Position numbers and translations under genes: made by a program
Shown here: positions 1 to 64,000 of the stretch, piece after piece
Position numbering within the stretch: the first letter of the stretch is position 1
Layout: each line of letters starts with the position of its first letter
NCBI RefSeq assembly: GCF_019355395.1
Contig: NZ_CP048829.1
Coordinates: 2,955,001-3,019,000, forward strand
From: Chordicoccus furentiruminis
GTDB lineage: Bacteria; Bacillota; Clostridia; Lachnospirales; Lachnospiraceae
Reading direction: 5' to 3'
DNA length: 64,000 nucleotides
The notes under the pieces: model-generated
Databases searched by the model: none
The model's input: only the letters and a program-made list of their open reading frames with translations
Told to the model about the DNA's origin: nothing

Positions 1-600
1 ATAGCCCTGTTCTTTTATACTGACACTGCTGAAGATCCGGTCGATGACCTGCCGGGTAGACTTACCGACCGAGCTCGCCCAGTTTCGGATCCGCTCGTCA
101 TCCCACTGGACGATGTTACGAAAGGCAGGCGGCATGTCTTCCGGATGTGTGGAGTACTTGTTCTTCCTATAGTCCGGAAAACGGTTGTGTGTTGTCAGGC
201 GTTCTCCTTTGTAATAGAGCTCCACAAAACGATCTGTGACCTTCAAATCCACCTTCTTTTTCGCGTACTGATACGGACAGGAATACCGGTTCTTCTTGTA
301 CACGACATGGAAGTCGAGGTTTACAGCCCGGCCATAGACCCACTCGGCGATCTCGTAAGGGACATCCGGGAGCGGACGAAGGAATTCCCTTTCTTCCTGA
401 AGCACCTCATAACGGCTGCCTTCGCGTTTCTGAAAAGCCTCATGGTTGAACTTATAGAGCCTGTCCGCAACTCCCTTCTTGAGTTCTGAGAAGGAGTAAT
501 ACACATCGTTCCGACACCGGGCAATGATGGCGGTGGCAATCTTACCGACCGTGCCTTCTACGGAAGACTTCTGCTTCTTATCGGTAATTTCTGATAAGAA
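1..600 (-). pseudogene. IS21-family IstA transposase fragment
   Basis: Reading the minus strand from about 600 down to the window edge gives an uninterrupted IstA-like stretch of about 200 residues. It contains EGTVGKIATAIIARCRND, PYEIAEW, a YYKGERLTTH segment, and STRQVIDRIF near the window edge. These line up in order with the plus-strand IstA at 590-1417 (EGNVGHVSTWIIAALRD, PYETAEW, FYKQDRIASH, NTKRTIDAIL), so this is the C-terminal half of a second, divergent IS21 transposase. The N-terminal half (helix-turn-helix and first catalytic residues) is absent, replaced at about 572-603 by the head of the opposite-strand copy. The C-terminal end lies beyond the window. It is not functional as seen. 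Confidence 0.8.
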
Positions 601-603
601 GCA
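572..603. repeat. 11-bp inverted repeat at head-to-head istA junction
   Basis: TGCTTCTTATC at 572-582 is the perfect reverse complement of GATAAGAAGCA at 593-603, with a 10-base loop. On each strand the repeat encodes the Asp-Lys-Lys of IstA, and the two oppositely oriented istA fragments meet exactly here. Confidence 0.85.
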
Positions 604-1417
604 CAAACCAAGCGCTGAAGGCAATGTCGGCCATGTATCGACCTGGATCATTGCCGCCCTGCGTGACGAACAGTTCTTTTCTCTTGCGGGACTCAACAAG
701 GCGATTCAGGAAAAACTGAAAGCCTACAATGACCGGAAGTTCCAGAAAAAAGAGGGCAGCCGGTCAAGCCTCTTCCGCGAAGAAGAACTGCCACGCCTGG
801 CAAAGCTCCCAGCCACCCCATATGAAACCGCCGAATGGAAACAAGCGACAGTCCAGTACAATTATCACATAAGCATAGGGAAAATGCTATATTCCGTGCC
901 TTATGCGTACATCGGCAAGAAGGTCGATGTCAGAGTGACTGAATCGATGATTGAGGTCTTTTACAAACAGGATCGTATCGCCTCTCACAGGAGGCTGAAA
1001 GGGCGTCCTGGCCAGTACAGTACCGTGCCGGAACACATGCCTCCTGATCACCAGAAGTACCTGGAATGGGACGGCGACCGGTTCCGCAAATGGGCCATAA
1101 AGATTGGAAGCAATACAAAACGTACCATTGATGCAATCCTTTCTTCAAAAGCAGTTGAACAGCAGGCTTATCGTGCTTGTATGGCTCTACTGAAGCTGGA
1201 AAAGCGTTATTCGGCAGAGTCCTTGGAAAGCGCCTGTGCAAAGGCTCTGGCATTCAATCCGAGCCCAAGCTATAAATCTGTATGCAACATCCTTGCTGCT
1301 GAAAATACGCTTTTACAGCAGAAGCAGACAGCTCAGACAAAGGCTACACCTCTACAGAATCCTTATGGGATAACCAGAGGAGCAAAGTACTACGGAGGTG
1401 AAAACCATGTCGAATGA
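590..1417 (+). pseudogene. istA: IS21-family transposase IstA, 5'-truncated
   Basis: The frame from about 590 to the stop at 1415-1417 encodes roughly 275 residues matching the C-terminal half of IS21 IstA: the SDKKHKPSAEGNVGHV segment, then PYETAEW, the Arg-rich DNA-binding part and NTKRTIDAILSS near the C terminus. Full IstA proteins are about 500 residues, so the helix-turn-helix and the first part of the DDE catalytic domain are missing. The frame stays open back to an ATG at 524, but residues before about 590 come from the reverse of the opposing copy and are not IstA. The 3' end overlaps istB by 11 bases, the usual IS21 arrangement. It would be inactive without a complementing copy. Confidence 0.85.
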
Positions 1418-2171
1418 ATCTACAATCAATAAGCTCGTCGAGATGCACATGACCCCGATGGCTGATGCCTTCCGAGCTCAGCTCAGGGATCCGAGCATCC
1501 GTGAAATCTCTTTTGAGGACCGTTTCGCCCTGATGGTCGATGCTGAATACAACAGCCGCAAGACCAACCGTCTGAAGCGCCTCATTATGGATGCCTCCTT
1601 CGATCAGCCTGAAGCTTACATCGGAGATATCAATTACGTCTCCGGCAGAAAACTCGATCGAGATCTGATTGGCAGGCTTGCTGGCTGCGAGTACATAACT
1701 GACAATCGGAACATCTTCATCACCGGAGCGACCGGATGCGGCAAGACCTATCTGGCATGCGCTCTCGGAATGGAGGCCTGTAAGCAGTACTACAAAACAC
1801 TGTATGTCCGCCTTCCGGATCTTTTGATCGAATTGGCGGAGGCTAGGAGAACCGATACATACGAGAAAGCAATCAAGAAGTATTCAAAACCTGCACTTCT
1901 GATTATTGATGAATGGCTTCTTCTCCCGCTGACGCAGGAGCAACAGCCGGACATATTCGAGATCCTGAGCAAGAGATACCACAGGAAATCTACGGTCTTC
2001 TGTTCGCAATACAAGGAAGAGGGCTGGTATCAGCAACTCGGTGGCAGTGACGCTCCTCTTACCGATGGCATTCTCGACAGGATCGTTCATGATGCCTATC
2101 GGATCGACATCGAGCCAGTCGATCCAACCAAAGACATCTCCATGAGGGAAGTCTATGGTCTACACAAGTAA
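1407..2171 (+). CDS. istB: IS21-family helper ATPase IstB
   Basis: This 254-residue protein is the AAA+ ATPase that activates IstA and selects target DNA in IS21 transposition. Walker A is GATGCGKTYLA at about residues 108-118 and Walker B is ALLIIDEW about 50 residues later. The N-terminal region is the IstB-type helical domain. Length is normal and the frame is intact. ATG at 1407 is preferred over the GTG at 1398 because GGAGG at 1394-1398 sits 8 bases upstream of it. Its istA partner in this copy is truncated, so the ATPase is probably an orphan unless another IS21 copy exists. Confidence 0.93.
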   Translation: MSNESTINKLVEMHMTPMADAFRAQLRDPSIREISFEDRFALMVDAEYNSRKTNRLKRLIMDASFDQPEAYIGDINYVSGRKLDRDLIGRLAGCEYITDNRNIFITGATGCGKTYLACALGMEACKQYYKTLYVRLPDLLIELAEARRTDTYEKAIKKYSKPALLIIDEWLLLPLTQEQQPDIFEILSKRYHRKSTVFCSQYKEEGWYQQLGGSDAPLTDGILDRIVHDAYRIDIEPVDPTKDISMREVYGLHK

Positions 2172-2311
2172 TCGCGACGGAGGTGGCTCAGTTCCTTCCG
2201 GACACCTGGCTCACCCGCCACCGGAAGGGCGGCTCCGCCGCACCGGAATATTCAAGTGGGCCGGAGGCGCGGAATAATCAAATAACCTCTTATCATTCAT
2301 TTACACACGAT

Positions 2312-2385
2312 TGGCCCTTTTAATCCGACTGAAAATGGCCCTTTCTTTCCGACTCGAGAGTGGCCCTTATTGCCCGACCCTAACA
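2312..2385 (+). repeat. IS21 right end with three terminal repeats
   Basis: Three 19-base repeats of the form TGGCCCTTTnnnnCCGACT start at 2312, 2336 and 2361, spaced 24-25 bases, and the element ends in ..AACA at 2385. In reverse complement the tip starts TGTTAGGGTCGGG, with the TG terminus normal for IS21. These are the expected multiple transposase-binding sites. Between istB and these repeats (2172-2311) only a GC-rich hairpin around CCGGAAGGGCGGCTCCGCCGC is visible. Confidence 0.85.
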
Positions 2386-2535
2386 GCTCCTTTTGATTCG
2401 GAACGAATTGCGTTAAAGACGGAACCATATTCGGGAAGATGGACGCATCATATTGTTGTCAGCTCGCCGGAGGAGCTGGATGAAGAATTGCTTTCATGGA
2501 TAAAAACTGCCTATACTTTTGCAGATGCAAAGTGA
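2386..2535 (+). pseudogene. 3' fragment of a DUF5655-type protein gene, cut by IS21
   Basis: Immediately after the IS21 tip the frame encodes about 49 residues ending at the TGA at 2533-2535. The text RWTHHIVVSSPEELDEELL followed by WIKTAYTFA matches the C-terminal end of DUF5655 proteins, small bacterial proteins of unknown function often found beside DUF1801 proteins. The N-terminal part is not in the window. The open frame runs back into the IS end, so the original start is lost. I infer that IS21 inserted into this gene. Confidence 0.7.
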
Positions 2536-2560
2536 ATAACAGCAGAGGAGGATAGTGGAT

Positions 2561-2965
2561 ATGTGGAGATGCCCGAAATGTGGACGGAGTTTCAGCCGCG
2601 AAGGACAGGGCCATTACTGTGGCAAGATCGAAACAGTAGATCAGTACATTGAAGAACAGGATGAAAAAGTAAGACCATACCTGAATGAAGTCCGCCAGAT
2701 CATCCGCAGCACGATTCCGGACGCACAGGAGAAGATCTCGTGGAGTATGCCAACATACTGGAAGGGCCGGAACCTCATTCACTTCGCAGCGTCGAAAAAA
2801 CATCTGGGCCTTTATCCAGGAGGAGAAGCAACCACGGTTTTTGCCGATAAACTGGCGAATTATGATGTGAGCAAGGGAACGATCCGGCTGCCCTATACCA
2901 AACCGCTGCCGAGAGATCTGATTGCAGAGATCGCAGTGTGGTGCTATGGGCAGTATGCAAGATGA
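2561..2965 (+). CDS. DUF1801/YdhG-like protein with N-terminal zinc-finger motif
   Basis: This is a 134-residue protein. Residues 1-20 carry two CxxC/C-type ligands (WRCPKCGRSF, then HYCG), suggesting a small zinc ribbon. From about residue 25 onward the sequence matches the DUF1801 (YdhG/SufE-like fold) domain: YLNEVRQIIRSTIPDAQEK, then SWSMPTYWKG, then KHLGLYPG. DUF1801 proteins have been linked to iron or stress physiology, but their molecular role is unknown. ATG 2561 is chosen over GTG 2555 because GAGGAGG at 2545-2551 is well spaced from it. It lies just downstream of the DUF5655 fragment, a common pairing. Confidence 0.75.
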   Translation: MWRCPKCGRSFSREGQGHYCGKIETVDQYIEEQDEKVRPYLNEVRQIIRSTIPDAQEKISWSMPTYWKGRNLIHFAASKKHLGLYPGGEATTVFADKLANYDVSKGTIRLPYTKPLPRDLIAEIAVWCYGQYAR

Positions 2966-3120
2966 ATTGAACCTTTTAACACCGTTGCCATGCCTTTTCC
3001 GCCAAAATAGAAAAGTCAGCCAACCTTATTTTCCAAATAAGCAGTGTATTTCGTCATGCATTCGGGATAGAATAGGATCCACCAATAAAAAACAGGCTTC
3101 GGAAAAGAGAGGAACGATGT

Positions 3121-3324
3121 ATGAGATTGAACGCGCATGATGTCCGTTCCAGAGTGGCGATTACGAGGCTCCTGATCAAGGCGGCCACGGAACTGGAATA
3201 CAGCACAGCAATCCGTATCGAGGATGCATTGCGCTTTCGATCTGAAGCCGCCAAATACGGGAATGAGGTAGAATGCTATGTTAAGCTTTCTGGTGCTTAT
3301 CTTGATCATGATCGGTCTGTTTAA
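3121..3324 (+). CDS. Possible small helical protein, perhaps frameshifted
   Basis: This 67-codon frame encodes a hydrophilic, helix-forming sequence (ITRLLIKAATELEYSTAIR, then ALRFRSEAAKYGNEVE). A GAGAGGA ribosome binding site at about 3104-3110 serves either the ATG at 3117 (which reads MYEIERA and stops) or the ATG at 3121. Removing one base near 3137 would join MYEIERA to DVRSRVAITR, so the gene may be a frameshifted version of a slightly longer one. It overlaps the start of the membrane protein at 3278. I do not recognise the family. Confidence 0.35.
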   Translation: MRLNAHDVRSRVAITRLLIKAATELEYSTAIRIEDALRFRSEAAKYGNEVECYVKLSGAYLDHDRSV

Positions 3325-3499
3325 GCTTACGGGCCTGTTCTTTCGTGCTGCCGGCACGCTGCTGGGATGGATTTTAGGAGGTATCGGCTGGCTGATTCTT
3401 GCCGGACTCGCAGTGACAGTTTTGGGTCTGGCTCTGATTGCGGTGCCGGTCGTTTTGATTGTCGGCTGTGCCGCATTAATCGCTGCAGCAGCGTTTTGA
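3278..3499 (+). CDS. Small hydrophobic membrane protein
   Basis: This is a 73-residue, almost entirely hydrophobic protein with two or three membrane-spanning stretches (MLSFLVLILIMIGLF, GWILGGIGWLILAGLAV, and the C-terminal ALIAVPVVLIVGCAALIA). A GAGGTAG site lies just upstream of the ATG. It is followed 15 bases later by a short truncated ORF. Similar small membrane proteins sit beside short cytoplasmic proteins in Lachnospiraceae (my recollection, not checked). The function is unknown. Confidence 0.55.
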   Translation: MLSFLVLILIMIGLFKLTGLFFRAAGTLLGWILGGIGWLILAGLAVTVLGLALIAVPVVLIVGCAALIAAAAF

Positions 3500-3514
3500 G
3501 CCGGAGGGTAAGAG

Positions 3515-3652
3515 ATGTATGGCGTGTATGACAGGGATAAAGAAATACGAGAAGCTATCAGAGGAGGAGAATGTGCACTGAACAGTCTCAGGGAAGCAGA
3601 ACGGCATTCGAACAGCGCCGGGCAACTGGAGACTGTAGAAATGGCAGAATGA
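3515..3652 (+). pseudogene. Truncated small helical protein (45 codons)
   Basis: A GGAGGG site at 3503-3508 precedes the ATG. The frame encodes 45 residues containing REAIRGGECALNSLREAE and then NSAGQLETVEMAE before a TGA. From memory, a family of about 130-residue Lachnospiraceae proteins begins with a similar helical segment and continues with an NSAGNWG-like motif. In the +1 frame here the bases after NSAG read NWRL, so a one-base insertion near 3630 may have truncated the gene. The family match is unchecked. Confidence 0.4.
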
Positions 3653-3695
3653 AAAGGAAGAAAAACAGGGAGGCCCGCAGGCCTCTCTGAAGCGG

Positions 3696-4220
3696 TTACT
3701 TTATTTCGTTTGCCGCAAATCTGTGTGCGTCCGGAATCTCGCGCTTTGAATAGGACTCAGAAGTTTTTCCGACCGCAAGCGCGCCCAGAGGAACAAATCC
3801 TTCAGGAAGATCAAGCTTGTCCAGAAGCTTCTGGTTTTGGTTCATCGCGGCAACCGCACCGTATATATCGCATTGGCCGACACCTTCCCCGACGGCTGCA
3901 AGAGCCATGTTCTGGAGAATAAAGCCGACATTTGCGCTGGCGACATTTCCCTCGCCGTTTGAAGAGATGACAATCAGCATCGGAGCGCCATACAAAGGAT
4001 GCATAGACGGATTGCCGAAGAACTTTGCGGCACATGTGTCGATTTCACCAAGCAGATCAGGATTTGTGATAATAGTGAAATGAATGCTGTCATACTTTCC
4101 CATTCCGACCGGCGCCTCATATGCCGCCGTCAGGATCGAATTCAGCTGCTCTCCTGAGATCTGCTCTCCTGTATAAGAACGGATGGATTTACGGATATTC
4201 ATGGCTTCTTTCAGTTCCAT
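3696..4220 (-). CDS. Nitroreductase family protein
   Basis: This is a 174-residue flavoprotein of the nitroreductase superfamily, FMN-dependent NAD(P)H oxidoreductases acting on nitro compounds, quinones or flavins. The N-terminal FMN-phosphate motif RKSIRSYTGEQ is at residues 10-20. The mid-region helix contains ANVGFILQNMALAAVGEGVG, and the C-terminal LGALAVGKT matches the conserved G-x-P-like turn region. The length is typical of the short subgroup. A strong GGAGG site precedes the ATG at 4220. It is transcribed divergently from the acetyltransferase at 4414. The substrate cannot be predicted. Confidence 0.88.
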   Translation of the reverse strand: MELKEAMNIRKSIRSYTGEQISGEQLNSILTAAYEAPVGMGKYDSIHFTIITNPDLLGEIDTCAAKFFGNPSMHPLYGAPMLIVISSNGEGNVASANVGFILQNMALAAVGEGVGQCDIYGAVAAMNQNQKLLDKLDLPEGFVPLGALAVGKTSESYSKREIPDAHRFAANEIK

Positions 4221-4350
4221 ATTTTTTATACCTCCTTCGTCAGATTGCGATTATAGGCTTTTCAGATGAACAAAATGTGAAGAATAATACAATTCCGGCA
4301 GCAGAGCGTTCGCTGCATTTTTCTCTTTTTACGTCAGGAATCATGGGAGC

Positions 4351-4359
4351 TGATATAAT
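4351..4359 (+). promoter_or_regulatory. Extended -10 promoter for the GNAT gene
   Basis: TG-A-TATAAT at 4351-4359 is a perfect -10 with the TGn extension. No clear -35 is present at the right distance. It lies 55 bases upstream of the ATG at 4414. Confidence 0.55.
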
Positions 4360-4413
4360 ACTGTCATGGTTGCAGTGGTGAGGGCTGATCGTTTAGAGAC
4401 AGGGAGGACGGCA

Positions 4414-4905
4414 ATGAAGATGATGCTGAGGGAGTATGACAGCCATGATGCAGCCGCTGTGTCGGAAATATGGAATCAGGTGATAGCGGACGGCAATGCA
4501 TTTCCCCAGCTGAATCAGCTGGAAGATGAGGATGCGGACCGGTTCTTCAGAGCGCAGACGTATACCGGCGTGGCGGTTGATACAGAGAAGGATGAAGTCG
4601 TCGGCATGTACATCCTTCACCCGAATAACGAGGGACGGTGCGGACATATCTGTAATGCCTCTTATGCGGTACGGAAAGATATCAGGGGAGAGCATGTCGG
4701 GGAAATGCTCGTGAAGGACTGCCTGAACAAGGCACATGAAAAGGGATTCCGTATTCTTCAGTTTAATGCTGTTGTTGCCAGCAACATACATGCCATTCAC
4801 TTATATGAGAGGCTCGGATTCAGGAGAATCGGAATGGTTCCGGCAGGATTCCGTATGCCGGACGGATCCTACGAGGATATCATTCTTTATTACCACAATG
4901 TGTGA
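4414..4905 (+). CDS. GNAT family N-acetyltransferase
   Basis: This 163-residue protein has the GCN5-related acetyltransferase fold. The acetyl-CoA pyrophosphate-binding segment is VRKDIRGEHVGEML (about residues 87-100), followed by the conserved C-terminal motif NIHAIHLYERLGFRRIGM. The YEDIILYYHNV ending is usual for the phosphinothricin-acetyltransferase-like branch, but the substrate cannot be assigned. ATG 4414 is chosen because GGGAGG at 4402-4407 is properly spaced; longer in-frame starts lack a site. It stands alone, followed by debris. Confidence 0.85.
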   Translation: MKMMLREYDSHDAAAVSEIWNQVIADGNAFPQLNQLEDEDADRFFRAQTYTGVAVDTEKDEVVGMYILHPNNEGRCGHICNASYAVRKDIRGEHVGEMLVKDCLNKAHEKGFRILQFNAVVASNIHAIHLYERLGFRRIGMVPAGFRMPDGSYEDIILYYHNV

Positions 4906-4979
4906 GAGGCGGGCTCTGTGCTGAAGGATAAATCAATAGCTGCGCCGAAGCGATGTAAATGTGGCCGCTGTTTTTGTTC
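4906..4979. other. Short noncoding stretch before IS110 relic
   Basis: No supported gene or site is visible here. It is the edge of a 750-base gene-poor interval between the acetyltransferase and the broken aldo/keto reductase. Confidence 0.5.
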
Positions 4980-5126
4980 TTTCAAGTCGGCCGGCGAGAT
5001 AAAGGAAGGCCTGATCATTTCGCACATGAAAAGATCGCAGATCCATTTCGCATCTTTACGGTCCGTCTTGTTTCCCTTTTGCGGATTGGTGTGTTTTTTT
5101 GGGGGGGAGCAAGGACGACATTTCAT
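4980..5126 (-). pseudogene. IS110-family transposase relic
   Basis: The minus strand encodes about 49 residues including NPQKGNKTDRKDAKWICDLF followed by MCEMIRPSF. The intact IS110 transposase at 40467-41726 has KPQKGNKTDRKDAKWICDLF and MCDMIKPSF at the same place. The DNA is also clearly similar but not identical, so this is a relic of a related element rather than a recent copy. The segment covers the last two acidic residues of the DEDD catalytic set. Everything else of the element is gone. Confidence 0.85.
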
Positions 5127-5652
5127 GATTTCTGCCTGAGACGATAATTCTTGCTGACACTTACTGCTGCGCGGACGATACGCCGGAGAAGCATCTTGCG
5201 GCGCTTGAGACGATACACTCCTGCCAGATTCGGATTATTTGACTGATGAGTCACCTGAAAGCTTGAGCAGCACGAAAAACATCAAGCTGCAGACAGACCG
5301 TCAGCCGATCGGGAAAGATTATCACGGCAAACGAAAATCCGGCCGAGAACGAGATTTCAGATGTCGTATGAATTCTTTTGAATGGCGGCTTTCAGAAGGA
5401 AACCGGAGTCTGGACGGGAGTGATAACGGCAGCTGCAGTGGTGTACGGAACCGGATTTTGGGCGGTGAACTGCCTCATCGCGGCAAGAGCAGAAAATTGA
5501 TCGGTTTTTGAGGTTAGAGATTATCATTGCAGCGAGCACATTTTCAATTGCGCCCCGTCATTCATTCATCTGTCGCTGATCGGGATTAGATGAGCAGCCG
5601 GACTTCTTTCGACGGGATGAGATTTCGGATGCCGGCCGGAAAGGAGAGAGGA
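5127..5652. other. Degenerate region with gene debris
   Basis: No intact gene is supported. In the plus strand 5389-5499 encodes about 36 residues with a membrane-like segment (GVWTGVITAAAVVYGTGFW, then AVNCLIAARAEN) and a stop, but no start or upstream frame, so it looks like the 3' end of a lost membrane-protein gene. Another short fragment at about 5142-5241 ends in CQIRII and a stop. Neither can be identified. Confidence 0.45.
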
Positions 5653-6614
5653 ATGGAATATATCCGGATCCCTCATGTGAAGGGCAAAGTATCAAGGATC
5701 ATTTTCGGCACGGCGATGAAGCCGTTCAATGAAGGAAAAAGTGACGACGCGCTGCTCGACGCGGTCCTGGCGATGGGGGTAACTGTCCTCGATACAGCCC
5801 GCGTATACGGCGGGGCAGAGGAAGCGCTCGGCGGATGGCTGGAACGGACGGGCTGCCGGGACAGGGTTGTGATTCTTTCGAAATGCGGTCATTTTGATCT
5901 GGAGACCGGAAGGAGAAGGGTCTGTCCGGAGGCGATGCGGGCAGATCTGCAGACCTCGCTGGAGGCGCTTCACACGGATTTCATCGACATCTATCTCCTT
6001 CACAGGGATAATCCTGAAGTGCCGGTCGGTCCGCTGGTCGAGACTTTCAAGAAATGCATGCGGAGGGCCGGATCGGCGCCTTCGGAGGATCGAACTGGAC
6101 TTATGAAAGAATTGAGGAGGCAAATGAATACGCGTATGCGCATAATCTGATTCCGTTTGAGGTCTCAAGTCCCAATTTCGGTCTGGCCGATCAGATTGAA
6201 GATCCATGGGGTCAGGGGTGCGTCACGATCGCAGGGCCTCGGGCCAAGGAGGCGAGAGAGTGGTATAGGCGAAACGGGATACCCGTGATCGCCTATTCCT
6301 CGCTGGCCCACGGATTCTTTTCGGGCAGACTGAAGAGTACGAATCCCGAAGATGCGCCGAATATTCTCGACGCACCGGCCGTGAAGGGCTATGTATGTCC
6401 GGAAAATTTTGAGCGGCTGCGGCGCTGTGAGCAGCTGGCCGGGAGGAAGAAAACGACCGTGCCGCAGCTTGCGATGGCGTGGATGTTTCATCAGCGCCTA
6501 AACCTGTGCGCAGTGGTCAGCACGTCCCGGCCGGACCGCATGAAGCGCAATATTGACGCGCTTGCCCTTCCGCTGACGGACGAGGAGTGCAGGTGGATGA
6601 ACCTGGAGGAGTAA
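5653..6614 (+). pseudogene. Aldo/keto reductase, single-base frameshift
   Basis: Two overlapping frames together encode a full-length aldo/keto reductase of about 320 residues. The first (from ATG 5653, ribosome site AAGGAG at 5641-5646) contains the catalytic set DTARVYG (Asp, Tyr), LSKCGH (Lys) and LLHRD (His). The second, from about 6045, continues MHAEGRIGAFGGSNW, the NADPH-binding VIAYSSLAHGFFSG, and the C-terminal helix. Adding one base at about 6048-6051 restores ETF-xEMHAEGRIG, as expected for the family. Either the gene is recently inactivated or the base is a sequencing error. The substrate is unknown. Confidence 0.88.
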
Positions 6615-6724
6615 ACGCAGGAGATAAGGCAGAGCAGGAGAGAAAAAGGCGGAGCCTGGGAAGCATGGAACGGTTTTTCAACGAACGAATCCAACAATCT
6701 GACTGACAAAGCTAACAATTTGTC

Positions 6725-6753
6725 ATGACACGATGCCTGCGGGATGGTATGAT
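6725..6753 (+). promoter_or_regulatory. Promoter upstream of MATE gene
   Basis: ATGACA (6725-6730), a 17-base spacer and TATGAT (6748-6753) form a plausible sigma-A promoter, with transcription predicted to start near 6760. Confidence 0.5.
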
Positions 6754-6762
6754 CATTGCGTC

Positions 6763-6784
6763 TGCCTGCTTTGCAGGCATTTTT
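6763..6784 (+). terminator. Leader hairpin with T tract before MATE gene
   Basis: TGCCTGC (6763-6769) and GCAGGCA (6773-6779) form a 7-bp stem with a 3-base loop followed by five Ts. It lies between the predicted promoter and the MATE start codon, so it is either a 5'-terminal stem-loop or an attenuator. Confidence 0.5.
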
Positions 6785-6815
6785 GCGTGGATATTTTTCG
6801 GATGGAGCGGAGTGT

Positions 6816-8219
6816 ATGAGAACAAAGACGTCACTGGGAAGACTGGTCCGGATGGTGATGACGATTGCGCTGCCGGTTGCATTTCAGAATGTGCTTTCGA
6901 CTACGGGAAGCATGGTGGATACGATCATGCTGGGCCGGCTTGGGGAGAATCAGGTTGCCGCGGTCGGCCTCTGCGCCCAGTTTACCTCTCTGATGTTCTC
7001 AGGGTACTGGGGCTTTGTGGGGGGCGGCATGCTTTTTATCTCGCAGTACTGGGGTGAGGGGAACGGAGACGGAATCCGGAAGTCCTACGGGATCATGCTG
7101 TCGTTCCTTGGCCTTGTCGCCGGCGTTTTCACGGTGCTCGCGCTGACACGGCCGGGATGGGTGATGTCCATCTATACCGGTTCGCCTGAGATCCGGGGAA
7201 TCGGAGAAGAATACCTGAGGGTTGTGGGATGGTCCTATCCGTTTATGATTCTGGCGGTGGGCATGTCCGCGCTGCTCCGGTCCACCGAGCGCGTGAAGAT
7301 CCCGCTGGCAGGCGGCATCGCAGCCGTGGTTACGAACTGCGTCTGCAATTACATTCTGATTTTCGGTAAGCTTGGGTTTCCGGCCTTGGGAGCGAAAGGC
7401 GCGGCGTACGGAACGGTTTTGTCCGGCATCGTCAATGTGCTGGTGATCGCGGTGACGGCACGTGTCCGAAACGTGCCGTATCTGCTGGACGTCACAAGAC
7501 ATTTCCGGTGGGATCCGCGTCTTCTGAGGCTGTACCTTGCGAAGAGCTTTCCGATCATCATGAATGAGGTGATGATCGGCGTCGGCAACATGATGATCAA
7601 CATCGTGCTCGGACACCAGATCAATCAGGCGATCGCCGCCACTGCGGTCTTCAGAACGCTGGAGGGGATCGTGATCGGATTCTTCTCCGGCTTCTCCTCC
7701 GCGGCTACGGTACTGGTCGGCAAGGAAGTCGGAGCGGGGTATCATGAGGACGCGTTCGACCGGGCGTATCGGATCATCTATATCTGTCAGGTCATGACGC
7801 TGATCGTCTGCAGTGCTTTGGTAGCGGTGCATGTCCCTCTGCTTCATGTCATGGGACTGAAAGGGGAATCTTTCCGGCTGGCAACGGGCATGCTGCTGAT
7901 CTATACGGTCGCGGGCGCGGTCCGGATGGGAAACTGGGCGATGAACGATACTTATCGCGCGGCGGGCGATCCGGCGTTCGGCTCTCTTCTGGAGATTTGC
8001 TTTATGTTTGCGATGGTTCAGCCGGCGATCCATCTCGCCAATGATGTCTTTCACGCGCCCTTCCTTCTGGTATTCGCTCTCTGCTATTCGGATGAGCTGG
8101 TGCGCTATGTTATTATGCAGCGGCATATGTATTCGCGGAAGTGGATCCGTCCTGTCTCCGAGGCGGGAAGGGCGACGATCCGGGCATTCCGGGAAAAATA
8201 TCATGTTCCGATGTACTGA
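6816..8219 (+). CDS. MATE family efflux transporter
   Basis: This 467-residue membrane protein has the two six-helix halves of MATE transporters, which export drugs or metabolites in exchange for Na+ or H+. The N-terminal motif PVAFQNVLSTTGSMVDTIML and RLGENQVAAVG is the classic MATE signature, and the second half repeats it around ATAVFRTLEG. Hydrophobic segments run throughout. ATG 6816 has GGAG at 6804-6807. The length is normal for the NorM/DinF branch. It appears to be its own transcription unit with a promoter and leader hairpin. The substrate is unknown. Confidence 0.93.
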   Translation: MRTKTSLGRLVRMVMTIALPVAFQNVLSTTGSMVDTIMLGRLGENQVAAVGLCAQFTSLMFSGYWGFVGGGMLFISQYWGEGNGDGIRKSYGIMLSFLGLVAGVFTVLALTRPGWVMSIYTGSPEIRGIGEEYLRVVGWSYPFMILAVGMSALLRSTERVKIPLAGGIAAVVTNCVCNYILIFGKLGFPALGAKGAAYGTVLSGIVNVLVIAVTARVRNVPYLLDVTRHFRWDPRLLRLYLAKSFPIIMNEVMIGVGNMMINIVLGHQINQAIAATAVFRTLEGIVIGFFSGFSSAATVLVGKEVGAGYHEDAFDRAYRIIYICQVMTLIVCSALVAVHVPLLHVMGLKGESFRLATGMLLIYTVAGAVRMGNWAMNDTYRAAGDPAFGSLLEICFMFAMVQPAIHLANDVFHAPFLLVFALCYSDELVRYVIMQRHMYSRKWIRPVSEAGRATIRAFREKYHVPMY

Positions 8220-8300
8220 AGGATTTGCCAGTCCTTCGGTCCGCGTGTTACTATCTGTACTGACAGAACGATACAGCATGCATGATCAGGAGGTTACGGA

Positions 8301-9575
8301 ATGGCAGCGTTTGATCATCTTGGATTTTATCCCGCCGATATTCTTCTTCCGAAGGAGGCGGATATGACGAAGTGGGCCTGCGTGGCCTGCGACCAGTTCA
8401 CTTCACAGCCGGAGTACTGGCAGAAAGCGGCCGCTGTTGCGGGGGACGCGCCTTCGGCGCTGAATCTGATCCTCCCGGAAGCACATCTCGGGGATCCGGA
8501 TGTGGAGAGCCAGATCGGAAAGATCAACGAGAAGATGGACGCTTATCTTCAGAACGGCGTCTTCCGTGAATATCCGGATTCTCTGTTCTACATTGAGCGC
8601 ACGCAGTCGGACGGAAAGATCCGGCACGGTCTTGTCGGAATGGTGGATCTCGAGGACTACGACTATACGCCGGGGAGCGGCGCGCTGATCCGTGCGACGG
8701 AAGGGACGATTCTCAGCCGGATTCCTCCGAGAGTGAAGGTGCGGGAGCATGCGCCGATTGAGCTTCCCCATATCATGATTCTGATTGATGATCCGGACAG
8801 GACGGTGATCGAGCCGTTTGCCGGCGGCGAAGGGATGGAACCGGTGTACGATTTCGACCTGATGCTGGGGGGCGGCCATCTGAAGGGCTGGCGGCTGAAT
8901 GAAGCCCAGATGGGGCAGACAGCCGGCGCGCTCCGCCGTCTCGGGACGGAAGAGGAGATGGAGCGGAAGTACGGCCTGAAGGGCGTCAAGCCGCTGCTGT
9001 TCGCGGTGGGCGACGGAAATCATTCGCTGGCGACCGCCAAGACCTGCTATGAGAATCTGAAGAAGGTGACGCCAAAGGAACAGTGGGCGTCTCTTCCGGC
9101 CCGGTACGCGCTGGTTGAAATTGTCAACAACCACGACGACGCGCTGGTTTTCGCGCCGATTCACAGGGTCCTCTTCGGTGTGGAGCCCGGACAGGTGCTG
9201 GAGGCGTTCCGCGCGTTTTATCCCGAGAGCTTCGAGGGAGAGGGCGACGGTCAGAGAATCCGGTATGTCTTTGACGGCGGCGAGGGCGTTCTGACGGTGC
9301 CGCATCCGGAAAGGCAGCTTGCCGTCGGTACGCTTCAGGCTTTCATCGATTCGTATCTGAAGGATCACGACGGGACCGTGGATTACATTCATGGAGATGA
9401 CACGGTGAAGACACTCGGAAGAAAACCGGGAAACATCGGCTTTCTGGTTCCGGCCATGAACAAGAACCAGCTGTTCCCGACCATCATCCGTGACGGTGTT
9501 CTTCCGCGGAAGACGTTTTCGATGGGTCAGGCGGAGGACAAGCGGTACTATGTCGAGGCCAGACGGATCCGGTGA
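8301..9575 (+). CDS. DUF1015 domain-containing protein
   Basis: This 424-residue soluble protein matches DUF1015 along its whole length: FYPADILLPKEADMTKWAC at the N terminus, then EAHLGDPD, and the central VGDGNHSLATAKTCYENLK, the most conserved motif of the family. In related proteins the family has been suggested to be a SerK-like free-serine kinase, with GDGNH as a conserved nucleotide-binding-type loop; I treat this as a possibility only. An AGGAGG site at 8289-8294 precedes the ATG. It is followed after 24 bases by the exonuclease gene and may be co-transcribed. Confidence 0.88.
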   Translation: MAAFDHLGFYPADILLPKEADMTKWACVACDQFTSQPEYWQKAAAVAGDAPSALNLILPEAHLGDPDVESQIGKINEKMDAYLQNGVFREYPDSLFYIERTQSDGKIRHGLVGMVDLEDYDYTPGSGALIRATEGTILSRIPPRVKVREHAPIELPHIMILIDDPDRTVIEPFAGGEGMEPVYDFDLMLGGGHLKGWRLNEAQMGQTAGALRRLGTEEEMERKYGLKGVKPLLFAVGDGNHSLATAKTCYENLKKVTPKEQWASLPARYALVEIVNNHDDALVFAPIHRVLFGVEPGQVLEAFRAFYPESFEGEGDGQRIRYVFDGGEGVLTVPHPERQLAVGTLQAFIDSYLKDHDGTVDYIHGDDTVKTLGRKPGNIGFLVPAMNKNQLFPTIIRDGVLPRKTFSMGQAEDKRYYVEARRIR

Positions 9576-9599
9576 GCGGCGGAGGAGAGGCAAAGTCAG

Positions 9600-10394
9600 A
9601 TGAAGTGCATTTCATGGAACGTGAACGGTCTCCGCGCAGTGATGAAGAAGGATTTTCTTCAGACGTTTGCGTCTCTTGACGCGGACATTTTCTGCATTCA
9701 GGAGACAAAGATGCAGGAAGGACAGGCGGAGCTGGACCTTCCGGGGTACGAGCAGTACTTCAGCTACGCGGAAAAGAAGGGCTACTCCGGCACGGCGGTG
9801 TTCACCCGCCGCCATCCGCTTCGCGTGACCTGCGGGATCGGCGTGGAGGAGCACGATCATGAGGGGCGGGTCATCACGCTTGAATTCGAAGATCTGTTTT
9901 TCATTACGGTCTATACGCCCAATTCGCAGGACGGCCTCAGGCGTCTTGACTACCGGATGCGGTGGGAGGACGACTTTCTCGCTTACGTGAAGGCGCTGGA
10001 TCGGGTCAAGCCTGTCGTCTGGTGCGGCGATCTGAATGTGGCGCACGAGGAGATCGACATAAAAAATCCGAAGACGAACCGGCAGCACGCAGGTTTCACG
10101 GATGAGGAGCGGGCGAAGATGACCGCGGCGCTTGACAGCGGCTTCATCGACACGTTTCGGTATTTTTACCCCGATCAGGCCGGCGTCTACTCGTGGTGGT
10201 CGTACCGGTTCCATGCCAGAGAGAACAACGCAGGCTGGAGGATCGACTACTTCATCGTCTCCGAGCGGCTGCGCGGCCGCCTCGAGGACGCGAAGATTCT
10301 CACGGACATCTACGGCTCTGACCACTGTCCGGTGGAACTCGATCTTAAGGAGGCGGACGGCGTGTCCGCGGACACGGAGGTGAGTAATCCATGA
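9600..10394 (+). CDS. xth: Exodeoxyribonuclease III
   Basis: This 264-residue protein is the AP endonuclease/3'-5' exonuclease that nicks abasic sites and cleans 3' ends in base-excision repair. All family motifs are present in order: SWNVNGLRA (residues 5-13), QETKMQ (Mg2+-binding Glu), [18 protein letters not shown] (catalytic Asp/Asn), [20 protein letters not shown], and [11 protein letters not shown] (catalytic His). The length is typical. It ends 4 bases into the next gene, whose ATG overlaps its stop. Confidence 0.96.
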
Positions 10395-12160
10395 CGGACA
10401 GCCGGTTTTTCATGTTTGAGCATCCGGAGAAGGCACCGGATATCGAAAAAAAATCCGCCTGGCTGGTGGGAAGCGGCATTGCTTCTCTGTCCGCAGCCTG
10501 TTTTCTGATCCGCGACGGCGGGATGGACGGCCGAAGAATTCACATCCTCGAGAAGAATCCTATCGCAGGAGGAGCGCTCGACGGCTATGTCTTCGATGGT
10601 GTGGGCTTTGTGATGCGGGGAGACCGCACGCTCGATCCCGGGGACGCCTGTCTCTGGGATCTGCTCCGTTCCGTTCCGGCGGATGAGTTTCATTCGGTTC
10701 TTGATCGTCTGATTGAGCTTAACCGGAGGGATCCGAACTATTCGCTCTGCCGGGCGACGGAGTCCTGCGGCGCGGACGCAAAAAGAGATGGCGCGTTCGG
10801 TCTTTCGGACAAGGGCGTCCGCGAGCTTCTTCATCTGTTCATGCAGACCGACGGGCAGCTGGCAGGGAAGAAGATCAGCGACTGTCTGGACGCGGAGGTG
10901 CTGGCTTCCCCGTTCTGGCTCACATGGAGGAGCACGTACTTCCTCGAGAACTGGCACAGCGCGCTGGCCTTCAGGCGGACGCTGCTGCGGGCTCTGCCGC
11001 ATATCGGCACAATGCCGGAGATGAGGGATCTGATCTTTACAGAGAGCAACCAGTACGAATCTCTTGTCATGCCGCTGACCGGCTTTCTGCGGGATGCCGG
11101 AGTGGATTTCCGGTATGGCGTGCATGTGACCGATGTGGCTTTCGACACGGCGATGAACCGGAAAATCGCGACACGGATCGATCTGGTGAAGGACGGAGAA
11201 GAGTCCTCCGTCGATCTGACTCCCGATGATCTTTTATTCATCACGATCGGGGGATGCGTGGAGAACTCGACGATGGGAAGCCAGAAGTCGCCGGCCCCGC
11301 TGAACCGGGAGGTGTACGGAGGAGGCGGATGGGCGCTCTGGAAACGGATCGCCGCGCAGGATGAAACATTCGGCCGTCCGGACGCGTTCACGTCGAATGT
11401 GGAGGAGACGAACGGCATGAGCGCGACGGTGACGCTGACCGACTCCGCCATCATTCCTTATATCAAGAAGATCTGCCGCCGCGATCCCTGTTCAGGGCGT
11501 GTGTCTACCGGAGGTCTCGTGACGGCACGGGATTCCAGCTGGCTGCTCAGCTGGACGGCTGACCGGCAGCCTGTGTACGCGGGACAGCCAAAGGATCAGG
11601 TGATCATCTGGCTGTCCGGCCTCTTCACGGACAAACCGGGCAATTTCATCCCGAAGCCGATGCGCGACGCCAGCGGGATGGAGATCTGCGAGGAGTGGCT
11701 CTATCATCTCGGCGTGCCGGTGGATTCCATCGAGGAGCTCGCGAGAGATCATGCGGTCACAGTTCCGGTGATGATGCCGTTTCTTACCGCCTCAAGAATG
11801 CCGTGCAGTCCGTCGGACCGGCCCGCGGTGGTACCGGATCAGTCGGTGAACTTTGCTTTTCTCGGTCAGTTCGCCCGTCCGGAGGGCGGAGCCTTCTTCA
11901 CGGCGGACGATTCGGTCCGCACGGCGATGGAGGCGGTGTACCGGCTGCTTTCCATCGACCGGCCGGTGCCGGAGGCCGCGGCCGGCTCAACGGATCTCCG
12001 CGTCCTTGTCCGCGCGCTGGTGGCGATCCGGGACGGAAGGCCGCTGGAAACGCTGGACCCAGGCTTCTCCCGCAGACGGGTGATCACGAAGCTGCTGAAG
12101 GACGCGGAGGGAACAGCGTTCGGAAAGATGCTGGAGGAGGAGAAGGCGGTCAGGAAGTGA
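10391..12160 (+). CDS. Oleate hydratase family protein (MCRA), variant active-site loop
   Basis: This 589-residue FAD protein belongs to the oleate hydratase family, which adds water to cis-9/cis-12 double bonds of free unsaturated fatty acids. The FAD-binding motif is [18 protein letters not shown] (residues 28-45), and [20 protein letters not shown] and [10 protein letters not shown] align well with characterised enzymes. The conserved loop normally written RGGREM, whose Glu positions the attacking water, reads RGDRTL at residues 76-81, so the Glu is Thr80. Activity may be altered or lost. The start overlaps the exonuclease stop by 4 bases (ATGA), suggesting co-transcription. Confidence 0.88.
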
Positions 12161-12238
12161 GCTTTCTGTCTTCCGTGTCTTTTTCTGTACGGATTGCGGT
12201 GCCATTATTTTCAAAACTGTATTTTTTATTGTTCAATA

Positions 12239-12267
12239 TTGACAGACAACAGGCGCCCGGCTAAACT
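12239..12267 (+). promoter_or_regulatory. Sigma-A promoter of the liv operon
   Basis: TTGACA (12239-12244), a 17-base spacer and TAAACT (12262-12267) give a near-consensus promoter, with a start expected near 12274, 82 bases before livJ. The region just upstream is AT-rich. Confidence 0.75.
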
Positions 12268-12299
12268 ATCTGAATATAGAAACAGTCCGGAGCAGGCAA

Positions 12300-12333
12300 A
12301 GACGTCGCTTGAGAGCGGCGTCTTTTTGTTTTT
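12300..12333 (+). terminator. Terminator-like hairpin in the livJ leader (possible attenuator)
   Basis: AGACGTCGCT (12300-12309) pairs fully with AGCGGCGTCT (12314-12323), allowing one G-T pair, with a TGAG loop and a T-rich tail. It lies between the promoter and livJ, so it would terminate its own transcript unless read-through is regulated. Confidence 0.75.
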
Positions 12334-12355
12334 CCGGGGAAAGAGAGGGGGACCT

Positions 12356-13531
12356 ATGAAAAAACAGATGATGGCGGTTCTGACAGCTTCCGCGATGGCG
12401 GCGGGCATGCTTGCGCCGGTTCAGGCGATGGCAGCGGACAGTGATACGGTGAAAATCGGCGTATTCGAGCCGAAGACCGGTGAGAACGGAGGAGGCGGCG
12501 CTCAGGAGGAGCTCGGCATCGAGTACGCCAATTCCGTGCGGCCCACTGTCACGGTGGACGGAAAAGAGTACACCGTCGAGCTGGACTGGCAGGACAATCA
12601 GTCGGATAAAACCGTTGCCGCGACCGCGGCGCAGAAGCTGATCTCCGACGGTGTGGTGGGTGTCATCGGCGGCTACGGGTCCGGCGTGTGCATAGCCGCC
12701 GGCTCCTATTTCTCCGACGCGAAGGTTCCGGCCATCGGAACTTCCTGCACGAACGCGAATGTCACCCTCGGCAACGATTACTATTTCAGAACCTGCTATC
12801 TGGACCCGTTCCAGGGAAAGATCATGGCCAACTGGGCATACCAGAACGGATACACAGAGGTGGCGACCGTTGACAATGTGGGGAACGAGTATACCTCCGG
12901 TCTCGTCAAGACGTTCACGGACGCGTTCACCGCTCTCGGGGGTACGGTGAAGGACGCGGAGACATTCCAGACCAATGAGTCGGATTTCAAGGCGATCCTG
13001 ACGAACATCAAGAAGAGCGGCGTGAAGGCGGTCTTCGCCCCGACGGATTATCTGTACGCGCCGCTGCTCCTGAATCAGGCGAAGGATCTCGGCCTCTCCG
13101 TCCAGTGGATCGCGGGCGATACATGGTACTCCAACGTCCTGATTCAGGACGCGGGCGACAACGCGGAAGGCGTGGTGGCGGATACGTTCTACGCGGAGGG
13201 AGGCAACAAGGACTTCGACGAAGGATTCAAGAAATGGATCAATGAGGACGGGAGCAGGAAGGCGACCAATCTCAACTCCGACGCGATCGTCGGGAATCAT
13301 GCGGTGGCCTATGACGCCTATATGGTGATGCTGGATGCCATTGAGAAGGCGGATTCCCTCGACGGGACGAAGATCCGTGACGCGATCGCCGATATGAACG
13401 AATCGGACGGCTTTGCCTGCGGTCCCTACAGCTTTGATCAGAACGGCGATGCGAAGAAGGACACCTCGTATGTCTGCCAGATCAAGGGCGGCCAGTGGGT
13501 CTTCCAGAGCAAGGAGAAGGTGGACAGCTGA
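12356..13531 (+). CDS. livJ: Branched-chain amino-acid ABC transporter, substrate-binding protein
   Basis: This is a 391-residue extracellular binding protein of the Leu/Ile/Val-type (periplasmic-binding fold type I). Residues 1-28 form a signal peptide (MKKQMMAVLTASAMAAGML..AMAA) without a lipobox cysteine visible at the cleavage site, unusual for a Gram-positive binding protein. The mature protein starts near DSDTVKIGVFEP and contains GVIGGYGSG and AIGTSCTNANVT, typical ligand-contact loops. GAGAGGGGG precedes ATG 12356. It is the first gene of livJHMGF. The actual ligand could be another amino acid or an amide. Confidence 0.9.
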   Translation: MKKQMMAVLTASAMAAGMLAPVQAMAADSDTVKIGVFEPKTGENGGGGAQEELGIEYANSVRPTVTVDGKEYTVELDWQDNQSDKTVAATAAQKLISDGVVGVIGGYGSGVCIAAGSYFSDAKVPAIGTSCTNANVTLGNDYYFRTCYLDPFQGKIMANWAYQNGYTEVATVDNVGNEYTSGLVKTFTDAFTALGGTVKDAETFQTNESDFKAILTNIKKSGVKAVFAPTDYLYAPLLLNQAKDLGLSVQWIAGDTWYSNVLIQDAGDNAEGVVADTFYAEGGNKDFDEGFKKWINEDGSRKATNLNSDAIVGNHAVAYDAYMVMLDAIEKADSLDGTKIRDAIADMNESDGFACGPYSFDQNGDAKKDTSYVCQIKGGQWVFQSKEKVDS

Positions 13532-13551
13532 CCGGGCTGAGCGGAATGACG

Positions 13552-13587
13552 GGCCGGAGATCCGGAATACGGATTTCCGGCCGTTTT
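13552..13587 (+). terminator. Intra-operon hairpin between livJ and livH
   Basis: GGCCGGAGATCCG (13552-13564) and CGGATTTCCGGCC (13570-13582) form a 13-bp stem with one G-T pair and a 5-base loop, followed by TTTT. This is probably a partial terminator or 3' stabiliser that leaves livJ mRNA in excess over the permease genes. Confidence 0.7.
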
Positions 13588-13624
13588 CAGCAGATCCAAA
13601 AGGCATCGATTGTGAGGTGGACGT

Positions 13625-14506
13625 ATGTCTCTTTCGTATATTCTGCAGCAGCTGCTGAACGGACTTTCCCTCGGCGGGGCCTACGCGCTGATCGCCATCG
13701 GCTACACGATGGTGTACGGCATTCTCCGCATGATCAATTTCGCGCACGGGGACGAGTTCATGATGGCAGGCTATTTCATGATCTATTCCATCGCCGTCTT
13801 TCCGTGGTATGCAGCCATCCCGGCGGTGATTCTGGAAACGGTGGTTCTCGGCGTCCTCATCGAGCGGTGCGCCTACAAGCCGCTGCGTTCGGCGCCGCGC
13901 ATGTCCGTCATGATCAGCGCGATCGGCGTCTCCTACCTTCTGGAGAACCTCGCCAACTATCTCTTCACGGCCATGCCGCAGAGCTATCCCCAGATCCCGG
14001 TTCTGAAGAAGGTCTACACCTTCGGCGACATCTCCGTTTCCCGGGTGACGCTCCTTGCCCCGGTTCTGACGGTGATTCTCGCGGTTCTTCTGGTGCTTCT
14101 CGTGAACCGGACAAAATTCGGCATGGCCATGAGGGCCTGCAGCCGGGATCAGGAGACAGCCAGAATCATGGGCATCAAGGTGGACAACATCATCACGATG
14201 ACCTTTGTCATCGGGTGCGCGCTGGCGGCGGTGGGGTCCATCCTTTACTTTACGGACCGGAACACCGTGCAGCCCTACTCCGGATCTCTTCCCGGCCTGA
14301 AGTGCTTCGTGGCGGCCGTGATAGGAGGGATCGGAAGCATCCCGGGCGCTGTCGTGGGCGGCTTTATCGTGGGAATCTGTCAGATCGTGATCACGGCGGC
14401 CGGCTACTCCGTGTTCTCGGACGCATTCACCTTCGTCCTGCTGTTCATCATTCTTCTCGCGAGACCGTCGGGTCTGTTCGGTGAGAGGGCAGTCGAAAAG
14501 GTGTGA
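13625..14506 (+). CDS. livH: Branched-chain amino-acid ABC transporter permease LivH
   Basis: This 293-residue integral membrane protein is one of the two permeases of the importer. The N-terminal LNGLSLGGAYALIAIGYTM and VYGILRMINFAHGDEFM is the LivH signature, and the cytoplasmic loop with RACSRDQETARIMGI is the contact site for the ATPases. About eight hydrophobic segments are visible. GTGAGGTGG upstream of ATG 13625 serves as the ribosome site. livM starts 10 bases after its stop. Confidence 0.95.
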   Translation: MSLSYILQQLLNGLSLGGAYALIAIGYTMVYGILRMINFAHGDEFMMAGYFMIYSIAVFPWYAAIPAVILETVVLGVLIERCAYKPLRSAPRMSVMISAIGVSYLLENLANYLFTAMPQSYPQIPVLKKVYTFGDISVSRVTLLAPVLTVILAVLLVLLVNRTKFGMAMRACSRDQETARIMGIKVDNIITMTFVIGCALAAVGSILYFTDRNTVQPYSGSLPGLKCFVAAVIGGIGSIPGAVVGGFIVGICQIVITAAGYSVFSDAFTFVLLFIILLARPSGLFGERAVEKV

Positions 14507-14516
14507 GGAGGGCGAT

Positions 14517-15644
14517 ATGGGAAGAACGAAGCATGGAACGAGAAACCTTGTACTGAATCTTGCGCTGGCGGCGGCGGTCTGTGTCTACCTTGCCGTACTG
14601 CAGTCGGATACGACCGCCCATTCCTACGCGATCACCATCATCGAGCGCTCGGCGATCTACGCGGTAGCGGCCGTCTCCATGAACCTGATCATCGGCTTCA
14701 CCGGACAGTTCTCTCTCGGAACGGCGGGCTTTATGTGCATCGGCGCGTATGTGACGGGCATCGTCACCATCAATCCCGCCATGAAGCAGCAGATCTACTA
14801 TCTGTACGGGATTCAGCCCTGGCTCGCGAACATCAGAATGCCGCTGATTCCGGCCCTTCTGATCTCCGGCATTCTCTGCGCCGGCATCGCGTACCTTCTC
14901 GGCTGGCCTGTCCTCAGGTTCAAGTCCGACTATCTCGCGATCGCGACGCTGGGCTTCTCCGAGATCATCCGCGCCGTATTCGGGTGGGACGGACTCGGGA
15001 CCGTCACCAACGCTTCCTACGGCGTCTCGAATATTCCGCCGTTCTCCAGCGTGTTCGAGTGCGTCGGGATCTGCGCGGTCTGCATTGCCGTTATGGCGCT
15101 TCTGATCCGCTCAAGTTACGGCCGCGCGTTCAAGGCGGTCCGGGACGACGATGTGGCCGCAGAGGCGATGGGGATCAATCTTTTCCGCACCAAACAGCTT
15201 TCCTTCGTGGTCTCAAGCGCGTTTGCCGGCGTCGCCGGCGGACTGCTGGCCGCGTTTATGCGCTCCGCCGTCACCAGCACGTTCACGGTTGCGCTGACCT
15301 ACAATATTCTGCTGATGGTGGTGCTCGGCGGCGTCGGCTCGGTTTCCGGGTCGCTGATCGGCGCCTTTCTTGTCACCGGATCGCAGGAATGGCTTCGTTT
15401 TCTCGATAAGGAGTATTCGTTCTCCGACCTGATTCCTGGACTGGCCGGCACTTCCTTCGGTTCGGTTCAGGTTCCGTTTCTCCGAAACGGGTTCCGGATG
15501 GTCATCTTCAGCATCCTTCTGATGGTGGTGGTACTTTTCTGGAATCACGGCATCACGGGCTCGAAGGAACTGACATGGGACAGGATTTTCGGCTTCTTCC
15601 GGCGTGGGAAGCATAAAACGAGTCAAGAGGGGGTCGGACAATGA
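14517..15644 (+). CDS. livM: Branched-chain amino-acid ABC transporter permease LivM
   Basis: This is the 375-residue second permease of the importer. It shows the LivM signature SMNLIIGFTGQFSLGTAGFM near residue 60 and the ATPase-contact loop RAFKAVRDDDVAAEAMGIN, with eight or more hydrophobic segments. ATG 14517 is chosen because GAGGAGGG lies directly upstream; the longer in-frame start overlaps livH. Its stop overlaps the livG start by 4 bases. Confidence 0.94.
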   Translation: MGRTKHGTRNLVLNLALAAAVCVYLAVLQSDTTAHSYAITIIERSAIYAVAAVSMNLIIGFTGQFSLGTAGFMCIGAYVTGIVTINPAMKQQIYYLYGIQPWLANIRMPLIPALLISGILCAGIAYLLGWPVLRFKSDYLAIATLGFSEIIRAVFGWDGLGTVTNASYGVSNIPPFSSVFECVGICAVCIAVMALLIRSSYGRAFKAVRDDDVAAEAMGINLFRTKQLSFVVSSAFAGVAGGLLAAFMRSAVTSTFTVALTYNILLMVVLGGVGSVSGSLIGAFLVTGSQEWLRFLDKEYSFSDLIPGLAGTSFGSVQVPFLRNGFRMVIFSILLMVVVLFWNHGITGSKELTWDRIFGFFRRGKHKTSQEGVGQ

Positions 15645-16504
15645 GCGGAGAAAGGGACAGGACGGTTCTGCTTCTGGAAGATGTCACGATGCAGTTCGGC
15701 GGCGTCGTGGCGGTGAACAATCTTTCGCTTCGGGTCAGCGAAGGCCAGATCGCGGCGCTGATCGGCCCCAACGGAGCGGGGAAGACGACGGCGTTCAACT
15801 GCATCACCGGGGTGTACCAGCCGACCAACGGGCGGATTTCCTTTGAGGGGAAGGTGATCATGGAAGGCATGCCGAGAGGCCGGATGGCGAAGCTGTACGC
15901 CGGTGAGAATCAGGGAAAATACACGCGCTGCATAAGCCACACCCCGGACGAGATCACAAAGGCGGGCATCGCGCGGACGTTTCAGAACATTCGCCTGTTC
16001 GGGAAACAGACCGTCTTTGACAATGTGCTCGTGGCGAAGCATATGAGGGCGAAGCAGAATCCCTTCACGGCGACGTTCTTCCTTAATCATCGGGAAGAGA
16101 AGCGGATGGAAGAGGAGACATGGGATCTGCTGAAGGAGCAGGGTCTTGACGCGGTCGCGGACCATGAGGCCGCTTCTCTTCCGTACGGGCTGCAGAGACG
16201 GGTCGAGATCGCGCGGGCTCTCGCCACGGAACCGAGGCTGCTCTGCCTCGATGAGCCGGCGGCAGGCATGAATCCGCAGGAGACGCTGGAACTCTCGGAG
16301 TTCATTCGGGACATCAGGAGCCGGTACCATCTGACGGTTCTTCTGATCGAGCATCATATGAATCTGGTCATGAAGATCTCGGACAGCGTCTTCTGCATTG
16401 ACTTCGGGAAGATGATCGCGCAGGGGGAGCCGGAGGACGTCGCGGCGGATCCGAAAGTCGTCGAGGCGTATCTGGGCGTCTCAAAGGAGGAAGAAGATGC
16501 TTGA
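15641..16504 (+). CDS. livG: Branched-chain amino-acid ABC transporter ATP-binding protein LivG
   Basis: This 287-residue ABC ATPase energises the importer. Walker A is GPNGAGKTT at about residues 42-50, the signature is LPYGLQRRVEIARAL in place of LSGGQ, which is usual for LivG, and Walker B is LLCLDEPAAGMNP. It carries the C-terminal region with HHMNLVMKISD typical of LivG. It overlaps livM by 4 bases and livF by 8 bases, indicating translational coupling. Confidence 0.95.
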   Translation: MSGERDRTVLLLEDVTMQFGGVVAVNNLSLRVSEGQIAALIGPNGAGKTTAFNCITGVYQPTNGRISFEGKVIMEGMPRGRMAKLYAGENQGKYTRCISHTPDEITKAGIARTFQNIRLFGKQTVFDNVLVAKHMRAKQNPFTATFFLNHREEKRMEEETWDLLKEQGLDAVADHEAASLPYGLQRRVEIARALATEPRLLCLDEPAAGMNPQETLELSEFIRDIRSRYHLTVLLIEHHMNLVMKISDSVFCIDFGKMIAQGEPEDVAADPKVVEAYLGVSKEEEDA

Positions 16505-17195
16505 GGTGAAGAATCTGAAGATCCGCTACGGCGGAATCGAGGCGGTCCGCGGCATCAGCTTTGTCGTGCCGGACGCGAAGATCGTGACGCTGGTCGGCGC
16601 CAACGGTGCCGGAAAATCATCGACACTGCGCGCGATCCTCGGGCTGGTGAAGGCCTCCGGCGGTTCCGTCCGCTTCAAGGATCAGGAACTGATCGGAAAA
16701 AAAACGAACGACATCGTCGCCTGCGGGATCACGCTGGTGCCCGAAGGCAGGAGAGTCTTCCCGGATCAGACGGTTCTGGAAAACCTGAAGATCGGCGCCT
16801 ATCTCAGAACCGATCCTCTGGATGAGGATCTGGAGCGGGTATTCTCGCTTTTCCCGAGGCTGAAGGAGCGCTCCTGGCAGCCCGCCGGGACTCTTTCCGG
16901 CGGCGAGCAGCAGATGCTCGCCGTCGGACGGGCGCTGATGGCGAGTCCCGAGCTGATCATGATGGATGAGCCGTCCCTCGGACTGGCGCCGATCGTGGTC
17001 CGCGACATTTTCGGTATTATCCGTAGGATCAACCGGCAGGGTACGACCGTCCTTCTGGTGGAACAGAACGCGAATATGGCGCTCCGCATCGCGGACTACG
17101 CGTACGTGGTGGAAAATGGTGAGATCACGCTGGAAGGACAGGGATCGGATCTCCTTTCCGACGAAAAAGTCAGGAAGGCTTATCTGGGAACCTGA
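16497..17195 (+). CDS. livF: Branched-chain amino-acid ABC transporter ATP-binding protein LivF
   Basis: This 232-residue ATPase is the partner of LivG. Walker A is GANGAGKSS at residues 34-42, the signature is LSGGEQQMLAVGRAL, Walker B is LIMMDEPSLGLAP, and the C-terminal half contains VEQNANMALRIADYAYV, all diagnostic for LivF. The start lies 8 bases inside livG with AAAGGAGG just upstream. It is the last gene of the operon and is followed by a bidirectional terminator. Confidence 0.96.
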   Translation: MLEVKNLKIRYGGIEAVRGISFVVPDAKIVTLVGANGAGKSSTLRAILGLVKASGGSVRFKDQELIGKKTNDIVACGITLVPEGRRVFPDQTVLENLKIGAYLRTDPLDEDLERVFSLFPRLKERSWQPAGTLSGGEQQMLAVGRALMASPELIMMDEPSLGLAPIVVRDIFGIIRRINRQGTTVLLVEQNANMALRIADYAYVVENGEITLEGQGSDLLSDEKVRKAYLGT

Positions 17196-17253
17196 CGAGA
17201 GAAAGCGGCACGGATCCATGACGGCAGCCGGACGCTGCCGGAGAAAATCAGGA

Positions 17254-17292
17254 GGGAGGGAGAAGGCTGCGGACTGCCTTTTCCCTCCCTCT
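17254..17292. terminator. Bidirectional terminator between livF and nrdD
   Basis: GGGAGGGAGAAGGC (17254-17267) pairs with GCCTTTTCCCTCCC (17276-17289) through a 14-bp stem with an 8-base loop. It is shared by the convergent livF and nrdD genes; the T tract is short on both sides. Confidence 0.7.
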
Positions 17293-17332
17293 TTCGGACT
17301 TACGATACGGAACCGGTCTGATCTGGCCCGGA

Positions 17333-19591
17333 TTAAAGGTGAAGCACCCGGTCGGCGATCTCCGAGGTCCGTCCCTGGTTCCAGTACTGGGTGCCGATGT
17401 AGCCGCAGGTACGCCGCGCCACATGCATCTTCGTCTGATCCCGGTTGCCGCACTGGGGGCATTCCCAGACGAGCATGCCGGTCTCGTCCTTCTTGATCTG
17501 GATCTCGCCGTCGTAGCCGCAGACATCGCAGTAGTCGCTCTTCGTGTTGAGCTCCGCGTAGAGAATCGTGTCGTAGATATGCTGCATCACGCGGATGACG
17601 GCCGGGATGTTGTTCTGCATATTCGGCACCTCCACGTAGCTCACCGCACCGCCCGGAGACAGCTTCTGGAACTCCGCCTCCTTTGTCAGCTTGGCGAAGG
17701 CGTTGATCGGCTCGGTCACATGAATGTGATAGCTGTTGGTGATATAGTTCTTGTCCGTGACGCTCGGAATCCGTCCGAAGCGGCGCTGCAGGCATTTCGC
17801 GAACTTGTAGGTGGTGCTCTCAAGCGGCGTGCCGTACACCGAGTAATCGATGTCCTCCTCTTTCTTCCACTTCGCGCAGGCGTCGTTCAGCGCCTGCATG
17901 ACGCGGAGACCGAAGTCCTTGCCTTCATCCGTCGTATGAGAGACGCCCTTCATGTAGTAGACGCACTCCGCGAGACCTGCGTAGCCGAGAGAAAGGGTGG
18001 AGTAGCCGTGATAGAGCAGTTTATCGATCGTCTCGCCCGGTTCGAGACGCGCCAGCGCGCCGTCCTGCCAGAGAATCGGAGCCACGTCGGAGGGCGTTCC
18101 CTTCAGACGGTCGTGACGGATTCGCATCGCGCGGTGGCAGAGATCGAGCCGTTCGCGCATCAGATCCCAGAACCGGTCCTCATCGCGGCCGGAGGAGCAG
18201 GCGACGTCCACAAGATTCAGCGTGACGACGCCCTGGTTGAAGCGGCCGTAATATTTTCGCTGTCCCTCCACATAATCCCGGCTTCCGGAGATGTTGCCGA
18301 TGCCGGTCGCTGTGAATCGGTCCGGCGTCAGGAAACTGCGGCATCCCATGCAGGGGTAGCAGTCGCCTTTCAGCTCAAGAGCCTTCTTCTCGGAGATGTA
18401 GTCCGGTACCATCCGTTTCGCGGTGCAGCGGGCCGCCAGCTCGGTCAGATAGAAGTACGGCGTGCCCTCACGGATGTTGTCCTCCTGAAGCACATAGATC
18501 AGCTTCGGGAAGGCCGGCGTGATATAGACGCCGGAGCGGTCCTTTACGCCGAGGATCCGCTGGTTGAGCATCACCTCGATGATCAGGGCGAGATCGTCGC
18601 GCACCTGGCCCTCCGGAACCTCGTGAAGGTACATGAAGACCGTGACGAACGGAGCCTGCCCGTTGGTGGACTGCAGCGTGATCAGCTGATACTGGATCGT
18701 CTGACATCCGGACTCCACTTCGGTGCGGACTTCCTTTTCGACCAGCGTCCGGAACTGGCGGTCGTCGATCTCCACGCCGGCCGCGGAGAGCTCCGACTTC
18801 AGGCGCTTCGCGATCTTTTTGCGCGACACGTCAACGAATGGCGCGAGATGGGAGAGGGTGATGGTCTGGCCGCCGTACTGGCTCGACGCCACCTGGGCGA
18901 CGATCTGGGATGCGACGGTGCAGGCAGTCGCGAAGCTGCGGGGCGTATCGATATGCGTTCCAGAGATGCAGGTGCCGTTCTGCAGCATGTCGTCGAGATT
19001 GACCAGACAGCAGTTGTGCATGTGCTGGGCGAAGTAGTCCGCGTCGTGGAAGTGAATGATGCCTTCTTTGTGCGCCTCGACGATATCCTCCGGAAGAAGG
19101 TAGCGGTTGGTGTAATAGCGGCTCCATTCGCCGGCCATATAATCACGCTGGACAGAGAGCACCGTCGGGTTCTTGTTGCTGTTTTCCTGACGGACCTCCT
19201 CGTTGTCGCGCTCGACGACGCCCGCGATTTTCTGGTCGACGTTGCTCATCTTGCGCATCTCATTGTGCTTGTACCGGTAGGTGATGTAGAGACGGGCCAC
19301 CTTGGTCCGGCCTGAACCCATCAGCGCATCCTCTACCTTATCCTGAATTTCTTCCACCGAGAGGTCCCGGCCGGCGTTGGACGCGTCCTTCTCGATGCCG
19401 CGGGCGATCTCGCCGATTTCCGCGTCCGTCAGCCGCTCGCTTAAGATGCCTTCCTCACGGTTGGCGCGTGCGATGGCGTCCGCGATCTTCTGCCGGTCGA
19501 AGGGGACGCGTTCGCCGGAACGCTTCATGACGCACATGGAGGGCTCATCCAGATCCATGTTGCCGTCAAGAGTTTCATTGTAAATATACAT
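17333..19591 (-). CDS. nrdD: Anaerobic ribonucleoside-triphosphate reductase (class III)
   Basis: This 752-residue glycyl-radical enzyme makes dNTPs from NTPs without oxygen. An N-terminal ATP-cone (about residues 18-105, starting CVMKRSGERVPFDRQKI) senses dATP/ATP. The catalytic barrel follows, and the C terminus carries a CxxC...CxxC zinc site (CDVCGYDG, ECPQCGN) and the radical motif RRTCGYIGTQYWNQGR with Gly730. The start at 19591 (MYIYNETLDG) has GGGAGGA upstream; longer frames run into the promoter. The activase gene nrdG, usually adjacent, is not in this window. A candidate NrdR box lies in the promoter. Confidence 0.95.
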   Translation of the reverse strand: MYIYNETLDGNMDLDEPSMCVMKRSGERVPFDRQKIADAIARANREEGILSERLTDAEIGEIARGIEKDASNAGRDLSVEEIQDKVEDALMGSGRTKVARLYITYRYKHNEMRKMSNVDQKIAGVVERDNEEVRQENSNKNPTVLSVQRDYMAGEWSRYYTNRYLLPEDIVEAHKEGIIHFHDADYFAQHMHNCCLVNLDDMLQNGTCISGTHIDTPRSFATACTVASQIVAQVASSQYGGQTITLSHLAPFVDVSRKKIAKRLKSELSAAGVEIDDRQFRTLVEKEVRTEVESGCQTIQYQLITLQSTNGQAPFVTVFMYLHEVPEGQVRDDLALIIEVMLNQRILGVKDRSGVYITPAFPKLIYVLQEDNIREGTPYFYLTELAARCTAKRMVPDYISEKKALELKGDCYPCMGCRSFLTPDRFTATGIGNISGSRDYVEGQRKYYGRFNQGVVTLNLVDVACSSGRDEDRFWDLMRERLDLCHRAMRIRHDRLKGTPSDVAPILWQDGALARLEPGETIDKLLYHGYSTLSLGYAGLAECVYYMKGVSHTTDEGKDFGLRVMQALNDACAKWKKEEDIDYSVYGTPLESTTYKFAKCLQRRFGRIPSVTDKNYITNSYHIHVTEPINAFAKLTKEAEFQKLSPGGAVSYVEVPNMQNNIPAVIRVMQHIYDTILYAELNTKSDYCDVCGYDGEIQIKKDETGMLVWECPQCGNRDQTKMHVARRTCGYIGTQYWNQGRTSEIADRVLHL

Positions 19592-19646
19592 ACCGGTCCT
19601 CCCTTTTTTCTGACTATATGTCCGATTTCCAATTGATTGAGAGTAT

Positions 19647-19662
19647 ATACAATATCTAGTGG
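19647..19662. promoter_or_regulatory. Candidate NrdR box upstream of nrdD
   Basis: ATACAATATCTAGTGG matches the published NrdR consensus acaCwAtATaTwGtgt at about 13 of 16 positions. It sits just downstream of the predicted transcription start, where binding would repress. A second box at the usual spacing of about 31 bases was not evident. Confidence 0.55.
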
Positions 19663-19676
19663 TGAGTGCGAAATTT

Positions 19677-19704
19677 ATTATACCGCATATTGAAGAATTG
19701 GCAA
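19677..19704 (-). promoter_or_regulatory. nrdD promoter
   Basis: On the minus strand TTGCCA (19704-19699), a 16-base spacer and a perfect TATAAT (19682-19677) form a sigma-A promoter, about 80 bases upstream of the nrdD ATG. Confidence 0.7.
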
Positions 19705-19709
19705 GCACA

Positions 19710-19756
19710 AAAATAAAAGGTCCGGCCGCGCACGGATTTCCGCGCGCGGCCGGACC
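19710..19756 (-). terminator. Terminator of the lysozyme-like gene
   Basis: The 13-bp GC-rich stem GGTCCGGCCGCGC (19719-19731) with GCGCGGCCGGACC (19744-19756) is followed on the minus strand by TTTTATTTT. It is a strong intrinsic terminator directly upstream of the nrdD promoter. Confidence 0.85.
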
Positions 19757-19791
19757 CGGACAGACGTCCTGACCGGCGGTCTGAAGGAAGA

Positions 19792-21207
19792 TCAGTCCTC
19801 TGAGTCATCCGTGGCGGATGTATTCTCATCCGGGGAATCATCCTCCTGACTGCTGTCTCCAGAGGCATCCTCATCCGACGAATCATCGCCGGATGCATTC
19901 TTCTCCGCGATGTACTCGTTGTACTCTTCCTGCGTCATGCCGATGGAGTCAAGATACTCCTGCCACTCCGCCTCCTCGGCGGCCCGTTTCTGCTCGGCGT
20001 CGTTCTGTTCGTCGCTGACAGAGCCGTCGCGGCCTTCGTCATGGCCCGACTTCACGTATTCGACATAGTATTTGACATATTCATCGGCGTATTGGTCCAC
20101 AAGATCCGGATTGTTGTTCTGGTAGTTCACGACACTGAAGCTGAGGCTTCCGCGCTGGCCGTGCTCCACGCCGTAGGTCAGGAAATGGTGAAGCACCGCG
20201 TCGTAATCCGAGCCGACGGAATCGACGACATCCGGATAGCGGGAGGTGTAGTAGTCGTAGTCGAAGATCAGACTCACATCGTAATCAAGGCCGAGGAGAT
20301 ACTGAAAATCGCTGTCCGAGTACGCGTCATGATCGGAAGACCCGCTGTCAGAGGTTTCTTCGTCGGAGTTTTCATCGGAGGTTTCCTCATCCGTTTCTTC
20401 TGAGGACTCCTCATCAGAAGTCTCTTCATCAGAGGATTCCGGATCCGTATCATCGGCGGTATCCTCATCCGTTGTCTCGTTATCCGCCTCTTCCGAGTCG
20501 GATCTTTCCTCGTCTGCTTCCGCAGAGGAATCGGATGCCTCGCTGTCGGCAGAGGACTCTTCGTCAGAGGATTCACTGTTCTCCGAAGAGGATGCCTGCT
20601 CCGCGCCATCGCTGCTGCTGCCGGAGACTGCCTGACTGCTGTCTGACGAGGTTTCCTCATCGGAGTCCCCGCTGTCATCGGAGGAAGAGGAGCCGCCGTA
20701 CATGCTGAAATAGGTGGAGGCAAAGCTTCCCCGGGTCGCAAACTCCCAGTCGTAGTTGCCGCACTGCTCGAAGCCGCGGCAGAAGGCCTTTGCCGCGCTG
20801 ACTGCGCCATCGGCCGTATCCGGAACGCTCTGAAGCTCACCCAGAACGCCGCTGTATCCGTTTTCAAGCTCATGAAGAAGGAAATGCACCTGGCCGCTGA
20901 TACTGGAGGAGCTGTATCCGTTGGCGCTGCAGTAGGCTTTTAGATTCGCGGTACGGCGGCTGTCCCACTGAACCAGTCCGTAGAAGCTGCCGGACGCCTC
21001 CGGGTTGAGGCCGCTTTCCTGCTCAAGGTTGCCGATGATGCCGCAGGCGGCCGCGCTGCTTAAGCCGCCGTCTTCGGTCAGGATCCGGAAGATCTCGGAG
21101 CTGGCGCTCCCTGCTGCATATACGGTGGCAGTCATCGCCGGAATCGCCGGTGAAACAGTGGCCGTCAGCATGGCTGCCGTGAGAAGCATAACGAGTTTTC
21201 TCTTCAT
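19792..21207 (-). CDS. Secreted phage-tail-lysozyme-like protein with Ser/Asp/Glu linker
   Basis: This 471-residue protein begins with a signal peptide (MKRKLVMLLTAAMLTATVSP, cleavage after about residue 32). Residues 35-165 resemble the phage tail lysozyme domain, with GIIGNLEQESGLNP containing the likely catalytic Glu, and YGLVQWDSRR. Residues about 170-300 are almost only Ser, Asp, Glu and Thr. A later part has a repeat common in clostridial surface proteins (FDYDYYTSRYPDV, then LTYGVEHGQRGS) and a weaker second copy. The tail is acidic. I infer a cell-wall hydrolase or surface-exposed protein; no anchor is visible. Confidence 0.8.
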   Translation of the reverse strand: MKRKLVMLLTAAMLTATVSPAIPAMTATVYAAGSASSEIFRILTEDGGLSSAAACGIIGNLEQESGLNPEASGSFYGLVQWDSRRTANLKAYCSANGYSSSSISGQVHFLLHELENGYSGVLGELQSVPDTADGAVSAAKAFCRGFEQCGNYDWEFATRGSFASTYFSMYGGSSSSDDSGDSDEETSSDSSQAVSGSSSDGAEQASSSENSESSDEESSADSEASDSSAEADEERSDSEEADNETTDEDTADDTDPESSDEETSDEESSEETDEETSDENSDEETSDSGSSDHDAYSDSDFQYLLGLDYDVSLIFDYDYYTSRYPDVVDSVGSDYDAVLHHFLTYGVEHGQRGSLSFSVVNYQNNNPDLVDQYADEYVKYYVEYVKSGHDEGRDGSVSDEQNDAEQKRAAEEAEWQEYLDSIGMTQEEYNEYIAEKNASGDDSSDEDASGDSSQEDDSPDENTSATDDSED

Positions 21208-21262
21208 AGATGTTATCCTTTCCGATTCTTCCGTGGAGGAAGATTCGCTTGCTACGATACCG

Positions 21263-21291
21263 ATCTTAACACTTCTGTAACAAAATGTAAA
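21263..21291 (-). promoter_or_regulatory. Promoter of the lysozyme-like gene
   Basis: On the minus strand TTTACA (21291-21286), a 17-base spacer and TAAGAT (21268-21263) make a plausible promoter, with an A/T-rich tract upstream that could act as an UP element. Confidence 0.6.
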
Positions 21292-21420
21292 TAAAAATAT
21301 TAAACGAGGAAATACAAGCTCAACATATTTGTTTCAAAAATGTGAGTGTCGGACGGAAACGGCGGGATGTGATATAGTAAAGAAAATGAAGACGGGCGTC
21401 GGCCCGGGACGGGAGGAAGG

Positions 21421-22197
21421 ATGAAGATTGCGTTGGTGACGGGCGCCTCCAGTGGGCTCGGAAGGGAGTATGTTCTTGAGATCAGCCGGGCGGAGCCCGG
21501 CATCGACGAAATCTGGGCTGTCGCGAGAAGAGCGGACCGGCTGGAGGAGCTGAAAGCGGTCAGCCGGATCCCGGTGAGACCTGTGCCGGCGGATCTCACG
21601 AGGGAAGAGGACATCGAACGGATTGAGGCGCTTCTTGAGAAGACAAAGCCGGAGATCAGACTTCTGATACACGCGGCCGGCTTCGGCAAGATCGGAACCT
21701 TGAGTCAGATAGACCGGAGAACCTGTGACCGGATGATCGACCTGAACTGCCGCGCCGCCGTGGACGTCACATACCTTGCCCTGCCTTATATGAAGGAAGG
21801 GAGCCGGATCGTGGAGGTCTGTTCCACCGCTGCCTTCCAGCCGTTTCCGTTTCTCAACGTCTACGCCGCTTCCAAGGCATTCCTTTACCGTTTTACAAGA
21901 GCGCTCCGGCGGGAAGTGATGCACCGCGGCATCGGGGTGACGGCGGTCTGTCCGTATTGGATCCGCGATACGGAGTTTATTCCGACCGCACGGGACACGG
22001 AAGGAGGCGGTGCCGCGATACGCCATTTCCCTCTGTCCCAGAGCGTCAGGACCGTTGCCCGGTATTCGCTGTTCGACAGCCGGTGCGGCTTCGCGGTTTC
22101 AACGCCGGGTATCATGTGCTCGCTGCACCGGATCGCCGCGAAGTTCATTCCGGCTGATGCGATGATGGGGATCTGGGAGCTGATCCGAAAACTTTGA
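21421..22197 (+). CDS. SDR family oxidoreductase
   Basis: This 258-residue short-chain dehydrogenase/reductase has the nucleotide motif TGASSGLG at residues 7-14, NAD(P)-side HAAGFG at about 81-86, the catalytic Ser in VEVCSTAAFQPFP and YAASKAF (Tyr and Lys). The Arg pair after the first strand (ARRADR) suggests NADP(H). The substrate is unknown. GGAGGAAGG precedes the ATG. The next gene starts 13 bases after its stop, so the two are probably co-transcribed. Confidence 0.92.
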   Translation: MKIALVTGASSGLGREYVLEISRAEPGIDEIWAVARRADRLEELKAVSRIPVRPVPADLTREEDIERIEALLEKTKPEIRLLIHAAGFGKIGTLSQIDRRTCDRMIDLNCRAAVDVTYLALPYMKEGSRIVEVCSTAAFQPFPFLNVYAASKAFLYRFTRALRREVMHRGIGVTAVCPYWIRDTEFIPTARDTEGGGAAIRHFPLSQSVRTVARYSLFDSRCGFAVSTPGIMCSLHRIAAKFIPADAMMGIWELIRKL

Positions 22198-22210
22198 GGA
22201 GGAAATGAGT

Positions 22211-23269
22211 ATGAGAACACCGGCTTTTCTGCGTCCCGGGGATTTGATCGGGCTTTGCGCCCCGTCCTTCGGCGCCGCCACGGAACCTTATATCACAAGA
22301 CTCAGGTCCGCGATCGGAAAATTCGAGGCCCGCGGATACCGCCTGCGGATCGCGCCCAGCACCTACCGGAGCGACGGGCTGGGGATCAGCACGAAGCCGG
22401 AGGACGCGGCAGCCGATCTGATGAACCTATATCTTGACCCGGAGGTGAAAGCCGTCATCTCCGTTGGCGGAGGGGAACTGATGAACGAAGTTCTTCCCCA
22501 TCTGGATTTTGAGACCATCCGTAAGGCGCCGCCCAAGTGGTTTATGGGCTACTCGGATAACACGAACTTTCTGCATCCGCTTCTTACGCTGGCGGATGTG
22601 CCGGGAATCTACGGTCCGACGGCCACCGGCTTCGGCAAGCCATGGGAGGCGCCGGAGCGGGACGCGTTCGCCCTGCTGGAGGGAACGGATCTGACCGTGC
22701 GCGGGTATGACCGTTTCGAGACGCCATGGACGGAGGACGGCGGGGAGACGGAGGATCCTCTTGCCCCGTACCGCCTGGACGCGAAGAAGACGCTCAGACT
22801 GTGGATGCCCGGCTGGGAAGGAGCAAGGGAAGCGGCCGGCAGCCGCCTTTCGATGGACGGTGTACTGATCGGCGGCTGTCTTGACGTTCTGGTTAATCTT
22901 TCCGGGACACCGTTTGACGGGACAGCCGCTTTCGCGGAGGCGAACGGGCCGCTGATCTGGGTTCTGGAGGCCTGCGATCTTTCCGTGATGAGCATCCGGC
23001 GGGCTCTCTGGCATCTGGACGAACTCGGCTGGTTCCGCGGCGCGGCCGGTTTTCTGATCGGACGGCCGCTGGCGGCTTTTCATCAGGAGATGATGGGCGT
23101 GGATACGGGCAACGCTGTGACGGATATTCTGAAGGGGAGGAATGTTCCGATCGTTCTTGATGTGGACGTGGGCCATGTCAAGCCGTCGATGCCGCTGATC
23201 TTCGGGAGCCGCGCTCATGTGACGGTGGAAGGAGACCGGATCGAGGCTGCGATGACGGCGGAAAGGTAA
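22211..23269 (+). CDS. S66 family peptidase (LD-carboxypeptidase/MccF-like)
   Basis: This 352-residue serine peptidase belongs to family S66, which includes murein LD-carboxypeptidases and MccF, which cleaves microcin C. The N-terminal motif LRPGDLIGLCAPSFG, the nucleophile elbow FMGYSDNTNF, the catalytic Glu in VLEACD and the His in DVDVGHVKPSMP are all present. The long insertion between the Ser and Glu motifs favours the MccF-like branch. ATG 22211 has GGAGG 8 bases upstream; the ATG at 22205 is too close. It follows the SDR gene. Confidence 0.9.
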   Translation: MRTPAFLRPGDLIGLCAPSFGAATEPYITRLRSAIGKFEARGYRLRIAPSTYRSDGLGISTKPEDAAADLMNLYLDPEVKAVISVGGGELMNEVLPHLDFETIRKAPPKWFMGYSDNTNFLHPLLTLADVPGIYGPTATGFGKPWEAPERDAFALLEGTDLTVRGYDRFETPWTEDGGETEDPLAPYRLDAKKTLRLWMPGWEGAREAAGSRLSMDGVLIGGCLDVLVNLSGTPFDGTAAFAEANGPLIWVLEACDLSVMSIRRALWHLDELGWFRGAAGFLIGRPLAAFHQEMMGVDTGNAVTDILKGRNVPIVLDVDVGHVKPSMPLIFGSRAHVTVEGDRIEAAMTAER

Positions 23270-23350
23270 GAGAACGTCACGAATGCGACACGAATAAGGG
23301 GTATGATGAGGTGCGATGCTTCATATTTCCGTTTTTTGGAGGCGAATCAG

Positions 23351-23647
23351 ATGCAATTGAAAGAGTGGAAGATCGACGGGGAGACGATCAGCGGGCGGGT
23401 CTGCGGAAGCAGCCGGTATCCGGACGGGACCGTGATCCAGACCTCACGGGTGATCGCGGCAGCCTTTGACGGCGAGCTGTATCTGATATCCACGAAGAAT
23501 TCGACCTATGAATGCTATGAAAGGGATTATATCGGACCGGCTGCGGAGCTCCGTGTCTTCAATCAGGAAATGATCGATGACATGGGCCGGACGCGGCAGA
23601 TTTCACTTCAGGCGGACGGGAAGGGCGGCCGCCGGAACGTTTTGTAA
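23351..23647 (+). CDS. Small hypothetical protein
   Basis: This 98-residue, mostly beta-strand-like hydrophilic protein (MQLKEWKIDGETISGRVCG, then FDGELYLISTKNSTYECY) has no signal peptide or membrane segment. I do not recognise a named family; similar short proteins with a YPDGT motif occur in Lachnospiraceae (recollection). GGAGG at 23338-23342 supports ATG 23351 over the ATG at 23303. Confidence 0.6.
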   Translation: MQLKEWKIDGETISGRVCGSSRYPDGTVIQTSRVIAAAFDGELYLISTKNSTYECYERDYIGPAAELRVFNQEMIDDMGRTRQISLQADGKGGRRNVL

Positions 23648-23786
23648 AAAAATCTGATTCTTTTACTGTGTTTTTCTGATAGCGCTGTGATATACTCGGG
23701 GTACAAACAGAGAGCCTTCGCGGACCGTGTGAAGCGCGTTGGCAGGGGAACGGTTGGACTGAAATCGCTGAACAGGAGAAGAGCGG

Positions 23787-24728
23787 ATGGCGGAAAACGA
23801 AGAGAACAGAGTCATCGATCTGAAGGAGCTTGTCTCTGATCTGGCTCACACGATGAAGCCTGTCGCGGAGAGGAAAAACCTGCATTTCCGGTACCGTATC
23901 GAGCATATCTCCGCGTCCGAACTCGCCGGAAACGGCCGGGACCAGCTCCATTCGATTCTCACCGAGCTGCTTGAGAACGCGGTGGAATACACGCCCGAGG
24001 GCGGCGACGTCATTTTCTGCGTCAGAGAGCTGATGACGGACGACCGCAACTCGACGATTGAGTTCTATGTGCAGGACGACGGCGCAGGTATCCCGGAGGA
24101 ACAGCTGAGAAAGCTGAGAAGCATGACGCGGCAGGAGGAGGCTGAGGCGGATCACGGCCTTGCGGCTGTATGCCGGGAAGTGCGCAGGCTGAGAGGCACC
24201 GTTACATTCGAGAGCGGAAACGGCCGGGGGATGGGAACGGTAGCGCGGGTTATCCTCACGATGCCGGTCAGCCGCGTGCGGCCGGTCAGGCCGCTTCCGG
24301 ACATGAATCGTGACATCTACAGCTTTGTCGGAAAGAAGATTCTCCTTGCCGAGGACCATCCGCTCAATCTGGAGATCGCCGAAATGATGCTGGAGCGCGT
24401 CGGATTTGAGGTGGATACAGCCGTCAACGGACGGGAGGCTGTGGATCGCTTCGCCGCGAAGGACGGTGCGTATGACGCCGTCCTGATGGATATCCGCATG
24501 CCGGTGATGGACGGCATCGAGGCTGCTCAGGTCATCCGGAACACGGACATTCCGGGCGCGGATACGATTCCGATCATCGCGCTGACCGCCAGCGCCTATG
24601 AGGGAGATGCCAGGAGAAGCCGTCAGGCGGGCATGAACGAACATCTGCTGAAACCGATCGATCCGGTCCGGATGTATGACGTCCTCTCGCGTTACCTGTA
24701 TCAGAGTCACACCGTAAGAAGAACGTGA
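23787..24728 (+). CDS. Histidine-kinase ATPase domain fused to receiver domain, no DHp or sensor
   Basis: Residues 1-170 of this 313-residue protein form a HATPase_c domain: N-box LTELLENAVEYTP, the G1 box DDGAGIPEEQL, and a G2-like GRGMGTVARV. Residues about 180-300 form a CheY-like receiver, with acidic pocket AEDHPLN, phospho-Asp in AVLMDIRMPVMDG and the conserved Lys in LLKPID. No HisKA helix with phosphoacceptor His and no sensor domain is present, although the first 30 residues resemble the linker after a HisKA domain. It looks like the back half of a hybrid kinase. AGGAGAAGAG precedes the ATG. Confidence 0.85.
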   Translation: MAENEENRVIDLKELVSDLAHTMKPVAERKNLHFRYRIEHISASELAGNGRDQLHSILTELLENAVEYTPEGGDVIFCVRELMTDDRNSTIEFYVQDDGAGIPEEQLRKLRSMTRQEEAEADHGLAAVCREVRRLRGTVTFESGNGRGMGTVARVILTMPVSRVRPVRPLPDMNRDIYSFVGKKILLAEDHPLNLEIAEMMLERVGFEVDTAVNGREAVDRFAAKDGAYDAVLMDIRMPVMDGIEAAQVIRNTDIPGADTIPIIALTASAYEGDARRSRQAGMNEHLLKPIDPVRMYDVLSRYLYQSHTVRRT

Positions 24729-24771
24729 CCTGCGCCGGGTGGGATCTGTGTCCCTGTGTCCTGTCGTTCCA

Positions 24772-25398
24772 TCAGAACAGCGGGAGGCTCAGCAGATCCA
24801 GCGGCGAACCGATCCGGTAATCGGGAGAGGGAACGCGACCGAAGCCGTAGGAGGCGTGGATGAACGGGATGCCGTTCGCCCGGGTCGCCTCGAAATCACC
24901 CATCGTATCTCCGACGTAACAGGGATTTTCCAGATGCCAGCGGCGGATGGCGGTGCCGATATTGGCCGCCTTGGCTTCGCCGGTGTCCGCAGGGCAGAGA
25001 TGGCCGGCGACGAAGGCTTCCAGATGATGGCCCTCTGTCAGCAGCTCGATGTATCCCGCCTGACAGTTACTCACGATCACGATCGGGCAGCCCTTCTCGT
25101 GAAGTGAACGGAAGAGTCCGCCGACGCCTTCGTAGAGCGGCGGAAGAGAAGCTGAAAGATCTCTGTTCTCCACAGCCAGACAGACGCTCATGAAGCGTTC
25201 CTTCGTCTTCTCGTCAAGTTCCGGGTAGATGGATGAGACGATGTCACCCATCATCCGGCCGAATTCCCTCCGAAGTCTTTCCGCCGAGAGAGGGGAGGTG
25301 TCAAGTCCGAACTCCTCCGCTGTTTTTCTCCACGCTTCGGCCACCTGAGCGGTGGAATCCCAAAGCGTCCCGTCAACATCAAAAATGAATGAATTCAT
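24772..25398 (-). CDS. HAD family hydrolase (phosphoglycolate-phosphatase-like)
   Basis: This 208-residue haloacid-dehalogenase phosphatase has motif I FDVDGTLWDS (nucleophile Asp and acid Asp) at residues 6-15, motif II IVIVSNCQ, motif III Lys in GEAKAAN and motif IV YVGDTMGDFEA. The four-helix cap between motifs I and II is the Gph/PGMB type. The substrate cannot be decided from sequence. The start at 25398 has GGAGAGGA upstream. It is divergent from mutY and convergent with the kinase/receiver gene. Confidence 0.9.
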   Translation of the reverse strand: MNSFIFDVDGTLWDSTAQVAEAWRKTAEEFGLDTSPLSAERLRREFGRMMGDIVSSIYPELDEKTKERFMSVCLAVENRDLSASLPPLYEGVGGLFRSLHEKGCPIVIVSNCQAGYIELLTEGHHLEAFVAGHLCPADTGEAKAANIGTAIRRWHLENPCYVGDTMGDFEATRANGIPFIHASYGFGRVPSPDYRIGSPLDLLSLPLF

Positions 25399-25452
25399 AC
25401 ATCGTCCTCTCCGGGTGTCTTTCATGATGCCTGCCGAACCGGAGTATATCAA

Positions 25453-26619
25453 ATGAATGCTGAAATTGTAAAGCCGCTGACGGACTGGTACCGCGCAAAC
25501 CGGCGGGATCTTCCGTGGCGTCATACTTCCGATCCGTACCGGATCTGGGTTTCTGAGATTATGCTGCAGCAGACGAGGGTGGAGTCGGTGAAGGCGTACT
25601 ATCAGCGCTTCCTTGAAGCTCTGCCGGATCTTTCGGCGCTGGCGGAAGCGGATGAGGAGCGGCTGCTCAAACTCTGGGAGGGACTCGGCTATTACAGCCG
25701 CGTACGGAACATGCAGCGGGCTGCCCGGACTGTTGTGGAGGACTTCAAAGGGGCCTTTCCCCGGACGAAGGAGGAGATGGAGAAGCTTCCCGGTATCGGA
25801 TCTTATACAGCCGGCGCGGTTGCGTCCATCGCCTTCGGCGAGAGAGTGCCGGCGGTGGACGGCAATGTGCTCAGGGTCTGGGCGAGAATGACGGCGGATG
25901 ACCGCAATATTCTTCTTCCTTCCGTAAAGAAGGAAGCTGAACGGGATATTGCCGGGCTGATGCAGACGCTGCCTGCCGCCCGGACGTCCGGTCAGGATCA
26001 CCCGGGCGCATTTCATGAAAATGCAGCCGGTGACTTCAATCAGGCGCTGATTGAACTGGGTGCACTTCTCTGCCTTCCGGGAGAAAAGCCTCTCTGCGAA
26101 GCGTGTCCGGTGCGTCCCTTCTGCGGAGCGGAACGCAGGGGTCTCGCGGGCGTCCTGCCGATCCGTGAAAAGAAGACGGAGCGGAGGATCGAGCGCAGGA
26201 CGGTGCTTCTTGTGAGGAGCGGAGAGCTGACGGCAGTCCGGAAACGGCCGGACAGCGGGCTGCTGGCCGGTATGTACGAATTTCCCAATGTCAGGGGAGA
26301 GCTGACGGCGGAACAGGCGGTTGCATATACATCCGAAAACGGGTATGATGCACTGAGAATACGGCCGCTGCCGGCAGCACGTCATCTATTCTCCCATGTA
26401 GAGTGGCGTATGACCGGATACGAGATACGGATCGGCGCGTTATCCGGGGAGAGGGGACGGTCCGCGCACGGACGTGACTGGATTTTTGCGGATGCGAAGG
26501 AACTTTCGGGCGAGCGTCCGCTGCCGGCTGCATTTTCCGCATACGCGAAACTGATCCATGTCTTCCCCGGCAAAGGAAAGAGCCGTGAAGAAGAACAAGA
26601 GGAAAGGAACGGGCGATGA
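25453..26619 (+). CDS. mutY: A/G-specific adenine glycosylase
   Basis: This 388-residue enzyme removes adenine mispaired with 8-oxoguanine. The helix-hairpin-helix LPGIGSYTAGAVASIAFGE and catalytic Asp in PAVDGNVLRV are at about residues 114-143. The 4Fe-4S cluster ligands are in CLPGEKPLCEACPVRPFC. The C-terminal NUDIX-like domain (about 245-370) recognises 8-oxoG and contains HLFSHVEWRM. An insert of about 20 residues (PAARTSGQDHPGAF) lies just before the NQALIELG motif. The stop overlaps the next gene by 4 bases. Confidence 0.95.
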   Translation: MNAEIVKPLTDWYRANRRDLPWRHTSDPYRIWVSEIMLQQTRVESVKAYYQRFLEALPDLSALAEADEERLLKLWEGLGYYSRVRNMQRAARTVVEDFKGAFPRTKEEMEKLPGIGSYTAGAVASIAFGERVPAVDGNVLRVWARMTADDRNILLPSVKKEAERDIAGLMQTLPAARTSGQDHPGAFHENAAGDFNQALIELGALLCLPGEKPLCEACPVRPFCGAERRGLAGVLPIREKKTERRIERRTVLLVRSGELTAVRKRPDSGLLAGMYEFPNVRGELTAEQAVAYTSENGYDALRIRPLPAARHLFSHVEWRMTGYEIRIGALSGERGRSAHGRDWIFADAKELSGERPLPAAFSAYAKLIHVFPGKGKSREEEQEERNGR

Positions 26620-27635
26620 AGATTCTCAGTGTGGCAATACCCTGCTACAATTCGGCGGCCTATATGAAGAAGGCCGTTGATCATGCTGTACTCGGCGGTG
26701 AGGACGTGGAGGTGCTCATCATCGACGACGGCTCGACTGACGGGACGCTGGCGATCGCGAAAGATTATGAAAGGCGTTTTCCGGGCATCGTCCGGGCCAT
26801 CCATCAGGAGAATAAGGGACACGGCGGCGCGGTCAACACCGGAATCCGTGAAGCCCAGGGTATCTATTTCAAGGTCTGTGACAGCGATGACTGGCTGGAC
26901 TATGATTCCTACATGCAGGTGCTCGATGCGCTCCGCACCTGCATCTCGGGTCCGGAAACGCTGGACGTGCTGATCAGCAACTACATTTATGAGAAGCAGG
27001 GGGCGAAACGGAAGCACGGCATGCGCTATGTGGGCTCATTCCCCGAGAACAGGATCTTCACATGGGACGAGGTGATCAAGCCGCTCAACGCCCACCGGTA
27101 CGTGCTGATGCATTCCCTCACATACCGGACGGACCTTCTCCGCTCCTGCGGACTGCAGCTGCCGGAGCATACTTTCTATGTAGACAATATCTACGCGTAT
27201 CAGCCGATGATGTACGTGAAGACGATGTATTATCTCAATGTGCCGCTGTACCGCTATTTTATCGGCCGCGCGGATCAGTCGGTGAACGAGGAAGTCATGG
27301 TGAAGCGGATGGATCAGCAGCTTCGCGTGACCCGGATCATGATCGACAGCTACCGGCCGGACCTGCTCAGAAAGAAGCAGCAGATGAACTACATCATCCA
27401 TGATCTCGGCATCATCATGAGCGTGACGAGCATCCTGCTGCTCCGCATCGGCTCGGAGGAGGCGCTGAGGGAAAAGAAAGAAATCTGGGATTATCTGAAG
27501 AGGAAGGATCTGATGCTGTTCCTCCGGATCCGCCACAGTGTGCTTGGCCGCGCGCTGAATCTGCCCGGGAAGCCGGGACGGGATATGGCGGTCCGCGGGT
27601 ATCAGCTGGTGCAGAAGTACTACGGATTTAACTGA
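26616..27635 (+). CDS. Glycosyltransferase family 2
   Basis: This 339-residue protein has an N-terminal GT-A domain: VAIPCYNSAAYMKKAVD, VLIIDDGSTDGT, NKGHGGAVNTGI and the DxD-type KVCDSDDWLD, which binds the sugar nucleotide and metal. There is no clear membrane segment, so it is probably cytoplasmic or peripheral and acts on cell-surface polysaccharide or glycolipid; the acceptor is unknown. ATG 26616 overlaps the mutY stop (ATGA), and a GGAAAGGAACGGG stretch precedes it. A large hairpin follows. Confidence 0.9.
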   Translation: MKILSVAIPCYNSAAYMKKAVDHAVLGGEDVEVLIIDDGSTDGTLAIAKDYERRFPGIVRAIHQENKGHGGAVNTGIREAQGIYFKVCDSDDWLDYDSYMQVLDALRTCISGPETLDVLISNYIYEKQGAKRKHGMRYVGSFPENRIFTWDEVIKPLNAHRYVLMHSLTYRTDLLRSCGLQLPEHTFYVDNIYAYQPMMYVKTMYYLNVPLYRYFIGRADQSVNEEVMVKRMDQQLRVTRIMIDSYRPDLLRKKQQMNYIIHDLGIIMSVTSILLLRIGSEEALREKKEIWDYLKRKDLMLFLRIRHSVLGRALNLPGKPGRDMAVRGYQLVQKYYGFN

Positions 27636-27650
27636 AATACGGAATACGTT

Positions 27651-27713
27651 AAGAGACGGCGCCGTGCGGATTGCACGGCGCCGTCCTGTGAGATCGCAGA
27701 AACCGTCTCTTAC
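27651..27713. terminator. Convergent hairpin between glycosyltransferase and lipid-kinase genes
   Basis: GACGGCGCCGTGC (27655-27667) and GCACGGCGCCGTC (27673-27685) form a perfect 13-bp stem. An outer, alternative repeat TAAGAGACGG (about 27650-27659) pairs with CCGTCTCTTA (27702-27711) across it and includes the stop codon of the minus-strand gene. There is no T tract after the inner stem. Confidence 0.6.
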
Positions 27714-28627
27714 GCGGTGATGACCTGAAGCCGTTCCGGAAGGAGAGAGACGGACAGCGCGTTTCCGATACCGCCTGATTCGCCGTCGAGATGGATCGGG
27801 CGCGGCTTTCCGGTACGGATGACGGCCGTACGGCAGCGGAGGTACCGGGGACCGGGAATATGCGTGTGGCTTCCGGTACGTGTCGCCGGAATCGAGCCGA
27901 TCAGGCCGGCCCGGGTCAGACCGCCGCAGACAAAAAGATCCAGCACGCCGTCGTCCGGACGGGCCTTCGGCGTCAGCATCAGTCCGCCGCCTTCGCAGCG
28001 CTGGTTCATCGCGGCGACAAAGTACACATCATCGAAACGGAAGCTCCGTCCGCCGTCCGTTTCGATGGTGACCGTTTCGGGTTCATAAAGCGCGATCTGC
28101 TTCGCCGCGATCGCCGAATAGGTGAGCCGGCCGAGGCCAAGACCGTTCAGGGAATCCTTCATGCGGGAGGCCAGAGCCTCGTGGCAGACGGCGGCGTCAA
28201 ACCCGATGCCGCAGCTGACGGCAAAACGGCTCTTGCGGCCGTCCTTTTCCGCAATCCCCAGATCGATTCTGACCACATGCGCGCGGTCCAGAAGCGTCCG
28301 GAGAGCCCGGCCAATCTCAGAGGGAATCCCCATTCCCCGGGCGAAGTCGTTGGCGGAACCGCAGGGGATCACGCCCAGCGTGACGGTGGAGAGATTCGTC
28401 AGGCCGCTGATGATTTCGTGGATCGATCCGTCGCCGCCGACCGCGACAACAGTCGCCAGCGGGTCCTTTTCGGAGACGGCGCGCGCCAGTTCTCCCGCGT
28501 GGCCTTCGTAGCGGGTCGCCAGCACCTGATGAGGAATCGCCTGCTGATGGAGTACGCGGCTGATCTCCGGCCATACTTCGCCGCTTCCCTTCGATCGGGC
28601 TTTCGGATTCAGAATGAAATAGAGCAT
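27710..28627 (-). CDS. Diacylglycerol kinase family lipid kinase (YegS/BmrU type)
   Basis: This 305-residue protein begins with the DAGK catalytic domain: FILNPKARSKG, then the nucleotide loop VVAVGGDGSIHEIISGL and IPCGSANDFARGMG. The C-terminal beta-sandwich (about 150-300) contains RPDDGVLDLFV and HLDGE, as in YegS/BmrU. It would phosphorylate diacylglycerol or another lipid at the membrane. It is followed upstream on the same strand by the CNNM gene, 31 bases away, so the two are likely co-transcribed. Confidence 0.92.
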   Translation of the reverse strand: MLYFILNPKARSKGSGEVWPEISRVLHQQAIPHQVLATRYEGHAGELARAVSEKDPLATVVAVGGDGSIHEIISGLTNLSTVTLGVIPCGSANDFARGMGIPSEIGRALRTLLDRAHVVRIDLGIAEKDGRKSRFAVSCGIGFDAAVCHEALASRMKDSLNGLGLGRLTYSAIAAKQIALYEPETVTIETDGGRSFRFDDVYFVAAMNQRCEGGGLMLTPKARPDDGVLDLFVCGGLTRAGLIGSIPATRTGSHTHIPGPRYLRCRTAVIRTGKPRPIHLDGESGGIGNALSVSLLPERLQVITA

Positions 28628-28657
28628 TGGGGATCCTCCCTTCTTCTCCGGCCGGTG

Positions 28658-29932
28658 TCAGGCATCGGCCGTTTCCTGCTGCGCCGGATCCGCCAGAAAA
28701 ATATGCACCCGCATGATCCGGTTCTTGCGCACCGCTTCGACGATGAGCCGGGTGCCGTCTTCAAGGACGATGCACTCGCCCACCTTGGGAAGCTTGTCGT
28801 CGGAGTGCTCGATGACGTAGCCTCCGATCGTGTCATAGTCCTCCGACTCCATCTCGAGGCCGGTAGCTTTGTTCACGTCATCGATGTCCGCGGAACCGAG
28901 ACAGGAGTATTCGCGTCCCTCCTGAATGACGGTGATTTCCTCGGCGTCCCGGTCGCTGTACTCGTCGTGGATGTCGCCGACGATCTCCTCCAGCACATCC
29001 TCCATGGTGATCATGCCGGAAGCGTTTCCGTATTCGTCGAGCACGATGACGAGGTTCAGCGAATTGAGCCTCATCTCATCGAGCAGATCGGAGATGTTCT
29101 TGGTTTCGTAGGTGAAGTAGGGCTTCAGCAGCACGCGCCGGATATCGAAATGATCCCGGTCGGTCAGAAGCAGATCCTTCACGTTGACGACGCCGACCAC
29201 GTTCTCCGCCTTGTCCTCGAAGACCGGCATCCGGGTGAAGTGATGCCTTCGGAAGACATCGATCAGCTCGTCGTAGGATGCCGTGACGGGAACCTCCGTC
29301 ATGTCGATGCGGGGAATCATAATTTCCCGCGCGACCGTGTCCTGCAGATCGACCACATTGTTGATCATGTCCTTTTCATCCCGTTCGATGACGCCGTCCT
29401 CCTCGGAGGCATTCACCAGCGCGCGGAGCTCGGTCTCGGTCATGGAAGGCTTCGCGTCCGGATCGACGCCGAAGAGACGGACCACGCCCCGAGCCATCTT
29501 CTCCACGACGAAGATCACCGGTGTGAGCAGACGCATCAGAATGAGAATGACGCCGCCGAAGGAGAGGGAAAGCCGCTCCGCGTTGACGGCAGCGAGATTC
29601 TTCGGGGCGATCTCGCCGAAAATGATCACGAGCACGGTGAGAATTCCGGTCGCGGCCGAGACGGCGGCGTTTCCGAAAAGACGGATTGCCAGCGAGGTGG
29701 AAAGCGCGGTCGCCGAGATATTGACGATGTTGTTGCCGATCAGGATGGTGGAGAGCATCTTCGAGCGGTTGTCCGTGATGCGGAGAACGGTTTCGGCCCT
29801 CCGGTTTCCCTCCTGGGCCAGCGCCTCCATCCGGATGCGGTTGACGGTGGTGAGGGCGGTCTCGGATGACGAGAAGAACGCGGACAGCAGAAGAAGCAGG
29901 ATCAGAATCGCGAACTGGAATGCAGTATTCAT
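28658..29932 (-). CDS. CNNM/CorC-type hemolysin family transporter
   Basis: This 424-residue protein has an N-terminal DUF21/CNNM membrane domain with four hydrophobic segments (starting FAILILLLLLSAFFSSSETA; also VLVIIFGEIAPKNLAA), a pair of CBS domains (about 205-325, with MIPRIDMTEVP and LDEYGNASGMITMEDVLEEI) and a C-terminal CorC_HlyC domain. Such proteins are implicated in Mg2+ or Co2+ efflux. The start ATG at 29932 has only a distant AGGAGG (over 20 bases upstream). A promoter is recognisable upstream, and it probably drives the lipid kinase too. Confidence 0.93.
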   Translation of the reverse strand: MNTAFQFAILILLLLLSAFFSSSETALTTVNRIRMEALAQEGNRRAETVLRITDNRSKMLSTILIGNNIVNISATALSTSLAIRLFGNAAVSAATGILTVLVIIFGEIAPKNLAAVNAERLSLSFGGVILILMRLLTPVIFVVEKMARGVVRLFGVDPDAKPSMTETELRALVNASEEDGVIERDEKDMINNVVDLQDTVAREIMIPRIDMTEVPVTASYDELIDVFRRHHFTRMPVFEDKAENVVGVVNVKDLLLTDRDHFDIRRVLLKPYFTYETKNISDLLDEMRLNSLNLVIVLDEYGNASGMITMEDVLEEIVGDIHDEYSDRDAEEITVIQEGREYSCLGSADIDDVNKATGLEMESEDYDTIGGYVIEHSDDKLPKVGECIVLEDGTRLIVEAVRKNRIMRVHIFLADPAQQETADA

Positions 29933-29968
29933 ATCGGATGTACGGGAACAGGCGCCTCCTTTTCCTTA

Positions 29969-29997
29969 AGTTTACTGAAATCATGATGAAAATGCAA
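29969..29997 (-). promoter_or_regulatory. Promoter of the CNNM gene
   Basis: On the minus strand TTGCAT (29997-29992), a 17-base spacer and TAAACT (29974-29969) form a sigma-A-type promoter about 40 bases upstream of the start codon. Confidence 0.6.
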
Positions 29998-30031
29998 TCG
30001 TAAGCCGAAAGGGAAAACGATTCCGCGATTC

Positions 30032-30060
30032 TTGTACAGCGTGTGGGTGTATGTTATAAT
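30032..30060 (+). promoter_or_regulatory. Promoter of secDF
   Basis: TTGTAC (30032-30037), a 17-base spacer and a perfect TATAAT (30055-30060) give a strong promoter, about 98 bases upstream of the secDF ATG at 30158. Confidence 0.75.
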
Positions 30061-30157
30061 GAACTCCGTGTTTGCGGGCTCAGACTGTGCCCGGCGGGGC
30101 CGCAGAGGCGGTTCCGGCGAAACAGACCCTGAAATGGAGCAAGGAGACAGTCACACC

Positions 30158-32566
30158 ATGAAAAAGAGAAACGGCATCATCACATTCATTGCGCTGGTTG
30201 TCGTGACGGTTCTCGCGGTCTACACAGCCATCGCAGGCTGGGGCCCGACCGGCACCGGCGCTATGCGGAACATCCATACCGGCCTCGATCTGTCGGGCGG
30301 CGTCTCGATCACGTACGAGGCGGACGAGGACAATCCGTCATCCACCGATATGGACGACACGGTCCTCAAGATGCAGAAGCGTGTCGATCAGTATTCCACC
30401 GAGGCCAACGTCTACCGCGAGGGGGCTAACCGGATCACCGTGGAGATCCCGGGCGTCTCGGACGCGACGAAGATTCTGAAGGATCTCGGCACGCCGGGAT
30501 CACTGTACTTCATCGCTCAGACGGACCCGGACGGAAACCAGAACTATTCCTACGACAGCACGACCGGCGGGTATAAGCTGAACAACAAGACGATCAAGGA
30601 GCTGGAGAAGGACGGATCCATTGTCTGCGAGGGATCGGACGTGGCGGACGCCCAGGGCGGTGTGCAGCAGAATTCGACAACCAAGAACAATGAGTATGTG
30701 GTTGAGCTCAGCTTCACGAAGGACGGCACGAAGAAGTTCGCTGACGCGACGACGAAGGCATACGCGGCCGGGGAGTCCATCGGCATCTACTATGACGGCT
30801 CCTTCGTCTCGGTGCCGAAGGTCAATGCCGCCATCACAAACGGCAAGGCCGTCATCGAGGGCATGAGTACGATCGATGAGGCCAAGGAGCTTGCCTCCTA
30901 CATCCGAATCGGCGGACTGAAGGTGACGCTGAACGAGATCCGGTCCAACGTGGTCGGCGCCCAGCTGGGACAGGAGGCGATTCACACCTCGCTGATCGGC
31001 GGTGCTGTCGGACTTCTGCTGGTCATGATCATCATGACCGTCGCGTACCTGCTTCCGGGTCTGATCGCTTCGTTCGCGCTGGTGCTCTACACGGCGCTGA
31101 TGCTGATCCTGCTCAACGCCTTTGACCTTACGCTGACGCTGCCCGGTATCGCCGGCATCATTCTTTCGATCGGTATGGCGGTGGACGCCAACGTCATCAT
31201 CTTCTCCCGTCTGCAGGAGGAAATGACGGCGGGCACGTCGCTGCACGGGGCGATCCAAGCGGCCTTTCACAAGGCGATGAGCGCGATTCTCGACGGCAAC
31301 ATCACGACGCTGATCGCCGCCGCTGTGCTGGGGGTTCTCGGGACAGGCTCGATCAAGGGCTTTGCGATGACGCTGGCGCTGGGCGTCGCGCTGTCGATGT
31401 TCACGGCGCTCATCATCACGAGACTGATCGTGAACTCCGTGTATGCCTTCGGCTCCCGCAGCGAGAAGCTGTGGGCGAGACGGAAGAAGGAAACGCATAT
31501 CCGGTTCGTGAAGAACTGGCTGAAGTATCTGACGGTGGCGCTCTGCATCGTCGCAGTCGGCGCCGGCTGTATGATCTATCATCATGCGAAGGGACAGCGG
31601 GCTCTCAACTATTCGCTGGAGTTCCTCGGCGGCACCTCGACGACGGTTGCCTTTAACGACAATCTGTCTCTCAGGGAGCTGGACAGTCAGGTGAAGCCGG
31701 TGGTGATGAAGGTGACCGGCGACGCAAACGTCTCGATGCAGAAGGTAGTCGGGTCCAATGAGGTCATCATCAAGACGAGAACGCTGAACGCGGACGAGCG
31801 GGAGGCGCTGGACCAGAGTCTGGCCGACGCATTCAAGGTTGACGCGACGAGCATCAAGGCGGAGTCCATCTCGGCGACCGTCGGCAAGGAGATGCGGAGA
31901 AACGCCATCACAGCCGTGATCATCGCGGTCATCCTGATGCTCCTGTATATCTTCATCCGCTTCAAGGACATTCGCTTCGCGACTTCCTCCGTGCTGGCGC
32001 TCTGCCATGACGTGACGATCACGTTGATGGCCTACGCCATCCTCCGTGTTTCGGTGGGCAATTCCTTCATCGCGGTCATGCTGACGATCCTCGGCTATTC
32101 CATCAACTCGACGATCGTCATCTTCGACCGGATCCGTGAGACGCTTCCGTCGCTGCCGAAGGACGGTGATCTGGAGGAACTGGTGGATAAGGCGGTCAAC
32201 GTCACGCTGACCCGGAGCATCTTCACCAACCTGACGACGTTCTCCTCCATCCTCGTCCTCTATCTGATGGGCGTCTCTTCCATCAAGGAGTTCACGCTTC
32301 CGATGATGGTAGGTATCCTCGCCGGCGCCTGCTCCTCGGTCTTCCTGACCGGGCCGCTCTGGTTCTGGATGCGGACGCATTTCGGCCGGGATGCGAAGGC
32401 ATACCGGGCGATGCGCGAGAAGGCGGCCATGAAGGCGGCACGCGCAGCCGAAAACGCCGGACCGGCTTCCGAAGAAGGAGGAGCCCTCCCGGAGAACGCG
32501 GTGCGCAGCGCCGGCAACCCGAACGTGATCCGCAAGAAGAAGAGAAAAAAGTCCGGACAATCATGA
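30158..32566 (+). CDS. secDF: Protein translocase subunit SecDF (fused)
   Basis: This 802-residue fusion of SecD (about 1-440) and SecF (about 450-790) uses the proton gradient to help pull secreted proteins through SecYEG. The SecD half has the first transmembrane helix, HTGLDLSGGVSITYEA, then the P1 domain and DANVIIFSRLQEE in the membrane part. The SecF half has YSLEFLGGTSTTVAF and the matching INSTIVIFDRIRE. AAGGAGAC precedes ATG 30158; an upstream in-frame ATG at about 30032 overlaps the promoter and is rejected. The C-terminal tail is Lys/Arg-rich. No yajC lies nearby. Confidence 0.94.
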   Translation: MKKRNGIITFIALVVVTVLAVYTAIAGWGPTGTGAMRNIHTGLDLSGGVSITYEADEDNPSSTDMDDTVLKMQKRVDQYSTEANVYREGANRITVEIPGVSDATKILKDLGTPGSLYFIAQTDPDGNQNYSYDSTTGGYKLNNKTIKELEKDGSIVCEGSDVADAQGGVQQNSTTKNNEYVVELSFTKDGTKKFADATTKAYAAGESIGIYYDGSFVSVPKVNAAITNGKAVIEGMSTIDEAKELASYIRIGGLKVTLNEIRSNVVGAQLGQEAIHTSLIGGAVGLLLVMIIMTVAYLLPGLIASFALVLYTALMLILLNAFDLTLTLPGIAGIILSIGMAVDANVIIFSRLQEEMTAGTSLHGAIQAAFHKAMSAILDGNITTLIAAAVLGVLGTGSIKGFAMTLALGVALSMFTALIITRLIVNSVYAFGSRSEKLWARRKKETHIRFVKNWLKYLTVALCIVAVGAGCMIYHHAKGQRALNYSLEFLGGTSTTVAFNDNLSLRELDSQVKPVVMKVTGDANVSMQKVVGSNEVIIKTRTLNADEREALDQSLADAFKVDATSIKAESISATVGKEMRRNAITAVIIAVILMLLYIFIRFKDIRFATSSVLALCHDVTITLMAYAILRVSVGNSFIAVMLTILGYSINSTIVIFDRIRETLPSLPKDGDLEELVDKAVNVTLTRSIFTNLTTFSSILVLYLMGVSSIKEFTLPMMVGILAGACSSVFLTGPLWFWMRTHFGRDAKAYRAMREKAAMKAARAAENAGPASEEGGALPENAVRSAGNPNVIRKKKRKKSGQS

Positions 32567-32582
32567 TAGTAAGAAGCGAAAG

Positions 32583-32609
32583 GCCATGCAGATCGTTTGC
32601 ATGGCTTTT
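32583..32609 (+). terminator. Terminator after secDF
   Basis: GCCATGCA (32583-32590) and TGCATGGC (32598-32605) form an 8-bp stem with a 7-base loop followed by TTTTCC. It lies directly before recJ. Confidence 0.75.
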
Positions 32610-32633
32610 CCTTATCCGGAGAGAAGGGACGGA

Positions 32634-34361
32634 ATGGAAAAGACAAGAGAACGATGGACATACAGAAAGCCGCAGGAGGGCGCGGCAGCAGCAGCGGAGG
32701 CTCTCGGGATCGATCCCGTCGTGGCGGGGATTCTCTTAAGCCGGGGACTGAGAACGCGCGCGGAGATGGAGACGTTTCTTCACGGCGATCTTTCCGGTCT
32801 GCGCGATCCGTTCGAACTGAAGGACATGGACCGCGCAGCGGCGATTCTGAAACGGAAGATCGCGTCCGGTGCAAGGATCCGCGTGATCGGCGACTATGAC
32901 ATCGACGGCGTGATGGCTTCCTACATATTAAAACGGGGACTTACGGAACTGGGCGCGGACGCTGACGTCAGGATCCCGAACCGGATCACGGACGGCTACG
33001 GGCTGAACCCTTCGATGATCGGCGAGGCGTCGGAAGAAGGAATCGATACGATCGTCACCTGCGACAACGGAATCGCCGCGCTGGAGGCGGTTCGTCTCGC
33101 GAAGGAGAAGGGGATGACGATCATCGTCACCGACCATCACGAGGTGCTGGAGCTCCCGGAGGCGGACGCGGTGGTGGATCCGAAGCGGAAGGACGATACG
33201 TCCTCCACCCTCCAGCTCTGCGGAGCCGCCGTGGCGTGGAAGCTGATCCTCGCCCTCGGCGGGGATCCCGGCATGGATATGCTGCAGTACGCGGCGTTCG
33301 CGACGGTGGGGGATATTGTGGACCTCACCGGTGAGAACCGGATCATTGTGAAGGAGGGACTTAAACGACTCCGGAGCACTGACAATCCGGGACTCATCGC
33401 ACTCGCCGAAGCGCAGGGCGTGTCGCTGGCGAACGCCGACACCTACCAGATCGGCTTTGTGCTCGGTCCCTGCCTCAACGCGAGCGGCCGGCTCGACACG
33501 GCGATGCGGGCCGCACAGCTGCTGGAAGCGCCGGATGCGGCCCGCGCGAAGCGTCTGGCGGGCGAGCTGAAGGCGCTCAACGACAGCCGGAAGGCGATGA
33601 CCGAAACCGGAACCGTTCAGGCGAAGCGGATGATTGAAGCGCATGGGATGGAAGACGACCGGATTCTCGTCGTCTTTCTTCCGGAGGTTCATGAGAGCAT
33701 CGCCGGCATCATCGCGGGACGGATCCGGGAAGCCTACTCCCGGCCGGCCCTGGTTCTCACAAGGGCGGAGGAGGGCGTGAAGGGCTCCGGCCGCTCCATT
33801 GAGAGCTACAATATGTTCGAGGGTCTTGTGAAAGTGAAGGATCTGCTTCTCCGCTTCGGAGGCCATCCGATGGCGGCCGGGCTGACGCTGAAGGAGGAGA
33901 AGGTCGGAGAACTGAGACGGCGTCTGAACGAGGACTGCGGCCTGACGGAGAGTGACCTTACGCCGAAGGTGCTGATGGACGCCATTCTGCCAGTCGAGTC
34001 CGTCAGCGAAAAGCTGATCCGGGATCTGGAGCTCCTCGCGCCATTCGGAAAGGCGAACCCGAAGCCGATGTTCGGAGAGAAGTACGTCTTCTGCGAGCAT
34101 CCCCGGATTTTCGGCGCGCGCCACTCCCTTCTCCGGATGCGGGTGCGCTCTCTTGAGTCCCCTGAGGACGCGGATCCGGACCGCCTCGGATTCCAGCCTT
34201 CCGCCAAGGGACGTCCGCTGGATGCGATCTGCTTCCGGAATGTCGATGCGCTTGCGGAGCGGATCGCGGAGGATCCGGTGCTCTCGATTGTCTATGAACC
34301 GGAGATCAACGAGTATATGGGACATCGAAGGATTCAGCTGGTCGTCACGCACTTTCAGTAA
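32634..34361 (+). CDS. recJ: Single-stranded-DNA-specific exonuclease RecJ
   Basis: This 575-residue 5'-3' ssDNA exonuclease functions in recombination and mismatch repair. DHH-family motifs are RVIGDYDIDG (residues 83-92), VTCDNGIAA, VTDHHEV (165-171) and GPCLNASGRLDTA. The DHHA1 domain with RFGGHPMAAGL is at about 405-415, and an OB-like C-terminal domain follows. ATG 32634 has GAGAAGGGA upstream; the earlier in-frame ATGs lie in the terminator hairpin. The length is at the short end for RecJ but complete. Confidence 0.94.
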   Translation: MEKTRERWTYRKPQEGAAAAAEALGIDPVVAGILLSRGLRTRAEMETFLHGDLSGLRDPFELKDMDRAAAILKRKIASGARIRVIGDYDIDGVMASYILKRGLTELGADADVRIPNRITDGYGLNPSMIGEASEEGIDTIVTCDNGIAALEAVRLAKEKGMTIIVTDHHEVLELPEADAVVDPKRKDDTSSTLQLCGAAVAWKLILALGGDPGMDMLQYAAFATVGDIVDLTGENRIIVKEGLKRLRSTDNPGLIALAEAQGVSLANADTYQIGFVLGPCLNASGRLDTAMRAAQLLEAPDAARAKRLAGELKALNDSRKAMTETGTVQAKRMIEAHGMEDDRILVVFLPEVHESIAGIIAGRIREAYSRPALVLTRAEEGVKGSGRSIESYNMFEGLVKVKDLLLRFGGHPMAAGLTLKEEKVGELRRRLNEDCGLTESDLTPKVLMDAILPVESVSEKLIRDLELLAPFGKANPKPMFGEKYVFCEHPRIFGARHSLLRMRVRSLESPEDADPDRLGFQPSAKGRPLDAICFRNVDALAERIAEDPVLSIVYEPEINEYMGHRRIQLVVTHFQ

Positions 34362-34378
34362 GTTTCCGGCAAGCATCT

Positions 34379-34406
34379 TTTACGCATGTCTGTTTCGTGC
34401 TATAGT
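34379..34406 (+). promoter_or_regulatory. Promoter of apt
   Basis: TTTACG (34379-34384), a 16-base spacer and TATAGT (34401-34406) form a plausible promoter in the recJ-apt gap, about 90 bases before the apt ATG. Confidence 0.5.
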
Positions 34407-34496
34407 TACATTCTGAACCGGCATGACCGGATCATCAAAATATCCCCGGCATGCGGCGTATAAGGTCCGCGGCGGGCATCCGAAGGAGTACATGAT

Positions 34497-35027
34497 ATGA
34501 TCAGAGAAAAAGTGGAAGACTATGTGAGAACGATTCCCGACTTTCCGCAGCCGGGCATCATGTTCCGCGATATTACGTCGATCCTGCAGGATCCGGACGG
34601 ACTGGCGATGGCCATCGACGAGATGCAGGAAAAACTGAAGGGCGTCGAATATGACAGCATCGCCGGTCTTGAGTCCAGAGGCTTCATCTTCGGCATGCCG
34701 ATTGCCTACAATCTTCACAAGCCCTTCATCCCGATCCGCAAGAAGGGAAAGCTTCCCTGCGCCACTGTCTCCGAGACCTATGATCTTGAATACGGTCAGG
34801 CGACCATCGAGATGCACCGGGACGCGGTGAAGCCGGGCGACAGGGTCGTCATTGTCGATGATCTGATCGCCACCGGCGGCACTGTGGAGGCGGCGGCGAA
34901 ACTCGTGGAGCAGCTCGGAGGCAAGGTGGTCCGGATGGTCTTTCTGATGGAGCTGGACGGACTGAACGGAAGAGAACGGCTGGCGAAGTACGACGTGGAG
35001 AGTGTCATCTGCTATCCGGGAAAGTAA
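34497..35027 (+). CDS. apt: Adenine phosphoribosyltransferase
   Basis: This 176-residue salvage enzyme converts adenine and PRPP to AMP. The PRPP-binding signature VVIVDDLIATGGT is at about residues 118-130; PDFPQPGIMFRDIT near the N terminus and ESRGFIFG are diagnostic for bacterial Apt. A GAAGGAG site precedes the ATG. It is followed by rel, a common arrangement in clostridia linking purine salvage with (p)ppGpp metabolism. Confidence 0.97.
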   Translation: MIREKVEDYVRTIPDFPQPGIMFRDITSILQDPDGLAMAIDEMQEKLKGVEYDSIAGLESRGFIFGMPIAYNLHKPFIPIRKKGKLPCATVSETYDLEYGQATIEMHRDAVKPGDRVVIVDDLIATGGTVEAAAKLVEQLGGKVVRMVFLMELDGLNGRERLAKYDVESVICYPGK

Positions 35028-35101
35028 GAGCAGCGCGGCAGGCCGTGCGGGATGTTCTGCCCGCCAGATGAAACAGAAATGTTTGCGCAAAGAGACATCA
35101 T

Positions 35102-35138
35102 CCTGCGGAGCGGGAGCCTTCAGCTCCCGCTCCGCAGG
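35102..35138 (+). repeat. Perfect 15-bp hairpin upstream of rel
   Basis: CCTGCGGAGCGGGAG (35102-35116) and CTCCCGCTCCGCAGG (35124-35138) are perfect reverse complements around a 7-base loop. No T tract follows. It lies 18 bases before the chosen rel start codon. Confidence 0.85.
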
Positions 35139-35156
35139 CAGGGACAGGTACAGCAT

Positions 35157-37493
35157 ATGGGCGAGACGAGGACAGACGAAACAAAGATGACCGTCGGACT
35201 GAAGAAGGATCCGCATGCACTGGTCAGAAAAGACGAGCCGGATCTGAGCACGCCGGCGGATTTTACGGCGCCTTCCGCTCTTTACGAAGAGCTGAAGAAG
35301 CGCGTGCTCGCCTATCATCCGTCGGATGATCTGTCCATGATCGAAAAGGCCTATCATGTCGCAGCCGAGGCTCACAGGGATCAGGTGAGAAAGTCGGGCG
35401 AGCCTTACATCATTCATCCGCTCTGCGTAGGCATCATTCTCGCGGATCTGGAGATGGACAAGGAAACCATCGCGGCCGGCATTCTTCACGATGTGGTGGA
35501 GGATACGCCGATGACCGTGGAGGATATCCGCTCCGCCTTCGGCGACGATGTAGCGCTTCTTGTGGACGGCGTCACCAAGCTGGGTCAGGTGGACTACAAG
35601 GTCGAGAAGGTCGAGATTCAGGCAGAGAATCTCCGCAAGATGTTCCTCGCGATGGCGAAGGATATCCGGGTGATCATCATCAAGCTGGCGGACCGTCTTC
35701 ACAACATGCGGACTCTTGAGTACATGAGACGGGAGAAGCAGCTGGAGAAGGCGGGGGAGACGATGGATATCTACGCGCCGATCGCCCAGCGGCTCGGCAT
35801 TTCCAAAATCAAAGTCGAGCTGGACGATCTGGCGCTCCGATACTGGAAGCCGGAGGTCTACCGGGATCTTGTCGCCCAGGTGGACGCACGCAAGACCCAG
35901 AGAGAGGAATTCATTCACTCGCTGGTGGAGGAGGTCCAGAAGGCTGTCCGGGAAGCGGGCATCGAAGGAGAGGTCACCGGAAGAGTCAAGCATTACTTCT
36001 CCATCTACAAGAAGATGGTCAATCAGGACAAGACACTGGACCAGATCTACGATCTTTTTGCGGTCCGGATCATCGTGAATACCGTGAGCGACTGCTACGC
36101 CTCTCTGGGACTTATGCACGAGCTTTTCAAACCGATTCCCGGACGGTTCAAGGATTATATCGCGATGCCGAAGCCGAACATGTACCAGTCACTTCATACG
36201 ACGGTCATCGGGAACGACGGAACGCCCTTCGAGATTCAGATCCGGACTTTCGAGATGCACCGGGTGGCTGAATACGGTATCGCGGCCCACTGGAAATACA
36301 AGGAGGTTTCCAACGGGCACGCCGTCAAGGGCAATCAGGAGGAGGAGAAGCTCACGTGGCTCCGCCAGATCCTTGAGTGGCAGCAGGATTCTTCCGATAA
36401 CAAGGAGTTCATGTCCCTGCTGAAATCCGATCTCGATCTCTTCTCAGAGAGCGTTTACTGCTTCTCGCCGCAGGGAGACGTGAAGACGCTTCCCAACGGG
36501 TCCTGCACCATCGATTTCGCCTATGCGGTCCATTCGGCGGTGGGCAACCGCATGATTGGCGCGCGTGTCAACGGCAAGCTTGTGCCGGTGGACTATGTCC
36601 TCAAAAACGGCGACCGGGTGGAGATCATCACGTCCCAGAATTCGAAGGGCCCGAGCCGCGACTGGCTGAAGATCGTCAAATCCACGCAGGCCAAGACGAA
36701 GATCAACCAGTGGTTCCGGCGGGAATTGAAGTCGGACAATATCGAGCGCGGCAAGGACCTGATGGCCCAGTGCGCGAAGACCAAAGGCTATGCGCTTTCG
36801 GACGTCACGAAGCCGGAGTATCAGGACGGCGTGATGCGGAAATACGGCTTCCGCGACTGGGATTCGGTGCTCGCAGCCGTCGGACACGGCGGTCTAAAGG
36901 AAGGTCAGGTCATGAACAAGCTGATCGACCTTTACGAGAAGGACCACAGGAAGCAGCAGACGGACGCCGAGGTGATGAAGGCCGCGGCCGAGAACAAGGA
37001 CCGCCTTCCGCTGGTCAGAAAGAAGGATTCCAAGGGCGGGATCGTCGTCAAGGGAATTCATGATGTCGCCGTGCATTTCGCAAAATGCTGCAGTCCGATT
37101 CCGGGCGACGAAATTGTCGGCTACGTCACGCGCGGACGGGGCGTCACGATTCACCGTACGGACTGCGTCAATATCATCAACATGACGGATCTCGACCGGG
37201 TCCGCCTCATCGACGCGGAGTGGCAGGTGCCGGAGGACGAGAAGAACAGCGGCACTTATGCCGCGGAAATCAATGTCTACGCGTCCAACCGGACGGGCCT
37301 TCTGGTGGATGTATCCCGGATCTTCACGGAGCGGAAGATCGACATCGACCAGATGAACGTGCGGACGAACAAGCAGGGAATGGCCACGATGGAACTGAGC
37401 TTTGCGGTTCACTCTGTGAACGAGCTCGGCGAACTGATCGCGCAGATCCGGGCTGTGCCGGATGTGGTCGATATCGAGAGAAAGACAGGCTGA
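35157..37493 (+). CDS. rel: Bifunctional (p)ppGpp synthetase/hydrolase
   Basis: This roughly 778-residue Rel makes and degrades the stringent-response alarmone. Domains in order are HD hydrolase (AAGILHDVVEDTP, intact His-Asp), synthetase (YDLFAVRIIV, then AMPKPNMYQSLHTT and EIQIRTFEMHRVAEYGIAAHW), TGS (VYCFSPQGDVKTLPNG), a zinc-finger region (HFAKCCSPIPGDE) and a C-terminal ACT domain (VYASNRTGLLVDVSRIFTE). ATG 35157 is used; the frame is open further upstream through the hairpin, and ATG 35187 is an alternative. No strong ribosome site marks either. A 3-base gap separates it from the MBL gene. Confidence 0.94.
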   Translation: MGETRTDETKMTVGLKKDPHALVRKDEPDLSTPADFTAPSALYEELKKRVLAYHPSDDLSMIEKAYHVAAEAHRDQVRKSGEPYIIHPLCVGIILADLEMDKETIAAGILHDVVEDTPMTVEDIRSAFGDDVALLVDGVTKLGQVDYKVEKVEIQAENLRKMFLAMAKDIRVIIIKLADRLHNMRTLEYMRREKQLEKAGETMDIYAPIAQRLGISKIKVELDDLALRYWKPEVYRDLVAQVDARKTQREEFIHSLVEEVQKAVREAGIEGEVTGRVKHYFSIYKKMVNQDKTLDQIYDLFAVRIIVNTVSDCYASLGLMHELFKPIPGRFKDYIAMPKPNMYQSLHTTVIGNDGTPFEIQIRTFEMHRVAEYGIAAHWKYKEVSNGHAVKGNQEEEKLTWLRQILEWQQDSSDNKEFMSLLKSDLDLFSESVYCFSPQGDVKTLPNGSCTIDFAYAVHSAVGNRMIGARVNGKLVPVDYVLKNGDRVEIITSQNSKGPSRDWLKIVKSTQAKTKINQWFRRELKSDNIERGKDLMAQCAKTKGYALSDVTKPEYQDGVMRKYGFRDWDSVLAAVGHGGLKEGQVMNKLIDLYEKDHRKQQTDAEVMKAAAENKDRLPLVRKKDSKGGIVVKGIHDVAVHFAKCCSPIPGDEIVGYVTRGRGVTIHRTDCVNIINMTDLDRVRLIDAEWQVPEDEKNSGTYAAEINVYASNRTGLLVDVSRIFTERKIDIDQMNVRTNKQGMATMELSFAVHSVNELGELIAQIRAVPDVVDIERKTG

Positions 37494-37496
37494 GAG

Positions 37497-38129
37497 ATGA
37501 AACAGGCACTGTGGACCGGCGTGATGCGCGTCGGCCCGATCGGGACGAACTGCTATTTTCTGAAGAACGGGAAGGAAGGGGACGAGATCGTTCTCGTGGA
37601 TCCGGGCGACGAGCCGGAGCAGATCCTCGAAGAGGTGAGGAGGCAGAAGGCAAAGGTGGCCGCGGTGCTTCTCACCCATGCTCACTACGATCATATTCTG
37701 GCGGTGCCTGCCGTGAAGCGGGAGTGGCCGGAGGCGCCCGTGATGATCCTTAAGGATGAGCGTCCCATGCTCACGGACAGCCGGCTCAACACGTCCTTTA
37801 TTCAGACGGACGTGACCGTCACGCCGGACCGGTATCTGAGCGACGGGGACGTGCTGACGCTGCTGGAGCGCGAAATTCGTGTCATGGCTTCTCCGGGTCA
37901 TACCGCCGGCAGCTGCTGCTACTATGTACCGTCCGACGCCGCGCTTTTCGCGGGGGATACCGTCTTCCGGGGAAGCTATGGGCGGACCGATCTGCCGACC
38001 GGTTCTCCGGAGGCGATGGCGGATACGCTGGAGAAGCTGCTGACTGCGCTTCCGCCCGATACCGCCGTTTATCCGGGTCACGGACCCGGCACGACCATCG
38101 GCCGGGAGCGGCTGGCGGAAGGATTCTGA
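37497..38129 (+). CDS. MBL fold metallo-hydrolase (glyoxalase II-like)
   Basis: This 210-residue metallo-beta-lactamase-fold protein has the binuclear metal motif THAHYDH at about residues 60-66, followed by SPGHTAGSCCYY, FAGDTVFRGSYGRTD and the C-terminal VYPGHGPGTT. This set is typical of the YqgX/GloB2 group, often annotated as hydroxyacylglutathione hydrolase; the true substrate is unknown. It starts 3 bases after the rel stop, and its placement between rel and hemZ is conserved in Lachnospiraceae (recollection). Confidence 0.92.
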   Translation: MKQALWTGVMRVGPIGTNCYFLKNGKEGDEIVLVDPGDEPEQILEEVRRQKAKVAAVLLTHAHYDHILAVPAVKREWPEAPVMILKDERPMLTDSRLNTSFIQTDVTVTPDRYLSDGDVLTLLEREIRVMASPGHTAGSCCYYVPSDAALFAGDTVFRGSYGRTDLPTGSPEAMADTLEKLLTALPPDTAVYPGHGPGTTIGRERLAEGF

Positions 38130-38153
38130 GACGAGAGCGGAGAGGGACGGATT

Positions 38154-39560
38154 TTGACAATCGGCATTCGACTGGACAGACATGATTTCCTGTATGATAT
38201 TCACTCGCTGGTGAAGAGCTTCTTCCCGGACGACGAGGTCAGCATCTTCACCGCGGATGACGCGGAGAAATGCAGCCGCCCGTGGGAGCTTCTTCTTGAT
38301 ATCCGTGTGCCGGAGGGCGGGGAACGGACGGCGGTCAAAAATGCGCTGAAGAGGGAAATCTATGATACGCTGACAGCCTATACCGGCACGGCGCTTCCGT
38401 GGGGAACGCTCTCCGGGATCCGCCCGACCAAAATCCCGATGAAGCTGCTGCGGGAGGGACACACGGAGGAGTCCATTCTGCGCTATCTCGGCGAGACTTA
38501 TCTTGTGTCTCCGGAGAAGGCCGCTCTTGCGCTCGGCGTGGCGGAGACGGAGAAGAGACTGACGGATCCGCTTGAGACCGGAGGACAGACATACAGTCTG
38601 TACGTGCATGTTCCGTTCTGTCCGTCCATTTGTCTTTACTGTACCTTTTCATCCAGCCCCGTTTCGGCGTGGCGTATGCGGATCGGCGGATATATTGACA
38701 CCGTGATCCGCGAGATGCTTAAGCGGCAGGAGGAGATTCTCGCCGCGGGAGGCGCGCCGGGGCCGACCACGGTCTATATCGGCGGAGGTACGCCCACCGC
38801 TCTGGAGCCGGAGGAACTGGACCGGCTGCTCACGGCGATCGATTCGATCTGGGATCTGGAAGCAGCGAGGGAATACACGGTGGAAGCCGGACGTCCGGAT
38901 TCCATCACACCGGAAAAGCTGGCTGTGCTGAAGCGTCACGGCGTGACAAGGATCAGCGTGAATCCCCAGACAATGAACGACCGGACGCTCGCCTATATCG
39001 GACGGTGCCATACGGCGGAAGATACGCGGCGCGCCTTCGCGATGGCGAGAGAGGCCGGCTTTGACAATATCAATATGGACATCATTCTCGGACTGCCGGG
39101 GGAAGAGGAAGAGGATGTCCGGCGCACGCTGGACGCGATCCGCGGGATGAATCCCGATTCTCTCACGGTTCATTCCCTTGCGATCAAGCGGGCCTCGCGG
39201 CTTATGCGGAAGATACGGGAGGACAGGGAGAACGATCCGCACGCGGATTACGGCAGCTTCGACGGTCTTGTCTTCGAAAATTCAGGGCGTCTGATGGATC
39301 TCGCCTCCGGCGCGGCGGAGGCGATGGGGATGGAACCCTATTACCTCTACCGTCAGAAGAACATGCGGGGCAATCTCGAAAATACCGGGTTTGCCCGTCC
39401 CGGCTGCGCCTGCCTTTACAATGTGCTCATCATGGAAGAGATGCAGACCATCCACGCGTTCGGTGCCGGAGCAACCACCAAGTTTGTTTATCCGGACGGC
39501 CGCATCGAACGGAACGTCAGTCCGAAGGATGTGACGACGTATCTCGCAAGACACCGGTGA
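38154..39560 (+). CDS. hemZ: Coproporphyrinogen dehydrogenase HemZ-type radical SAM protein
   Basis: This is a 468-residue radical SAM protein of the HemN/HemW/HemZ family. The 4Fe-4S motif CPSICLYC is near residue 160, preceded by VHVPF, and followed by VYIGGGTPTAL and ISVNPQTMND. The N-terminal 150 residues with SGIRPTKIPMKL are characteristic of HemZ. Whether it oxidises coproporphyrinogen or inserts heme is not settled for this subfamily. It uses a TTG start at 38154 with GGAGAGGGACGG upstream. No other heme genes are nearby. Confidence 0.9.
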   Translation: MTIGIRLDRHDFLYDIHSLVKSFFPDDEVSIFTADDAEKCSRPWELLLDIRVPEGGERTAVKNALKREIYDTLTAYTGTALPWGTLSGIRPTKIPMKLLREGHTEESILRYLGETYLVSPEKAALALGVAETEKRLTDPLETGGQTYSLYVHVPFCPSICLYCTFSSSPVSAWRMRIGGYIDTVIREMLKRQEEILAAGGAPGPTTVYIGGGTPTALEPEELDRLLTAIDSIWDLEAAREYTVEAGRPDSITPEKLAVLKRHGVTRISVNPQTMNDRTLAYIGRCHTAEDTRRAFAMAREAGFDNINMDIILGLPGEEEEDVRRTLDAIRGMNPDSLTVHSLAIKRASRLMRKIREDRENDPHADYGSFDGLVFENSGRLMDLASGAAEAMGMEPYYLYRQKNMRGNLENTGFARPGCACLYNVLIMEEMQTIHAFGAGATTKFVYPDGRIERNVSPKDVTTYLARHR

Positions 39561-39612
39561 CGGGCCGGCTTTCAAAAAAACGGACACGAGTAATGCGTGG
39601 GATGCCCGGGTG

Positions 39613-39621
39613 TGATACAAT
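39613..39621 (+). promoter_or_regulatory. Extended -10 promoter of the HD-GYP gene
   Basis: TG-A-TACAAT at 39613-39621 is an extended -10 element, 66 bases before the ATG at 39687. No convincing -35 is seen. Confidence 0.45.
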
Positions 39622-39686
39622 AAAGGCATTGTCTCGGGATTTCTCCCTGACGAGCGGCAGACTCAGGAGGATCAGGACGGGTTGGC

Positions 39687-40358
39687 ATGATAAACGCAGC
39701 GGCGGAAAAGAATCCGGCGGAGACGGGCGGCAGATCCGACCGGAAAATCATCGATTACAATCTGAAGGAGGAGCTGGAGCACGGTGTGTATGTCAGTTCG
39801 CTCGTCCGGGAACTGACGGCGGAACTGGGACTGGCGGAAAACTCCGCCTATCAGCTGAGGCTGGCGGGCCTGCTTCATGATATCGGAAAACTGCAGCTGA
39901 CCAATTATCTCTACGGGCGGGAGGAGATCGCGAGCCCCCTTGTCATCGAGGAGATGAAATATGTCCGCATGCACCCGGTTCTGTCGTGGAACATTCTGAA
40001 GGACCTCGGATACAGCGACATCGTTCTGGACGCAGTGCGCTATCATCACGAGGACTTCGACGGAAGCGGCTACCCGGATCATCTGGTGGGGGAAGCGATT
40101 CCGCTTGGCGCGCGGATCATCCGCGTCTGCGATGTGTTCGCTGCGCTGACTTCAGACCGCCCATACCGGGAGCGGTTCGAACCGGATGAGGCGATGAGCC
40201 TGATGATCGACGAGATCAAGCACTTTGACCTGAGAATTTTTCTGGCATTCCAGCGGGTTGTCCACCGCGGGACCTCCCGGTTCCGGGTGCATTTTCCCAT
40301 AACGGACGAGAGCATTCTCGCGGAAGCGGCCGCCAGATTTCCGGCAGGCCGGAACTGA
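39687..40358 (+). CDS. HD-GYP domain protein, probable cyclic-dinucleotide phosphodiesterase
   Basis: This 223-residue protein is almost entirely an HD-GYP domain: HDIGK at about residues 64-68, RMHPVLSW, the family-defining HHEDFDGSGYP, and CDVFAALTSDRPYRERF. HD-GYP enzymes hydrolyse c-di-GMP or related messengers. No receiver or other sensor domain is present. ATG 39687 lacks a close ribosome site; AGGAGG at 39665-39670 is 16 bases upstream, so the start is uncertain. An IS110 element follows within about 30 bases and separates it from hisS. Confidence 0.88.
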   Translation: MINAAAEKNPAETGGRSDRKIIDYNLKEELEHGVYVSSLVRELTAELGLAENSAYQLRLAGLLHDIGKLQLTNYLYGREEIASPLVIEEMKYVRMHPVLSWNILKDLGYSDIVLDAVRYHHEDFDGSGYPDHLVGEAIPLGARIIRVCDVFAALTSDRPYRERFEPDEAMSLMIDEIKHFDLRIFLAFQRVVHRGTSRFRVHFPITDESILAEAAARFPAGRN

Positions 40359-40466
40359 TGAAGGAGACAAGTTTGAAAAAAGAGGTAGGCGGTTAGATAT
40401 CGTAAAGAGGGCATAGCAAACAAACCCTCAAGGGGTCTTTGAAAAGCAAATATAGACACGACCTAA

Positions 40467-41726
40467 TCAGGAAGCAGTGACGGGCAGATCGTCTTTGATG
40501 ACGTAGCCTCTGAGCTTCAGCAGATTAAGTGCCTGCGAAGTAGTGAGAATCTTTTCTGTCTTCACAGGCCGCGGAGCAAGATACCCTTCAGCTGTATACG
40601 GCTTCAGATCTGTCAGTATGTGCCAGATAGCGGTCAGGAGCATACGGCAGACAGCGATGATGGCTTTCTTGTGCCCGCGGTGGGATTTGATACGGCGGTA
40701 ACGTTCTGTGATCTCCGGATGTTTCTTCGATTTGATCAAAGCATTTGCAACTTGCACCAAAACTGGTTTAAGATAGGAACCAGCACGGGAAATCCGAGTG
40801 GATTTGATCTTGAAATTGCTTTGATCGTTACGGGGACAGCATCCTGCCCAGGAAACAAGATGTTTGTCTGTCGGGAACACAGACATGTCGCCGCCAATCT
40901 CAGAGAGAATCTGAATCGCCGTAAAAGGGTTTTTGTCGAAACCGGGGACAGTGCGGATCAGTTCGAGAGCGTCAAGGTACGGATCAGAAACGCGAAGGAT
41001 TTCCCGTTCCATTTCTGCCTTGTGCTTTTCCAACTCATCGATGTGGTCCAGACACTGACGAAGCTTTATAGCCTGTTCTGGAGAGACAGCGCCGTCAACA
41101 GCGGCTTGGATTTCTTCAATTGGGGTCTTGCATCTTCTATCCACAAAAGGAGTGACATCAAAGGTTTCACCGGGATGGGCGAGGATGTATTCCGTAATCG
41201 ATCTGGAAGACTTCCCGAACACGTCGCTGAAGACATCGTCAAGTTTGAGGTTTGATACAGTCAGACAATTCTGTGCACGGTTCTTCTCACCTGTCAGCAT
41301 GTTGGTGAGTTTGAACCGGTACCGCACTAAATCCCGAAGATGACGAATCTCGGCGGGTGGGATAAAGGAAGGCTTGATCATGTCGCACATGAACAGATCG
41401 CATATCCACTTCGCGTCCTTACGGTCGGTCTTATTCCCTTTTTGTGGTTTGGTGTACTTAGGGTGAGCAAGTATCACGTTGCATGTCTTTTCAAGGACAT
41501 TGAATACCGGGATCCAGTACTTGCCGGCAGATTCCATGCATACATCGGTACAGTTGTAAGAGGCGAGCCATGCGGCGAGATCCCGCAGACCTCTGGAGAA
41601 AGAGGAAAACATCTTTTCCTTATATTCTGTCCGGCCGTTTGCATCCGTGAGTCCAATGCAGGCAAAGATCCAGGTCTTGTGGACATCAAGGCCACAGCAG
41701 TTAAAACGAAAGATTTTAAAAGCCAA
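40467..41726 (-). CDS. IS110 family transposase
   Basis: This 419-residue RNA-guided recombinase has the RuvC-like DEDD domain at the N terminus: D14 in GLDVHK, E65 in CMESAGKYW, and D101/D104 in KTDRKDAKW. The C-terminal Transposase_20 domain contains IQILSEIGGDM, LVSWAGCCPRNDQS (with the likely catalytic Ser) and RRIKSHRGHKKAIIAVCRM. The start is taken as TTG 41726 because AGGAGG lies 7 bases upstream (plus-strand 41734-41739); a longer frame exists but lacks a site. It looks intact, so the element may be active. Confidence 0.93.
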   Translation of the reverse strand: MAFKIFRFNCCGLDVHKTWIFACIGLTDANGRTEYKEKMFSSFSRGLRDLAAWLASYNCTDVCMESAGKYWIPVFNVLEKTCNVILAHPKYTKPQKGNKTDRKDAKWICDLFMCDMIKPSFIPPAEIRHLRDLVRYRFKLTNMLTGEKNRAQNCLTVSNLKLDDVFSDVFGKSSRSITEYILAHPGETFDVTPFVDRRCKTPIEEIQAAVDGAVSPEQAIKLRQCLDHIDELEKHKAEMEREILRVSDPYLDALELIRTVPGFDKNPFTAIQILSEIGGDMSVFPTDKHLVSWAGCCPRNDQSNFKIKSTRISRAGSYLKPVLVQVANALIKSKKHPEITERYRRIKSHRGHKKAIIAVCRMLLTAIWHILTDLKPYTAEGYLAPRPVKTEKILTTSQALNLLKLRGYVIKDDLPVTAS

Positions 41727-41739
41727 TAAAACACCTCCT

Positions 41740-41960
41740 GATATTTTGTAGTTGCAGGAGCGGCGGTGACTGGTCATCCGGCGAAATCGAGACAACTTCG
41801 GAAGAGATAAGTTTACGGGCTACGAGATGCGCCATTCATTGATGCCTTAAGGATGACCGGCAACATATAGATATGCGAGGTAGGCCGCTATACCGCCCCG
41901 CCACTCACCTCCACGTGCTCTGTAGTGTGCCGACCCTGCAAGAAAAAGATATCAGGAATT
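41740..41960 (-). ncRNA. Candidate bridge-RNA region of the IS110 element
   Basis: The long noncoding stretch upstream of the transposase matches the place where IS110-subgroup elements encode the bridge RNA that pairs with target and donor DNA. GGTCATCC at 41772-41779 and GGATGACC at 41851-41858 form an 8-bp stem enclosing about 70 bases, and GC-rich stems around GGCCGCTATACCGCCCCGCC occur further out. The loops were not assigned to target or donor by eye. Confidence 0.5.
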
Positions 41961-42011
41961 GAGAATAGTAGAAAGAGCGAAAGCACCTCGATTTTCATGA
42001 CCCCATCGGTG

Positions 42012-42030
42012 CCTTTCGCCAGAAAGGCGG
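42012..42030 (+). promoter_or_regulatory. Hairpin overlapping the hisS ribosome binding site
   Basis: CCTTTC (42012-42017) pairs with GAAAGG (42022-42027). The presumed ribosome site AAGGCGG (42024-42030) overlaps the right arm, 9 bases before the hisS ATG. Confidence 0.4.
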
Positions 42031-42039
42031 AAAATAGAT

Positions 42040-43281
42040 ATGGCACTCACGAAGAAGCCCGTTACGGGCATGAAGGATATTCTGCCGGATGAGATGGCGG
42101 TCCGGAATTATGTGATCGGACTCATCCGGAGCACATACGCGATCTTCGGGTTTTCATCCATCGCCACGCCGGCGGTGGAACATATCGAAAACCTGCTTTC
42201 CAAACAGGGCGGCGAAAACGAGAAGCTGATTTTCAAGATTCTGAAGCGGGGAGAAAAGCTGGATCTCTCGCACCCGACAACCGAGGACGCGGTCACGGAC
42301 AGCGGTCTCCGGTATGATCTGACGCTGCCGCTTTCGCGGTACTACGCGAACCACGCCGCGGAGCTGCCGTCTCCGTTCAAAGCGCTTCAGATCGGCAGCG
42401 TATTCCGCGCCGACCGCCCGCAGCGGGGGCGCTTCCGCCAGTTTACCCAGTGCGACATCGACATCCTCGGCGATCCGAGCGATCTGGCTGAGATCGACCT
42501 GATTCTGGCGACGACGACGGTGCTGACGAAGCTGGACTTTCACCGCTTCACGATTCGTGTCAATGACCGGAAGCTTCTGAAGGCGATGGCGGACCGGGCC
42601 GGGTTTCAGCCGGAGGACTACGAGAAGGTCTTTATTATTCTCGACAAGATGGATAAGATCGGGCGGGACGGCGTCCGCTCTGAACTGGAGGCGTCCTGGC
42701 CAAAGGAAAAAGTGGATGCCTATCTGAGCCAGTTTGATACGGACGGAGGCTCGGAGAACATCAGCGGGCAGGCGCACTCGCTGATGGAGGAGACGGGTTC
42801 GCCGCTTCCGGAGATCATCGGGACGGTAAACAGCGTGAAGACAGGCGATTTCCGCATCGTCTACGACCCGACGCTTGTGCGCGGCATGAGCTACTACACC
42901 GGTCCGATCTTCGAGATCGCGATGGACGAGTACGGCGGATCCGTAGGCGGAGGCGGTCGCTATGACGAGATGATCGGGAAATTCACCGGCCAGCCGACCC
43001 CGGCGGTGGGCTTCTCCATCGGGTTCGAGCGGATCATCATGCTTCTGATGGAACGCGGCTTTACGGTGCCCGGCGCAGGCGCGAAGACTGCGTTCCTCGT
43101 CGAAAAGCGGATGCCGGCTGAGAAGCTGGAGGCGATCTGGAAGGAGGCGATGAGCCTCCGTGCGGAGGGTAAGGCCGTCGATATTTCCCAGATGAAGAAG
43201 AACCGCCGCTTCCAGAAGGAGCAGCTGACGGCGCAGGGATACACGGATATCCGGGAATTCTTCTGCAGAGAAGACAGCTGA
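42040..43281 (+). CDS. hisS: Histidyl-tRNA synthetase
   Basis: This 413-residue class II synthetase charges tRNA-His. Motif 1 lies near GMKDILPDE, motif 2 is FRADRPQRGRFRQFTQCD (about residues 122-139), the HisRS-specific LVRGMSYYTGPIFEIA is at about 285, and motif 3 is AVGFSIGFERI. The short C-terminal anticodon-binding domain is present. Upstream sequence has been altered by the IS110 insertion and no T-box or clear promoter remains visible. aspS follows 50 bases later, the usual order. Confidence 0.96.
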   Translation: MALTKKPVTGMKDILPDEMAVRNYVIGLIRSTYAIFGFSSIATPAVEHIENLLSKQGGENEKLIFKILKRGEKLDLSHPTTEDAVTDSGLRYDLTLPLSRYYANHAAELPSPFKALQIGSVFRADRPQRGRFRQFTQCDIDILGDPSDLAEIDLILATTTVLTKLDFHRFTIRVNDRKLLKAMADRAGFQPEDYEKVFIILDKMDKIGRDGVRSELEASWPKEKVDAYLSQFDTDGGSENISGQAHSLMEETGSPLPEIIGTVNSVKTGDFRIVYDPTLVRGMSYYTGPIFEIAMDEYGGSVGGGGRYDEMIGKFTGQPTPAVGFSIGFERIIMLLMERGFTVPGAGAKTAFLVEKRMPAEKLEAIWKEAMSLRAEGKAVDISQMKKNRRFQKEQLTAQGYTDIREFFCREDS

Positions 43282-43331
43282 GCGCGGCCGGACGGATCAG
43301 AAACGAGAGAAGACGAAGAAAGGCAGACAGT

Positions 43332-45173
43332 ATGGCAGAATCGATGAAGGGACTGACGCGCACCTGCCGGTGCGGGGAAGTCACGGAGGCGTATATCGGA
43401 AAAAAGGTCACTCTGATGGGATGGGTCCAGACCGTACGCAACAAGGGCGGCATCGCGTTTGTCGTCCTCCGCGACCGGTCGGGACTGATTCAGATTGTTG
43501 CGGAGGACACCGGCGACAGACGCTGGGGAAGCCTCAAGCCGGAGTCGGCCGTCGCGGTGGTCGGAACCGTGGCGAAGCGGGCCGGCGCGGTGAATCCGCA
43601 TATGAAGACGGGGACGATCGAGGTGATTCCGGAGGAACTGAGAGTCCTCTCAACCGCGCAGACTCCGCCCTTTGAGGTGAAGGACGGCATCGACACGAGA
43701 GAGGATCTCCGTCTGACCTACCGTTATCTCGATCTCCGGAGACCGGAGCTGCAGCGTAAGATTATGTTCCGGGCCCACGTGGTTCAGATGATCCGGGATT
43801 TCCTCTCCGGAGAAGGCTTTCTTGACATCGAGACGCCGACTCTGATCGCGTCGACGCCGGAAGGCGCGCGGGACTATCTGGTTCCCAGCCGCGTCCATCC
43901 GGGGTGTTTCTACGCGCTGCCCCAGAGCCCGCAGCTGCTGAAGCAGCTTCTGATGTGCTCGGGGTTCGACCGTTATTACCAGATCGCCCGCTGCTACCGC
44001 GACGAGGATCTGCGGGCGGACCGTCAGCCTGAATTCACGCAGGTTGACATGGAGCTTTCCTTCGTGAATCAGGAGGACGTGATGAACGTCAACACCGCCC
44101 TCCTGACGGATTTGACCGGAAAGATGCCCGATGTCATGCGGCAGCTCGGTTTTACGGATGAGGAGCTGATCCACGGCATCGAGGCGGCCCACGATGAACT
44201 CGCGGCCCACGGCATCGGAAAGATCACCTGGCAGGACGCGATGGACCGCTACGGATCGGACAAGCCGGATCTCCGGTTCGGCATGGAGATCATCGATGTG
44301 ACGAATCTGGCGGCCGACTCCGGCTTCGGCGTATTCCGCGACGCGGCGGCCGCCGGCGGCGTGATCCGCGGCCTCAACGTGAAGGGTCAGGGCGATATGC
44401 CCCGCAAGAAGATCGACCGGCTGGTCGAGGTGGCGAAGACCTACGGCGCGAAGGGGCTGCCCTATGTGCAGATGAAGAGCGACGGCACCGTGAAGGCTTC
44501 CTTCTCGAAGTTCGTGACGGAAGAGGAGCTTCAGGCACTCTGCGCTGCAATGGGCGGCGAGAAGGGAGACCTTCTCCTTTTCGCTGCGGACCGCTTCAAA
44601 GTAGTCTGCGCCGCGCTGGGTGCGCTGCGTCTCCATCTCGGAAGCGAGCTCGGAATGATCGACCGCAACGCGTTCCGTTTCGTCTGGGTGGTGGACTTCC
44701 CGCTGCTTGAGTGGTCGGACGAGGAGAACCGCTTCATGGCGATGCATCATCCGTTCACGATGCCCAACGAAGATGACTGGAAGAACATCGATACGGATCC
44801 CGGCTCGGTTCGCGCTCAGGCTTACGACATCGTGCTGAACGGCGTGGAGATGGGTGGCGGCTCCGTCCGTATCCATATGGACGATGTGCAGGAGAAGATG
44901 CTGGAGGTGCTGGGCTTCACGAAGGAGAGGGCGGAGGAGCAGTTCGGCTTCCTGCTGACGGCTTTCAAATACGGAGTGCCGCCTCATGCGGGTCTTGCCT
45001 ACGGGCTTGACCGGATGATCATGCTGTTCTCCGGTTCGGAGTCAATCCGCGACGTCATCGCCTTCCCGAAGGTCAAGGACGCGTCGGATCTGATGATGAA
45101 GGCTCCGTCCGAGGTGGATCCGAAGCAGCTGGAGGAGCTTGCACTCACGGTTACGGCAAAGAAGGATCAGTAA
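43332..45173 (+). CDS. aspS: Aspartyl-tRNA synthetase
   Basis: This 613-residue bacterial-type AspRS has the N-terminal OB anticodon-binding domain (GWVQTVRNKGGIAFVVLRDRSG), class II motif 2 (FDRYYQIARCYRDEDLRADRQPEFTQVD), a GAD insertion domain (about 300-430), and motif 3 (GLAYGLDRMIMLFSG). The length is typical. Only the AspRS body is visible, so whether it also charges Asn depends on a gatCAB system not seen here. It is probably co-transcribed with hisS and ends in a strong terminator. Confidence 0.96.
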   Translation: MAESMKGLTRTCRCGEVTEAYIGKKVTLMGWVQTVRNKGGIAFVVLRDRSGLIQIVAEDTGDRRWGSLKPESAVAVVGTVAKRAGAVNPHMKTGTIEVIPEELRVLSTAQTPPFEVKDGIDTREDLRLTYRYLDLRRPELQRKIMFRAHVVQMIRDFLSGEGFLDIETPTLIASTPEGARDYLVPSRVHPGCFYALPQSPQLLKQLLMCSGFDRYYQIARCYRDEDLRADRQPEFTQVDMELSFVNQEDVMNVNTALLTDLTGKMPDVMRQLGFTDEELIHGIEAAHDELAAHGIGKITWQDAMDRYGSDKPDLRFGMEIIDVTNLAADSGFGVFRDAAAAGGVIRGLNVKGQGDMPRKKIDRLVEVAKTYGAKGLPYVQMKSDGTVKASFSKFVTEEELQALCAAMGGEKGDLLLFAADRFKVVCAALGALRLHLGSELGMIDRNAFRFVWVVDFPLLEWSDEENRFMAMHHPFTMPNEDDWKNIDTDPGSVRAQAYDIVLNGVEMGGGSVRIHMDDVQEKMLEVLGFTKERAEEQFGFLLTAFKYGVPPHAGLAYGLDRMIMLFSGSESIRDVIAFPKVKDASDLMMKAPSEVDPKQLEELALTVTAKKDQ

Positions 45174-45180
45174 GAAGACG

Positions 45181-45230
45181 GCGCCGGGGCGCGCGGCCGT
45201 TCTGGTGCCGCGGGCGCCCGGCGCTTTTTC
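45181..45230 (+). terminator. Terminator after aspS
   Basis: GCGCCGGG (45181-45188) pairs with CCCGGCGC (45217-45224), extended inward by a GC-rich stem with one mismatch, and is followed by TTTTT. It is a strong intrinsic terminator. Confidence 0.85.
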
Positions 45231-45314
45231 AGAGTATACGGTCTGTCCGACGGCCGGGGACATAGGTCCGGACCTGATGGCAGACCTGACGAATCGGTTT
45301 AAGGAGTGAGCAAA

Positions 45315-47015
45315 ATGGAGACCGGCCAGCCACGGCGCGGACAGACCCGGGACGAAAAGGACCGGGTCAGACGCAGTCAGTCAGAGAATCGAAGCGGAGC
45401 GGGGCAGGGCCCGGCGCAGCGGCGGACAGCAGGATCGCATGCGGCCGGAACGGGCACGGTGTGGAACCGTGAAAGGCACGCCGCGGCGGAACGTACGCCG
45501 GAAAGAAGAAAGCCGGGAAGCCGAAGCGCACGGGTGCGGGATGAGCTCCGGGAAAGAAAGAAGCGGGTACTCCGTCAGCGCCTTGCGGTTGGTGCCGCCG
45601 CTGCGGCGTTTCTTGTCATCGTGTATTGCATGATCGCCGCGCGTTATGCCCGTGTCTTCCTTCCCAACACTTATATAAACGGCTTTGAGGCGGGCGGCTT
45701 TTCCGCCGCCGACACAGAGGCGCTGCTCCGGAACTCGGTGGAAAAGTACCAGCTTGAGGTGGCCTTCCGCGGCGGAAAATGCGAGGAGATCAAGGGGTCT
45801 GACATCGATCTGACCTATGTCTCCAGCAACGAGGTATCCGAGCTTCTGAAGGCGCAGAACCGGATGGGCTGGCTCTTTTCGCTGCTCGGACGGAAATCGT
45901 CCGGTCATGTGAAGACGAGTTTCCGGTTCGATGAGGACAAGCTGAAGCATTTCCTTGAGGCGCTGCCGGAATTTGACTCCGGTTCCGTGACAAAGCCGCG
46001 GAACGCGCGAATCGTCCTTATGTCTGATCAGACATACCGGGTGGCGGACGCGGTGGAAGGCAACGAACCGGATCAGGATGTGATTTTCCGCTCCGTGTCG
46101 GACGCGATCAGCGCCTCGGAGAGCCGTCTCTCGCTCAATAATGTGAGCGGGGCTTACAAAAAGCCCCAGGTGACCGCGGAGGATGAAGATCTCAAGGCAC
46201 GGGCTGAGGATCTTAACAACTACGTTTCCACGGTGATTACACTCCGCTATCCGGACGGTACGGACACGGAGATCGGACGGGATCGGCTCGTCTCATGGAT
46301 CGGAAAAGACGAGGACGGGAACTACGCAGTGGATGCGGACACCGTCTATACGGCCGTCTACAAGATCGTGAAGGCGGCGGCCGAAAAGTTCGATCATGTG
46401 CAGAATACCATCGATTTTCAGACGACGGCCGAGGGAACGGTTAACGAGTTCTGCAGCCCGTATGGTTACAGAATCGACAAGCAGGGTATGACGGAAAAGA
46501 TATACAGCGACCTTTACGCCAGAAAGAGCGGAGAGATCGAGCTGGAGAACTCCGTCAGCGACGACATGGATCCGACCTTCGGAGGCACATATATCGAGGT
46601 GGATGTGACGGGCCAGCATCTCTACTATTACAGAGACGGCAAGCTTGTGCTGGATTCGGATGTCGTGACCGGGCTTGAGTCGGACCGTGACCGGCTGACA
46701 CCTTCCGGTGTCTTTGCGGTCTTCGCCAAAAAACAGGATCAGACGCTCGGCTCTCTTGAGATCACGGGTTACGCCTCTCACGTCGATTACTGGATGCCGT
46801 TCTATGAGAGCTACGGCATGCATGACGCCGGCTGGAGGTCTTCATTCGGAGGGGATATTTATCTCACCAGCGGCTCCCACGGCTGTGTCAATCTGCCGCC
46901 CGATTTCGCGGCGGAGCTGTTTGAGGCCATTGATAACCGGACCCCGGTTATTGTCTGCCGGAAGGGTGACAACGCGGCGGAAGGAAAGACAGACGGGGTT
47001 GCAAAATTCGACTGA
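45315..47015 (+). CDS. L,D-transpeptidase with long cytoplasmic tail
   Basis: This 566-residue protein probably forms 3-3 crosslinks in peptidoglycan. Residues 1-90 are hydrophilic and Arg/Gly-rich, followed by one transmembrane helix (AVGAAAAAFLVIVYCMIAA) and an extracellular part. Residues about 110-400 form two repeat-like peptidoglycan-binding (PG_binding_4-type) domains, and the C-terminal YkuD domain has TYIEVDVTGQHLYYY and the active-site HGCVNLPPDFA with the catalytic Cys. ATG 45315 is preferred since AAGGAG at 45301-45306 overlaps the GTG at 45306. It is monocistronic between two terminators. Confidence 0.9.
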   Translation: METGQPRRGQTRDEKDRVRRSQSENRSGAGQGPAQRRTAGSHAAGTGTVWNRERHAAAERTPERRKPGSRSARVRDELRERKKRVLRQRLAVGAAAAAFLVIVYCMIAARYARVFLPNTYINGFEAGGFSAADTEALLRNSVEKYQLEVAFRGGKCEEIKGSDIDLTYVSSNEVSELLKAQNRMGWLFSLLGRKSSGHVKTSFRFDEDKLKHFLEALPEFDSGSVTKPRNARIVLMSDQTYRVADAVEGNEPDQDVIFRSVSDAISASESRLSLNNVSGAYKKPQVTAEDEDLKARAEDLNNYVSTVITLRYPDGTDTEIGRDRLVSWIGKDEDGNYAVDADTVYTAVYKIVKAAAEKFDHVQNTIDFQTTAEGTVNEFCSPYGYRIDKQGMTEKIYSDLYARKSGEIELENSVSDDMDPTFGGTYIEVDVTGQHLYYYRDGKLVLDSDVVTGLESDRDRLTPSGVFAVFAKKQDQTLGSLEITGYASHVDYWMPFYESYGMHDAGWRSSFGGDIYLTSGSHGCVNLPPDFAAELFEAIDNRTPVIVCRKGDNAAEGKTDGVAKFD

Positions 47016-47025
47016 CCGCGGTATA
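46997..47025 (+). promoter_or_regulatory. Promoter of the trp operon
   Basis: TTGCAA (46997-47002), a 17-base spacer and a perfect TATAAT (47020-47025) form a strong promoter that overlaps the end of the transpeptidase gene. The transcript should start near 47032. Confidence 0.75.
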
Positions 47026-47032
47026 ATTCGTT

Positions 47033-47369
47033 CAATCCGATACGTCATCAATGCATCACTGTGATGAAGTGAAGCACAGCGGATGCGTCCGTCCTTCAGC
47101 AGACGGAACGAACCTGTCGGAAAACCGTTGAAGCGGAGAAAAAGCAGAGGGTGCGCCCACAGAGAGTCCGGGGGATGAGAACGGACGGAAGGCACGCTGT
47201 CATATGGGCCGCGGAGGGCGTAGCAAATCTGCGACGGCGGGACCACGTCACGGTCCGGAGATGTGATGGCATCTCATGAGAGCATTGCAGAAGGCAGTGA
47301 AGCAGGGTGGCACCGCGATGATTATCGTCCCTGGCAGCAGATATCCGTATGCTGCCGGGGATCTTTTTT
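47033..47369 (+). promoter_or_regulatory. T-box riboswitch (tryptophan) upstream of trpD
   Basis: The leader has the conserved T-box sequence AGGGTGGCACCGCG at 47304-47317. Its UGGC (47308-47311) is complementary to a G-CCA 3' end, as expected for tRNA-Trp with discriminator G. A Stem I-like pairing joins GCGTCCGTCC (about 47086) with GGACGG..ACGC (about 47181-47196). The specifier codon could be the TGG at about 47205, but I could not fold it with confidence. An intrinsic terminator follows. Uncharged tRNA-Trp should favour read-through into trpD. Confidence 0.9.
47327..47369 (+). terminator. Regulated terminator of the trp T-box
   Basis: GTCCCTGGCAGCA (47327-47339) pairs with TGCTGCCGGGGAT (47350-47362) and is followed by C and six Ts. 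It competes with the antiterminator formed by the T-box sequence. Confidence 0.85.
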
Positions 47370-47439
47370 ATGAAGCGGCCGGGAAGAAAGGCTCCGCCGC
47401 GAAACGAAACGGCAGCGGAGAGCAAAGGAGGCAGACAGC

Positions 47440-48465
47440 ATGATCAAGGAAGCCATAGCGAAGATTGTGGACAAGCAGGATCTTACCTACGCCGAGGCCT
47501 ACGCCGTGATGAACGAAATTATGAGCGGCGAGACGACTCCGACCCAGAACGCCGCATTTCTCGCCGCGCTCAGCACGAAGAGTACCAAGGCCGAAACCAT
47601 CGACGAGATCTCAGGGTGCGCCACCGCAATGCGCGAGCACGCGACGCCGGTCCCCCATCCGGGATTTGAGACGCTCGAAATCGTCGGAACCGGCGGCGAC
47701 GGCGCGCATTCCTTCAATATTTCCACCACGGCGGCGCTCGTGATCGCAGCGGACGGCGTGAAGGTGACGAAGCACGGGAACCGTGCGGCTTCCTCCCTCT
47801 GCGGTACCGCGGACTGCCTCGAAGCGCTCGGTGTCAACATCGACGAGGATCCGGCGCTCTGCCGGCGCCTCCTTGACGAGGTCGGCATCTGCTTCCTGTT
47901 CGCGCAGAAATATCACACTTCGATGAAATATGTCGGCGCGATCCGCAGGGAACTGGGATTCCGGACCGTCTTCAACATCCTCGGACCGCTCACGAACCCG
48001 GCAAAACCCTCCATGTATGTGCTGGGCGTCTATGACGAGTACCTTGTGGAGCCGGTTGCCAAGGTTCTGGCCCAGATGGGTGTACGCCGCGCTCTCGTCG
48101 TATACGGGAGAGAGAAACTGGACGAGATCAGCGCCTGCGGGGAAACCGCGGTCTGCGAGCTGAAGGAGGGATATTACCGCACCTCTGTGATCTGTCCGGA
48201 GGACTTCGGTCTTGTGCCCGGGACGAAGGATGAGCTGACCGGAGGCACGCCGGAGGAGAACGCGAAGATCACGAGAGGAATCTTAGACGGATCGATCGGC
48301 GGCACCAGGCGGAACGCGGTTCTGATGAATGCTGCCGCCGGCCTGTATGCTGCCGGTCATGCGGACACGTTTCAGGACGGCATCGCCCGCGCAGCGGAAC
48401 GGATCGACAGCGGAGACGCAGCCGCTCTCCTTGACAGGTGGATCACGGAGAGCTGCCGCAAATAA
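47440..48465 (+). CDS. trpD: Anthranilate phosphoribosyltransferase
   Basis: This 341-residue enzyme transfers phosphoribose from PRPP to anthranilate, the second committed step of tryptophan synthesis. The PRPP-binding motif [14 protein letters not shown] is at about residues 84-97 and [12 protein letters not shown] at 111-122. It is the first gene of this operon, directly after the T-box leader, with AAGGAGG upstream. No glutamine amidotransferase domain is fused to it, and no trpE/trpG genes precede it. Confidence 0.96.
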
Positions 48466-48495
48466 GGCGCCGGACGCGGCAACGGAGTGAATGAA

Positions 48496-49950
48496 ATGAC
48501 GATTCTCGATGAAATCGCAGCGCGGACAAGAGAACGCGTCGCGGAAGCGAAAAGGAAGTGTCCGGATCCGTATCAGGTTCTCGGCGGAAGAGAAGTTTTC
48601 CGGCGGTGCGACCGTCCGTCCGGCCGGCATACGCAGGGAGCCTTTCCCTTTGAGAAAGCTCTCCGGAAAGAAGGAACCGGCCTGATCTGCGAACTGAAAA
48701 AAGCGAGTCCTTCGAAGGGGCTGATCGCGCCGGATTTCCAGTACACGCAGATCGCATCCTCCTATGATGCGGCCGGAGCGGACTGCATTTCATGCCTCAC
48801 GGAACCGTACTGGTTTCTCGGGCGGAACGAATATCTGACGGCCGTCAGGGAAGCGACGGATCTCCCGATTCTCCGGAAGGATTTCACGGTGGACGAATAT
48901 ATGATCCACGAGGCGAAGGCTCTCGGAGCGGACGCGGTGCTGCTGATTGTGTCCATTCTTGATCCCTTCGAGCTTCGCGATGATCTCCAGACGGCGGAGG
49001 CAATCGGTCTCAGCGCGCTGGTGGAGGCGCATGACGAGCGGGAAATTGAGACAGCCCTGAAGGCCGGAGCCCGGATCATCGGCGTCAACAACCGGAATCT
49101 GAAGGATTTCTCGGTGGATGTCAGACACGCTGGCGAACTGCGGGCGCTGGTGCCGGAGGGCGTGCTTTTCGTGTCGGAGAGCGGCGTCCGGGGACGCGCG
49201 GATGTGGCGGCTGCGGAAGCGATGCGCGCGGACGCGGTGCTTGTGGGAGAGGCGCTGATGCGCGCGGACAACCGGGCATCCAAGATCCGTGAACTGCGCG
49301 GCCGGGGGCCGGCGGTGAAGATCTGCGGACTGATGACGGAGGAGGATGCGCGGGCCGTGAATGCGGTCCGGCCGGATTTTGCCGGGCTTGTCTTCGCGGA
49401 TACGCGTCACCGCGTAAACCGGGATCAGGCGCGCCGGATCCGGGAGATTCTTGATCCGGCGATCCGGACGGTGGGCGTCTTCGTCGACGCCAGGGAAGAG
49501 GACATCATCCCGCTTCTGAACGAGGGCACGATTGACCTTGCCCAGCTTCACGGATCCGAGACGGACGACATGATCCGGCGGATCCGGGAGGCGACGGGAA
49601 AGAAAGTGATCAAGGCGATCATCATGGACGAAGATGCGCCGGATCCGGACGCGTATCCTTCAGCGGACTATCTTCTCTTCGACGCGGGACGGGGAAGCGG
49701 CCGTACGTTCCGGTGGGATCTCCTGGCCGGAGAGAAGCGGCCGGCAAAGCCGTTCTTTCTGGCGGGAGGGCTGAATCCGGACAACGTCGGTGGGGCCGCC
49801 GCGGCTGTCCGTCCCTTCGGCGTCGATGTCTCATCGGGCGTCGAGGATTCATCGGGCCGAAAGAGTTCTGAAGCGGTGAAGGCTTTCGCGGCGGCTCTGC
49901 GCCCGGGCGGACTGGAGAGGCGCAGTGAGCTGAGAAGGACTGAACGATAA
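48496..49950 (+). CDS. trpCF: Fused indole-3-glycerol-phosphate synthase / phosphoribosylanthranilate isomerase
   Basis: This 484-residue bifunctional protein has TrpC (IGPS) at residues 1-255 ([45 protein letters not shown]) and TrpF (PRAI) at about 270-480 ([15 protein letters not shown] with the catalytic Cys, [22 protein letters not shown]). TrpF and TrpC catalyse consecutive steps between TrpD and TrpA. ATG 48496 is chosen because CGGAG at 48483-48487 is correctly spaced; the GTG at 48487 overlaps that site. The fusion resembles the enterobacterial gene but in a clostridial setting. Confidence 0.95.
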
Positions 49951-49967
49951 CCTGGGAGAGGAACAGA

Positions 49968-51155
49968 ATGAATAATAAAGGAAGATTCGGGATCTACGGA
50001 GGGCAGTATATCACGGAGACGCTGATGAACGCTCTCGATGAACTGGAGAAAGCATACTTTGAGGCGAAGGAGGACCCTTCGTTCCGGAAGGAGCTTGACC
50101 GGCTGCTCCGGGAGTACGCGAACCGGCCGTCCAGGCTATACTATGCGGAGAAGATGACGAAGGATCTCGGCGGCTGCCGGATCTATCTCAAGCGGGAGGA
50201 CCTCAATCACACCGGTGCGCACAAGATTAACAACTGTCTCGGTCAGGCTCTGCTCGCGAAGCGGATGGGGAAGACGAGGCTCATCGCCGAAACCGGAGCG
50301 GGACAGCACGGCGTCGCGACAGCGACGGCAGCGGCTCTTTTCGGCATGGAGTGCGAGATTTTCATGGGGAAGCTGGACTGTGAGAGACAGGTGCTGAATG
50401 TCTATCGTATGGAGCTGCTGGGAGCAAAAGTGCATCCGGTGGATTCCGGTACCGGCACGCTCAAGGACGCGGTCAACGAGGCAATGCGCGAGTGGTCGAA
50501 CCGCTGCGCGGACACGCACTACTGCCTCGGATCGGTTATGGGGCCTCATCCGTTTCCGACGATGGTCCGAGATTTCCAGGCCGTCATCTCGGAAGAAGCA
50601 AGAGCCCAGATCCTCGAAGCGGAAGGCCGTCTGCCGTCTGCGGTGCTGGCCTGCGTGGGCGGCGGATCAAATGCGGCTGGCATGTTCTGTCATTTCGTCG
50701 ATGATCCGGATGTGCGTCTGATCGGCTGCGAGGCAGCAGGCGAGGGTGTGAATACGCCACGGACAGCCGCTACGATGGCGACGGGCTCCCTCGGCATTTT
50801 CCATGGCATGAAATCACTGTTCTGCCAGAATGAGGAAGGCCAGATCGCGCCGGTCTACTCGATTTCTGCGGGACTTGATTATCCGGGCATCGGGCCGGAG
50901 CATGCCTACTGGGCTTCCATCGGCCGCGCCCGTTATGTGCCGGTGACGGACGAGGAGGCCGTTCAGGCCTTTGAATACCTCGCCCGCACGGAAGGAATCA
51001 TCTGCGCGATCGAGAGCGCGCACGCGGTTGCGCAGGCGATGAAGCTCGCCCCGTCGATGAAGAAGGACGAGAACATGATCGTCTGCTTAAGCGGACGCGG
51101 AGACAAGGATGTCGCCGCGATCGCGCGCTACAGAGGGAGGAATCTTTATGAGTAA
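49968..51155 (+). CDS. trpB: Tryptophan synthase beta subunit
   Basis: This 395-residue PLP enzyme condenses indole and serine to tryptophan. The PLP lysine is in [13 protein letters not shown] at about residue 85, the phosphate-binding loop is GGGSNA, and [15 protein letters not shown] and [10 protein letters not shown] are strongly conserved. GAGAGGAACAG precedes the ATG. Its stop overlaps trpA by 8 bases, coupling the two subunits of the synthase. Confidence 0.97.
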
Positions 51156-51957
51156 GACACAGGCGGCGTTTCAGAACGGGAAGGCCTTCATTCCGTTTTT
51201 TACCGCTGGGGATCCGGATGCGGACAGGACAGTGGAATACATCCTCGCCGCGGCGGATGCCGGCGCGGATCTGATCGAAGTGGGGATTCCGTTCTCCGAT
51301 CCCACTGCGGAGGGTCCGGTGATCCAGAAAGCGGACGCGCTGGCGCTTGAGGGCGGCATGACGGTGAACGGCGCGTTCGAGATCGTCGAACGGGTGAGAG
51401 AAGCGAAGCCGGATCTGCCGATCGCGTTCATGACGTATGCCAATCCGGTGTTCCGTTACCGGGGCAATCCGTCGGAGAGTGATGCGGAGCCCTATGTACC
51501 GTTTTTCAGGCGCTGCAGGGAAGACGGGATCGATGCCCTGATCCTCGCCGACGTTCCGTTCGAGGAGCAGGAGGAAGTGCTCGCCGTCTCGGACCGATAC
51601 GGCGTGGATCTGATCTCGATGGTCTCCCCGACCTCCGAGGACCGGATACGGGAGATCGCGCGGAATCCGAGGGGATTCATCTATGTGGTTTCCTCGATGG
51701 GCGTCACCGGCGTCCGGACGGAGTTCCGGTACGACACGATCCGGAAGATGGTCCGGCTTATACGGGAAACGAACCCGTCCGCGCGCTGCGCGGTGGGATT
51801 CGGCATCAGTTCGCCGGAGCAGGCGAAGACGATGGCCGGCCTTTCGGACGGTGCGATCGTCGGCTCTGCGATTCTGAAGAAGATCCATGCCGGCGCGGAC
51901 CGGGATGAGATTTTCCGTTACGTGAAGAGCATGAAGGACGCCGTGCGGGAAGCGTGA
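51148..51957 (+). CDS. trpA: Tryptophan synthase alpha subunit
   Basis: This 269-residue alpha subunit splits indole-3-glycerol phosphate to indole. The catalytic Glu is in [16 protein letters not shown] (about residues 41-56) and the catalytic Asp in [19 protein letters not shown] and [11 protein letters not shown] bind phosphate. GAGGGAGG precedes ATG 51148. It ends the operon and is followed by a GC-rich hairpin. One oddity is the [18 protein letters not shown] insertion-like segment in place of the shorter ANP(V/I)xxYG loop. Confidence 0.95.
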
Positions 51958-51984
51958 AGCGGTCCGGAATGATCCCCGTAAGAA

Positions 51985-52016
51985 GCGGCGGGCACGGCGT
52001 ATGGCGTGCCCGCCGC
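51985..52016 (+). terminator. Hairpin after trpA
   Basis: GCGGCGGGCACG (51985-51996) and CGTGCCCGCCGC (52005-52016) form a perfect 12-bp stem with an 8-base loop. Only CTTGC follows, so it is a weak terminator, and it abuts the next promoter. Confidence 0.6.
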
Positions 52017-52017
52017 C

Positions 52018-52046
52018 TTGCAATCGGAAAAACGGTATGCTACAAT
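52018..52046 (+). promoter_or_regulatory. Promoter of the type IIA topoisomerase operon
   Basis: TTGCAA (52018-52023), a 17-base spacer and TACAAT (52041-52046) form a near-consensus promoter, 25 bases before the start codon at 52071. Confidence 0.7.
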
Positions 52047-52070
52047 GCCGATGCTAAACGGGGGTTTGAG

Positions 52071-53996
52071 ATGACAAAGAAGGAAGTCTACGACGAGTCA
52101 AGTATTCATGTGCTGGAAGGACTGGAAGCCGTCCGGATGCGGCCGGGCATGTATATCGGCAGCACATCGAGAAAGGGACTGAATCATCTGATCTACGAGA
52201 TTGTCGACAATTCGGTCGATGAGCATCTTGCCGGGTACTGCACCCATATCGATGTCACGCTGGAGAAAAACGGCTCCTGCACCGTCAGCGACAATGGCCG
52301 CGGCGTCCCGGTGGGGATCCATGAGAAGGGCATGCCGGCGGAGCGGCTCGTCTACACGACGCTTCATGCAGGCGGAAAATTTGACAGCAGCGCGTACAAG
52401 ACATCCGGAGGCCTTCACGGCGTCGGATCCTCTGTGGTGAACGCGCTCTCGACGGAGATGGATGTGAAGATCCGCCGCGACGGGGCCGTCTATCACGATC
52501 ATTTCTCCCGCGGCGTGCCGGATCTTGAGCTTGTGAACGGAAAGCTTCCGATTCTGGGCAGGACGAAGGAGACGGGAACGACCGTCAACTTCCTTCCTGA
52601 TCCGGAAATCTTCGAGGTAACCCGCTTCTCGGCCGCGGAAGTGAAGTCCCGCCTCCACGAGACGGCTTACCTGAATCCGAAGCTGACGATCACCTTCCGC
52701 GACAGACGGAAAGAACCGGAGGAGACCGTGGAATACGCGGAGCCGGAAGGCATCGTCGGCTTTGTCAGCGACCTGAACCGGAACGAGGAGACGGTGACGG
52801 AGCCGGTTTTTCTGGAAGGAGCGGACGAGGGCATCGAGGTTGAGGTTGCGATCCAGTATGTGAACGAATTCCATGAGAATGTGCTGGGCTACTGCAACAA
52901 CATCTATAACGCGGACGGCGGCACCCATCTCACCGGATTCAAGACAGCCTTCACACAGGTGATGAACAGCTACGCCCGGGAACTCGGCGTGCTGAAGGAA
53001 AAGGACGCCAATTTCACAGGGCCGGATATCCGGAACGGCATGACGGCGGTGGTGTCCGTCAAGCATCCGGACCCCCGCTTCGAGGGTCAGACGAAGACAA
53101 AGCTGGACAATCCGGACGCGGCCAGGGCGGTCGCCAAGGTGATCAGCGAGGAGGCGCCGCACTATTTTGACCGCCATCTTGACGCGCTGAAGGCGATTCT
53201 CGGTTGCGCCGAGAAGTCGGCGAAGATCCGGCGGACGGCAGAGAAAGCGAAAAACAGCCTTCTGACGAAGCAGAAGTTCAGCTTTGACACGAACGGAAAG
53301 CTGGCCAACTGCATTTCCAGAGACGCATCGAAGTGCGAGATCTTCATCGTCGAGGGAGATTCCGCCGGCGGCTCCGCGAAGACGGCACGTGACCGGCAGT
53401 ATCAGGCGATTCTTCCGATCCGGGGAAAAATTCTGAACGTCGAGAAGGCGAGCATCGACAAGGTGCTCGCGAATGCGGAGATCAAGACGATGATCACGGC
53501 CTTCGGATGCGGGTTTTCCGAAGGGTACGGAAACGATTTCGACATCTCGAAGCTCCGCTACGACAAGATCATCATCATGGCGGATGCCGATGTGGACGGC
53601 GCTCATATCGGCACGCTGCTGCTGACGCTGTTTTACCGGTACATGCCCGAGCTGATCTACGAAGGGCATGTCTATATCGCGATGCCGCCTCTTTACAAGG
53701 TGGTGCCGGCGAAGGGCGAGGGCGAGTATCTCTACGACGACAAAGCCCTCGAGCATTACAGGAAGAAACACCCGAACGGCCGCTTTACGCTGCAACGGTA
53801 CAAGGGTCTCGGCGAGATGGATCCGCAGCAGCTGTGGGAAACGACGCTTAACCCTGCGACGCGCCATCTGCGCCGGATCGAGATCGCGGATCCGGGACTG
53901 TCCTCCGACATCACCGACGTGCTGATGGGGACGGACGTGCCCCCGCGCCGGGAGTTTATCTACGAGCACGCGTCTGACGCCGCGCTTGACGTTTGA
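52071..53996 (+). CDS. parE: DNA gyrase/topoisomerase IV subunit B (ParE-like)
   Basis: This 641-residue ATPase subunit has the GHKL ATP site (EIVDNSVDEHLAG, DNGRGVPVG, GLHGVGSSVVNALS), the transducer Lys in EGQTKTKLDNP and a TOPRIM domain (VEGDSAGGSAK, then MADADVDGAHI), ending with YKGLGEMDPQQLWETT. The length fits ParE or clostridial GyrB. The assignment to topoisomerase IV rests on its partner lacking a GyrA box. ATG 52071 follows GGGGTTTGAG. It is followed by the A subunit 11 bases later. Confidence 0.85.
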   Translation: MTKKEVYDESSIHVLEGLEAVRMRPGMYIGSTSRKGLNHLIYEIVDNSVDEHLAGYCTHIDVTLEKNGSCTVSDNGRGVPVGIHEKGMPAERLVYTTLHAGGKFDSSAYKTSGGLHGVGSSVVNALSTEMDVKIRRDGAVYHDHFSRGVPDLELVNGKLPILGRTKETGTTVNFLPDPEIFEVTRFSAAEVKSRLHETAYLNPKLTITFRDRRKEPEETVEYAEPEGIVGFVSDLNRNEETVTEPVFLEGADEGIEVEVAIQYVNEFHENVLGYCNNIYNADGGTHLTGFKTAFTQVMNSYARELGVLKEKDANFTGPDIRNGMTAVVSVKHPDPRFEGQTKTKLDNPDAARAVAKVISEEAPHYFDRHLDALKAILGCAEKSAKIRRTAEKAKNSLLTKQKFSFDTNGKLANCISRDASKCEIFIVEGDSAGGSAKTARDRQYQAILPIRGKILNVEKASIDKVLANAEIKTMITAFGCGFSEGYGNDFDISKLRYDKIIIMADADVDGAHIGTLLLTLFYRYMPELIYEGHVYIAMPPLYKVVPAKGEGEYLYDDKALEHYRKKHPNGRFTLQRYKGLGEMDPQQLWETTLNPATRHLRRIEIADPGLSSDITDVLMGTDVPPRREFIYEHASDAALDV

Positions 53997-54007
53997 GGAG
54001 GAGTGAG

Positions 54008-56254
54008 ATGCCGAAGACGGAAGAGCATATCATCCGGACTGACTATTCGGAGATTATGCAGAAGAATTATATCGACTATGCGATGTCGGTCATCGTCTCC
54101 CGTGCGCTTCCCGACGTGCGCGACGGCCTGAAGCCGGTGCAGCGCCGGGTGCTGTATGACATGTGGGAACTGGGTACCCGCTCGGACCGTCCGTACAGGA
54201 AGAGCGCCCGTATCGTGGGCGACACGATGGGCAAGTTCCATCCTCACGGCGACAGTTCCATTTACGACGCGCTGGTCGTGATGGCCCAGGATTTCAAAAA
54301 GGGACGGGTGCTGATCGACGGACACGGCAATTTCGGATCCATCGAGGGAGACGGGGCCGCGGCGATGCGGTACACGGAAGCCCGGCTTGAGGCATTCACC
54401 GAAGATGTCTTTCTGAGCGACCTTGACAAGAACCTCGTGGATTTCATGCCGAACTTCGATGAGACGGAGAAGGAGCCGACGGTGCTGCCGGCGAGGCTTC
54501 CGAATATCCTGATCAACGGATCGGACGGTATTGCGGTCGGGATGGCGACGTCGATTCCGCCGAACAACATCGGCGAGGTGATCGATGCGGTCTGCGCCTT
54601 TATCCGCAACGATAAGATTACGGACGAGGAACTGCTGAAGTATATCAAGGGGCCGGACTTCCCGACAGGCGGCATCGTCGTCAACCGGGACGAGCTGCCG
54701 GAGATCTACCGGACCGGCAGCGGCCGGATCCGGATCCGTGGACGCGTGGAGACGGAGGCGGGAAGAAACGGACGCACGAATCTCGTGGTGACTGAAATTC
54801 CGTATACGATGGTGGGCGCCGGCATCGGGAAGTTCATGAACGATGTCGCGGCGCTGGCCGAGAGCCGCCAGGCGCCGGAGATCGCCGACCTGTCCAACCA
54901 GTCGTCGAAGGAAGGCATCCGGATCGTCATCGAGCTGAAGAAGGGCGCCGACGCGGAGCGTGTCCGGAACCTGCTCTTCCGGAAGACGAAGCTGGAGGAT
55001 ACCTTCGGCGTCAATATGCTCGTCGTCTCGGAAGGACGGCCGGAGACGATGTCGCTCCGCCAGATCATCGAGTCGGCCGTGGACTTTCAGTTCGAGATCG
55101 CTGATCGGAAATACCAGACGCTGCTGGCGAAGGAGCTTGAGCAGAAGGAAATTCAGGAGGGCCTGATCCGCGCGACTGATGTCATCGATCTGATCATCGA
55201 GATCCTCCGCGGATCGAAGAACCGGAAGATGGCCACTGACTGTCTTGTGAAAGGACGGACGGAAGGCATCCGCTTCCGCTCGGAGAAAAGCCGCGCGGAG
55301 GCCGCGCAGCTGATGTTTACGGAACGCCAGGCCAACGCGATTCTCGATATGCGTCTGGTCAAGCTGATCGGACTCGAGATCGACGCGCTGATGAAGGAGC
55401 ACGCGGAAACACTGAAGCGGATCGACTTCTACCGGAATCTGCTGGAGAACCACGATGCGATGGCGGCAGAGCTGGTGAAGGAGCTTGGCGCGATGAGGAA
55501 GAAGTACGCGGTACCCCGGCGCACGGCCATCGAACATGCGGAGGAGATTGTCATCGAGGAGGCGGGATTTGAGGAAGAGGAGGTGATCTTCTGCCTCGAC
55601 CGCTTCGGTTACGCGAAAGTGCTTGACACGGGCACTTTTGAGAAGAACCGGGAAGCCGCCGAAGCCGACAACCGGTATGTGTTCCGGCTTCTCAACACGG
55701 ACCGTATCTGTCTGTTCACGGACAGCGGCCGAATGCACACCGTCAAGGTGCTGGACGTGCCGCAGCGGAAGCTGAGGGACAAGGGCGTGCCGATTGACAA
55801 TCTTACGAACTACTCGAATCAGGAGGAGGAGCTGCTCTATGTCGCGCCGCTCAGCTTCGTATCGGGGACGGAGCTTTTCTTCGCCACAGAGAAGGGGCTG
55901 GTGAAGCGGACGGAAGGAAGCGTACTGTCGGCCTCCGTGAGGACCGTTCTGTCCACCAAGCTGGGGGAGGACGACCGCCTTGTCTTCGTCGGTCCCTGCG
56001 GTCAGATGGAGCAGGCCGTGCTTGAGTCGAAGGAAGGATATTTCCTCCGCTTTCCGCTGGCCGAGGTGCCGGTTCAGAAGAAGGCGGCGCAGGGCGTCCG
56101 GGGGATGACGCTCGGAGAGGACGACCGGATTCACGCCGTCTATCTTCTGGAGGCGTCAAAGGAATTTGCCATCGAATATCATGGCGGCAGGATGCTTCTA
56201 AGCCGATTGAAGCTGGCGAAGCGCGGCGGAAGAGGAAACCGGAGCCGCAGATAA
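54008..56254 (+). CDS. parC: DNA gyrase/topoisomerase IV subunit A (ParC-like)
   Basis: This 748-residue breakage-reunion subunit has YIDYAMSVIVSRALPDVRDGLK, the QRDR segment HPHGDSSIYDALVVMAQ (wild-type Ser and Asp) and the catalytic Tyr in AAAMRYTEARL. The CTD begins near residue 510, and where GyrA has its QRRGGKG box this protein reads TFEKNREAAEADNRYV, so no GyrA box is present. That favours topoisomerase IV (decatenation). GGAGGAG directly after the B-subunit stop supports ATG 54008. A true gyrAB pair is expected elsewhere in the genome. Confidence 0.85.
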   Translation: MPKTEEHIIRTDYSEIMQKNYIDYAMSVIVSRALPDVRDGLKPVQRRVLYDMWELGTRSDRPYRKSARIVGDTMGKFHPHGDSSIYDALVVMAQDFKKGRVLIDGHGNFGSIEGDGAAAMRYTEARLEAFTEDVFLSDLDKNLVDFMPNFDETEKEPTVLPARLPNILINGSDGIAVGMATSIPPNNIGEVIDAVCAFIRNDKITDEELLKYIKGPDFPTGGIVVNRDELPEIYRTGSGRIRIRGRVETEAGRNGRTNLVVTEIPYTMVGAGIGKFMNDVAALAESRQAPEIADLSNQSSKEGIRIVIELKKGADAERVRNLLFRKTKLEDTFGVNMLVVSEGRPETMSLRQIIESAVDFQFEIADRKYQTLLAKELEQKEIQEGLIRATDVIDLIIEILRGSKNRKMATDCLVKGRTEGIRFRSEKSRAEAAQLMFTERQANAILDMRLVKLIGLEIDALMKEHAETLKRIDFYRNLLENHDAMAAELVKELGAMRKKYAVPRRTAIEHAEEIVIEEAGFEEEEVIFCLDRFGYAKVLDTGTFEKNREAAEADNRYVFRLLNTDRICLFTDSGRMHTVKVLDVPQRKLRDKGVPIDNLTNYSNQEEELLYVAPLSFVSGTELFFATEKGLVKRTEGSVLSASVRTVLSTKLGEDDRLVFVGPCGQMEQAVLESKEGYFLRFPLAEVPVQKKAAQGVRGMTLGEDDRIHAVYLLEASKEFAIEYHGGRMLLSRLKLAKRGGRGNRSRR

Positions 56255-56304
56255 GACGGAGAGGTCTTTCTGAACGCGGAAATGCCCGAAATGCAAGGTT
56301 TTTC

Positions 56305-56333
56305 TTGCATTCCGGCTGCCGGAGTGGTATAGT
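56305..56333 (+). promoter_or_regulatory. Promoter of the rimP-nusA-infB operon
   Basis: TTGCAT (56305-56310), a 17-base spacer and TATAGT (56328-56333) form a plausible promoter about 70 bases upstream of rimP. Its -35 lies in the right arm of a small hairpin, AATGCAAG/CTTGCATT. Confidence 0.65.
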
Positions 56334-56356
56334 TCGATTGTTACATGAGTTGAGAC

Positions 56357-56384
56357 TTAGGAGCGGACTTGCGTCCGCTCCTAA
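56357..56384 (+). promoter_or_regulatory. Leader hairpin upstream of rimP
   Basis: TTAGGAGCGGAC (56357-56368) and GTCCGCTCCTAA (56373-56384) form a perfect 12-bp stem with a TTGC tetraloop, 18 bases before the start codon. No T tract follows, so it is not a terminator. Confidence 0.75.
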
Positions 56385-56402
56385 ACTGTGTAAGGGGAAA
56401 CA

Positions 56403-56873
56403 TTGAGCAGAAAAGACGAATATGAGCGGAAAACCTGGGCTCTTCTTGAGCCGGTCGCGGCTGAACTGGGACTGCATCCCGTAGATGCCGAGTTCGTGAA
56501 GGAAGGCCAGGAGTATTTCCTGCGGATCTGCATCGACAAGGACGGAGGCGTCGGCATCGATGACTGCGAGGCGGTCAGCCGGCGGATCGATCCTCTTCTG
56601 GATCGGGAGGATTTCATCGCGGAGCCCTATACGCTGGAGGTGAGCTCGCCGGGACTCGGACGGGTACTCCGGAGGCCCCATGACTTCGAATACGCGAAGG
56701 GCCGGGAAGTCGAGGCGAAGCTGTACCGCGCCGTCGGGAAGAAGAAGACCGTCACCGGCATTCTGCTCGATGCGGATGATCGGCAGGTGAAGATCCGTCC
56801 GTCGGACGGCGGGGAGGATCTGATCATCGGAAAGAGCGAAATCGCACGCATCAGCCTGACATATGAGCTGTAA
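56403..56873 (+). CDS. rimP: Ribosome maturation factor RimP
   Basis: This 156-residue factor is needed for 30S subunit assembly. The N-terminal alpha/beta domain has LGLHPVDAEFVKEG and LRICIDKDGGVGIDDCEAVSRRID, and YTLEVSSPGLGR links to the C-terminal SH3-like domain. The start is TTG 56403 with AAGGGG upstream, after a leader hairpin. It is the first gene of the rimP-nusA-rnpM-ylxQ-infB-rbfA-nrnA-truB-ribF cluster. Confidence 0.95.
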   Translation: MSRKDEYERKTWALLEPVAAELGLHPVDAEFVKEGQEYFLRICIDKDGGVGIDDCEAVSRRIDPLLDREDFIAEPYTLEVSSPGLGRVLRRPHDFEYAKGREVEAKLYRAVGKKKTVTGILLDADDRQVKIRPSDGGEDLIIGKSEIARISLTYEL

Positions 56874-56930
56874 AACCGGAGAGCCGCGGACAGGCCTTAA
56901 GCCGGAACGCAAGGAGGAGACAGAAAAAAC

Positions 56931-58133
56931 ATGAATACGGAACTCAAAGAAGCCATCGAACTGCTGGAGAAGGAAAAAGGCATCAGCAAAGCGTCGCTGC
57001 TTGATTCCATCGAGCAGTCGCTGATGACGGCCTGTAAGTCGCATTTCGGAAAGAACGACAACATCAACGTCCGTATCGATCCGGAGACCTGCGATTTCTC
57101 TGTGACCGCGGAGAAGGAAGTGGTGGAGGATCAGGACCATATCGTGGATCCGACGCTGCAGGTGACGGTAGAGGAAGCGAGAAAGAACAATCCGCATGCG
57201 GTCGCCGGCGACATCATCACGGTGGATATCAACTCCAAGTCTTTCGGGCGTATCGCGACGATGAACGCCAAGAACATCATCCTCCAGCGGATCCGTGAGG
57301 AAGAGCGGAACGCGGTCTACAACCAGTACAGCGGCCGGATTCATGAGCTGGTCACGGGTACGGTGCAGCGCCTGCAGGGCCGCACCTATGTGATCAATCT
57401 CGGAAAGACCGATGCCCTTCTCAACGAGAACGAGCAGGTGAAGACCGAGCACTTCAATATCGGAGACCGGGTCAAGGTTTATGTCGTCGATGTGAAGAAT
57501 TCCACGAGAGGCGCGAAGATCCTCGTATCGAGGACTCATCCGGATCTGGTCCGCCGTCTTTTCGAGGAGGAAGTCTCGGAGGTACGGGACGGAACCGTGG
57601 AGATCAAGGGAATCTCCAGAGAGCCGGGGTCCCGGACCAAGATGGCCGTCTGGTCCAATGATCCGGACGTGGATCCGGTCGGCGCCTGCGTCGGCATGAA
57701 CGGAAGCCGCGTCGGTGCGGTGGTGGACGAGCTCCGCGGCGAAAAGATCGACATCATCGCCTGGGACGAGAATCCGGCTGTCCTCATCGAGAACGCGCTG
57801 AGCCCGGCCAAGGTCATCACCGTCGGCGCGGATCCGGACGAGAGAGCCGCGAAGGTGATCGTTCCGGATTACCAGCTCTCTCTTGCGATCGGAAAGGAAG
57901 GACAGAACGCCCGCCTGGCGGCCCGTCTGACCGGATATAAGATTGACATCAAGTCGGAAACCCAGGCGCGCGAGTCCGGCGACTTCGATGATCTCTATAT
58001 CGACGACTTCGACGAGAACGGCGAGTACTACGAGGACGAGGGGGCCAGCTATGCAGACGAATCAGGCATTGACACGGAAGAAGACACCGGAGAGGACCTG
58101 TCTGGGCTGTCGGACGGTCCGGCCGAAGAGTGA
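56931..58133 (+). CDS. nusA: Transcription termination/antitermination factor NusA
   Basis: This 400-residue RNA polymerase accessory factor has an N-terminal domain ([19 protein letters not shown]), an S1 domain (about 135-200, with [20 protein letters not shown]) and two KH domains ([26 protein letters not shown], then [20 protein letters not shown]). The tail after residue 345 is strongly acidic (Asp/Glu). CAAGGAGGAGA precedes the ATG. Its 3' end overlaps rnpM by 83 bases in a different frame. Confidence 0.96.
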
Positions 58134-58332
58134 GCTGATCCGCGTCGTCCGGAAACCCGACGGATCCATCGCGCTTGATCCGACAGGCCGGATAAACGGA
58201 CGGGGCGCGTATCTGTGCCGAAACGCGGACTGTCTCCGCAGAGCGTTGAAATCCGGCGCTTTGGCGTCGAGTCTGAAGACGGCGATCCCGGCGGAGATCG
58301 GCGAGGCTCTTCTCGAGGAGATAAAAACGTGA
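58051..58332 (+). CDS. rnpM: RNase P modulator RnpM (YlxR)
   Basis: This 93-residue YlxR protein binds RNase P RNA and modulates it. The motif [20 protein letters not shown] and the later RINGRGAYLC are diagnostic. The start ATG 58051 lies within nusA with GAGGGGG upstream; an internal TTG at 58069 is the only other candidate. The overlap with nusA is 83 bases. Its stop overlaps the ylxQ GTG start by 4 bases. Confidence 0.9.
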   Translation: MQTNQALTRKKTPERTCLGCRTVRPKSELIRVVRKPDGSIALDPTGRINGRGAYLCRNADCLRRALKSGALASSLKTAIPAEIGEALLEEIKT

Positions 58333-58649
58333 CGGATGAACAGAGGATTCTCGGTTATCTCGGACTGGCTGCCGGAGGGCGCCGGATTGAGAGCGGAGAG
58401 GATCAGACGGAGAAGACGGTGAGAAACGGCCGGGCGCATCTTGTACTGATTGCGGGGGACGCGTCCGAAAATACGAAGAAAAAGTTCCGCAATCTGTGTG
58501 ACTACTATGAAGTACCCTGCTTCGTTTTTTCCGACAGGGCAACTCTGGGCCGGACGATCGGAAGGCGTTTCCGCGCATCCTGCGTGCTGACGGACAGCGG
58601 TCTGGCAAAGGCGGTCATCGGGATTCTAAACAGGCAGGTTCAAGCATAA
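58329..58649 (+). CDS. ylxQ: L7Ae-family ribosomal-like protein YlxQ
   Basis: This 106-residue RNA-binding protein of the L7Ae/L30e/S12e/Gadd45 family recognises K-turns in paralogues. It has LGYLGLAAGGRRIESGED, the LVLIAGDASENTKKKFRNLC strand-helix, and YEVPCFVF. The start is taken as GTG 58329 (overlap GTGA with rnpM), giving the usual length; longer in-frame versions overlap rnpM. The ribosomal role is suggested by its universal location beside nusA and infB. Confidence 0.9.
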   Translation: MTDEQRILGYLGLAAGGRRIESGEDQTEKTVRNGRAHLVLIAGDASENTKKKFRNLCDYYEVPCFVFSDRATLGRTIGRRFRASCVLTDSGLAKAVIGILNRQVQA

Positions 58650-58661
58650 GGGAGATTGTAT

Positions 58662-61616
58662 ATGGCAAAAATCAGGGTTCATGATCTTGCGAGAGAAGTC
58701 GGCAGGTCCAACAGAGACGTCATCGACTATCTGACGCAGAAGGGCTACGAGATGGTGACCGCTGTCAGTGTGGTGCCGGACAGCGAGATCGCCGACATCC
58801 GTGTGAAATTCGGCGGCGCGTCTCCGAAGGCGTCCGGGCAGACGGCAGGACGGCCGGCATCGGAGAGAGGGACGGAAGATCAGACCTCCGACGCGCATGA
58901 CCGGAAAGAGCAGACGGACGAGTCCGGGAAGACGAAGAAAAAAGGATTTGTCCGCGTATTCCGTTCGGAAAATGCAACCAGACAGCTCCAGCACCGCCCG
59001 AAGAAGCCTGCTCAGACTGACCGGCCGCATGCGGAACGTCCGGCAGCGCAGCAGGCTGCACCCGGCGCGGAGAGCGCGCCTGCGGCCGCGAAGAACGCGC
59101 CGGAGACGGCTGCGAAGGCAGCCGCTCCGCAGACGTCTGCTCCCGTGAAGGCGGAGCAGCGGCCGGCGCAGCCGAAGGCGGAACCGGCGAAGACCGGGAC
59201 GGATCGTCCGGCGGCCGCGCCCGGATCCGCCGCTCCGAAGGCGGAAGGCGGGAAGGCAGCGCCGAAGAGCACTGAGGCGGCAAAGCCGGCGGAAACATCC
59301 GGTACGGCGGCGAAACCGGCGGAGGACACGGGCTTCCGCAACGGCCGTATCATCCGCAACGTGGGTCCGCTGAACCGTATGCCCAGTACGTCATCCCGCT
59401 CCGGATCGCGGAGCGGAAGCCAGGGCCGGAACGGACGCCCGGGCCAGGGCGGCGGTTTCCGTGACCGCACGGGCGGACCCGGATCCCGGAACGGCCAGGG
59501 CCCGCGCAGCGGCGGTCAGGGCGGACCGGGTATGAGATCCAGAAACGGCCAGGGACGGAACGCCTTTTCGACGGATCGGAACGGACGCCCGGGTCAGGGC
59601 CGTCCGGGCTTCGGTCAGAACCGACCGGGTGCCGGACGCGGCGCCGCACCGGCCGGACGTGACGGGGACGGCGCGCTGGCGCACAAGACGACCCGTGATT
59701 TCCGCAAGGACGGCAAGGAGCGCGAGAGAACAAGAGAGGAGCGCAGGGAGAACGGGCGCGAGGGCGGCAACCGTCCGAATCAGCAGAGACGGCAGTTCAA
59801 CCGGATCCCGAAGGCGCTGCAGCACCGTCAGCCTCAGCATGAGGAGAAGAAGGAAGAGCAGGTAACGTCCATCAAGGTAGCGGACAAGATCACGATCCGC
59901 GAGCTGGCCGAGAAGATGAAGCTGGCGCCGTCCGTCCTGATCAAGGAACTCTTCATGAAGGGCGAGATGGTCACCGTGAACCACGAGCTTCCGTATGAGA
60001 AGGCAGAGGAAATCGCGATGGAGCACAACATCCTCTGCGAGAAGGAAGAGCAGGAGGATGTCATCGGCGAGCTTCTGGCGGAGGACGCGGAGGATGAGAA
60101 GGATCTCGTCCCGAGACCGCCTGTCGTCTGCGTGATGGGTCATGTCGATCACGGCAAGACGTCCCTGCTGGATGCGATCCGGAATACCCATGTCACCGAC
60201 CGGGAGGCCGGAGGCATCACGCAGCACATCGGCGCGTATATGGTTTCCGTCAACGGACAGAAGATCACCTTCCTCGATACGCCGGGCCATGAGGCGTTCA
60301 CCGCGATGCGTATGCGCGGCGCGAACGCGACGGACATCGCCGTTCTCGTCGTGGCGGCGGACGACGGCGTGATGCCTCAGACCGCGGAGGCGATCAATCA
60401 CGCGAAAGCGGCAAAGGTGGAGATCATCGTCGCCGTCAACAAGATCGACAAGCCCGGAGCAAACATCGACCGGGTGAAGCAGGAGCTGTCGGAGTACGGC
60501 CTTGTCGCCGAGGACTGGGGCGGCCAGACGGTCTTCTGCCCGGTATCCGCGAAGACCCATGAGGGCATCGATAACCTGCTTGAGATGATTCTGCTGAGCG
60601 CGGAGATGCTGGAACTGAAGGCTAATCCGAACCGTAAGGCGAGAGGCATTGTCCTCGAGGCCAAGCTGGACAAGGGACGCGGCCCGGTGGCCTCCATCCT
60701 GATCCAGAAGGGCACGCTTCATCAGGGCGACTTCATCGCGTGCGGCGCGGCCTACGGCAAGGTGCGTGCGATGACCGATGAGCGCGGCAGACGGCTGCAC
60801 AAGGCGACGCCGTCCATGCCGGTGGAGGTGATCGGACTCTCGTCGGTGCCGGAGGCGGGCGAGGTGCTCGTGTCGCTTGACAGCGACAAGGAGGCCAAGG
60901 ATTTCGCGGCTGTCTTCGTCAATGAGGGCAAGAAGACCCTGATCGAAGAGACGAGGACCCAGATGACACTGGACGATCTGTACAATCAGATCAAGGAAGG
61001 CAATCTGAAGGAGCTTCCGATCGTCGTCAAGGCGGATGTACAGGGCTCTGTGGAGGCGGTCTCCCAGTCTCTGCTCAAGCTGTCCAACGACGAGGTGGTG
61101 GTCAAGGTGATTCACAGCGGCGTCGGCGCAATCAACGAGTCGGATGTTTCGCTGGCAGCCGCGTCGAACGCGATCATCATCGGATTCAACGTCCGGCCGG
61201 ACAATACGGCGAAGGTGATGGCGGATACCCAGAAGGTGGACATCCATCTCTACAACGTGATCTACGAGGCCATCGAGGATGTGGAACGCGCGCTGAACGG
61301 CATGCGGGCGGCGGTCTACGAGGAGAAGGTTCAGGGACACGCCGAGATCCGTCAGATGTTCAAGGCTTCCGGAGTCGGCAATATCGCGGGCGCTTATATC
61401 CGGGACGGTATCTTCCAGCGGTCGTCCAAGGTCCGTGTGTTCCGGGGAGAAGAGAAGATCTACGAGGGCCAGCTCGCGTCGCTCAAGCGTTTCAAGGACG
61501 ACGTGAAGGAAGTGAAGGAGGGCTTCGAGTGCGGATTCGTCTTCGACGGCTGGGGTGATTTCCAGGTCGATGACACAGTCGAGGCCTACACGATGGTTGA
61601 GGTGCCGAGAACATGA
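58662..61616 (+). CDS. infB: Translation initiation factor IF-2
   Basis: This 984-residue GTPase recruits fMet-tRNA to the 30S subunit. An IF2N domain ([19 protein letters not shown]) is followed by about 360 residues of low complexity: an Ala/Pro/Lys part (about 125-225) and an Arg/Gly-rich part with repeated NGRPGQG units (about 240-345). A second IF2N lies before the G domain (GHVDHGKTS, then DTPGHEAF and [11 protein letters not shown], about residues 490-600), then the IF-2 beta-barrels and C-terminal domain. ATG 58662 has AAGGGAG upstream. Its stop overlaps rbfA by 4 bases. Confidence 0.97.
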
Positions 61617-62023
61617 AAAAGAACGGGACAAAAAACCTCCGGATCAACGAGGAGGTCGGAAGAGAGCTCTCCCGGATTATCCGGGAGCTCAAGGACCCCC
61701 GTGTCAGCATGATGACCTCGGTGATGGACGCGTATGTGGCGACCGACCTGAAGACATGCAAGGTGTATGTCTCTGTCCTGGGCGACGAGACCCGGCGGAG
61801 CGAAACAATGCGCGGCCTCGAGTCCGCGAAGGGCTTTATCCGGAGAGAACTGGCGCACAGCCTGAACATGAGAAACACGCCTGAACTCACGTTCGTCATG
61901 GACCGCTCGATTGAGCGGGGAGCCGAGATGTCGAGAAGGATCGACGAGGTGATCCGCCACGACGAGGAAGTCGAGCGTCAGCGCGACGGACACGAAGACG
62001 GGGGGGAAGGAGCCTGCGGATGA
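61613..62023 (+). CDS. rbfA: Ribosome-binding factor A
   Basis: This 136-residue KH-fold factor binds the 30S subunit and helps process 16S rRNA. The core contains INEEVGRELSRIIRELKDPRV, CKVYVSVLGDE, GFIRRELAHSLNMRNTPELTF and RGAEMSRRIDEVI. The C-terminal 15 residues are Asp/Glu/Gly-rich and not conserved. It overlaps infB by 4 bases and nrnA by 4 bases. Confidence 0.95.
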   Translation: MKKNGTKNLRINEEVGRELSRIIRELKDPRVSMMTSVMDAYVATDLKTCKVYVSVLGDETRRSETMRGLESAKGFIRRELAHSLNMRNTPELTFVMDRSIERGAEMSRRIDEVIRHDEEVERQRDGHEDGGEGACG

Positions 62024-62973
62024 ACAACATATCTGAGCTCCTCGGTCCCGGAATCCGGACCTGCGGAATTGCGGGTCACGTGAACCCGGACGGAGACTGT
62101 GTCGGAAGCTGTACGGCACTGTACCTTTATCTCCGGCGGAACGTGCCTGAGATACGCGTCGATCTTTATCTCGAGCAGCCGAAGCCTGTCTTTGCCCTGC
62201 TGGAGGGCGTCGGGGACGCGAGACAGGTGCCGGAGGAGGGAATGGTCTATGACCTCTTCATCACCTGTGACGTCAGCGAGGAAAACCGGATCGGCGTCGC
62301 GGGCGGGCTCTTCCGGGCCGCCCGCATGAGGGCGGTGATCGACCATCATGTGACGAACCCGGGTTTCGGCGATGTGAACCATGTCGAGCCGGAGGCGAGC
62401 TCCTGCGCGGAGGTGCTGACCGGGCTGCTCGATATGGAACGGATCGACCGGTCCTGTGCCTCGCTTCTCTACAGCGGCATGATTCATGACAGCGGCGTTT
62501 TTCAGTACCGGAACACGACGCCGCGCACGCTCCATCTCGCGGCGCAGCTGATGGAGAAGGGCGTCGATTTCAGCTCGATCATCGACAGGACCTTCAACCA
62601 GAGGACGTACACGCAGAACCGGGTTCTGGGACATGCGCTGGAAACATCCCGCTTAAGTGAGGACGGACGCTGCGTCTGGTCCGTTGTGACGGAAGCGGAT
62701 ATGGCTGCATTCGGGGCGACCTGCCGTGATCTGGATATGATCGTATCTCAGCTCCGCTATACGGCGGGAACGGACGCCGCCGTCTTTCTCTACGAGACGG
62801 CGCCGGGTGTCTTCAAGGTTTCTCTCCGGAGCGGACCGTCACTCAATGTAGCGGAAGTGGCCGGCGTGTTCGGCGGCGGAGGCCATGTTCAGGCCGCGGG
62901 ATGCACGCTCAAGGGAGAACCGGACGATGTGATCGGACGGGTGCTCGGCGTGATCCGGGAGAAGCTGCCATGA
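62020..62973 (+). CDS. nrnA: DHH-family nanoRNase/pAp phosphatase (NrnA)
   Basis: This 317-residue phosphoesterase degrades 2-5-nt RNA and 3'-phosphoadenosine 5'-phosphate. Motifs are GHVNPDGDCVGS (residues 21-32), DLFITCDVS, AVIDHHVTNPGF (DHH), and the C-terminal DHHA1 signature GGGGHVQAAGCTLKG. ATG 62020 overlaps the rbfA stop. Its position between rbfA and truB is typical of Firmicutes. Confidence 0.94.
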   Translation: MNNISELLGPGIRTCGIAGHVNPDGDCVGSCTALYLYLRRNVPEIRVDLYLEQPKPVFALLEGVGDARQVPEEGMVYDLFITCDVSEENRIGVAGGLFRAARMRAVIDHHVTNPGFGDVNHVEPEASSCAEVLTGLLDMERIDRSCASLLYSGMIHDSGVFQYRNTTPRTLHLAAQLMEKGVDFSSIIDRTFNQRTYTQNRVLGHALETSRLSEDGRCVWSVVTEADMAAFGATCRDLDMIVSQLRYTAGTDAAVFLYETAPGVFKVSLRSGPSLNVAEVAGVFGGGGHVQAAGCTLKGEPDDVIGRVLGVIREKLP

Positions 62974-63908
62974 TCAACGGGGTCATCAATGTAAGGAAAG
63001 AGAAGGGGATGACGTCCTTCGGCGTTGTCGCCCGGCTGCGGCGGATTTTCGGACAGAAGAAGATCGGACATACAGGCACGCTCGATCCCGATGCGGAGGG
63101 CGTGCTTCCTGTCTGTCTCGGACGAGCCACGCGGCTGGTCGAGACGCTGAGCCGCGGGACAAAAACATATGAGGCGGTCCTTCTCCTCGGACGGACGACG
63201 GATACGCAGGACACAAGCGGGAAGATTCTCAGGACCGGAGAGCTGACGGCGGATGAGGATCAGATCCGCAGGACAATTCTTTCCTTTGAGGGACTGCAGA
63301 TGCAGACGCCGCCGATGTACAGTGCGGTCAAGGTAAACGGGAAGAAGCTGGTGGATCTTGCCCGCCGGGGGATCGAGGTGGAGAGAAAGGCGCGGGAGGT
63401 GGAGTTCAGCGACATCACCGTTCTTGAGATCCGCCCTCCCCGCGTCTCGTTCCGTGTCACCTGTACGCACGGCGCCTATATCCGCACTCTCTGTCATGAC
63501 ATCGGCGAAAAGCTGGGCTGCGGCGGCTGTATGGAATCGCTGCTCAGGACGCGGGTCGGTACCTTCGACCTGCACGACGCGCTGACGATCGGAGAGATCG
63601 AGAAATTGAAGAAGGAGGAGAACGGATCTGCCGGGGAGGCGGCCGGGCACAACAGTCCGGCTTATACTTTCATCCGGTCCGTTGACAGTTTCTATTCGGA
63701 CCTTCCGGCCATTACGGTCCGGAATGAAGCGCTGCCGGGCGTGCTGAACGGCGGTCCGGCCGCGTCGGAGGACGTCCGGACGGAAGAGAAGGCACCCGGC
63801 GGGTCCGAGGTGCGGGCGTACACCGAAGACGGTGCGTTCATCGGCGTCTACCGAGCCAGTGAGGACGCGTCCTACAGATTGGTTAAATACTATTATGATA
63901 ATAAGTAA
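62970..63908 (+). CDS. truB: tRNA pseudouridine(55) synthase
   Basis: This 312-residue enzyme makes pseudouridine 55 in tRNAs. The catalytic Asp is in GHTGTLDPDAEGVLP (about residues 33-47); KTYEAVLLLGRTTDTQD, PPMYSAVKVNGKKL and THGAYIRTLCHDIG are diagnostic. A C-terminal extension after about residue 220 includes a low-complexity stretch (GSAGEAAGHNS) and then a PUA-like region. ATG 62970 overlaps the nrnA stop; longer in-frame starts lie inside nrnA. Confidence 0.96.
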   Translation: MINGVINVRKEKGMTSFGVVARLRRIFGQKKIGHTGTLDPDAEGVLPVCLGRATRLVETLSRGTKTYEAVLLLGRTTDTQDTSGKILRTGELTADEDQIRRTILSFEGLQMQTPPMYSAVKVNGKKLVDLARRGIEVERKAREVEFSDITVLEIRPPRVSFRVTCTHGAYIRTLCHDIGEKLGCGGCMESLLRTRVGTFDLHDALTIGEIEKLKKEENGSAGEAAGHNSPAYTFIRSVDSFYSDLPAITVRNEALPGVLNGGPAASEDVRTEEKAPGGSEVRAYTEDGAFIGVYRASEDASYRLVKYYYDNK

Positions 63909-64000
63909 AGATCCGTTTTCTTATCAGGCAGCGGCGCCCAGCGCCGTGACCATCGGAAAATTCGACGGCATTCACCGCGGCCATCAGGCACTGATCCGGG
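63895..64000 (+). CDS. ribF: Bifunctional riboflavin kinase/FAD synthetase, 5' end only
   Basis: Only the first 35 codons lie in the window. The motif AVTIGKFDGIHRGHQALI is the FMN adenylyltransferase signature of RibF, which turns riboflavin into FMN and FAD. The ATG at 63895 overlaps the truB stop by 14 bases, so translation is probably coupled. The 3' end lies beyond 64000. Confidence 0.92.
   Translation, partial: MIISKDPFSYQAAAPSAVTIGKFDGIHRGHQALIR

What the first reader, a model, noticed from the sequence alone, without database searches (positions are those of the whole stretch)
40359..42039. IS110 element with intact recombinase and a probable bridge RNA, inserted upstream of hisS
The transposase has the full DEDD set and C-terminal serine domain, and roughly 260 bases of structured noncoding DNA precede it, as in IS110 elements shown to use a bridge RNA for RNA-guided recombination. 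It interrupts an otherwise conserved hemZ-HD-GYP-hisS-aspS order and lies antisense to it, so hisS must be driven from within or just downstream of the element.
Basis: partly seen in the sequence, partly recalled or inferred. Interest (0 to 1): 0.6.

Follow-up and report, generated by a model that had tools for sequence, protein, structure and literature searches.

The report
Bridge-RNA jumping gene targeting translation starts
This is a small jumping gene whose guide RNA appears to carry a ribosome-binding-site copy and a start-codon complement, so that it lands between the two signals that start a gene's translation, here those of an essential gene, and brings a replacement ribosome-binding site with it.

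Summary
The IS110 element is real and intact; four copies identical over 1,671 bases lie in this genome. It spans 40370-42036, between the native hisS Shine-Dalgarno (SD) and its ATG, and brings its own SD. Relatives of about 50-92% protein identity share this geometry. The predicted RNA is structured. Its loop (C/U/A)AU-NNN-UAU has the same triplet as the bases beside the start codon in 54 of 63 distinct insertions, 35 of 43 genome groups (maximum in 100,000 shuffles: 11). A second strand, AAACUUAU, matches the element's right end (88 of 95, five variants). For seven insertions of cousin elements, uninterrupted strains show that the triplet is native target (7 of 7). A nearly constant GGAGGUGAG looks like an SD copy; sites have an SD in 52 of 55, and in 13 of 16 where no long reading frame starts (control 10.5%). 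Targeting of translation starts is known for IS900. The RNA basis, the reversed guide order and the short losses at 4 of 7 cousin sites appear new in the open-access literature searched. No experiment was done.

The parts
40361..40368 (+). Native hisS Shine-Dalgarno region (AAGGAGAC), now cut off from hisS: right half of the target
   Evidence: Sequence; the four copies differ from each other outward of this edge; reconstructed site AAGGAGACAGAT|ATG; related empty hisS site L105 reads AAGGAGACAGATTATG
40369..40369 (-). Core T (A on +) at the right junction
   Evidence: Single T between flank and element at 3 of 7 empty sites of cousins; by analogy here
40370..40466 (-). Right end of the element, ending CAAACT before the core T; CAAACTT matches the donor guide
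   Evidence: Four copies; right-end hexamer equals donor guide in 88 of 95 places
40467..41726 (-). IS110 recombinase (DEDD plus serine domain), 419 aa, TTG start
   Evidence: Pfam PF01548 and PF02371; alignment to IS621, PDB 8wt6
41727..42035 (-). Left end: non-coding region holding the predicted bridge RNA
   Evidence: Four copies; homologous in loci from other genomes
41759..41934 (-). Predicted bridge RNA core, from the 5' arm of closing helix P1 (41929-41934) to its 3' arm (41759-41764); transcript ends unknown
   Evidence: Alignment of 17 sequences: 95.5% of cells paired, 15 pairs with changes on both sides, 0 of 500 shuffles as high; in the window itself P1 has one mismatch
41904..41912 (-). 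GGAGGUGAG: putative target guide that copies a Shine-Dalgarno sequence
   Evidence: Nearly invariant, in the loop of predicted helix 2, which itself has no double changes; insertion sites carry an SD in 52 of 55. No covariation test possible
41876..41900 (-). Predicted hairpin separating the two target guides
   Evidence: Helix 3, one of nine pairs changed on both sides
41864..41875 (-). CAUAUCUAUAUG: target guide pairing with start codon ATG plus triplet; triplet at 41870-41872
   Evidence: RNA triplet equals flank triplet in 54 of 63 distinct insertions
41851..41858 (-). Helix P2, 5' arm (encloses the donor domain; 3' arm 41772-41779)
   Evidence: Five of eight pairs change on both sides
41807..41814 (-). 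AAACUUAU: donor guide matching the right end of the element
   Evidence: Follows the right end through AAACTT, AATCTT, AAGCTT, AACCTT, ACACTT
42011..42028 (.). Palindrome GCCTTTCtggcGAAAGGC at the left end; as outward RNA it overlaps the replacement SD
   Evidence: Sequence; outward fold
42021..42030 (+). Element-borne outward Shine-Dalgarno AGAAAGGCGG, 9 bases before the hisS ATG
   Evidence: Anti-SD pairing energy after insertion mean -11.5 kcal/mol (63 sites, sharing related left ends), native -10.6 (55), control -4.1 (630)
42036..42036 (-). Core T (A on +) at the left junction
   Evidence: As for 40369
42037..42042 (+). Native target triplet GAT and hisS start codon ATG (CATATC on the transposase strand): left half of the target
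   Evidence: the triplet is native target in 7 of 7 empty sites of cousins

Best explanation
It is a recently mobile IS110-family element that uses a bridge RNA to insert into translation initiation sites. Shown by sequence: the predicted RNA has a strand (C/U/A)AU-NNN-U that matches the ATG (as its complement) and the three bases before it, a strand GGAGGUGAG on the other side of a hairpin that reads like an SD, and a strand AAACUUAU that matches the element's own right end. Inferred: the recombinase with this RNA reads the start codon and triplet by one guide and the SD by the other, cuts after a T between them, and inserts the circular element so that the transposase runs antisense to the target gene. 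The left end then places its own SD at working distance, so the gene (here hisS) can still be translated from any transcript that reaches it. Changes in the RNA triplet retarget the element to other start sites.
For: Triplet match 54 of 63 distinct insertions, 35 of 43 genome groups (commonest flank per group), maximum 11 in 100,000 shuffles; 79 of 93 with more loci and cousins, by a pattern that requires CAT. Four of the nine mismatches (L008, L046, L048, L088) are G-U type by inspection. Six further loci that the first pattern missed match exactly by eye. The donor strand matches the right end in 88 of 95; the 12 that are not AAACTT come from four groups. Native empty sites of cousins: triplet is target-derived in 7 of 7, including two where the RNA triplet differs. 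SD at 3-10 bases in 52 of 55 reconstructed sites against 11.6% of 12,899 control ATGs; 13 of 16 where the ORF is under 60 codons against 10.5%, P 7e-11. ORF of 60 codons or more in 46 of 62 against 27% of 5,322 controls. CAT is exactly the annotated start at 4 of 6 cousin sites whose annotation was read. RNA structure covaries.
Against: No transcript, circle or transposition was seen. The SD-like guide is nearly invariant, its helix 2 and helices 5, 6 and 7 show no double changes, and no fixed register with the SD side was found. Shuffles treat genome groups as independent, which related elements are not. Nine of 63 triplets mismatch; in the E. faecalis cousin only one of four distinct sites matches all three bases. 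Four of seven empty-site comparisons show a net loss of 1 to 4 bases, which simple conservative insertion at one core does not explain; at one of them (L144) the relatives have no T after the triplet. Of six annotated cousin sites one (L150) is 27 bases from the annotated start and one (L146) lies inside a gene. In this genome L004 opens only a 15-codon ORF with a poorly placed SD; L042 and L047 have no SD by my rule.
Confidence: 0.82

Rival explanations
1. The element inserts at ATG plus triplet only; SDs are found because insertions elsewhere are harmful and are lost (selection, not targeting). GGAGGUGAG would then be structural.
For: GGAGGUGAG hardly varies and fits no fixed register; one strain site lies inside a gene (L146).
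Against: Insertions whose ATG opens no long ORF still have an SD in 13 of 16 against 10.5% of control ATGs; the within-gene site also has GGGAG upstream of its ATG.
Confidence: 0.15
2. The triplet beside the CAT belongs to the element and is copied with it, so its match to the RNA says nothing about the target.
For: All four copies here, and all four of E. raffinosus, have the same triplet.
Against: Uninterrupted strains carry the triplet already at 7 of 7 cousin sites, also where RNA and flank differ (TCT and ATT with RNA UUU). Copies with the same RNA triplet have different flanks (L040/L049, L008/L012, L060).
Confidence: 0.03
3. The structured region before hisS is a host leader (riboswitch or T-box) rather than part of the mobile element.
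For: It is palindromic and directly precedes a tRNA-synthetase gene.
Against: The same stretch lies before different sequences in the four copies; no Rfam family reached its gathering score in the window; it is absent before hisS in the 28 related loci whose start was read.
Confidence: 0.02
4. The element is a dead fixed copy without any RNA guidance today.
For: Only four copies were found; one MAG relative (L050, 92% protein identity) has lost the start-codon guide from its RNA.
Against: Four copies identical over 1,671 aligned bases at different sites, with an open reading frame and both guides intact, imply recent movement.
Confidence: 0.08

Closest known systems
IS900 of Mycobacterium avium subsp. 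paratuberculosis (IS110 family)
   Same: Targets translation starts: motif CATGNNNNNNTCTCCTT (PMC8141618, passages); Doran 1997 was seen only as a title in that paper's reference list. A left-end repeat quoted there (ACCTTTCTTGAAGGG...) has CCTTTC near the end, as ours does.
   Different: No bridge RNA for IS900 was seen in the papers searched; its sequence was not found in the plasmid collection, so relation of RNA and protein was not tested. Our family has a variable triplet after CAT.
IS621 and its bridge RNA
   Same: DEDD plus serine recombinase (E 1.5e-9 to PDB 8wt6), RNA in the left end, target and donor domains, nearly invariant core T (PMC11208158, passages).
   Different: [quoted passage not shown] Here the strand equal to the left flank, or to the right end, is 3' in both domains, and the predicted fold is multi-branched.
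ISEc21 (IS110 type) and IS1111-type seekRNAs
   Same: RNA before the transposase as in ISEc21; top-strand complement first, as reported for IS1111 types (PMC11187229, sections 9 and 12 and passages).
   Different: Mixed character: IS110-type position with IS1111-type guide order. The ISEc21 order was checked by eye on its sequence. Its target is an IS3-family gene, ours translation starts.

Membership tests
IS110 family (DEDD recombinase elements) | RuvC-like DEDD domain and Tnp serine domain | tested here: met
   Pfam above cut-offs; E, D, D and S aligned with IS621; first D by eye
IS110 family (DEDD recombinase elements) | Site-specific, one-way insertion without target duplication | tested here: inconclusive
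   Same site type and orientation in the 63 parsed insertions; no duplication at seven cousin empty sites, but 3 exact and 4 with net loss of 1-4 bases
IS110 group against IS1111 group | Long non-coding region upstream of the gene | tested here: met
   309 bases upstream against 97 downstream
IS110 group against IS1111 group | Guide order: strand equal to left flank lies 5' in the loop | tested here: not met
   CAUNNNU lies 3' of the hairpin and of GGAGGUGAG; ISEc21 read for contrast
IS110 group against IS1111 group | Protein phylogeny | tested here: inconclusive
   ISEc21 and IS4321 are about equally far (25.5% and 29% over about 100 residues) and join as long branches; that IS4321 is of IS1111 type is recalled
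Bridge RNA (seekRNA) systems | RNA strands that covary with target and donor | tested here: met
   Target triplet and donor hexamer
Bridge RNA (seekRNA) systems | RNA transcribed, bound by the recombinase and needed for recombination | not testable with these tools
   Needs experiment
IS900-like translation-start targeting | Insertion between SD and ATG | tested here: met
   52 of 55 reconstructed sites; seven cousin empty sites read
IS900-like translation-start targeting | Homology of RNA and transposase with IS900 | not tested

The most novel reading that the evidence does not exclude
A bridge RNA reads the bacterial translation-start signal as two half-sites with flexible spacing: one guide is a copy of the SD, the other a complement of ATG plus three bases. 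Left and right junctions may use different T residues, so the bases between are lost, and the left end then re-supplies an SD. Such elements enter start sites of genes, even essential ones, without destroying them, and the long-known IS900 preference would have the same cause.
Probability: 0.4. Interest if true: 0.8.

Novelty: new variant of a known kind. Interest (0 to 1): 0.62.

Why it matters
It would show how a bridge-RNA element can be both RNA-guided and broad: the two guides read a signal shared by very many genes, and three variable bases set which of them are hit. It offers a testable RNA explanation for IS900 targeting reported in 1997. The natural set of RNA triplets with matching sites is a ready-made record of reprogramming, and the reversed guide order in an element with an upstream RNA bears on how the IS110 and IS1111 groups split. 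An element that inserts before start codons while restoring an SD would be a gentle insertion tool, if it works as inferred.

Tried and rejected
Rfam: no family at gathering score in the window. A host leader was rejected because the stretch recurs at other sites. Fixed-register matching of GGAGGUGAG to the SD side gave no clear register. Outward promoter: one promoter-like site in 40330-42060, on the transposase strand, against 1.6 expected; the outward leader fold is not unusual (z -0.9 and -1.7), so an SD-masking switch is only an idea. I looked by eye for the complement of the left end on the 5' side of the donor domain and did not find it. Placement in IS110 or IS1111 by tree failed on long branches. 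Distant plasmid relatives (31-36% identity: Peribacillus, Alicyclobacillus, Paenibacillus, Streptomyces, M. avium, Arthrobacter, Rhodococcus) did not show the pattern on reading; their ends were not mapped.

Rows dropped: one search found 74 RNA loops; L006, L011 and L100 (second fetches), six without a left flank and two repeated contexts were dropped to reach 63. That loop pattern requires (C/T)AT-NNN-TAT in the RNA; its flank extraction did not require CAT. One search kept the best 80 of 119 relatives, 79 loci. Of these 79, 18 had no loop by the pattern: 7 truncated upstream, 6 exact matches missed by it, L083 one mismatch, L052 an indel, L050 guide deleted, L076 and L099 rearranged. The patterns require CAT in the flank and CA in the right end. 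The seven donor mismatches are two AAATTT and five that look like pattern misreads, not re-read by hand.

Empty sites: at the L141 site a further strain (L195) has triplet TTG instead of TTA; whether its annotated start is exact was not read.

Literature: (open-access PMC only; one search listed 15 of 55, 15 of 28). In the listings, and in passages of PMC11208160, PMC11208158, PMC11187229, PMC8141618, PMC7823733 and PMC7288454, I saw no link of a bridge RNA to SD or start codon. The other listed papers were seen as listing only.

Full report
What is there. The transposase at 40467-41726 (-) is an IS110-family recombinase with the catalytic residues that can be aligned to IS621. One search found four copies in the genome, 100% identical over 1,671 aligned bases. 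Their common edges on the transposase strand are CATATCTATTTTCCGCC on the left and CAAACTT on the right. The left CAT is the complement of the hisS ATG. The element is therefore 40370-42035 plus one core base.

The site. Joining the flanks gives AAGGAGAC-A-GAT-ATG, close to the uninterrupted hisS start of a relative, AAGGAGACAGATTATG (L105). Among 29 related loci HD-GYP lies upstream of hisS in 27 and aspS follows in 29; in the 28 whose hisS start was read the element is absent. So the element split the SD from the start codon.

It is general. One search kept 79 loci with relatives of 68-92% identity, mostly from Clostridia by their titles, plus Enterococcus avium and a few other labels; searches added cousins of 42-57%. 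In 63 distinct insertions with a readable left end, CAT, a triplet and TAT stand at the edge in all 63. The RNA loop (C/U)AU-NNN-UAU has the same triplet in 54 of 63. Collapsed by genome and RNA triplet it is 35 of 43, while 100,000 shuffles averaged 2.9 and never passed 11; shuffling ignores kinship among groups. With more loci, and patterns that require CAT, 79 of 93 match. Three elements of one Peptococcaceae genome (L062, L066, L071) have triplets AUG, UAC and AUC; L066 and L071 read almost the same RNA otherwise. L066 matches its flank, L071 does not, and L062 has no full flank. A 42% cousin (L148, L151) shows CATAATAATC both in the flank and in the RNA; its SD side was not read.

Empty sites. 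For seven insertions in E. raffinosus and E. faecalis plasmids (elements about 50% identical to ours), uninterrupted relatives were read. The triplet is present in the native site in 7 of 7, also in two cases where it differs from the RNA (TCT and ATT with RNA UUU). Three of seven are exact with a single T (L131, L141, L150). Four of seven lack bases between the CATNNN side and the SD side: AAAT (L145), AAT (L146), T (L140), and AC in place of T (L144). Each of those four was seen in two uninterrupted records. Strain divergence remains possible, since the E. faecalis relatives are 92-98% identical; the L145 relatives are 99.5% identical.

The SD side. Of 55 reconstructed sites, 52 have an SD of at least four matching bases at 3-10 bases from ATG, against 11.6% of 12,899 control ATGs. 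Where the ATG opens fewer than 60 codons the figure is still 13 of 16 against 10.5%. So SDs are likely sought by sequence and not simply inherited with genes. The RNA carries nearly invariant GGAGGUGAG on the 5' side of the target domain. It is the obvious candidate guide, but its lack of variation prevents a covariation test, and no fixed register was found.

The RNA. RNAalifold on 17 sequences gives a closing helix, a hairpin between the two target strands, and a second helix around the donor domain. The structure pairs 95.5% of cells, with 15 pairs changed on both sides; none of 500 shuffles reached either figure, and slid versions pair 34-44%. The support lies in helices 1, 4 and 8, with one pair in helix 3; helices 2, 5, 6 and 7 have no double changes. 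The donor strand AAACUUAU equals the element's right end and follows it through AAACTT (76), AATCTT (5), AAGCTT (4), ACACTT (2) and AACCTT (1), 88 of 95 in all.

Guide order. [quoted passage not shown] In ISEc21, read here by eye, the left-flank match also precedes the right-flank complement. In this family the strand equal to the left flank, or to the right end, is 3' in both domains. PMC11187229 (sections 9 and 12, passages) reports that reversed order for IS1111-type RNAs. The element thus has the IS110-type RNA position with IS1111-type order. The tree could not place it with either.

What happens to the gene. After insertion the pairing energy of the 22 bases examined before the ATG with the anti-SD averages -11.5 kcal/mol (63 sites, not independent), native sites -10.6 (55), random controls -4.1 (630). 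So the left end supplies an SD, AGAAAGGCGG at 42021-42030 here. It overlaps a palindrome, so it may be partly masked. No outward promoter stands out.

Annotated starts. At the six cousin sites whose annotation I read (of seven), the CAT is exactly the annotated start in 4 (L131 and L145 in the filled record; the L144 and L140 sites in uninterrupted records), 27 bases away in one (L150), and inside a gene in one (L146).

Known or new. IS900 is reported to prefer CATGNNNNNNTCTCCTT (PMC8141618, passages), and Doran 1997 (title in its reference list) says it targets translation initiation signals. The target type is therefore known. In the open-access papers searched (listings and some passages) I saw no bridge RNA tied to SD or start codon. 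I therefore call it a new variant of a known kind.

Noticed in passing
40370-40396: After insertion the native SD faces TTG (40373-40375) at the position where ATG was, opening a 7-codon ORF ending in TAG. By the right ends (whose pattern required CA) other elements would give TTG, and the two ACACTT ones GTG. Recalls the hed idea of IS900, but may simply follow from the donor sequence.
   Followed up: partly
41732-41739: The transposase's own SD (AGGAGGTG) lies in the predicted helix 8 of the RNA alignment, so it may be masked in the RNA.
   Followed up: no
4987-5092: A 106-base stretch 85% identical to the inside of the transposase gene, probably a remnant of a related IS110 element (L005).
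   Followed up: no
L050 (MAG RUG14672): A 92% identical relative has lost the start-codon guide from its RNA, between the hairpin and helix P2.
   Followed up: no
L148 and L151 (Roseburia plasmid): A 42% identical cousin has CATAATAATC both at its left flank and in its RNA, in both copies, a longer match than in the main family.
   Followed up: partly
L145, L146, L140, L144 against L191, L189, L188, L186: Short net losses of 1-4 bases between start-codon side and SD side at 4 of 7 insertions; three of the lost stretches end in T.
   Followed up: partly
42011-42028: Palindrome at the left end, seen in many of the relatives read; role unknown (end recognition or outward RNA control).
   Followed up: partly
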